NCBI GenBank assembly: GCA_001873115.1
Contig: MNYK01000075.1
Span: 1 to 34,678 of the forward strand
DNA: 34,678 nucleotides
Origin: Desulfobacterales bacterium CG2_30_60_27
GTDB taxonomy: Bacteria > Desulfobacterota > Desulfobulbia > Desulfobulbales > CG2-30-60-27
Direction: 5' to 3'
Positions 1-34,678 of the stretch are shown here, piece after piece. The notes beneath the pieces were generated by a model, which was given only the letters and a program-made list of their open reading frames with translations, was not told where the DNA came from and did not search any database. Each line of letters opens with the position of its first letter. Positions within the stretch are counted from its first letter, which is position 1. Made by a program: the position numbers and the translations under genes.

Positions 1-195
1 GTAACTATCCAGTGGAACCGCAACCCAGGTGAGTTCCCGGACTGGAAATGCTTTTCGCGGGATCGTCCGCGACCGGGCGCAGGATGCGCGGGAGGTCGCG
101 GACGCCTCGGAGGCGGGCAGGACGCCCGCCGAGAATGCGCGAAAAGTATTTTCAGGCCGGGAACGCTTGACTGCCGACACAAGCTGGATAGTTAC
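1..195. repeat. Long imperfect palindromic (MITE-like) element, copy A
   Basis: Termini GTAACTATCCAG (1-12) and CTGGATAGTTAC (184-195) are perfect inverted repeats. Arms also match internally (GTTCCCGG-CTGGAAATGCTTTTCGCG vs reverse complement GTTCCCGG-CTGAAAATACTTTTCGCG). Nested stems GTCCGCGACC(65-74)/GGTCGCGGAC(94-103) and GGCGGGC(112-118)/GCCCGCC(124-130). Confidence 0.75.
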
Positions 196-205
196 GGAGG
201 CAATT

Positions 206-763
206 ATGAAAAAACTGGCTGTCATACTGCTGATGGTTGGCATCGTGAGCCTGGCGCAGACCGCCCGGACGGCCGAGTTCACCGTGAGCAGCCCGCAGTT
301 GCCCGCCAACGGCCGGATGGCCGAGGCCCAGGTCTACAACAGCTTTGGCTGCACCGGCAAAAACATCTCACCCATACTCATGTGGCAAAACGCCCCGGAG
401 AAGACCAGAAGCTTTGCGGTCACGGTCTATGATCCCGACGCACCCACGGGCAGCGGCTGGTGGCACTGGCTCATCTTCAATATCCCGACCAAGGTCAACA
501 TGCTGCCAGAAAACGCCGGCAATAAAGAGGCCGGCCTGGCCCCGGCCGGCAGCACGCAAAGCCGGACCGACTACGGCACCCCCGGCTACGGCGGCGCCTG
601 CCCGCCGGCCGGCGACCAGCCGCACCGTTATATTTTCACGGTCTTTGCCCTGGATGTGGACACCCTGCCCCTGCCTGAAAACGCCAGCGCCGCCATGGTG
701 GGCTTCAATCTCAACCAGCACGCCATCGCCAAGGCCCAGATGACGGTGCATTACTCCCGGTGA
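206..763 (+). CDS. YbhB/YbcL (PEBP, Raf kinase inhibitor-like) family protein with signal peptide
   Basis: Translation MKKLAVILLMVGIVSLAQTARTAEFTVSSPQLP...GKNISPILMWQNAPEKTRSFAVTVYDPDAPTGSGWWHWLIFNIP fits the PEBP family. Start moved from 29 to 206 because GGAGG (196-200) precedes it and the upstream part of the ORF lies in repeat copy A. Confidence 0.88.
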   Translation: MKKLAVILLMVGIVSLAQTARTAEFTVSSPQLPANGRMAEAQVYNSFGCTGKNISPILMWQNAPEKTRSFAVTVYDPDAPTGSGWWHWLIFNIPTKVNMLPENAGNKEAGLAPAGSTQSRTDYGTPGYGGACPPAGDQPHRYIFTVFALDVDTLPLPENASAAMVGFNLNQHAIAKAQMTVHYSR

Positions 764-808
764 CCCCTGCGGGAAACCCTGGCGCCGACCGGCCTTCCTG
801 CCCGTTGG

Positions 809-2083
809 TTACTGCAAACTTTCGATGGTGTCCAGCCGGTTTTCTATCTTCTTAATGAAGGTATGGGCCAGTTCGTTGCCCGGATCAAGCTCTTCGACAT
901 ATTCAAAAATGCCCTGGGCATCGATGTAGGCCTTCCGGGCATACAGCTCCTGCCCGCGCTCCATCATCAGGCCGATCTCCCGTTGCAGGCCTTTCTCCAG
1001 AAGCCGCGCCAACCCCTCCGCCCCTTCATCGTTTTTTTCAGCCAGACATAGCTGCCGGATGGTCGCCATGGCACTGGTAAATTCACGTTGTGCGAAAATG
1101 GGCGTGGCCGCGGCAGGTGGTTGCGCAAGGCGGGCCTGCAGAACCTCGCGCAGGATCTCCCTGGCCTCATGATGCTTCGGCTCCAGGCCAAGGATGCGGC
1201 CGGCATAGATGAGGGCTTGCCGCGGATCATGCTGCCGCATCTGGTCGCGGGCCAGCTTGAGGAGATAACCGGTATCCTGCCGCTGTTGCACTTTTTTTTG
1301 CAACGCCTTAATCTGCTCGTTGTCCGGCGCCATGGTCTGGGCCTTTTGCAGGATCGCCTTGGTCCGCGCCAGCTTGCCAGCGGCAAGGAGCTTTTCACTT
1401 TCATTCAGATAGGTGGCGACCTGTTGCTCCTTGGCAAAATCGAGCCAGGGAGCCAGGCGAAGAGCCGTCTGGTTGCTGAAGTCATAGGATAAGAGGGTTT
1501 CATTTTTCCTGATCATGGCCTGGAGTTCTTCAGGCTTGCTGGTGTAGGCCACGCTCTCTTGCCGAAGCTGGTCTTCAAGCGCGGCCAGCTTCTCCCGAAT
1601 GGCCTGGTCCGCACGTAACTGTTCATAGGCGGCACACGCCTCGGCATGGGCGGGATTAAGCCGGATAGCAGCGTTAAATGCGACCAGGGCGCGCTCCTTG
1701 TCGGTCGCCGGATAGCCGCGGCCGCGCTCATACAGCCTGGCACTTTCCCTGGCCACCTTGTCTTCCAGGGCAACGATCTTGGCCTGTAACCCTTCCAGGC
1801 GGTCGTCATAAGCGTAGGCCGCCTTATAACTGGCCGCGGCATCATAAAATTCGCCTTGCCGAACATGCTGATCCCCGGCCCGCAAATGCGCGGCTACCAG
1901 GGCGGCAATGTCCCGGTAGATATCAATCCGCACGTCTTCCGGGATATTAGCGGGCGCCGGGATTTTGGTGGGCTCTGGAATGTTGGCGGGTTCCTTGACC
2001 GGGGCACAGCCCCCCGCGGCCCCGAAAACCATGGCCAAAAACAGGCAGAGAACCAGACGATGCAAGGTGTCGGTAGGCATCAT
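809..2083 (-). CDS. TPR-repeat lipoprotein
   Basis: N-terminal lipoprotein signal (LCLFLAMVFGAAGGC) followed by helical TPR-like repeats; 4-bp overlap with the upstream cyclase gene. Confidence 0.75.
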   Translation of the reverse strand: MMPTDTLHRLVLCLFLAMVFGAAGGCAPVKEPANIPEPTKIPAPANIPEDVRIDIYRDIAALVAAHLRAGDQHVRQGEFYDAAASYKAAYAYDDRLEGLQAKIVALEDKVARESARLYERGRGYPATDKERALVAFNAAIRLNPAHAEACAAYEQLRADQAIREKLAALEDQLRQESVAYTSKPEELQAMIRKNETLLSYDFSNQTALRLAPWLDFAKEQQVATYLNESEKLLAAGKLARTKAILQKAQTMAPDNEQIKALQKKVQQRQDTGYLLKLARDQMRQHDPRQALIYAGRILGLEPKHHEAREILREVLQARLAQPPAAATPIFAQREFTSAMATIRQLCLAEKNDEGAEGLARLLEKGLQREIGLMMERGQELYARKAYIDAQGIFEYVEELDPGNELAHTFIKKIENRLDTIESLQ

Positions 2084-3516
2084 GACCTGACAATCAACAG
2101 CTCAATGGGCGTGGCAAAGCCCTTTTGCACGATGGGACCGATCTTCTCGACCGCATGGACCCGGCCGGTGCGCTCGTACGTCTGCCGGTTGGTAAGAATT
2201 TCCGCGGGCCTCGCCCTGGCGCACAGGCGAGAGGCCAGGTTGACGGCCGACCCCATGCAGGTAAAATCCATCCGGTCCTGCGAGCCGATATTGCCGGCCA
2301 CCACCTTGCCGTGGCAAATCCCTATACCGACCTGCACCGTATGGAGTTCTTTGGTCATGCGGTCGATATTGGCCTGCTTGATGGCCTGCTGGATGGCAAT
2401 GGCGGCGTTGATGGCGTTTTCTATGCCATCCGGGCCGCCAAACACAGCCATCACCGCATCGCCGACAAACTTATCGATATCGCCTTGCCAGTTTCGGATG
2501 ATCTCGGCCTGCAAATTGAAATAAAAGTTGACAATGGCCACCACCTCCTGGGCGCCCTTCGCCTCGCTCAAGGCGGTAAAGCCGCGAATGTCCGAGAAGA
2601 AGATCGTCAGTTCTTTGTGCTCGCCGCCCAGCCTGATATCCCGCGGGATGCCCTGCTTGATCATGGTGATGGTGGAACCGGAGACGAATTTCTGCAGCAT
2701 CTTCTTCTCCTTGAGGCCTCGCACCATCTGCTTGAATTCGTTCCCCAGGTCTTCAATCTCGTCATTGGTGGCGACATTCAGGTCCACGTCGAGGTTGCCC
2801 CGGGCCACCGCGCTCACCGCGCCGGCCAGCTTCAGAATCGGCTTGGTGAACCGGGAGCCCAGCATATAGGCGAACACCAGGACAATGGGCAGGACAATGA
2901 TAGTGCTGGCGACCGACACCAGAATGACCTTGCCGATGCCCTTGAAGATGGTCTCGCGACTGTAGGCAATGACCACGGCCCCGAGGCAATTGGCCTTATG
3001 TTCGTATTCATAAATGATCGGTTTGACAAAACGATAGGCCGGCCGCACCTCCTCGCCCGGGGGCCCATGAAGAAACGACTCATAAAAGATATCATCGGTG
3101 GCCGCGGTCAGAATCCGCTGGGCCAGGCGCGGCTCGAGCCGGACGCCGCTCTCGTCCTTTGCCCGGAGCCCCCCGAAATAGGCAAACTCAAGGGTGTCGC
3201 CGGTTTTCACGGTCATGTACACCGAGATATCGAGCACCCCCATGGACTTTAAGCGCCGCGACTTCTTAAGAACCTCTTCCAGATTGGCCTTGTCGGCCGG
3301 GGTTCTCTCCAGCAAGGCGATGAGCGAGGTCTCGCTGATGCGTTCCAGCGAGGTTTCGGCAATCTTGAAGGTTTTTTCGAGGATAACCTCGTTCATCAGG
3401 CGGATGGTGAAATAGTCGAGACAGGCCACTGTCACCAGGATGGACAGGATGATAAAACCGATCAGCCGGAGCCGTAAGCCACCCTTGCGGAGAATTTTTC
3501 TGATTAAAACAGGCAT
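2080..3516 (-). CDS. Membrane-anchored adenylate/guanylate cyclase with HAMP domain
   Basis: Class III cyclase signature ELTIFFSDIRGFTALSE...DKFVGDAVMAVFG...GIGICHGKVVAGNIGSQDRMDFTCMGSAVNLASRL; N-terminal TM helix, HAMP-like linker after second TM. Confidence 0.9.
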   Translation of the reverse strand: MPVLIRKILRKGGLRLRLIGFIILSILVTVACLDYFTIRLMNEVILEKTFKIAETSLERISETSLIALLERTPADKANLEEVLKKSRRLKSMGVLDISVYMTVKTGDTLEFAYFGGLRAKDESGVRLEPRLAQRILTAATDDIFYESFLHGPPGEEVRPAYRFVKPIIYEYEHKANCLGAVVIAYSRETIFKGIGKVILVSVASTIIVLPIVLVFAYMLGSRFTKPILKLAGAVSAVARGNLDVDLNVATNDEIEDLGNEFKQMVRGLKEKKMLQKFVSGSTITMIKQGIPRDIRLGGEHKELTIFFSDIRGFTALSEAKGAQEVVAIVNFYFNLQAEIIRNWQGDIDKFVGDAVMAVFGGPDGIENAINAAIAIQQAIKQANIDRMTKELHTVQVGIGICHGKVVAGNIGSQDRMDFTCMGSAVNLASRLCARARPAEILTNRQTYERTGRVHAVEKIGPIVQKGFATPIELLIVRS

Positions 3517-3563
3517 GATGTGGGACGTCTGAAATGAGAACCAACCAGGACGACGGCCGGGCG

Positions 3564-4367
3564 TCAGTCCTCCTGGCGGAAACCGGCGAGCGGTTCGCCC
3601 TTCTCGCCCTCGCTGGAGAGCAGGACCAGATCCACCCGTCGGTTGCTGGCCCGGCCCGCCTCGTCGGCGTTATCGGCAATGGGCCGGAACTCGCCGTAGC
3701 CCACCGCGGTAAGCCGGGTGGGCTTGAAATACATGGTATCCACCAGGTAATGCACCAGGTTGGTGGCGCGGGCCGTGGACAGTTCCCAGTTGGACGGGAA
3801 GGCCACGGAATGCACCGGCACATTGTCGGTATGGCCTTCGATGCGGATGGGGCTGGTGCTGTCCGCCAGCAACTTAGCGATCTCCTGCAAAAGCGGCAAG
3901 GCCTCCGGCCGGATCATGGCGCTCCCCGAAGCGAAGAAGCCCGCCTCCTTGAGGCTTACCACCAGGCCCCGGCGGTCCGTGGAAACCTTGACCTTATCCC
4001 GCGCCCCACTGGTCATGAGGACACCGGTGACCCCATCCTTGAGGCTGGCCAACTGTTCGGCCTCGGCCAGGATCCCGGGGGCCACGGCCTCGGGTGAGGC
4101 GGGCGGCGGCTGGGATACCACCACCGGCGGCGGCGGCCTGAGATCAACGGTTTCAACCAGGCTTGGCACCACCGAGCCGGATCGGTGCTGCTCATAGCCA
4201 AAGGAGCCCCGCACCGAGACCGCCACCTCCTCCACCTTCTGCCGGTCAACCTGGGATATGGCGTAAAGGGTGACGAAGACGGCGAACAGCAAGGTGATGA
4301 AGTCCGCGTAGGAGATGAGCCAGCGCTCCGGATTCGGTGACTTTTCCTGTTTATGCTTTTTTCGCAC
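3564..4367 (-). CDS. motB: MotB-like motor protein / OmpA-family peptidoglycan-binding protein
   Basis: RWLISYADFITLLFAVFVTLYAISQVD and C-terminal OmpA domain (IRIEGHTDNVPVHSVAFPSNWELSTARATNLVHYL...SNRRVDLVLL). Likely GTG start at 4367; the listed ORF begins at 4433. Confidence 0.87.
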   Translation of the reverse strand: MRKKHKQEKSPNPERWLISYADFITLLFAVFVTLYAISQVDRQKVEEVAVSVRGSFGYEQHRSGSVVPSLVETVDLRPPPPVVVSQPPPASPEAVAPGILAEAEQLASLKDGVTGVLMTSGARDKVKVSTDRRGLVVSLKEAGFFASGSAMIRPEALPLLQEIAKLLADSTSPIRIEGHTDNVPVHSVAFPSNWELSTARATNLVHYLVDTMYFKPTRLTAVGYGEFRPIADNADEAGRASNRRVDLVLLSSEGEKGEPLAGFRQED

Positions 4368-5145
4368 CGGGCGCCTCGCGCGGCTTGGGTTGATGCACGG
4401 TGGTGGCGGCATAGAAGCCCTGGAGCTTGTCAATGATCAGACGGGGATTATCCCCATGCAGGATGGCCAAAAAACCCTCGAAGACGATCTCCTTCAACAG
4501 GAGTTTTTCCTGCATCCTTTTCCTCAGTTTGGTGCCTATGGGGATGCAGACGAGGTTGGCGGTCATCAAACCGTAGATGGTGGCCACGAAGGCCACGGCG
4601 ATGCCGGCCCCGAGGTTGGCGGTATCGTTAAGATTGCTCACCACATGGATGAGGCCGAGCACCGCGCCGATGATGCCGATGGTGGGGGCGAAACCGCCGG
4701 CCGCCTCAAAGACCTCGGCGTTCAGCCGGCACGTTTCTTCAAAGGAATTGATTTCAATCTCCATGACCTCCTTGAAACGCATGGCCTCCGTGCCATCCAC
4801 CAGCAAGGTGAGCCCCTTGCGGATAAAGCGATCCTCGGTCTTGTCTATTTCCTCCTCCAGCCCCAGCAGCCCGGCCCGCCGGGCCTTGTTGGCATAGCCG
4901 GCGATAAGCTGGATGATTGCAAAAGGATCTTCCTCGTCATGGAGCAGGGCCGTTTTGGCATCAGCCAGGGCCCGGATGATTACTTGCATGGGAAAGGAAA
5001 CCAGGGTGGCGCCGCAGGTGCCCCCCAAAACAATGACAGCGGCGGTGGGCTGCAAGAGGGCATTGAAATGCCCACCCTCCAGCATCTGGCCGGCAATGAC
5101 GGCGCCAAAACCAAGAATCAGGCCAAGAAGCGTGGCGATATCCAT
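4351..5145 (-). CDS. motA: MotA-like stator protein (MotA/TolQ/ExbB family)
   Basis: MDIATLLGLILGFGAVIAGQMLEGGHFNALLQPTAAVIVLGGTCGATLVSFPM...GGFAPTIGIIGAVLGLIHVVSNLND; start moved to ATG at 5145. Confidence 0.9.
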   Translation of the reverse strand: MDIATLLGLILGFGAVIAGQMLEGGHFNALLQPTAAVIVLGGTCGATLVSFPMQVIIRALADAKTALLHDEEDPFAIIQLIAGYANKARRAGLLGLEEEIDKTEDRFIRKGLTLLVDGTEAMRFKEVMEIEINSFEETCRLNAEVFEAAGGFAPTIGIIGAVLGLIHVVSNLNDTANLGAGIAVAFVATIYGLMTANLVCIPIGTKLRKRMQEKLLLKEIVFEGFLAILHGDNPRLIIDKLQGFYAATTVHQPKPREAPGAKKA

Positions 5146-5345
5146 GCAGGGGCTCACTCTACCATGAAGAAAAACAAAGTCCGGGCCGCACCAGGGCACG
5201 GGCCGGCGACTGCTGACGACAGCAACGCAAGGCCCATCATTAAGTCGATACAATCTACACTATTTCTGAAGTATTTGGAAATCTTAACCTTTATCCTGGG
5301 ACCAAGCCATCCTGCCCCGGGAAAATCCGCCGCTCCTCTTCTTCA

Positions 5346-5500
5346 GTAACTATCCAGCCCAACCGCGATCCAGGTGAGTTCCCGAACTGGCAATGCTTTT
5401 CGCGGCTTCGTCCGCGACCTCAGGCGCGGGATGCGCGGGATTCCCAAGCCGCCGGCCGCGGTCGCTCACCGATACGCGGACGAGCGGCCGGCAATCCGTG
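5346..5500. repeat. Palindromic element, diverged copy B
   Basis: GTAACTATCCAGcccAACCGCgatCCAGGTGAGTTCCCGaACTGGcAATGCTTTTCGCGg is near-identical to the left arm of copy A. Right arm diverged (a GCGGACG match remains); right boundary approximate. Confidence 0.65.
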
Positions 5501-5505
5501 CGTGG

Positions 5506-6927
5506 TCACCGCAGCCGGCCTTCCTCTCCCGACGCACCCGCGGGAGCGGGCCAGACCATGGTCTTGCCCGCCAGGGCGGTCTTGGCCCCGGCCAGGGCGG
5601 TCCGCGCCAGGTCGCTGGCCGCCACCTCGTGGCCCAGGATCAGATCCACCACCACCGCCGGCTGGAGTTCATCGCCCAGCTTGGCGGGCGCGTATCCCGG
5701 CTCCCGGCCGTCGATCCGGCGCAGCAGCCCGGTGCGCACCAGTTCATCGAGCACCAGCCGGATGAAACCACCCGGCTGCCTGATCCGCTCGGCCAGGCTA
5801 TGGAATGTAGTGACGGTGCGGCCGTGCATATCCGCCCCGGCCGCTGCCAGGATGGTAAAGGCCAGGGCCAACCGCAGGCTGGGCAACAGGCGTTGCTCCT
5901 CCCGGACATAATCAGGCCACTCCTGAATGGCGTAGGCCACCTCGGCGCCCAGCAGGAAGACCAGCCAGTCGACGTAGAGCCAGAGCAGGAAGAGCGGCAG
6001 GGTGGCGAAGGAACCGTAGATGGCGTTGTAGTTGGCCACGCCGATCTGCAGACCAACGTACAGGGACTGAACGACAAACCAGCCCACCCCGCCTACCAGG
6101 CCGCCAACCAAGGCGGGCAGGAGGCGGACGCGGGTGTTGGGCAGAAAACGGTAGAGCAGGCTGAAGGTTACCGCCACCACCACCAAGGGCAGCCGGTGGA
6201 GCAGAAAACCGCCCAGCCAGGGCATGGGCAGTACCCCTTGCAGCCAGCCGAACAGTCGCGGGCTCCGCAGGACCGCCTCGGTGGCCAGGGCCAGGTTGAG
6301 GGCGACCGGCAGGAGGATCATGACGGCGAAGTAGTCGAGGATCTTCCGGCCCATCGACCGGCGGCGGTCCGCCTTCCAGATGCAGTTCATGGCCTCCTCG
6401 ATGCTGTTCAGGAGGGCCACCACCGCCAGCAGCAGGCCGCAGATCCCGAAAAAACCCAGGGCCGCGAAGTTGGTCTGGTCCACATAGTCAAACACCTGGT
6501 CCACGGCCCGGTGCAGGTGGGAGGAAAGGTTGCGGCCAACGGCGGGCTCCCGGCCGACCACGGCCGGCACGACAGGCCCGGCAGACGCCAGCTCATGTGG
6601 GGCATCAAGCTGCTCGATAAAGGCATAGGCCGCCTGGCGCATCTGGCCGCCGGCCCCCAGCCCCTTGAGCACCGAGGTCCCGAGCGCCAGCAGCGGCACC
6701 ATGGCCAGCACCACGGTAAAGGTAAGGGCACTGGCCCGCATGGGAATGCGATCGAGGTGAAACTCCTTGCCAACGATGATCAGCACGCGGACCAGGGCGC
6801 GAGCCCAGCGCGCCAGCCCGTTTTCGGCCGGTGCGTGATTGAGCCATATCCAGTCACTCACCCGCCGGCCCAGGCAACGGAGACGTGCGGCCATTGAGGC
6901 CAGGACCGATGGTGTTGCAACGCTCAT
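5506..6927 (-). CDS. YihY/BrkB family inner-membrane protein
   Basis: Multiple TM helices and family-typical stretches (MRASALTFTVVLAMVPLLALGTSVLKGLG; NYNAIYGSFATLPLFLLWLYVDWLVFLLGAEVAYAIQ). Confidence 0.88.
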   Translation of the reverse strand: MSVATPSVLASMAARLRCLGRRVSDWIWLNHAPAENGLARWARALVRVLIIVGKEFHLDRIPMRASALTFTVVLAMVPLLALGTSVLKGLGAGGQMRQAAYAFIEQLDAPHELASAGPVVPAVVGREPAVGRNLSSHLHRAVDQVFDYVDQTNFAALGFFGICGLLLAVVALLNSIEEAMNCIWKADRRRSMGRKILDYFAVMILLPVALNLALATEAVLRSPRLFGWLQGVLPMPWLGGFLLHRLPLVVVAVTFSLLYRFLPNTRVRLLPALVGGLVGGVGWFVVQSLYVGLQIGVANYNAIYGSFATLPLFLLWLYVDWLVFLLGAEVAYAIQEWPDYVREEQRLLPSLRLALAFTILAAAGADMHGRTVTTFHSLAERIRQPGGFIRLVLDELVRTGLLRRIDGREPGYAPAKLGDELQPAVVVDLILGHEVAASDLARTALAGAKTALAGKTMVWPAPAGASGEEGRLR

Positions 6928-6936
6928 GGCGCCCCC

Positions 6937-7917
6937 TCACATCTCCAGGCCATTGGCGCGACAGGCATCAAGCACCAAATCCCGCAGACCGGCAATGAAG
7001 AGAGGCCGGTCATTGAGCGAGGCGGCGCGGGCCAGCTTCAGGCCAAGATCCTCGGCCAGCCGCCGATACTGGATATCGATCTCGTAAAGGGTCTCCACGT
7101 GGTCGGAGACGAAACTGATGGGCACCATAAGCACCGCCTTGACGCCCTGCCCGGCCAGCTCGGCAAGCATCTCCGGGGTGGACGGCGCCAGCCAGCGCAC
7201 CGGCCCGCTACGGCTCTGGAAACAGAGGCGGCCGGCCAGGCCGGTGAGTTTCTCCACCGCGACCATGGTTTCCTTGAGCTGATCCAGGTAGGGGTCACCC
7301 TCCTCGATGAAGCTGACCGGCAGGCTGTGGGCGCTGTAGACCACCTGCGCCGCATCCTCGCCCATGGCCCGATAGCCTGCCAGGATGTTGTCGGCCAGCG
7401 CGCGGACATAGTCGGCCTGAGTAGGCCAGGAGGGAATATCAATAACAGTGAACTGCCCGGGCATGGCAGCCGCCGCCTTATGCAGATCATCCAATGAGGA
7501 GCCGGTGGTGGCCACTGAGTAATGGGGGTAAAGGGTAAGGGCGACCAGATTATGGATGCCGTCCGCGGCCAGGCCGGCCAGGACTTCACGGGCATACGGC
7601 GGCCAGTAGCGCATGGCCACCTTCACCCGGAAACGGCCGTGCTCGGCGAGCGCCTTTTCAAGGGCCGCCGCCTGCGCCGCGGTGATGCGAGCCAGTGGCG
7701 AACCGCCGCCGATCTGCCGGTAGTATTCGCGACTCTTCGGGGCACGCCGCCGGGCAATAAGGCGGGCCAGGGGCTTCTGGAGAAACTTTGGCCCCAACCG
7801 GATGATCTGGCGGTCGGAAAAAAGGTTGTAGAGAAAGGGCTCCACATCATCCAAGCGCTCGGGCCCGCCAAGATTCAGGAGCACGACGCCGATGGTTGCC
7901 GGTTGCTCTTGAGGCAT
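6937..7917 (-). CDS. hemH: Ferrochelatase
   Basis: IGVVLLNLGGPERLDDVEPFLYNLFSD...LTLYPHYSVATTGSSLDDL...VVYSAHSLPVSFIEEGDPYLDQL...PISFVSDHVETLYEIDIQY. Confidence 0.93.
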   Translation of the reverse strand: MPQEQPATIGVVLLNLGGPERLDDVEPFLYNLFSDRQIIRLGPKFLQKPLARLIARRRAPKSREYYRQIGGGSPLARITAAQAAALEKALAEHGRFRVKVAMRYWPPYAREVLAGLAADGIHNLVALTLYPHYSVATTGSSLDDLHKAAAAMPGQFTVIDIPSWPTQADYVRALADNILAGYRAMGEDAAQVVYSAHSLPVSFIEEGDPYLDQLKETMVAVEKLTGLAGRLCFQSRSGPVRWLAPSTPEMLAELAGQGVKAVLMVPISFVSDHVETLYEIDIQYRRLAEDLGLKLARAASLNDRPLFIAGLRDLVLDACRANGLEM

Positions 7918-7926
7918 GCCGTCCTC

Positions 7927-8484
7927 CTAAGGGCAAAAAAGCCGCTGGTCAATACGAGCCGCCACCTCTACGGGGCCAAAGGGTAGCCCGGCAAAAATCC
8001 TGTTCTCCAGGGCCTTGCAGCGCTCGAAATTCGCGCGAATGGCCTGGTGACGCCGGGCGTCTTGGCGGCCGTACCGGTCGAGGATGTAGACCAACCGTTC
8101 TGCCAGGCTGACCACCTGATCATGGTTGACTCGTTTGTCGGCGTAATAGACGATCTCCTCTTCCGTAAAGGCCTCCCGCCCCGTGTCCCGCAAAATAACG
8201 TGCTGGGCGACGATCTCGGCGATCTCGACCATGCCATGGGCCAGGCAGATCTCCCGGCCCCTTGCGGCATGGTCCTCCTCGGTGTTCAGACAGGCGGTCT
8301 TGCCGATATCGTGCAGCAAGGCCCCGGCCACCGCCCGCTCCCGGGACAGGACCGCGCCCGCCTGCCGGATATTGTCAACCAGCAACGCCGCTACCCGGGC
8401 CACGAGCATGGAATGATCCCGGATATTGCCGAGCATGCCATACTCCGCCATGAGGCGGCAACAATCGTCCACCGTGGGAATCAT
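7927..8484 (-). CDS. HD-domain protein
   Basis: HD signature DHSMLVARVAALLVDN...AVAGALLHDIGKTACLNTEEDHAARG; lies between hemE and hemH on the same strand. Confidence 0.82.
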   Translation of the reverse strand: MIPTVDDCCRLMAEYGMLGNIRDHSMLVARVAALLVDNIRQAGAVLSRERAVAGALLHDIGKTACLNTEEDHAARGREICLAHGMVEIAEIVAQHVILRDTGREAFTEEEIVYYADKRVNHDQVVSLAERLVYILDRYGRQDARRHQAIRANFERCKALENRIFAGLPFGPVEVAARIDQRLFCP

Positions 8485-8514
8485 ACGTTGCAGGTCACTC
8501 GTCGTCAGCCGTCC

Positions 8515-9555
8515 TTATGCCCGCCCCTTGCCACTCAGTTCGTGGACCAGTTGCACCAGGAGCTTGGCCTTTTCCACCGGCGTTTCGGGCTGGATACCAT
8601 GCCCCAGGTTGAAGATGTGGCCGCGGGCCTTACGGCCCTGCGCGATAATGCGCTCGACCCTAGTGGCCAGCCTGTCCTCGGGCAGCAGCAGGGCGACAGG
8701 GTCCAGGTTGCCCTGCAGGGACACATCCTGGCCCAGCCGGGCCACGGCATCATCGATGGAGACCCGCCAGTCCACCCCCAGCACATCGGCGCCACTGGTC
8801 TTGGCCATCTCCAGAAGCGTCGCGCCGTTGTTGGCGAAGTAGATCACCGGCACCCCGGTCTCCTTCAGTGCGCGGACGAGCCACTGCACATAGGGCAGGG
8901 CGAACTCCGCGTAATCATCCGGCGCCAGCACCCCGACCCAGGAATCGAAAATCTGCAGGGCCTGGGCCCCGGCCGCTGCCTGGGCCTGGAGGTAATTGAT
9001 GGTGCAGGCCGTGATCTTTTCCAGAAGCTTCCGGTACAACTCCGGGGCCTGATACATCATCTGCTTGGTATGCCAGAATGTCCTGGAACCGCCACCCTCG
9101 ATGAGGTAGGTGGCCAGGGTAAAGGGCGCCCCGGAAAAACCGATCAGGGGCACCTTGTCGGCCAACTCGCGGCGCAGGATGCGAATGGTGTCCAGGACAT
9201 AGGTGAGTTCAAGCTCCGGGTCCGGGACCACCAGCCGATCGACGGCCGCTGCGTCGCGGATGGGATGGGCGAACACCGGCCCGCGGTTTTCGAGGAAATC
9301 CAGTGGGGCCCCCATCTTTTCCATGGGGACCAGGATATCGGAAAAGAGGATGGCCGCGTCCACCCCGAGGATATCGACCGGCTGCATGGACACCTCGGCG
9401 GCCGCCTCCGGGGTCTTGCAGAGTTCCAGAAAAGTGAATTTATCCCGGACCGTATGATATTCCGGCAGATAGCGGCCGGCCTGGCGCATGATCCAGATGG
9501 GGGTGTAAGGCACGGCCTCGCCCCGGCAGGCCTTCAAGAAAGTGTCATTCATCAT
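8515..9555 (-). CDS. hemE: Uroporphyrinogen decarboxylase
   Basis: PIWIMRQAGRYLPEYHTVRDKFTFLELCKTPEAAAEVSMQPVDILGVDAAILFSDILVP; C-terminal GHIFNLGHGIQPETPVEKAKLLVQLVHEL. Confidence 0.95.
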   Translation of the reverse strand: MMNDTFLKACRGEAVPYTPIWIMRQAGRYLPEYHTVRDKFTFLELCKTPEAAAEVSMQPVDILGVDAAILFSDILVPMEKMGAPLDFLENRGPVFAHPIRDAAAVDRLVVPDPELELTYVLDTIRILRRELADKVPLIGFSGAPFTLATYLIEGGGSRTFWHTKQMMYQAPELYRKLLEKITACTINYLQAQAAAGAQALQIFDSWVGVLAPDDYAEFALPYVQWLVRALKETGVPVIYFANNGATLLEMAKTSGADVLGVDWRVSIDDAVARLGQDVSLQGNLDPVALLLPEDRLATRVERIIAQGRKARGHIFNLGHGIQPETPVEKAKLLVQLVHELSGKGRA

Positions 9556-9613
9556 CGTTTCTCCGAATTTATATGGTTAGGGCAGGTTTACGAACCCCAC
9601 CCTGGCTGGCTGT

Positions 9614-9652
9614 GTCGGACGAGTCGGACTGGTCAGACAGGTCAGACGGGTC
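9614..9652. repeat. 9-bp tandem repeat, about 4.3 units
   Basis: GTCGGACGA GTCGGACTG GTCAGACAG GTCAGACGG GTC in the ahbD-like/hemE intergenic region. Confidence 0.85.
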
Positions 9653-9657
9653 CACCA

Positions 9658-10719
9658 CTAGCCTTTAAACTTCCTAGGTACATGGGTGCAGAAGGGTTCC
9701 TCGCCCAGATAATCGCCGCTCACCGCATAGGCCCTGGCCCGGCAACCGCCGCAGACCCCGACGTATTCGCAACTGCCGCAGCGGCCCTTGTAGCCCTTGA
9801 AATCGCGCATCTCCGCAAACAGGGTGGAATTCTCCCAGATATCCTTGAAGGACTGCTGGTGGAGATTGCCCGCCGCCTTGGGGAAATAACTGCAGGGCAG
9901 GACGTTGCCGTCCACGTCGATCAGGCAGATGAGCTGGCCGGCCAGGCAGCCCTTGGCGCCGCCGGTGGAAAATTTCAAGGTCCGGCGTTTGAAGTCATCA
10001 CCCTGCTTCTTGGCCTGCTCCAGCACCACCCGGTAATAGCTGGGCGCGCAGGTGGGTCGCACCAGGATATCCTCCTCGTGCTTTTCCATCTCATAATGCC
10101 ATTCCAGGAGTTTTTCGTAATCCGCCGGCGAGATCAGCTCATCCATGATGGCCTCGCCGCGGCCGGTGGGCACGATCATGAACATATACCAGGCCGTGGC
10201 CCCCAGGGACTTGGCCAGGGCCAGGAGCTTGGGGATCTCCTCCTGATTGCGCTTGGTGAACGAGGAGTTGATCAAAAATTGGATGCCGTTCTCCTTGAAC
10301 AACTTGGCGGCGTTGATGGTGGCCGCAAAGGCGCCGGGCTGATTGCGGAAGTTATCGTGCACCGGGGCCGAGGCGCCGTCGAGGCTCAGGGAGACCATCT
10401 TGATGCCCGCCGCCTTGATCTTGCCGCAGATCTCCTGGGTCACCAGGGTACCGTTGGTGGCCAGGCACATGCGCAGCCCCTTGGCGTTGCCATGGGCGGC
10501 GATCTCGAAGACGTCCGGCCGCAGCAGGGGCTCGCCGCCGGAAAGCACCACCACCGGTTTGGCATAGGCGGCGATGTCGTCCAGGACGCGGATGGCCTCG
10601 GACAAGGGAAAATCCGGATGGCCATCGATCTCCATACCGGAAGAGGAACGGCAGTGCACACAGTTCAGGTTACAGCGCCGCGTGATCTCCCAGGCAATCC
10701 ATTTGGCTTCAAATTCCAC
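9658..10719 (-). CDS. ahbD: Radical SAM/SPASM protein, AhbD-like (coproheme decarboxylase / heme b synthase)
   Basis: CNLNCVHC radical-SAM motif, [19 protein letters not shown]-type cysteines ([24 protein letters not shown]...[31 protein letters not shown]); same strand and next to hemE/hemH. Confidence 0.75.
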
Positions 10720-10745
10720 GACAGTTCTCCGCTAGTTTTTCCGAC

Positions 10746-12059
10746 TCACAGCAGGTCGGCGGCCACCGCCGCCAGGGGGCTGCGTTCGGTTTTGGTCAGG
10801 GTGATATGGCCGTGCAGGGGCACACCCTTCAGACGCTCGGCCGTGTACACCAGGCCGTTACTGCTCGAATCCAGGTACGGGTTGTCAATCTGGTAAGGAT
10901 CGCCGGTGAGCACCATCTTGGTACCCTGGCCGGCCCGGCTGACAATGGTCTTCACCTCGTGGGGCGTCAGGTTCTGGGCCTCGTCGACAATCACAAACTG
11001 ACGGGGAATGGAGCGGCCACGGATATAGGTGAGCGCCTCCAGCTCTATCTGCTTGCTGTGCATCAGGCCCTCCACCTGGACCCGGGCCGGCTCGCCCTCG
11101 TCCCGCTTCTGGTGGCCATCGCCCATGAGGAAGGTAAGGTTGTCGAAGATGGGCTGCATCCAGTGGGAGAGCTTCTCGTCCTTGTCGCCTGGCAGGTAGC
11201 CGATATCCTTGCCAAACGGGATGATGGGCCGGGACACCAGAATCTTATCATATAACCTATGCCCCAAGGTGCATTCCAGGGCGGCGGCCAAAGCCAGGAG
11301 GGTCTTGCCGGTGCCGGCCTGACCCACCAGGGTGACCAATTCGATGGCCGGGTCCATAAGGAGTTCCAGGGCCATGCGCTGCTCCTTGCTGCGCGGCCGG
11401 ATATGCCAGGCCTCATCGTATTCCTTGGTAAGGGGCACCAGCACGCCCGCGCCATTCATGCGGCCCAGGGCGGTATGCTTCTCGTCGACCTGGTCTTTAA
11501 GCAGGACGAACTGGTTGGTCATGATATCCTTGTCCGCCAAGGCGATGGACTTGTCCCGATAAAACTGGTCGATAAGGGCGCCGTCCACAACCCGTTCGCA
11601 CTGGCCTCTGTACAACTGGTCAAAGTTGACCTTCTGCTTCTCGAAGTCCATGACCTCGATGCCCAGGGCATCGGCCTTGAGCCGGGCGTTGATATCCTTG
11701 GACACGAAGATGACCACCTCGCCCTGCTGCAGGAGGGCATGGGCCACGCTCAGGATGCGATTGTCGGCCACCCCCATGTCCAGGCCGGATTGATCCGGGA
11801 TGTCCTGCTCGATGACGATCTTGACAATGCCCCCCTGGTCGGTGGCCACCCCCTCGCGCAGATGCCCCTTGGCCCGCAAGGTGTCCAGTTCCCGGATGAC
11901 CATCCTGGCGTTGCGACCCAGTTCGTCGCTGTGCGACTTGAAGCGGTCGAGCTCCTCGATAACCGACATGGGCAGGACGACAATGTTATCGGCAAAGGAA
12001 AGAATGGAGTCGGCATTGTGCAAGAGCACGTTGGTATCCAGGACAAAATACTTCCGCAT
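10746..12059 (-). CDS. PIN domain + PhoH-family ATPase
   Basis: N-terminal PIN domain (KYFVLDTNVLLHNADSILSFADNIVVLPMSVIEELDRFK) plus PhoH ATPase (LVTLVGQAGTGKTLLALAAAL...FVIVDEAQNLTPHEVKTIVSRAGQGTKMVLTGDPYQIDNPYLD). Confidence 0.92.
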   Translation of the reverse strand: MRKYFVLDTNVLLHNADSILSFADNIVVLPMSVIEELDRFKSHSDELGRNARMVIRELDTLRAKGHLREGVATDQGGIVKIVIEQDIPDQSGLDMGVADNRILSVAHALLQQGEVVIFVSKDINARLKADALGIEVMDFEKQKVNFDQLYRGQCERVVDGALIDQFYRDKSIALADKDIMTNQFVLLKDQVDEKHTALGRMNGAGVLVPLTKEYDEAWHIRPRSKEQRMALELLMDPAIELVTLVGQAGTGKTLLALAAALECTLGHRLYDKILVSRPIIPFGKDIGYLPGDKDEKLSHWMQPIFDNLTFLMGDGHQKRDEGEPARVQVEGLMHSKQIELEALTYIRGRSIPRQFVIVDEAQNLTPHEVKTIVSRAGQGTKMVLTGDPYQIDNPYLDSSSNGLVYTAERLKGVPLHGHITLTKTERSPLAAVAADLL

Positions 12060-12270
12060 GCGGCACCTCGCATCGTTCCCGGCCCATGGAATTCGGGCGG
12101 GAAACGGGCATTACTTATGAATTTTGCGGCCCTTCGGGCCGTTGGCGAAGGCTATCATACCCTACTGGCCGGCCGAAACGAACCTCTTTTTTCATCCCAA
12201 AGCGTGTGACACTGTGCTATAGTGGCCTATCCCGGCCCCGGCCGGCCGCGACCACCCCCAGGACCCCAAC

Positions 12271-13938
12271 ATGCGCATCGCCCTTATTCAGACCAACCCG
12301 CTCATCGGCGACTTCCATCGCAACCTGGCGAACATCGTCGCCTGGATCGACAGGGCCCGCGAGGCCAACTGCGAGCTGTCCATCTTCCCCGAGCTGGCCA
12401 TCTGCGGCTACCCGCCCCAGGACCTGCTGGAGCGGCCGGCCTTCCTGGCCGACCTGCAGCGGGCCACCAACCGCCTGGTTACGGAAACTCATGGCATCGG
12501 GGTGCTCTGCGGCACCATCCTGCCCAACCCCGAGGCCAGCGGCAAGCCGCTGTACAACAGCGCCATACTATTAGAGAACGGCAAAATCCTCTTCACCACC
12601 CACAAACGCCTGCTGCCCTGCTATGACGTGTTCGACGAAACCCGCTACTTCGAGCCTGGCCGGCAAAGCGTCCCTTGTACTTACAAGGGCCTGACCCTGG
12701 GGCTCACCATCTGCGAGGATATCTGGAACGACAAGGATCTCTTTGCCAGGCAGCTCTATGCCACCAACCCGGTGACCGATCTGCTGGAAAACACGGCGGC
12801 CCGGCCAGAACTGCTCATCAACCTGGCCGCCTCGCCCTATCACCTGGGCAAGGCGCGGCGGAAGAACGCCATCTTCAGTCATCTCTGCACCAAGCATAAC
12901 GTGCCGCTGCTCTATGTCAACCAGACCGGCGGCCAGGACGCCCTGCTCTTCGACGGCCGCAGCCTGGCCATGGACCGGGCCGGTCGGATAGTCGCCCAGG
13001 CCGCCGCCTGCCGGGAGGACATGGTGGTGGTGGACAGCGCCGCGCTGCTGGCCGGCTCGGCCGCGCCCTTTGCCGATCCCGCCGCGGACGAGACCGATAC
13101 GGTCCTCGGAGCCCTGACCATGGGTATCCGCGATTATGTGCGCAAGTGCGGATTTGCGCAGGTGATCATCGGCCTGTCCGGCGGCATCGACTCGGCCCTC
13201 ACCGCCGTGCTCGCCAGCCGGGCGCTGGGCCCGGACAACGTGCTGGGCGTCGCCCTGCCCTCCACCATCTCCGCGCCGGAAAGCGAGGCAGACGCCCGGG
13301 AACTGGCCGCCAACCTGGGCATCGATTTCAAGGTCATTCCGATCAGCGCGGTGGTGGAGAGTTTCCAGACCACCCTGGCCCCGCTCTTTGCCGGACGGCC
13401 GCCGGATATCACCGAGCAGAACCTTCAGGCCCGCGCCCGTGGCAACCTGCTCATGGCCCTGGCCAACAAGTTTAACCGCCTGCTGCTCTCCACCGGCAAC
13501 AAAAGCGAAATGGCGGTGGGCTACTGCACCCTGTACGGCGACATGAGCGGCGGCCTGGCGGTTATCGCCGACGTGCCCAAGACCATGGTTTACCGCCTGG
13601 CGCGCCATATCAACCAGGAGCGCCCGATGATCCCGGCCCGTACTTTGACCCGCCCGCCCACCGCCGAACTGGCGCCGGGCCAGCGCGATGACGATGACCT
13701 GCCGCCTTACGACCTCCTCGACCCCATCCTCGCCGCCTATCTGGAGGAAAACAAGTCTATCGCCGAGATCATCGCCATGGGCTTCGACCAGGCCGTGGTG
13801 GAAGACGTGGTGCGGCGCATCCGGCGCAACGAATACAAGCGCAAGCAGGCGGCCATCGGCCTCAAGGTCACCACCAAGGCCTTTGGCCACGGCCGGCGTT
13901 ACCCGATCTGCGAAAACTACCAGGAGGGCGGAAACTGA
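12271..13938 (+). CDS. nadE: Glutamine-dependent NAD+ synthase
   Basis: N-terminal nitrilase/amidase domain ([23 protein letters not shown]) and C-terminal synthetase with [23 protein letters not shown] and [34 protein letters not shown]. Confidence 0.95.
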
Positions 13939-15635
13939 TGGCCGGTCGCTGGGCTCTCCTCGCCCTGCTCGGCATTGTCCTGGCCCTGGTAGTCCGCGAA
14001 GGACTGCTTAAACGACCGGGGAGGCTGGCCACCACCTCCACCGGCCGGGTGGAGATGTGCCTCTCCTGTCACGACAAGGAACAGCTCGAGCCGGCGCATG
14101 ACGCCAAGGTGCTGGGCTGTTCGGTCTGCCACCTGGGCGACCCCATGGCCGCCGCCAAGCAGGCGGCCCACGTTGGTATCGTCAAAAACCCTGGCGACCT
14201 GCGGGTAGTGGAAAAAACCTGCGCCATCGAGGGCTGCCACGCCCCGGATGTGGTCAAGATCAAGAACTCGCTGATGGCCACCAATCGCGGCATTCTCGCC
14301 ACCTTGCTCTTTTACTGGGGGGAGGCCAAAAACCAGAACGGCGATTATTCGGTGGAGGCGCTCATCAAAACGGGCCAGACCTCCCTGGCCCTGGACTACT
14401 ACCGCAAACTCTGCGCCACCTGCCATCTCTGGAAGGAGCGCGGCGACCTGCCCGGCGTGTTCGGGGAAAAGGGCGGCGGTTGCACGGCCTGCCACCGCGT
14501 TATGCCGGTTGATCATGAGAAAGACGATCCCAAAAAGACCCACCCGCTCCTCACCAAGAAGGTGCCGACAGAGAACTGCGTGCGCTGCCACAACCGCAGC
14601 GGCCGCATCGGCAGCTCCTACACCGGGGTCTACGAGTCCGAACAATACGGCACCCCGTACGAGGCTGGCGGACCGACGGAAAAACGTATGCCAGACGGCC
14701 GCTTCTACCTGGAACTGGCCGACGACATCCACCACCGCAAGGGCATGGCCTGCATCGACTGCCACACCAGAAACGAGGTCATGGGCGACACCAAGCGCTA
14801 CGCCCATTACGAGGAGGCCTTGGAGGTCGGCTGCATCTCGTGCCACGGCGCCAAGCCAGGCACCACCCGCAAGAACAACCAGCTCAACAACGTCGCCCGC
14901 GAACCGGACGGCTTCGTACTCACTGGCAAGCTGGACAACAAAAAACACCCGCTGCGACCGCCCAAGCCTGGGGTCTGCGACTCCCCCCTGCATCAGCGCC
15001 TCTCCTGCGAGTCCTGCCACTCCACCTGGGTGCCGCAGTGTTACGGCTGTCACGCCAAGCAGGACAAACGCGAAACCCACCTGGACAAATTGACCATGAA
15101 GGAGACCAGGGGTTGGTGGGAGGAGGGCCGCTCCTACATCCGCTACGAGCGCCCCATGCTGGCGGTCTGGGCGGACAAGGTGGTCATCGTCACCCCGGGC
15201 TGCCAGGACATGGTCACCCTGATCGATGAGGACGGCCGCCCCAAAAAGACCTTCAACATCCTGACCATGGCGGCCTTGAACCCCCACACCGTGCAGGAAA
15301 AGGGCCGCCCCTGCGCCGACTGCCATGCCTCCACCAAGACCGTGGGCCTGGGCGAGGGCACCCTGTGGCGGGAAAAAGGCGCCTGGCGCTTCACCCCCCT
15401 CTACCAGGGGGTGGAAACCCCGGCCGGCCGCACCGTGCCGCTCGACAGCTTTGTCGACCTCGATGGCACGCCGCTGCAACGCTCCTCGCGGCCCGACCTC
15501 AGGCCGTTCAATGGCCCGGAACTGCACCGCATCCTGCGGGTCGGCCTCTGTCTGGAGTGCCACAAAAATTACGATGATCCGGCCTATGCGCCTGGGAATC
15601 GGGATAAGGTTTGTCCGGTGTACAAAGAGAGCTGA
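13938..15635 (+). CDS. Membrane-anchored multiheme c-type cytochrome, about 12 heme sites
   Basis: N-terminal TM anchor. Eleven CXXCH motifs counted: CLSCH, CSVCH, CATCH, CTACH, CVRCH, CIDCH, CISCH, CESCH, CYGCH, CADCH, CLECH; plus one CX4CH (CAIEGCH). Confidence 0.9.
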   Translation: MAGRWALLALLGIVLALVVREGLLKRPGRLATTSTGRVEMCLSCHDKEQLEPAHDAKVLGCSVCHLGDPMAAAKQAAHVGIVKNPGDLRVVEKTCAIEGCHAPDVVKIKNSLMATNRGILATLLFYWGEAKNQNGDYSVEALIKTGQTSLALDYYRKLCATCHLWKERGDLPGVFGEKGGGCTACHRVMPVDHEKDDPKKTHPLLTKKVPTENCVRCHNRSGRIGSSYTGVYESEQYGTPYEAGGPTEKRMPDGRFYLELADDIHHRKGMACIDCHTRNEVMGDTKRYAHYEEALEVGCISCHGAKPGTTRKNNQLNNVAREPDGFVLTGKLDNKKHPLRPPKPGVCDSPLHQRLSCESCHSTWVPQCYGCHAKQDKRETHLDKLTMKETRGWWEEGRSYIRYERPMLAVWADKVVIVTPGCQDMVTLIDEDGRPKKTFNILTMAALNPHTVQEKGRPCADCHASTKTVGLGEGTLWREKGAWRFTPLYQGVETPAGRTVPLDSFVDLDGTPLQRSSRPDLRPFNGPELHRILRVGLCLECHKNYDDPAYAPGNRDKVCPVYKES

Positions 15636-15665
15636 AAGCTCAAAGCTCAAAGCTGAAAGCTCAAG
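15631..15665. repeat. 7-bp tandem repeat, 5 units
   Basis: GCTGAAA GCTCAAA GCTCAAA GCTGAAA GCTCAAG; the first unit overlaps the TGA stop of the cytochrome gene. Confidence 0.9.
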
Positions 15666-15732
15666 GAACTTCTTGAATTTTTTCAGAGGGGTTAGTATTC
15701 CATTTGGAAAAATCTGCATCCTGTACCTTAAT

Positions 15733-15760
15733 CTTTCACCTTTCGTCTTTCAGCTTTGAG
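15733..15760. repeat. Inverted 7-bp repeat array, 4 units
   Basis: TTTCACC TTTCGTC TTTCAGC TTTGAGC is reverse-complementary to the heptamers at 15631-15665. Confidence 0.75.
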
Positions 15761-15779
15761 CTTCCTCAAGAGGTTTCCC

Positions 15780-17090
15780 ATGATCATCACCCCGTGCCAC
15801 ACTGCCTCCCCCGATGGCCAGAAAATAATCGCCCGCCTGCTGGACCGCCTGCAGCCGGCCGCCACCTCCTGCGCCAGCGCGGTGGCCGACATCCTGGCGG
15901 CGGTGCGCGCCGAGGGCGACCAGGCCCTGCTCGGCTATATCCGCCGCTTCGACGCCCCCAGCCTCACCTTGGAACGCTTGCGGGTAAGCCAGGCCGAGAT
16001 CGAGACGGCCTACGACCAGATGGACCAGGGCTTCATGGACACCCTGGCCTTTGCCACGGACCGCATCGAGACCTTCCACGAACCGGAAAAGGAACAGTCC
16101 CGCTTTACTACCCGGGACGACGGCGCCATCACCGGCCGGCTGGTGCGGCCGGTCGATTCGGCCGGCCTCTACGTGCCCGGTGGCCAGGGCGGCAAGACGC
16201 CGCTGGTGTCCTCGGTGCTGATGAACGGCATCCCGGCCGGCATTGCCGGGGTTAAACGCCGGGTCATGGCCACGCCGCCGGATAAAGACGGCGCGGTGAA
16301 CCCGGCCCTGCTGGTGGCGGCCAACGAAATCGGCATCGATGAGATCTACAAGATGGGCTCGGCCTGGGCAGTGGCGGCCCTGGCCTACGGCACGCCGTCC
16401 GTGGCCGCGGTTGACGTCATTGTCGGCCCGGGCAACCAGTATGTCACCGAGGCCAAGCGCCAGGTGGCCGGCCGGGTGCGCATCGACATGATCGCCGGGC
16501 CTTCCGAGGTGCTGATCGTGGCCGACGGCTCGGCCAACCCGGCCTTCATCGCCGCCGACATGCTGGCCCAGGCCGAGCACGACCCCCAGGCCCTGGCCAT
16601 GTGCATCGTGACCCAGGGTGATCTGGCCGCCAAAATTGTGCAGGAACTGGCAACTCAGTTGACAGAACTGAGCCGCAAGGAGATCGCCAGCAAGTCGCTT
16701 GCCGAGCGCGGCGTCATCCTGGTGGCGGCCAACCTGACCGAGGCCATCGACCTGGCCAACGCCATCGCCGCCGAGCACCTGGAACTGCAAATCGACGCGC
16801 CCTGGGCCTGGCTGCCCAAGATCCGCCACGCCGGCGCCATCTTCCTGGGCCACCAAACCCCGGAGGCGGTTGGCGACTACACCGCCGGCCCCAACCACGT
16901 GCTGCCCACCATGGGCACGGCCCGCTTCTCCTCGTCGCTGGGGGTGGAGACCTTCCTGAAGAAGTCCAGCGTCATCTCCTACACCCCCGCGGCGCTTAAG
17001 CATGACAGCGACCACATCACCCGCCTGGCCGGGCTGGAAGGCTTGCAGGCCCACGGCCGCTCCACCACCATCCGCCTCGATGAGTCATAA
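15780..17090 (+). CDS. hisD: Histidinol dehydrogenase
   Basis: [39 protein letters not shown]...[38 protein letters not shown]...[32 protein letters not shown]. Start at ATG 15780. Confidence 0.95.
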
Positions 17091-17814
17091 GCCCGCCGAG
17101 ATCCTGGCCGATGGCCTGGCCCGCATGGGGATAGTCCTGGCCCACGAGGCGGTGGACCGCCTGGCCCGCTATTTCCAGGAACTGAAGAAATGGAACAGCA
17201 CCTATAACCTGGTGGGCAAGGCCCCGGACCAGGATCTCATCGAGAAACACTTCCTCGACTCCCTCACCCTGCTTCCTCTCATGCAGGAGTGGGGCTGCCC
17301 ATCACCACTGCTCGACATCGGCACCGGCGCCGGCTTCCCCGGCCTGGTCCTCAAGGCCGCCCTGCCAGAACTCCAGGTCACCCTGCTGGAACCCCGGCAA
17401 AAGCGGGTGGCCTTCCTCAAGCACATTGTCCGCACCCTGGGACTGCGCGGCGTGACCATCCTGGCCGCCCGCCTGGAACCAGAGGGCCAGTTGGCCTATG
17501 CCGCGGCAAACCAGGCCAGCACCCCAACCACCCTGCCCCCCCACCCGGTCATCACCAGCCGCGCCTTCACCCGGATCGCCCCCTTTCTGGACCTGGCCGA
17601 CCCGCTCTGCCCGCCCGGCGGCCGGGTCATCTGCATGAAGGGCGCCAAGGCCGACGAGGAAATCGCCGACTGGCGACAGGGCAACACCCCCACCCCATTC
17701 CACCTGGCCGAAACCCGACGCCTTAACCTCCCCTTCAGCGGCGATGCCCGGACCCTCCTGGTTCTCCGCCAAGGGGCCGGCTTGACCCGTAACCCACATA
17801 GGAGACAAGCATGA
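17080..17814 (+). CDS. rsmG: 16S rRNA (guanine527-N7)-methyltransferase
   Basis: LKKWNSTYNLVGKAPDQDLIEKHFLDSLTLLPLM...LLDIGTGAGFPGLVLKAALPELQVTLLEPRQKRVAFLKHIVRTLGL. Start ATG 17080 overlaps the hisD 3' end. Confidence 0.92.
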   Translation: MSHKPAEILADGLARMGIVLAHEAVDRLARYFQELKKWNSTYNLVGKAPDQDLIEKHFLDSLTLLPLMQEWGCPSPLLDIGTGAGFPGLVLKAALPELQVTLLEPRQKRVAFLKHIVRTLGLRGVTILAARLEPEGQLAYAAANQASTPTTLPPHPVITSRAFTRIAPFLDLADPLCPPGGRVICMKGAKADEEIADWRQGNTPTPFHLAETRRLNLPFSGDARTLLVLRQGAGLTRNPHRRQA

Positions 17815-20582
17815 AGGATGTAAATTTGATCGCCAGGCACTGGCACCACCTGCCCATCGACGAGGTGGTGGCATTGCTGGAAGGCGACCGGGAGCGCGGA
17901 CTTGACCGCTTCCAGGTCGAGCACCGCCTGGAGGCGTTCGGCGCCAATACCATCACTGCCCGCAAGGGGCAGGGGCCGCTCATCCGTTTTCTGCTCCAGT
18001 TCCATCAGCCCCTGATCTATATCCTGATCGCCTCGGGGGTAGTCACCGCCGGGCTGCGTGAGTGGGTGGATTCCGGGGTAATCTTCGGGGTGGTGCTGGT
18101 CAACGCCGTGGTTGGCTATCTCCAGGAGGCCAAGGCGGTCAACGCCCTGGCCGCCCTGGCCCGAACCATGACCACCGAGGCCACGGTTCTGCGCCAAGGG
18201 GAAAAAAGGCGTATCCCGGCCACGGCGCTGGTGCCTGGTGATATCGTTTTCCTGCAAAGCGGCGACAAGGTGCCGGCCGATATGCGGCTTTTTAAGGTGC
18301 GTGACCTGCAGATCGCCGAAGCGGCCCTCACCGGTGAGTCCATGCCGGTTGCCAAGGACCACGGGCGACATAGCCATGACACCGCCCTGGCCGACCGTCG
18401 CAATATGGCCTATGCCTCGACCCTGGTCACCTACGGCCAGGGCACCGGCATCGTGACGGCCACCGGCGATGACACCGAGGTGGGGCGCATCTCCCAACTG
18501 ATTTCGGCGGCCGAGGCGCTGGCCACGCCGCTAACCCGCAAGATCAGCCAGTTCAGTAACGTCCTGCTCTACGTCATCCTGGCCCTGGCCGGGCTGACCA
18601 TTGTTGTCGGGCTGCTGCGCGGCCAGACCTTTCTCGACATGTTCATGGCGGCGGTGGCCCTGGCGGTTGGCGCCATTCCCGAAGGCCTGCCCGCCGCGGT
18701 TACCATCACCCTGGCCATCGGCGTCTCGCGCCTGGCCCAAAAAAGGGCCATTATCCGCAAATTGCCGGCGGTGGAGACCTTGGGCAGCACCACGGTGATC
18801 TGCACCGACAAGACTGGCACCCTTACCGAAAACCAGATGACCGTGCAAGAAATCGTGGTCGGCGGCCTATCCTACACGGTGAGCGGCTCCGGCTACAACC
18901 CCTTGGTCGGCGCCATTACCAGCCCGGCCACCACTGCCGGCGGCGACACATCTCCGGCCTTACTGGAATGCCTGCGGGCCGGGCTGCTCTGCAACGACAG
19001 CCAACTCGTCGAAGAGGACGGGGGCTGGCAGGTGCATGGCGACCCCACCGAGGGGGCGCTACTGACCGCGGCCCGGAAAGGCGGCCTCGGACCGGCAGCG
19101 CTGGCCGCCAGTCCCCGCCTGGACACGGTGCCCTTTGAATCGGCGCACCAGTACATGGCCACCCTGCACGATGCCGGCCCGGACGCCCACCGGCTGGTCT
19201 TACTTAAAGGCGGGGTGGAGGCGGTCCTGGCTAGATGCGGAAGTCAACTTGACGCGCTGGGCAAGCCGACTCCCCTGCGTACCGCCGAGATCCATGGCGC
19301 GGTTCTGGCCATGGCCGCCAAGGGACTCAGGGTATTGGCCATGGCCCGCAAGCAGATGCCCCCGGCAACGTCGGCCATCCTTCATGCCGATCTGACCACC
19401 GGCCTGGTCTTTCTCGGCCTGCAGGGGATGATCGATCCGCCGCGGCCGGAGGCTATCGCCGCAGTAAAAATCTGCCAGGTGGCCGGTATCCGGGTCAAGA
19501 TGATCACCGGCGATCATCCGGCGACCGCCGCGGCCATTGCCCGGCAGGTCGGGCTGTACGGCCAGGCCGCGGCCCAGACCATGACGGCCGGCGATGGCCT
19601 GATGTCGGGGGGGTCAGGGATGGCGGGAGCGGCGCCGGTGCTTACCGGCCCGGAGCTTGCCAAATTATCAGACAACGAACTGATCGACCGGGCCGAGGAC
19701 ACCGTGGTCTTTGCCAGGGTTAGCCCGGAGCAGAAGCTCCGTCTGGTCGAAGCACTGCAGGCCAGGGGCCAGGTGGTGGCCATGACCGGCGACGGGGTGA
19801 ACGACGCCCCGGCCCTGAAACGGGCCGATATCGGCGTGGCCATGGGTATTACCGGCACCGAGGTGGCCAAGGAAGCGGCGGACATGGTGCTCACCGATGA
19901 CAACTTCAGCTCTATCGAGGCGGCGGTGGAGGAAGGCCGGGGCGTGTTCGACAACCTGATCAAGTTCATTACCTGGACCCTGCCTACCAACCTGGGCGAG
20001 GGCCTGGTCATCCTGGCCGCCGTGCTGCTCGGCGTCACCCTGCCCATCCTGCCGGTGCAGATCCTCTGGATCAACATGACCACCGCCGGGTTTCTCGGTC
20101 TGGCCTTGGCCTTTGAGCCCAAGGAGGCAGGCATCATGCTGCGGCCGCCCAGGGCACCCAAGGCGCCGATCCTCACCCACAGTGTAATTTTCCGGATCAC
20201 CCTGGTGAGTTTTCTGATGCTCGGCGCCGCCTTCTGGCTCTTCACCCGGGAGTTGGCGGCCGGTGCCACCCTTGCCGAGGCGCGCACCGCGGCAGTCAAT
20301 GTCTTTGTCATGATCGAGTTGTGCTACCTGTTCAACTGCCGTTCGATGGGGAAGTCCGTTTTTCAACTCGGCTTTTTCTCCAACCCCTGGGTTATTGCCG
20401 GCGCGCTGGCCATGTTCCTGCTACAGTTGCTCTACACCTATCTGCCGGTCATGAACCGGCTTTTCCAAAGCGCGCCGGTTGGCCTTGGCGTATGGGGTCG
20501 GATAGGTGCGGCAGGGGCGCTTGTTTTTCTGATAATCGAGATCGAAAAATGGCTCTGGTTGCAAGGCCGGGCGGACAGCTGA
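17811..20582 (+). CDS. Cation-transporting P-type ATPase (type II-like)
   Basis: TGES, PEGLPAAVTITLAIG, VICTDKTGTLTENQMTV, MTGDGVNDAPALKRADIGVAMG; N- and C-terminal cation ATPase domains. Confidence 0.93.
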   Translation: MKDVNLIARHWHHLPIDEVVALLEGDRERGLDRFQVEHRLEAFGANTITARKGQGPLIRFLLQFHQPLIYILIASGVVTAGLREWVDSGVIFGVVLVNAVVGYLQEAKAVNALAALARTMTTEATVLRQGEKRRIPATALVPGDIVFLQSGDKVPADMRLFKVRDLQIAEAALTGESMPVAKDHGRHSHDTALADRRNMAYASTLVTYGQGTGIVTATGDDTEVGRISQLISAAEALATPLTRKISQFSNVLLYVILALAGLTIVVGLLRGQTFLDMFMAAVALAVGAIPEGLPAAVTITLAIGVSRLAQKRAIIRKLPAVETLGSTTVICTDKTGTLTENQMTVQEIVVGGLSYTVSGSGYNPLVGAITSPATTAGGDTSPALLECLRAGLLCNDSQLVEEDGGWQVHGDPTEGALLTAARKGGLGPAALAASPRLDTVPFESAHQYMATLHDAGPDAHRLVLLKGGVEAVLARCGSQLDALGKPTPLRTAEIHGAVLAMAAKGLRVLAMARKQMPPATSAILHADLTTGLVFLGLQGMIDPPRPEAIAAVKICQVAGIRVKMITGDHPATAAAIARQVGLYGQAAAQTMTAGDGLMSGGSGMAGAAPVLTGPELAKLSDNELIDRAEDTVVFARVSPEQKLRLVEALQARGQVVAMTGDGVNDAPALKRADIGVAMGITGTEVAKEAADMVLTDDNFSSIEAAVEEGRGVFDNLIKFITWTLPTNLGEGLVILAAVLLGVTLPILPVQILWINMTTAGFLGLALAFEPKEAGIMLRPPRAPKAPILTHSVIFRITLVSFLMLGAAFWLFTRELAAGATLAEARTAAVNVFVMIELCYLFNCRSMGKSVFQLGFFSNPWVIAGALAMFLLQLLYTYLPVMNRLFQSAPVGLGVWGRIGAAGALVFLIIEIEKWLWLQGRADS

Positions 20583-20621
20583 CCGCGGCCATCTGCAATA
20601 GAGTTTCCGTATGGGTACTAT

Positions 20622-21656
20622 CTAATAGCGCCGACGCAGGTTCAGCAGGAACACCACATCCGGGGCAGTGCCCACCACCAGGTCTTCTGACACCGCCAGA
20701 TCCAGGGCAATGGCCCTGGTGAGGTCCACCATGCCCCCGAGGATGAACTGGGCCGAGGGGCCACCCACTGCCTGGAAACCGCCGTCCTTAAAAAAGGAAG
20801 TGTGCCCGTCCAACTGCGTCTGCAGAGCCAAGTGGCGGAAAAGCTGCCAGTTCAAGCCAAGAGTGGCGAACCAAACCACGTTGAGCTGCTGGTCAGGGAG
20901 AATATCCCCGGTGCTCATGGCCAGGATACCGCCGCCGGCAAAACATCCCCAGGACAAAGGCGCCGGGCCGGGCGGGTGGTCTGCTTGCAGGGCCATGGCC
21001 AGGTCAGTGCTGCCGCTGCCCAGCAGGCGGTCGCTGTTGCCGGTGGGCAGTTTCAGACTGAGGGTAAGGCCAACGGGGCTGCCATTGCCGGACCACGGGC
21101 TTTGCCAACCCGCCTGCAGCAGCACGTCCCCCGGGCCATCGGCCTTACGGTCAAGGCGCAGCCGATCCTGCCCGTCCCGCTGGTACAGATAGAGCAAGCG
21201 CCGGCGGGGGGCCAGTTCCCTGCCCCCTTGAGGCATGCCGAAGGTATCGTGCCAGCCCTCGATGAAACCGTCGAGCACCCCGCGCCCGTGTTGTATCCAG
21301 GGGACCACCAGGTCGATCCGCAAGCGCTGCCCAGCCCCGTAAGCCAGGCCCAGTTCATACCGGTTGGTTTCCCCGTCCATGACCAGGGTTTCAGCATCGC
21401 TGCGCCTTTCCAGAAAATGGCTGGCCATCTGCACGGTGATCCCGACCTCGGCTGCGCCGCCGTCCAGCACGGTCGCCGGCCGGGCAACCGGCAGGCCGAA
21501 CCCCTGCACCAGCGGGCTCAAATTGCGGGTAGGGAAAGGCCGCATTTCCATGCCCCCGGCCGGAGATGGCCGAAAGCAACAAGAAAAGCTAAGTAAGACG
21601 AGGAGCAAGGAGATAACAGAACAGAGTTGAACCATGGTGGTGAATAGCAAAGGCAT
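20622..21656 (-). CDS. DUF3187-like outer-membrane/exported protein
   Basis: N-terminal signal peptide, beta-rich repetitive sequence with LTLSLKLPTGNSDRLLGSGSTDLAMAL. Confidence 0.65.
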   Translation of the reverse strand: MPLLFTTMVQLCSVISLLLVLLSFSCCFRPSPAGGMEMRPFPTRNLSPLVQGFGLPVARPATVLDGGAAEVGITVQMASHFLERRSDAETLVMDGETNRYELGLAYGAGQRLRIDLVVPWIQHGRGVLDGFIEGWHDTFGMPQGGRELAPRRRLLYLYQRDGQDRLRLDRKADGPGDVLLQAGWQSPWSGNGSPVGLTLSLKLPTGNSDRLLGSGSTDLAMALQADHPPGPAPLSWGCFAGGGILAMSTGDILPDQQLNVVWFATLGLNWQLFRHLALQTQLDGHTSFFKDGGFQAVGGPSAQFILGGMVDLTRAIALDLAVSEDLVVGTAPDVVFLLNLRRRY

Positions 21657-21683
21657 GTCAAAATGTCAATCCAGCCCCGCGGC

Positions 21684-22814
21684 CTAATTCTCCCTGGCCG
21701 CGCCGATAGCGTTAGCAAAGATGATCAGCAGCCCGTGCAGGCTCGCAGGCAATTTGTCAAATTGAATGCCAAGGAACACCGTGGATTTTTCCTCGGCCTC
21801 GCCTTGCTTCCACCAGGCCAGTCTGCCGCGGATGCCGAGCAGAACGCCATCATCCGGAGTACCTACCAGCACCTTGGCTTTTTCCCCGACCAACGCATCA
21901 AGGTTAAGGTGCTGGGCGTGGGTGTTGGCCTTGAAGAGAACGCCGCCGAGAGAGATATCGCTCGACATCCCTTGCAAGGCGGTCTGGTCCTTTTTTTGTT
22001 TGTCCGGGTTGATTTCAACAACCACGGGGATCACCAGTTGTTGTCTGGATGACTCACGGATATTGAGTTGTGCCTCTTGGGCGATATCTCCCGCATGTTC
22101 ATACAAGTTTTGCAGGAATTCGGTTATTCCCGGGAATTTTTCACAGGCGCCGAGCAGCGCGGCTTTAGGAATTTTTAGCAGATCGACCTTGGTCCTGCTG
22201 GTGATCGTTTTCTCGGCATTGCGGCCGCTGTCCAATGGAAAAACATTTCCAAAAAAATCGTTGACGACGAATTGCCGCCCGGATTTTTTTTCGGTGCCGC
22301 GTTTTCCCCGAGGCGGTCCAGGGACAACTTCGTCCAGTTTGCCGGACAGGACGAAATAAAGCGCCTCTTCCGGCTGGCCCGCGCCGACCACTTCCTTGCC
22401 GGAGGACAGGGTGAGCGCCCCCATGCTCCTGAACAGGGCTGCCGCTTCGTCAAACGCGAGGCGGGCCGCGAATTTTTCCAATATCGTGGCGGAAGAACCG
22501 CTCTGCCGCAGGGCCTTATGCAATATCTGCAACTCCTCCTCAGAGGCCGCGGAGATTTTCCATTCCTTGATTTTAGCGCCGATAGCCTGTAAAGGCATAC
22601 CGGCCTCGATAAACAGGGCGGCGGCCCGGCCGTATTCATGCAGAGCCAGGACAAAGGACTTTTGCTTATAGAGAAAGTCGGCGTAAACCTTGTGCAATTC
22701 AGGACGATTGGGGAACATGGCGAGCGTTTTTTCAAAGTCTTTGGCCGACTTGATGTTAACCCGCCCTTCAACGATATGCAGGATAATACTGACTTCCTGG
22801 TGCCCTGTATCCAT
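21684..22814 (-). CDS. Cyclic nucleotide-binding-like domain + PilZ domain protein
   Basis: Cupin/cNMP-binding-like segment (EVVGAGQPEEALYFVLSGKLDEVV...FFGNVFPLDSGRNAEKTITSRTKVDLLKIPKAAL) followed by PilZ-like C-terminus (GMSSDISLGGVLFKANT...GIQFDKLP). Confidence 0.72.
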   Translation of the reverse strand: MDTGHQEVSIILHIVEGRVNIKSAKDFEKTLAMFPNRPELHKVYADFLYKQKSFVLALHEYGRAAALFIEAGMPLQAIGAKIKEWKISAASEEELQILHKALRQSGSSATILEKFAARLAFDEAAALFRSMGALTLSSGKEVVGAGQPEEALYFVLSGKLDEVVPGPPRGKRGTEKKSGRQFVVNDFFGNVFPLDSGRNAEKTITSRTKVDLLKIPKAALLGACEKFPGITEFLQNLYEHAGDIAQEAQLNIRESSRQQLVIPVVVEINPDKQKKDQTALQGMSSDISLGGVLFKANTHAQHLNLDALVGEKAKVLVGTPDDGVLLGIRGRLAWWKQGEAEEKSTVFLGIQFDKLPASLHGLLIIFANAIGAAREN

Positions 22815-23069
22815 ATCCTGCCCGCCTGTTCAGGTTTTTATCCTGACAAAACCTTAAACCGAACCTCCTGGGGCGTCAAGCAGAAGCTTTTGATGATCGA
22901 AACCGTACCCCAAGGGCACTCGGAGTCTAACGACCACCACATCCATCCGGCAACCGACCGTGGTGCAAGGAAAAACGAGTTGACCATACCCATGGAACCA
23001 ACTACATATAGGCAGCAGGGGCTGGCCGCCGCCATCGGCGCCGCCCGGCTCATTCCCGAGGATAACGCC

Positions 23070-24749
23070 ATGACCACCATCGCCACTTTGGGCCCCAAGG
23101 GTTCCCACGCCGAGACAGCCGCCCGCCAGTATGACGCCACGGCGGCAATCCACCTCTTTCCGGGCGTCTCCCAGGTCAAGGCGGCCTTCGAGCGCCAGGA
23201 GACCGAGCTGGCCGTGCTCCCGGTTTATAATACCAAGGAGGGTGAGAACAGGGAAAGTTTCCAGGCCATCGCCGACCTGCATCGTGGCACCTGGATCGAC
23301 AACCTGGTGCTGCCGGTCAGCCTCTCCCTGGGCGCCCTGGACGAACACCTGCCCCTGCGCTACCTGGTGGGCAGGGCCCAGATCCTCAGGCAGTGCGAGG
23401 AATACATCGCCAGCCACTTCCCCGAGGCCGCCCTGATCGCCACCGCGGACCTCGAAGGCTTTATCGCCGAAATCCAGGCGGGCGGCCGGCTGGATCACGG
23501 GGTCATCGAGGCCGAGGCCGCCCTCCTCGGCCACGGCTTCATCATCCGGGAACGGGAAGTGGCGCCCCACAACCGCACCCGCTATGCGGTGCTGGGGCCG
23601 ACCATGCCGCCCGTGAGCGGTTACGACGCCACCGCGGTGCTCACCGCCCCGCTGAAGGATCGAGTGGGCCTGCTGTTCGACATCCTGGGCGAATTCTCGG
23701 GGCGGGGCATCAGCCTCCAGGACCTGCGCACCACCTCGGACGTCAAGACCCAGAAACTCCGCTTCTACCTGGAAGTCGAGGGCCACAGCGAGGACCAGGA
23801 GGTCAAGGCGGCCCTGGAACGCATTGAACGGCATATCATCGGCGAGCCTGGCACTATAAAGGTGCTTGGCAGCTACCCGAGGGTAGACATCCGCACCAAG
23901 CTTATCGGCCACTGCGGCTTCATCGGCACCGGCGAGATGAGCCAATGGTTCGCCCGCCGCCTGGAAAACGAAGGGTACCGCACCATGCTCACCGGCCGCG
24001 GCACCGAGACGCGGCCCGAGGAGATGATCGCCGCGGTGGATGTGGTCTTCATCTGCGTGCCGATCAGCGGCACGGTGGCCACCATCGAGCAATACGGCCC
24101 GCTCATGCAGGACGGTCAGGCCCTCATTCTGCTGGCCGGCGAGGCCGAAACCACCCTGGCGGCGGCCATGGCCCACACCCGGCCTGGGGTTGAACTCATG
24201 CTGCTCCATAACCTTTGGGGCCCACAGGCCTCCACCATGAAAAACAAGAACGCCTCGGTGGTGCGCACCCCGCGCAGCGGCGCGCTGTGCAGTGAGTTCG
24301 AGGCCTTTCTCTACAAGCACGGGGCCGACATCCACCACGATGCCCCGGGCCAGCACGACCAGCTCATGGGCGTGGGCCAGAAGCTGCCCACCTCCATCTC
24401 CGTGGCCCTGGCCAAGACCCTGGCCGACAACCAGATCCCCACCGCGGCCATAGCCAGCCATGCCACCCTCACCTCGCTCTACGCCATCCTGGCCATGGCG
24501 CGGATCCATCGCCAGAGCCCGCGCACCTATGCCGAGATCATGGCCACCAAGGGCGCGGGCCGCAAGATCGTCCAGGACTTTGTCGCCAATCTGGCCGCCA
24601 TCATGGACCTGTCGGAGACTGGCGACATCCCGGGCCTCTGTGCCCTCATGGAGGCCAACCGCCAGTATCTGTCGGATCAGTTTCTGGAAAGCTGCATGAC
24701 CCAGTCCCTGGCCATGGATGAAACCCTGGGCCGGCTCATCAAGAGCTGA
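23070..24749 (+). CDS. Prephenate dehydratase-like + ACT + prephenate dehydrogenase-like fusion protein
   Basis: MTTIATLGPKGSHAETAARQY and HNRTRYAVLG (PDT-like), DRVGLLFDILGEFSGRGISLQDLRTT (ACT), IGHCGFIGTGEMSQWFARRLENEGY (TyrA-like NAD-binding). Start chosen at ATG 23070 with upstream GAGG; ATG 22992 is an in-frame alternative. Confidence 0.8.
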   Translation: MTTIATLGPKGSHAETAARQYDATAAIHLFPGVSQVKAAFERQETELAVLPVYNTKEGENRESFQAIADLHRGTWIDNLVLPVSLSLGALDEHLPLRYLVGRAQILRQCEEYIASHFPEAALIATADLEGFIAEIQAGGRLDHGVIEAEAALLGHGFIIREREVAPHNRTRYAVLGPTMPPVSGYDATAVLTAPLKDRVGLLFDILGEFSGRGISLQDLRTTSDVKTQKLRFYLEVEGHSEDQEVKAALERIERHIIGEPGTIKVLGSYPRVDIRTKLIGHCGFIGTGEMSQWFARRLENEGYRTMLTGRGTETRPEEMIAAVDVVFICVPISGTVATIEQYGPLMQDGQALILLAGEAETTLAAAMAHTRPGVELMLLHNLWGPQASTMKNKNASVVRTPRSGALCSEFEAFLYKHGADIHHDAPGQHDQLMGVGQKLPTSISVALAKTLADNQIPTAAIASHATLTSLYAILAMARIHRQSPRTYAEIMATKGAGRKIVQDFVANLAAIMDLSETGDIPGLCALMEANRQYLSDQFLESCMTQSLAMDETLGRLIKS

Positions 24750-24761
24750 AGCGCGACGCCC

Positions 24762-26348
24762 ATGCTCCCCATCCTTACCCTGGCCGTGCCCCCGCTCATG
24801 GGGGCCATTATCGGTTACGTGACCAATTACGTGGCTATCCGCATGCTCTTCCGGCCGCTCCGAGCCTGGCGGGTTCTGGGGTTCCGCCTGCCGCTGACGC
24901 CGGGGGTGATCCCGTCGCAACGGATGCAACTGGCGGAGAACATGGGCGCCATGGTGGGCGAGCATCTGCTGACCGGCCAAGACGTACGTCGCGCCCTGAT
25001 GGAACGCGGCTTCCAGCAGGAACTGCGCCAGGTCGTCGCCGGTCGGCTCACCGCCCTGTTCCAGCGCGACCTAGGACCACTGGCCAGCCTCACTCCCGAC
25101 CGCTTCCAGACCAGCTTCCAGGCCGGCGTCGATATTCTGCGCTGGCGTTTTTTAAAACACCTGCACGGTCACCTGTCCAGCCCCGAAGTCCGCGACCAGG
25201 TGGGGGCCGCCATTACCGCATACCTGGAACATTGGCTTAATCAGCCGCTGCACCAGCGCCTGGCCCAAGAACATCTGGACGGTCTGATCACCTTTATGGA
25301 AAAGAGCCTGGCCAACCTGTTGGCCAGCCCGTCAACCACGACCTGGGTTCATGACCAGATGCACGAAGGTCTGAAGGGACTGCTGGTGGAGAAACGCAGC
25401 CTGCGGGAGTTGCTGCCCGAAGATTTCACCGACCTGCTGCTCAATCGAATCGAGCAGGCCACCCCCGACCTGCTCGCCAAACTGGCCGACCTGCTGCAGG
25501 AGCCGGCCATCCAGGCAAAAATCGCCAGGGCCTTGGGCAACGCGGCCATCAACTTCGTCTCCTCCCTGGGCCCGGTGGCCGGCCTGCTTGGCGGCTTCCT
25601 CAAGCCTGAAACGATTGCGGGCAAGATCCTGGGCTTTCTGCAAAGACCGGACAACGACCTCGCCCGCCTGCTGCTGGACGATACCGTCCAAGAGCGGCTG
25701 GCCGCCCTGCTGCGCGACCAGGCCGCCCAGTTTCTGGACCGGCCAACCGGCGCCCTGCTAACGGAGTTGGGCCCGGACAACCTGGAAAAACTAGGCGATG
25801 GCCTGGCCGGGCAGGCCACTGCCCTGCTTGGCAAACCCGGCACCGCCAGCCTGCTGGCCGGCCTCTGCCGCGACGAACTGCAAAAACGAACCGGCCTGCC
25901 CCTGCGGGAGGTGCTGGCCGGCCTGGTCGGCGAGGCGCACCTGGCCAGGGGCGCGGCCTGGATAAGCGACGAAACCGTGGCCATGGTTGGCAGCGCTACC
26001 ACAAAACGCCTGCTCGACCGCCTGCTCACCGGCCTGGTGGAAGAAAAACTGCTGTCCCGCCCCCTCGGCCCGCTGGCCGATTTTCTACCCAAGGCCGTGC
26101 TGGCGGGCATCGAAGACTTTCTGCTCAAGCAGACGAGCGACCTGCTGGAGCGCGAGGTGCCAGGGCTGCTGGACGCCATCAACGTCCGCCGCATCGTGAC
26201 CCGCAAGGTCGATTCCCTGGACCTCCTCCGTCTGGAGGGGCTGCTGCTCTCCATCATGCAGGAGCAGTTCAAGTACATCAACCTCTTCGGCGCCCTGCTG
26301 GGCTTTATCATTGGCTGCGCCAACCTGCTCTTCCTGCCGATGCCATGA
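24762..26348 (+). CDS. DUF445 family membrane protein
   Basis: PPLMGAIIGYVTNYVAIRMLFRPLRAWRVLGFRLPLTPGVIPSQRMQLAENMGAMVGEHLL; C-terminal TM. Confidence 0.88.
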   Translation: MLPILTLAVPPLMGAIIGYVTNYVAIRMLFRPLRAWRVLGFRLPLTPGVIPSQRMQLAENMGAMVGEHLLTGQDVRRALMERGFQQELRQVVAGRLTALFQRDLGPLASLTPDRFQTSFQAGVDILRWRFLKHLHGHLSSPEVRDQVGAAITAYLEHWLNQPLHQRLAQEHLDGLITFMEKSLANLLASPSTTTWVHDQMHEGLKGLLVEKRSLRELLPEDFTDLLLNRIEQATPDLLAKLADLLQEPAIQAKIARALGNAAINFVSSLGPVAGLLGGFLKPETIAGKILGFLQRPDNDLARLLLDDTVQERLAALLRDQAAQFLDRPTGALLTELGPDNLEKLGDGLAGQATALLGKPGTASLLAGLCRDELQKRTGLPLREVLAGLVGEAHLARGAAWISDETVAMVGSATTKRLLDRLLTGLVEEKLLSRPLGPLADFLPKAVLAGIEDFLLKQTSDLLEREVPGLLDAINVRRIVTRKVDSLDLLRLEGLLLSIMQEQFKYINLFGALLGFIIGCANLLFLPMP

Positions 26349-27601
26349 CCAAGACCACCCCCCTGCGCCTGCTGGTGATCAGCCAGTACTTCTGGCCCGA
26401 GTCCTTCATCATCAACGACCTGGTGCAGGGCCTGGGTGAGCGGGGTTTCCAGGTCACCGTGCTCACCGGCATCCCCAACTACCCGGCGGGCCGCTTCTTC
26501 CCGGGCTACGGCCTCCGGGTTAAGCGGCGGGAAGACTGGCACGGCGTCCGCGTCATCCGGGTGCCCCAGATTCCCCGCGGCCAGGGCAGCGGCCTCGGGC
26601 TGGCCGCCAACTTCCTGTCGTTCGCGCTAGCCGCCAGCCTGCTCGGCCCCCTGCTCTGCCGGGAGCCCTACGACCTGATCCTGGTCTTCGAGCCGTCGCC
26701 AATCACCGTCGGCCTGCCCGCCCTGGTCATGAAAAAACTAAGCAAAGCGCCCATCGCCTTCTGGGTCCAGGACCTCTGGCCAGAGAGCCTGTCAGCCACC
26801 GGCGCGGTGCGCTCCCCCTGGATCCTCAAGCAGGTCGAACGGCTGGTTCGTTTCATCTATAGACATTGCGACCTGATCCTGGCGCAATCCCAGGCCTTCT
26901 TCCCCTCTATCGCAAGCCTCGGGGTGCCGGAAGAACGGCTGCGCTATCTCCCCAATTTCGCCGAGGATCTCTACCAGCCCATGCAATTGCCGCCCGACGC
27001 GCTGGAACAGGCTATGCTGCCTAAGGGGTTCAAGGTGATGTTCGCCGGCAACCTCGGCAAGGCCCAGGATTTCCCCACCATCCTGAAGGCGGCGGCCAGC
27101 CTGCGCGATCACCCCGACATTCACTGGCTCATCCTGGGCGACGGCCGGCAACGCGCCTGGATCGAGGAAGAGATCAAGGCCTTGGGCCTGCAAGCATCGG
27201 TCCACCTGCTGGGCCGCCACCCCAAGGAGAGCATGCCCCGTTTCTTCAGCCTGGCCGACGCCCTCCTGGTCACCCTGAAAAAAGACCCCATCTTCGCCCT
27301 CACCATACCGGCCAAGGTGCAAGCCTACCTGGCCTGCGCCAAACCAATAATCGCCGCCCTGGACGGCGAAGGCGCCCGGATCGTCACCGAGGCCAAGGCC
27401 GGCCTGGCCGTGCCCGCCGAAAACCCGGAGGCCCTGGCCAAGGCCGTGCTTTCCCTGGCCGCCATAGACGAGGGACAACGGCAGGCCATGGGCCACAACG
27501 GCCGCACCTGCTTTGCACAAAATTTCGACCGCACCATGCTCCTGGACCGCCTGACCGGCTGGCTGCGGGCCATGCCCACGGCCGACCAGTTACATGGTTA
27601 G
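26345..27601 (+). CDS. Glycosyltransferase family 4 protein (WbuB/WcaI-like)
   Basis: LLVISQYFWPESFIINDLVQGLGERGFQVTVLTGIPNYPAGRFF...WVQDLWPESLSATG...VMFAGNLGKAQDFPTILKAAASL; 4-bp overlap with the upstream gene. Confidence 0.9.
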   Translation: MTKTTPLRLLVISQYFWPESFIINDLVQGLGERGFQVTVLTGIPNYPAGRFFPGYGLRVKRREDWHGVRVIRVPQIPRGQGSGLGLAANFLSFALAASLLGPLLCREPYDLILVFEPSPITVGLPALVMKKLSKAPIAFWVQDLWPESLSATGAVRSPWILKQVERLVRFIYRHCDLILAQSQAFFPSIASLGVPEERLRYLPNFAEDLYQPMQLPPDALEQAMLPKGFKVMFAGNLGKAQDFPTILKAAASLRDHPDIHWLILGDGRQRAWIEEEIKALGLQASVHLLGRHPKESMPRFFSLADALLVTLKKDPIFALTIPAKVQAYLACAKPIIAALDGEGARIVTEAKAGLAVPAENPEALAKAVLSLAAIDEGQRQAMGHNGRTCFAQNFDRTMLLDRLTGWLRAMPTADQLHG

Positions 27602-27654
27602 CATACGGCCTATAATGGCGCGACCCCAGTCCAATTGGGGGATACAGAGCAAGA

Positions 27655-27707
27655 AGGGGTCAGGTCTGGACCTTGGACAAAATGTCCCGAGGTCAGACCT
27701 GACCCTT
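27655..27707. repeat. REP-like imperfect palindrome
   Basis: AAGGGGTCAGGTCTGGACCTTGGACAAAATGTCCCGAGGTCAGACCTGACCCTT; outer arms GGGTCAGGTCTG/CAGACCTGACCC are perfect, inner arms GGACA/TGTCC. Confidence 0.85.
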
Positions 27708-27757
27708 TCCCTTTCCTGAAGAGTTGCTCATAAAAATTGCTTACCACATGAGAACAT

Positions 27758-29806
27758 TCATTCCACCATTGCTTTCAGCAAAGCGTCCCTGGCATCCAAA
27801 TAGAACTGAATGTCGATCTTGGTAGCCATGTCGTCGGAGAGGTCAAACAACTGGCGGCGGCACGCCACCGGCATCAGTAGGGCGGTCGCTCCTTTTTCAA
27901 CGGCGATCTCAGCAATGGACACCGGGTTGTGGACCGGTTCGATAGAGCCACCAAGGTTGATCTCACCAACGATAATGAGGCCACCTCGCACGCTCTTCTT
28001 CAAGAGTGAGGTGCAAAGAGCAACCAAAGAGGCCATCCCGAGTTTGGCCCCTGATTTGGATGCATCAAAGGCGCGGAGCTGGGCCGTGAACTCGTGGTGG
28101 CGGGGATCTTTGTCCCCCACCAGTTGCAGCGACCGGGCATAGAGGTTCTGTTCCGCAAAGCCCATGCTTTCCCTGAAAGCAGTAGGAACCGGTTTGTTGA
28201 GGATCTTCACGCCAGAGCCGGGGCCTTCGTTGATTTCGATGCGATAGAGGCCCGGGTGCTCTTCGCCACCGCCGGGGCTAATACTCCACACCTGACCAGG
28301 CTCCAGCGGATCGCCACCGATGCTGTTTTCACTTTGCAGTTCCGGGGTGGAGACAAACTTTTCGACTCCGTCCGTACCCATCACATAGCTAAAATGGGTA
28401 TTGCGAAACTCCGCCGCGCCGATGCGCTTTTGCTGTTCCTTAACCCGCCGGCGAGCTTCCAGGGCGATCCTCACCGCCCATTCCAGATCTTCTTCGGGGA
28501 TGTCATTAGCGGTGCCAGGGTGCATCAGCTTGATCAGCCCGCTGACAGTCTTGTTCACCGCATTGGTATCACGGCCGGAAAGGGCGCCACCAAAGAACAC
28601 TCTGTTCTGCAGCAGACTGATTCGGCTCTGGTTGCGTGATTGACTCCAGCATTCCGACAGAAAATCGCTGACCAGGCCAAAATGGTTGGTGAGCAGTTCC
28701 TTGCTGATCTTAGGTACATCCCAGCCGGGGAGAAAGGCATGAATCCGATCCATGAAGGCGGTATCATCGCGCATTTCCGGGGGCATCGGTCCCAGCAGGT
28801 GGCCGATGCGTTGTTGATGCTCGACATCGACATCGAAATTGCCGATCAGGACAATACTGCCGTCGGCGCGAATACTTTCCTTGCCCCGGCTGAACTCGCC
28901 AGACTCCATATAGCCCTTCATGATGTTTACACCGTCCTTCTGGTCGAAGGAGACCCCGGAGACCTCATCGAAGCAGACCACGTCATACTGGCAGACCAGT
29001 CCCCGCTGGCCCGTCGAGTTATTGACAAACATCCTGGCCACCGTGGCCTTACCGCCTGAAATCAGGTGGGCGTAAGGTGAAACCTGCTGGAAAAGATGGC
29101 TCTTGCCAGTCCCCCTGGGACCAAGTTCCACCAAGTTGTAGTTGCGCTCAACGAAGGGAACCATGCGCAGCAACAAGGCATTTTTCTGCCGTTCGGTCAA
29201 CCCCGCCGGCTCAATACCAATGGAACGCAGGAGAAAATCCTTCCACTCCTCGGAACTGAAACTTTTTCTGGCCTCGGCCAGGATATCCAGGACGTCCCGC
29301 TTGGAAAGCTGGATCTCCCGCAGGGAATGCACTCCGAAAGGCCGGCCGTTCTTCTCTTGGGCAATGATGGAATCATAGGCCAGAGAGATCTCGGCGTAAA
29401 AGCCGCCGGTCAGCATTCTCTCATGCTTGCTGACCAGTTCCGCCTCAATGCGGGCATCGGTCAGACGAAGGCTGGGGATGGTAGCCAGATATGAATCGGT
29501 CTTGGCATCGAGACGAGCGGTGATCAGGTCGATAATTTTTACCGGCCCATTTTCCCTGGCGCGGGACTTGAAGAGCTCTTCATCGCCGGCCTTTACAGTC
29601 CTGTCCTGCAATTGCCTCTGAACAATTTCCAACCCTTCCGCAATCTCATCCTGGTCGGTGCTGGCGCAGTAGCGGCCCAACAGAAATTCCACCACATAGG
29701 TGGGGACCGGAAACTGGCGGCTGAAGGTCCGCACCAGATCTTTCCGGACCAGATACCCTTCCAGTGTCGAGGCTGCTTTTTGATCGATCTGATCCAGGGT
29801 GATCAT
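27758..29806 (-). CDS. brxL: BREX system Lon-like AAA+ protein BrxL
   Basis: Walker A GPRGTGKSHLF, DEVSGVSF, GSIVLIGNFDVDVEHQQRIGHLLGPMPPEMRDDTAFMDRIHAFLPGWDVPKI; Lon-like C-terminal domain; adjacent to pglZ. Confidence 0.93.
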   Translation of the reverse strand: MITLDQIDQKAASTLEGYLVRKDLVRTFSRQFPVPTYVVEFLLGRYCASTDQDEIAEGLEIVQRQLQDRTVKAGDEELFKSRARENGPVKIIDLITARLDAKTDSYLATIPSLRLTDARIEAELVSKHERMLTGGFYAEISLAYDSIIAQEKNGRPFGVHSLREIQLSKRDVLDILAEARKSFSSEEWKDFLLRSIGIEPAGLTERQKNALLLRMVPFVERNYNLVELGPRGTGKSHLFQQVSPYAHLISGGKATVARMFVNNSTGQRGLVCQYDVVCFDEVSGVSFDQKDGVNIMKGYMESGEFSRGKESIRADGSIVLIGNFDVDVEHQQRIGHLLGPMPPEMRDDTAFMDRIHAFLPGWDVPKISKELLTNHFGLVSDFLSECWSQSRNQSRISLLQNRVFFGGALSGRDTNAVNKTVSGLIKLMHPGTANDIPEEDLEWAVRIALEARRRVKEQQKRIGAAEFRNTHFSYVMGTDGVEKFVSTPELQSENSIGGDPLEPGQVWSISPGGGEEHPGLYRIEINEGPGSGVKILNKPVPTAFRESMGFAEQNLYARSLQLVGDKDPRHHEFTAQLRAFDASKSGAKLGMASLVALCTSLLKKSVRGGLIIVGEINLGGSIEPVHNPVSIAEIAVEKGATALLMPVACRRQLFDLSDDMATKIDIQFYLDARDALLKAMVE

Positions 29807-32172
29807 TCGATACCTCCACCAATCATTGTATTCGCTTGGGCCACCAAGCCGCCGTTGTCATCAACCACGACCAGGGTGGCCTCTTGGCCCAGCAGATCCT
29901 CGTCTTCCACTACCACCGAGGCAGTCCCGTGACCCTTCAGAGCCTTTGCTTTCTTGCCCAAGAGAACACTGGACTTGGCATCGCCAGCCTGCATGCGGAG
30001 GTCTATCGCCAATCCTGAAGAATCGCCTTCCACCGCGACCGAGCAGCGCAAGCCCTTCCAGACTACATCGGTGATTTCCACCAGGGCCAACGATCCCGCC
30101 CCGACTGTGCCGGTGACCGTAAGTTCGAGGGTCAGACATTCCTGCAGGCTCAAACCGCCATGGGCATACTCTTCACCCCTCCTGAAACAACTCACCCCAT
30201 CAGCCAGGGCGAAGTGCAGGTCCGGATTCCAGTACCAGGGGTACATTTTTTCCTCTGTTGTGGCGCCCGATTTGAGCGCGGCACAGCGTCCCCATTTGCT
30301 ATCGGCCAGGCAGGCCGCCAATTCGGTTTTTGGCAAGCCGCCGGGCATCAACAACCAGCCGTGGTCAGTAACAACCCGGACGCCCTTCCAGCCCGCCGCC
30401 AGCAACGCTAGAATCCGTCCACTGATCTCCTCCAGCAATAGACCGAGGTGTCTGGCCAGTTTCCATCCTCGGTCATGTCCCTCATGATCGATATCACCGA
30501 ACTCACACCAGCCATGGCCATGGCCGGCACCGTTATCTCCCCGCTCAAGAAATTGCCAGCCCTTATCTACTATGGTTTTGCGCAGCAGATAGGCGGTAAT
30601 CGGCTCAAAATTGTAGCCGCCCGGCTCCTCGCTCACCTGGTTTGATCCCAGAATTGGCGCCACCGCCGGCTTGCCGGTCCCGGTAACGCTGGGCAGGGGT
30701 ACCCAACAGGGGCGCTCAGAGACGATACAACCCTTGTTCTCCAGCAGCGCCAGCAGCCGTTTGGCGGTATCAAAGCGGAGCCCGTCCACAAACAGGAGGC
30801 ATTCGCCTTCCTTGTATGGGGCGGCCTTCAAGGAAGCGAGCGTGCCCCCCGGATACGAACTATTGTGGACCACTTGCTGTAAGTGACGAGCCGACTCTTC
30901 AGCCCAGGGAAGATATACAGCCCGGATGGCTGTGGTGACTACTGCCAAATCAGCCTCTGTTTCCACTTCGGCCAGCGCTCTGATTACAGCATCATCGGCC
31001 CGCCAGCCGTTACCGCGATAGCCGGCGGCCAGGTCTTCGACAGTGCCGGCGGCAAGGCCATTCCTGGTAACCTCGGCCAGAATTGCCAGGTGACCCAAGG
31101 CCTTTGCCAAGGGGGCCTCGCCAAGTTCAGCCCAGACCAGGGAGCGGCGGTTGCCATGCTGCCGTTCCAAGGACAAGAGTCTTTCCCTGCTCTCGTGCAC
31201 AGGAACATCACGCAAGCCCTGAAGTTCCTTGTGAAGCATTTTCTCTTTGGCGTCGTTCCATTGCGGCCAGCCACCGTGGGTTATCTCGTTGGCAAAAAGA
31301 TTGGGTGGTGGCATGGAGCTTTGCCGGATGCGGGCCGGGATATTGGGATAGCGCCTGGGGGCTTCGCAAAAGCGCTCCCATATAGCTTTCCAAGGGCCTT
31401 CATGCATTGCCAGTCGGGCGGCGCCAGCCAGTACGCCATCATTTTGCGGGTCAAAGGCAAACTGCGATTTGCAGACCTCGACAAAGGCCGGCCACTCATT
31501 TTCACTGCGACCGGCTCGAAAAGCATCCCCCTGATCCAGCCATTGCAAGAGATCCCGTACCGGATCTCCCCCGGTCAGCAGGGTATTGAAGTAGTCCTTG
31601 TCAAGCCTTTTGCCGTTAAGAAGGACCACCTCTTCGTCCAGCAAAAGGTAGAGGGCCAATTGCATGGCATTCTTGGCGTCATTGTCCTGAGCCACATCGA
31701 GGCCCAGACCACCTTGGTCAGTCTTGAGAAAGGCCAGAATGGTCCAATCCTTGCCATTAAGCTGCGACCAGATCGCGCCACGATACTGCAACTCGGCCAG
31801 AGCTTTCAGATGCTCCGGGCATCCTTCCACCGCCCGCAGATCCTGCCGGCTTACTCCCGGCAGATAAAAAATTGGCGTGCGGTCAGAGGGCAGATCAACA
31901 CCCTTCGCTGCCCCAGCAATAACACAGCGCAACCAGATGGCCGGCCCGGTCCGCTTCTCCGGGGCATAATCGCCAAGAACCAATAGTTCGGGCATTTCCT
32001 CCTGCAAACGGGGGATCACCGCTTCCCATTGCCGGTCCTTGTCCGGCCAGAGGATACAGGCCGGGGCCACCTGCACGTCGGGGTTAAATACGGCGGCGTC
32101 TCGCACGGACTTGAGGAGATGGTTAATAACTCTCATTTTTAAGTCCATTTCTTTCGCAGTGCGTAACCACAT
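29803..32172 (-). CDS. pglZ: BREX-1 phosphatase-like protein PglZ (type B-like)
   Basis: Alkaline-phosphatase-superfamily motifs LLFVDGLRFDTAKRLLALLE and VRVVTDHGWLLMPGGLPK; PglZ-like N-terminus VINHLLKSVRDAAVFNPDVQVAPACILWPDKDRQWEAVIPRL. ATG 32148 is an alternative start. Confidence 0.92.
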   Translation of the reverse strand: MWLRTAKEMDLKMRVINHLLKSVRDAAVFNPDVQVAPACILWPDKDRQWEAVIPRLQEEMPELLVLGDYAPEKRTGPAIWLRCVIAGAAKGVDLPSDRTPIFYLPGVSRQDLRAVEGCPEHLKALAELQYRGAIWSQLNGKDWTILAFLKTDQGGLGLDVAQDNDAKNAMQLALYLLLDEEVVLLNGKRLDKDYFNTLLTGGDPVRDLLQWLDQGDAFRAGRSENEWPAFVEVCKSQFAFDPQNDGVLAGAARLAMHEGPWKAIWERFCEAPRRYPNIPARIRQSSMPPPNLFANEITHGGWPQWNDAKEKMLHKELQGLRDVPVHESRERLLSLERQHGNRRSLVWAELGEAPLAKALGHLAILAEVTRNGLAAGTVEDLAAGYRGNGWRADDAVIRALAEVETEADLAVVTTAIRAVYLPWAEESARHLQQVVHNSSYPGGTLASLKAAPYKEGECLLFVDGLRFDTAKRLLALLENKGCIVSERPCWVPLPSVTGTGKPAVAPILGSNQVSEEPGGYNFEPITAYLLRKTIVDKGWQFLERGDNGAGHGHGWCEFGDIDHEGHDRGWKLARHLGLLLEEISGRILALLAAGWKGVRVVTDHGWLLMPGGLPKTELAACLADSKWGRCAALKSGATTEEKMYPWYWNPDLHFALADGVSCFRRGEEYAHGGLSLQECLTLELTVTGTVGAGSLALVEITDVVWKGLRCSVAVEGDSSGLAIDLRMQAGDAKSSVLLGKKAKALKGHGTASVVVEDEDLLGQEATLVVVDDNGGLVAQANTMIGGGIE

Positions 32173-32229
32173 CCCCTCCGTAACATTTTTTTTGCACAGT
32201 AACTTTTCTGATGTTACTGATGCAGCATC
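32161..32229. promoter_or_regulatory. Candidate operator region upstream of pglZ
   Basis: Four GTAAC/GTTAC sites (32163-32167, 32180-32184, 32199-32203, 32213-32217), hairpin CAGTAAC-N9-GTTACTG (32197-32219) and palindrome GATGCAGCATC (32219-32229). Confidence 0.4.
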
Positions 32230-32327
32230 AATGGAGCCACTCGGGTAATGGCAGAAGATAAAAGGGCAAGTCCTGTACGGCGGGTTTTAATATTGGCTTT
32301 TTTGTCAACGGTGTTCCTCACGACGAT

Positions 32328-32885
32328 TCAGGCCAAGAGCGTTGCTATTCTAAGATTGAACTCGTGGCATGCTGCTGACAAGGACTCTGGTGCATCTTCG
32401 GAAAGCCCTGTCGTCTTGCACATTTTCAGCAATTTTTGAACTGCCGGTTTGCATAGGCGCTCTTTCTCCAGTTTCCGGTAAGTGTCCTTCTCGTTTACCG
32501 GATTGTCGGCCAGATAATGAATCCATGTTTCGATATTTCGTTTCGGAACGGCAATTGCCACTGCATCGTCGTCCCCTCGGAACTGAACTTGTTTCGCGTT
32601 GCATTCCGCTTCAAAGTCATTTATTCGATCTTGCACTTCTCTCTCATCGGCGTCGATCATCACGATTAATCCAGACGCCGCCCTCAATCTCCTTTGCCGA
32701 TAAACCTTGATTTCGCTGGGAAACTTTTCCCTTACCCACTGTTCAGCGGAACCCTTGGCCGAAGGGCTTTTTTCAACCCTCAACTCCCTGGTATTCCAAC
32801 CCATGCCTGCCAGAAATCGCCTTGTAAAGGCTTCTTGTTGGGAATCTTCGCAGAGGAGGACAATCTTTACCCGTCGCGAACTCAT
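32328..32885 (-). CDS. Small TOPRIM-like protein, candidate effector (AriB/AbiLii/RloB-like)
   Basis: TOPRIM-like pattern: KIVLLCEDSQQEAFTRRFL (conserved acidic) and SGLIVMIDADEREVQDRI (DxD); 4-bp overlap with the upstream ATPase gene. Confidence 0.65.
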   Translation of the reverse strand: MSSRRVKIVLLCEDSQQEAFTRRFLAGMGWNTRELRVEKSPSAKGSAEQWVREKFPSEIKVYRQRRLRAASGLIVMIDADEREVQDRINDFEAECNAKQVQFRGDDDAVAIAVPKRNIETWIHYLADNPVNEKDTYRKLEKERLCKPAVQKLLKMCKTTGLSEDAPESLSAACHEFNLRIATLLA

Positions 32886-33991
32886 TCAGTCCACCCCCTG
32901 GCGATTTGCCCGGAAAGACTCAAACCCTCCTCAACTCGTTCTGGCATTTTCTTTACACGGGTTGGTCCCAAGGGATCTCGCTCAATCCATTTACCACATT
33001 CCGGCCCGAGATAATCGATCAGTTCGGGATGATGGCTGATTATTACCGCCTGGGGAAAACCCTCTCCGCAGGCGTCATTCAGTGCCATGAGCCAAGGTTG
33101 AATTTCCGGCAGCGAGACGTAATTCTCCGGTTCGTCAAGAAAGACAGTGTGCCCAAGATCTTGAAGGCCGAGCAGAAGCGAGTAGAGGACAATCATGACT
33201 CGTTGCCCATCTGATATTTGCTCAAAATCGAAAAAGATTGGGGTAGTGCTTTGGTCAGCGCTGGTGAAACCGACTTTCAATATTTTATGCTTTCCGGCCT
33301 GCTCCAGTTTAAAGGCGTGAAAGCCTGGGATGGTAGCACGCAATTGTTCTGTCAACTGAAAGATCTTGTCCTGATGTTCCTGGGAGATGTATCTGTACCA
33401 GGAAGCGAAGTTGGTGCCATCGCGGTTGAGCCAGTCCGATTCTTCGTCGCTTTCGGAAATCATGGCCTTTGGCTGGAGGCTGACAACGAACAGCATCTCG
33501 ACCCACTTTTTGAACCAAGTCAGTTTTTTATTGTCCGGCCTCGGTATTATTGTGGCCAGGGCCGAAATGGACCAATCAAAGGAATAAACCGGGCCAGGCA
33601 CGTGATCATCGTGATAAAGGTTCACATAGCCTTGTTTGAACTCGAACAGTGGCTTGCCATTAAACAGGAGATGTTCGAGTTCAATACGCTCCTTCTTTAT
33701 ACCGGTGTTGTGAGAGATAACCAATTTGTAGGAAAACAGGCCATCTTCGCCCTGTACATCGAGTTCGAAGGACTGTTCAGTCTTGTTGACCCAGGCGGTG
33801 AGGTCTTCCGGTGGAAAAACTTCGCTGATTTTGATGTTGTCCACGATAAGGTGGCGAATCCTATAGATCAGATCGAAAAGGGTTGACTTGCCTCCACCAT
33901 TTGGCCCCATCAATAGGGTCAACTCGTTAAATTCCATCTCGAAGTTAACCAGGCAACGATAGTTGCTTGCATACAGTCTCTTGAGCATCAT
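32882..33991 (-). CDS. ABC/SMC-like AAA ATPase (AriA/OLD/RloA-like)
   Basis: Walker A LLMGPNGGGKSTLFDLIYRIR, signature-like FEQISDGQRVMIVLYSLLLGL, Walker B TVFLDEPENYVSLPEIQPWL, H-loop AVIISHHPELIDYLG. Confidence 0.85.
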   Translation of the reverse strand: MMLKRLYASNYRCLVNFEMEFNELTLLMGPNGGGKSTLFDLIYRIRHLIVDNIKISEVFPPEDLTAWVNKTEQSFELDVQGEDGLFSYKLVISHNTGIKKERIELEHLLFNGKPLFEFKQGYVNLYHDDHVPGPVYSFDWSISALATIIPRPDNKKLTWFKKWVEMLFVVSLQPKAMISESDEESDWLNRDGTNFASWYRYISQEHQDKIFQLTEQLRATIPGFHAFKLEQAGKHKILKVGFTSADQSTTPIFFDFEQISDGQRVMIVLYSLLLGLQDLGHTVFLDEPENYVSLPEIQPWLMALNDACGEGFPQAVIISHHPELIDYLGPECGKWIERDPLGPTRVKKMPERVEEGLSLSGQIARGWTE

Positions 33992-34678
33992 AGGCCTCCA
34001 TTGCCCTTTTGGGCCGCGAGTTTATCTTCAATTGTCAGGTGATGATCGTTAATCCGGTCGCCGTTGAAGAGGTGATACCAGGGTGCGGAATCCACGTCCT
34101 TGCCCCGGTCTTTTTCCCATTTGATGTTGGGTTTGTCGCGCAGGACGCCGGCGCCTTTCTTGGCTACGTCGGGCACGGAGAGGAAGGGGCGGATGTTGAG
34201 GCGGACGCCGTCGTTGAGATCGGGGTTCCAGCCGATGGGTTGTTGATCGATGGGTTTCCAGCGGACGAAGATGTCGTAGGGGGCCTCGCCTTCGAGGATC
34301 AGCTCCAGCTTCTTCTTGAGGCTTTCGGCGGCGGCGAGTTTTTCCTGGGCGCCGTCCACGCCGTTGCCGATGTCCTGCTTCTGGCGGCTGATCCAGTCAC
34401 CCAGGTAGGTGTAGATCAGGGTCTCCAGGAGTTTGTGGTCGAGCTTGTGGTAGTTGACCAGGGCGGCGAAGCCGTCGCGGAGGCCGTCCCAGATGTGCCA
34501 GATAAAGGGGCGGTGCTGGAAGAGTTTGCAGTGTTGGCTAAAGAACTTCTCCCGCAGCCAGGTTTCGAGGGGCTTGCCGGCATGGTCGGCTTGGGCCAGC
34601 AGTTCGGATTTCTTGGCGGCTGACCATTCGCTACCGTAGGCCGCAGCCAACAGGTTTCCCAAGCGGTCGGCAGCGCCT
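33988..34678 (-). CDS. pglX: BREX-1 adenine-specific DNA methyltransferase PglX, C-terminal part (truncated by window edge)
   Basis: Reading frame open to the window end. HCKLFQHRPFIWHIWDGLRDGFAALVNYHKLDHKLLETLIYTYLGDWI and LNDGVRLNIRPFL...GAGVLRDKPNIKWEKDRGKD are PglX C-terminus-like. Confidence 0.88.
   Translation of the reverse strand, partial: GAADRLGNLLAAAYGSEWSAAKKSELLAQADHAGKPLETWLREKFFSQHCKLFQHRPFIWHIWDGLRDGFAALVNYHKLDHKLLETLIYTYLGDWISRQKQDIGNGVDGAQEKLAAAESLKKKLELILEGEAPYDIFVRWKPIDQQPIGWNPDLNDGVRLNIRPFLSVPDVAKKGAGVLRDKPNIKWEKDRGKDVDSAPWYHLFNGDRINDHHLTIEDKLAAQKGNGGL

Follow-up and report, generated by a model that had tools for sequence, protein, structure and literature searches.

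A prephenate dehydratase-like, ACT and TyrA-like fusion protein of the Desulfobulbales, a probable tyrosine-branch dehydrogenase with rebuilt active sites

The stretch of DNA analysed here, which we call the window, comprises 34,678 nucleotides of contig MNYK01000075.1 from Desulfobacterales bacterium CG2_30_60_27 (order Desulfobulbales in GTDB). On its + strand, an ATG at 23070 and a stop at 24749 delimit a gene whose 559-aa product joins a prephenate dehydratase (PDT)-like domain, an ACT domain and a TyrA-like half. Pfam places PDT at aa 4-177 (E 1e-22, 81.3 bits against a cut-off of 25.2), ACT at aa 196-253 (E 3e-8) and PDH_C at aa 426-528 (E 2.1e-8, above cut-off), and finds no chorismate mutase domain (CM_2) in the protein. 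PDH_N stays below threshold (16.7 bits against 26.5), and every match to the NCBIfam TyrA and PheA models lies far under its cut-off. An earlier note, made from the sequence alone, had described a single ORF with PDT-like, ACT and TyrA-like parts and without chorismate mutase; Pfam and the coordinates agree with that description, and the motifs it listed are all present (PVYNTKEG at aa 51-58, NRTRY at 168-172, DLRTTSDV at 218-225 and LHNLWGP at 379-385). The features of the gene are these:

23070..24749, + strand: PDT-like/ACT/TyrA-like fusion gene including the stop; 559 aa, start conserved in relatives
23070..23603, + strand: PDT-like domain, aa 1-178 (Pfam PDT, 1e-22; fold match to 2qmx, 3mwb and 6vh5)
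23220..23243, + strand: PVYNTKEG, with E159 of E. coli PheA replaced by Tyr and N160 kept (alignment of 75 proteins)
23367..23396, + strand: VGRAQILRQC, aa 100-109, with PheA S208-H209 lost and Q215 kept (alignment of 75 proteins)
23571..23585, + strand: NRTRY, a TRF-type motif with T278 and R279 kept (alignment of 75 proteins)
23619..23894, + strand: ACT domain, aa 184-275 (Pfam ACT, 3e-8)
23721..23744, + strand: DLRTTSDV, replacing the ESRP effector motif (alignment; order consensus D[LM]RSEND)
23904..24338, + strand: TyrA-like nucleotide-binding domain, aa 279-423, with GFIGTGEM (NCBIfam PRK08655.1-3, 1.3e-27, under its cut-off; fold match to 2pv7, TM 0.82)
23991..23999, + strand: TGR following the second strand; R310 is invariant, and a preference for NADP is predicted (G309 and R310 in 75 of 75; on the model of Arg31 in Synechocystis TyrA)
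24129..24149, + strand: LLAGEAE in place of D-L-x-S-x-K, the catalytic Ser becoming Gly357 (Gly in 75 of 75)
24204..24224, + strand: LHNLWGP in place of HPMFGP, with His380 kept, Pro changed to Asn and Phe to Trp (75 of 75)
24345..24743, + strand: TyrA-like helical dimerisation domain (PDH_C), keeping H429-D430, R478, Q482 and Y487 (Pfam PDH_C; alignment)

Position 23070 is the likely start of a frame that is open upstream as far as 22638, where an in-frame ATG is also present, because translation starts at the equivalent ATG in all 16 relatives first found and because about 95 upstream bases are nearly identical in the closest relative, L005. A scan for promoters and terminators found none. 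The gene's neighbours in the window encode a PilZ/cNMP protein, a DUF445 protein and a glycosyltransferase, those in relatives are zinc-ribbon, SH3 or FtsJ genes, and no aromatic-pathway gene lies beside the fusion in the window or in the relatives' loci.

The predicted structure supports the domain assignments. The AlphaFold model, built with 74 aligned sequences (mean pLDDT 89.3, pTM 0.56), consists of two well-formed halves whose placement relative to each other is uncertain. In a Foldseek search of the PDB, the prephenate dehydratases 3mwb, 2qmx and 6vh5 came out on top, followed by H. influenzae TyrA (2pv7, TM 0.82 by target) and then other TyrAs, and a sequence profile search made the same assignments. 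The comparison of a model with known structures, which the earlier note had proposed, thus yields a fit to PDT over one half and to TyrA over the other, and the latter has both parts of the TyrA family fold, a Rossmann domain and the helical PDH_C domain. The fold of the fusion protein is ordinary; what is unusual is its architecture and the invariant loss of one TyrA catalytic residue.

We compared active-site positions with E. coli PheA and TyrA (from NC_000913) and counted residues in 75 distinct fusion proteins. Mutagenesis of the E. coli P-protein reportedly identified four catalytic PDT positions, N160, S208, Q215 and T278, and the fusion protein of the window keeps three of them and has lost S208. 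The equivalents of N160 and Q215 (N54 and Q108) are present in 75 of 75 proteins, that of T278 (T170) in 74 and that of R279 (R171) in 75, and the residue that follows this Thr-Arg pair is Phe in 49 and Tyr in 26. At the S208 position the 75 proteins have Gly, Ser or Ala (Gly in the window), H209 is lost, and the E159 position is Tyr, Phe or His throughout. Because N54, Q108 and T170 are in the top 11 of about 180 PDT-domain columns by conservation, the pocket of this half is evidently still used for something. In the ACT domain, the GAL and ESRP motifs for phenylalanine binding are replaced by a GLL-type motif and D[LM]RSEND, and since the ESRP effector motif is lost order-wide, altered feedback control by this domain is plausible.

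The TyrA-like half retains the equivalents of the catalytic H197 (H380), H245 (H429) and R294 (R478) in each of the 75 proteins and that of D246 (D430) in 71, and those of Q298 (Q482) and Y303 (Y487) are invariant or nearly so. The S176 position is Gly357 in all 75, and K178 is lost; other changes relative to E. coli are P198 to Asn, F200 to Trp, R256 to Pro, H257 to Thr or Ser, P283 to Leu and Y285 to Ser. The replacement of D-L-x-S-x-K by LLAGEAE is a larger change than those in the motifs of the earlier note, which did not mention it. Its alignment is firm, being free of gaps from the VPI motif to the site in TyrAs of sister orders, and the seven free-standing TyrAs aligned from other orders of the phylum all keep Ser, Lys and HPLFG. 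The study of H. influenzae TyrA, from whose structure we take the roles of the His, Arg, Ser and Gln residues, describes Ser179, His200 and Arg297 as conserved across all kingdoms, and the S126A substitution in the A. aeolicus enzyme lowers kcat 15-fold and raises Km tenfold (PMC2954222). The invariant G309-R310 suggests use of NADP+ by this half, by analogy with Arg31 of the Synechocystis arogenate dehydrogenase (PMC2954222). Preference for arogenate or prephenate has been related to a residue designated '222' (PMC5681985), whose equivalent, matched by motif, may be the non-acidic Gln482.

This architecture is a property of an order rather than of one genome. An initial search with short window-specific peptides, covering 84,980 genomes, returned 16 relatives; the informatively named ones belong to Desulfobulbales families, and the remainder bear vague names such as Deltaproteobacteria bacterium. 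The sensitive profile was applied to this phylum only: among 247 genomes, it gave full-length matches (883-997 bits) only within the Desulfobulbales, and the best match outside the order (135 bits) covered one half only. Within the phylum, as sampled, the fusion is confined to this order. PDH_C is found in 138 of 146 Desulfobulbales genomes, exactly once in each, and apart from a few cases the open frame measures about 560 aa or longer; of the shorter frames checked, one (G077) is a frameshifted copy and another (G094) meets a contig end. PDT occurs in 144 of the 146 genomes, mostly in two copies, the fusion and a canonical AroQ-PheA, and most genomes of the order carry the latter. Three genomes without canonical PDT (G003, G084 and G086) were considered as proof of a working PDT half and set aside, as chorismate mutase is absent there too and an assembly gap is equally likely. 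Separately, some genomes of the order hold extra PDT homologues outside both AroQ-PheA and the fusion (L099-L103), one of which, L100, is very divergent and has no SH motif.

A PDH_N search of 97 genomes of the order gave three matches above cut-off, two of them fusions and the third a canonical free-standing TyrA with DTCSVK and HPMFGP in genome G110 (L156:1366-2130). That genome has no fusion, no PDH_C match and no PDT match. It looks like a case in which one TyrA has replaced another, with contamination possible because the flank of the gene was found in none of four congeners.

The 75 proteins are diverse, nearly all full length and of one architecture. Their mean pairwise identity is lowest in the PDT part, at 45%, and reaches 63% across linker and ACT and 64% across the TyrA part. 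Between close pairs, dN/dS is 0.04-0.27 for PDT, 0-0.10 for ACT and 0.04-0.17 for TyrA; all three parts are under purifying selection, which is weakest on the PDT part. In trees, each half forms a single, fully supported clade on a long stem (2.1 changes per site for the PDT half and 3.4 for the TyrA half). Judged from these trees, each half underwent extensive change before the radiation of the order and has stayed constant since; the stems are too long for a donor of either half to be named. An assembly fusion or a frameshift, which the earlier note had named as grounds for dropping its reading, or a pseudogene, is refuted to near certainty by this conservation across independent assemblies of the sampled genera. 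The one observation in its favour is the G077 copy (L050, on a single contig), which is frameshifted near codon 140 in the PDT half with the ACT and TyrA parts open, and which may reflect either an error in sequencing or genuine loss of the PDT half.

The gene content of the window's own genome, a 2.5-Mb assembly estimated at 93% completeness, bears on function. Its one further PDT belongs to a canonical AroQ-PheA, encoded on contig 77, that carries PVENSIEG, SHSQP, TTRF and ESRP and is also the genome's sole CM_2 match. Its single PDH_C match is the fusion, PDH_N has no match at E 0.001 or better, and phenylalanine hydroxylase, an enzyme that requires oxygen (PMC7311316), was not found in it. 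Thus the fusion is not needed for phenylalanine, since a canonical AroQ-PheA is encoded in the same genome, and the tyrosine branch depends on it, since the genome has neither another TyrA nor the hydroxylase. The suggestion of a bifunctional Phe/Tyr enzyme therefore has support in its tyrosine part but little in its phenylalanine part. Likewise, of the separate canonical pheA and tyrA that were to count against that suggestion, pheA is present and a canonical tyrA is not.

By elimination, the fusion is probably the tyrosine-branch dehydrogenase. Cultured members of the order grow autotrophically: Desulfocapsa sulfexigens shows autotrophic and diazotrophic growth (PMC3739170), and strict chemolithoautotrophy is described for Desulfolithobacter dissulfuricans (PMC9751629). 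Such organisms must make their own tyrosine, and no other recognisable TyrA is at hand, so the fusion is the most likely dehydrogenase. Our best explanation goes further, and we hold it about as readily as we would doubt it: the fusion would be the TyrA of the Desulfobulbales carrying a PDT-ACT sensor derived from a dehydratase. AroQ-PheA, encoded elsewhere, would supply prephenate and also feed the phenylalanine branch. The TyrA half would commit prephenate to the tyrosine branch through an oxidative decarboxylation that depends on NAD(P)+ (NADP+ being the probable cofactor), using His380 with its H429-D430 partner for catalysis and Arg478, Gln482 and Tyr487 to hold the substrate, in a pocket presumably rebuilt so that the usual Ser is dispensable. 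The PDT half, of dehydratase origin and retaining part of the substrate pocket (Asn54, Gln108, Thr170 and Arg171), is probably no longer mainly a dehydratase; with the ACT domain it may sense a prephenate-like or aromatic ligand and so set TyrA activity. The data themselves establish the architecture, its conservation throughout the order, the lack of a second TyrA, the residues kept and lost, purifying selection on each part and a fold in two parts; we infer the TyrA activity, the preference for NADP and prephenate and, most of all, that the PDT half acts as a sensor.

Several observations pull against parts of this explanation. The neighbouring genes give no hint of aromatic amino acid synthesis, and it is uncertain whether the TyrA half acts on prephenate, because the catalytic Ser is Gly in 75 of 75 proteins and the TyrA stem is very long. 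For the PDT half, a role as ligand-binding control module together with the ACT domain has about an even chance of being right. AroQ-PheA already covers phenylalanine in most genomes, and throughout the order the equivalents of E159 and S208 are gone, whereas those of N160, Q215 and T278 are highly conserved. The survival of three of four known catalytic positions would suit an active dehydratase too, and that role, though doubtful, comes next. Both halves would then be catalytic in a truly bifunctional branch-point enzyme, with prephenate (or arogenate) dehydrated by the PDT half, dehydrogenation carried out by the TyrA half and control divided between them by the altered ACT domain. Such an enzyme would account for the near-invariance of the pocket Asn, Gln, Thr and Arg in a domain of only 45% mean identity, and the change at position 159 weighs less when canonical PDTs themselves, as aligned, have E, D or R there. 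This reading is nevertheless tentative: S208 is lost, the Glu159 change is common to all fusions, a second dehydratase is unnecessary where most genomes of the order have a separate AroQ-PheA, and an extra dehydratase joined to a competing dehydrogenase makes little metabolic sense.

It is less likely again that the fusion is not a tyrosine enzyme at all, both halves having been retuned to another cyclohexadienyl or aromatic substrate with tyrosine made by an unrecognised enzyme. The long stems of both halves would fit such retuning, as would the alteration in every member of the catalytic Ser, the following Lys and several substrate-pocket positions, but autotrophic lineages have no TyrA homologue other than the fusion, and the one genome with a canonical free-standing TyrA, possible contamination aside, is a genome that lacks the fusion. 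A two-step route to tyrosine would explain the fusion, the joint rebuilding of both sites and the Ser-less TyrA half together: the PDT-like half would carry out a non-aromatising step on prephenate, such as decarboxylation, and the TyrA half would then oxidise the product to 4-hydroxyphenylpyruvate. PDT relatives with such chemistry exist, the BacA-type proteins being reported to carry out a non-aromatising decarboxylation. If this were so, decarboxylation and hydride transfer, which are concerted in known TyrAs, would become separate. We consider this route most improbable, as the Thr used in dehydration is retained and the whole reaction is normally done by TyrA alone.

The PDT-ACT-TyrA arrangement also differs from the described systems compared with it. 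Known fusion partners of TyrA are AroQ, AroF, HisHb, ACT and REG (Song et al., PMC1173090), and the order PDT-ACT-TyrA without a mutase is not among the known TyrA fusions compared. The four-domain TyrA-AroQ-PheA-ACT of Archaeoglobus (PMC1173090), also found in Ca. Huberarchaea in a 2024 archaeal survey (PMC11237513), likewise has TyrA, PDT and ACT in one chain, but, by its description rather than by alignment, it has the opposite domain order and contains chorismate mutase, whereas the Desulfobulbales fusion has no mutase, coexists with an AroQ-PheA encoded separately in its genome and is altered in both active sites. The enteric AroQ-TyrA of E. coli and H. influenzae (2pv7), the best solved match of the TyrA half, shares with it the His, the His-Asp pair, R294, Q298 and Y303; the fusion differs in having no mutase, in S176 to Gly and the loss of K178, and in its pocket changes. 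AroQ-PheA (P-protein) and stand-alone PDT-ACT proteins share the fold of aa 1-275 together with N160, Q215, T278 and R279, whereas the fusion has E159 to Tyr, S208 to Gly, no ESRP and an appended TyrA. In Bacillus and Xanthomonas, ACT control of TyrA is also seen, but with a C-terminal ACT domain (PMC1173090), while that of the fusion precedes TyrA and is accompanied by a PDT domain. In the open-access literature searched, we found no description of a PDT-ACT-TyrA fusion.

The Desulfobulbales are environmentally important sulfate reducers and sulfur disproportionators, and their tyrosine synthesis appears to rest on one enzyme. Standard profiles barely recognise it, and because the PDH_N profile fails, automatic pathway calls may falsely report a tyrosine gap. 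Lacking the near-universal catalytic Ser, the fusion is a natural test of how much of its active site a TyrA needs. A dehydratase-derived module on an enzyme of the competing branch may also be a case of a pathway enzyme turned sensor of its sister branch.

Two further observations concern the surroundings of the gene. Downstream of the fusion, some members of the order encode a conserved protein of about 220-250 aa (L014:7961-8620, L019:7933-8595, L008:8006-8758 and L017:6611-7267); Pfam, run on three of these four, matches a C-terminal zinc ribbon in each. On the - strand of the window, 27758-34662 holds a partial BREX defence locus with BrxL (4.5e-301), PglZ (1053 bits) and, at the window edge, the C-terminal end of PglX; between PglX and PglZ lie a 185-aa ORF without PADLOC matches and a 369-aa AAA ATPase that is HEC-01A/PDC-M25A/AbiLi-like.
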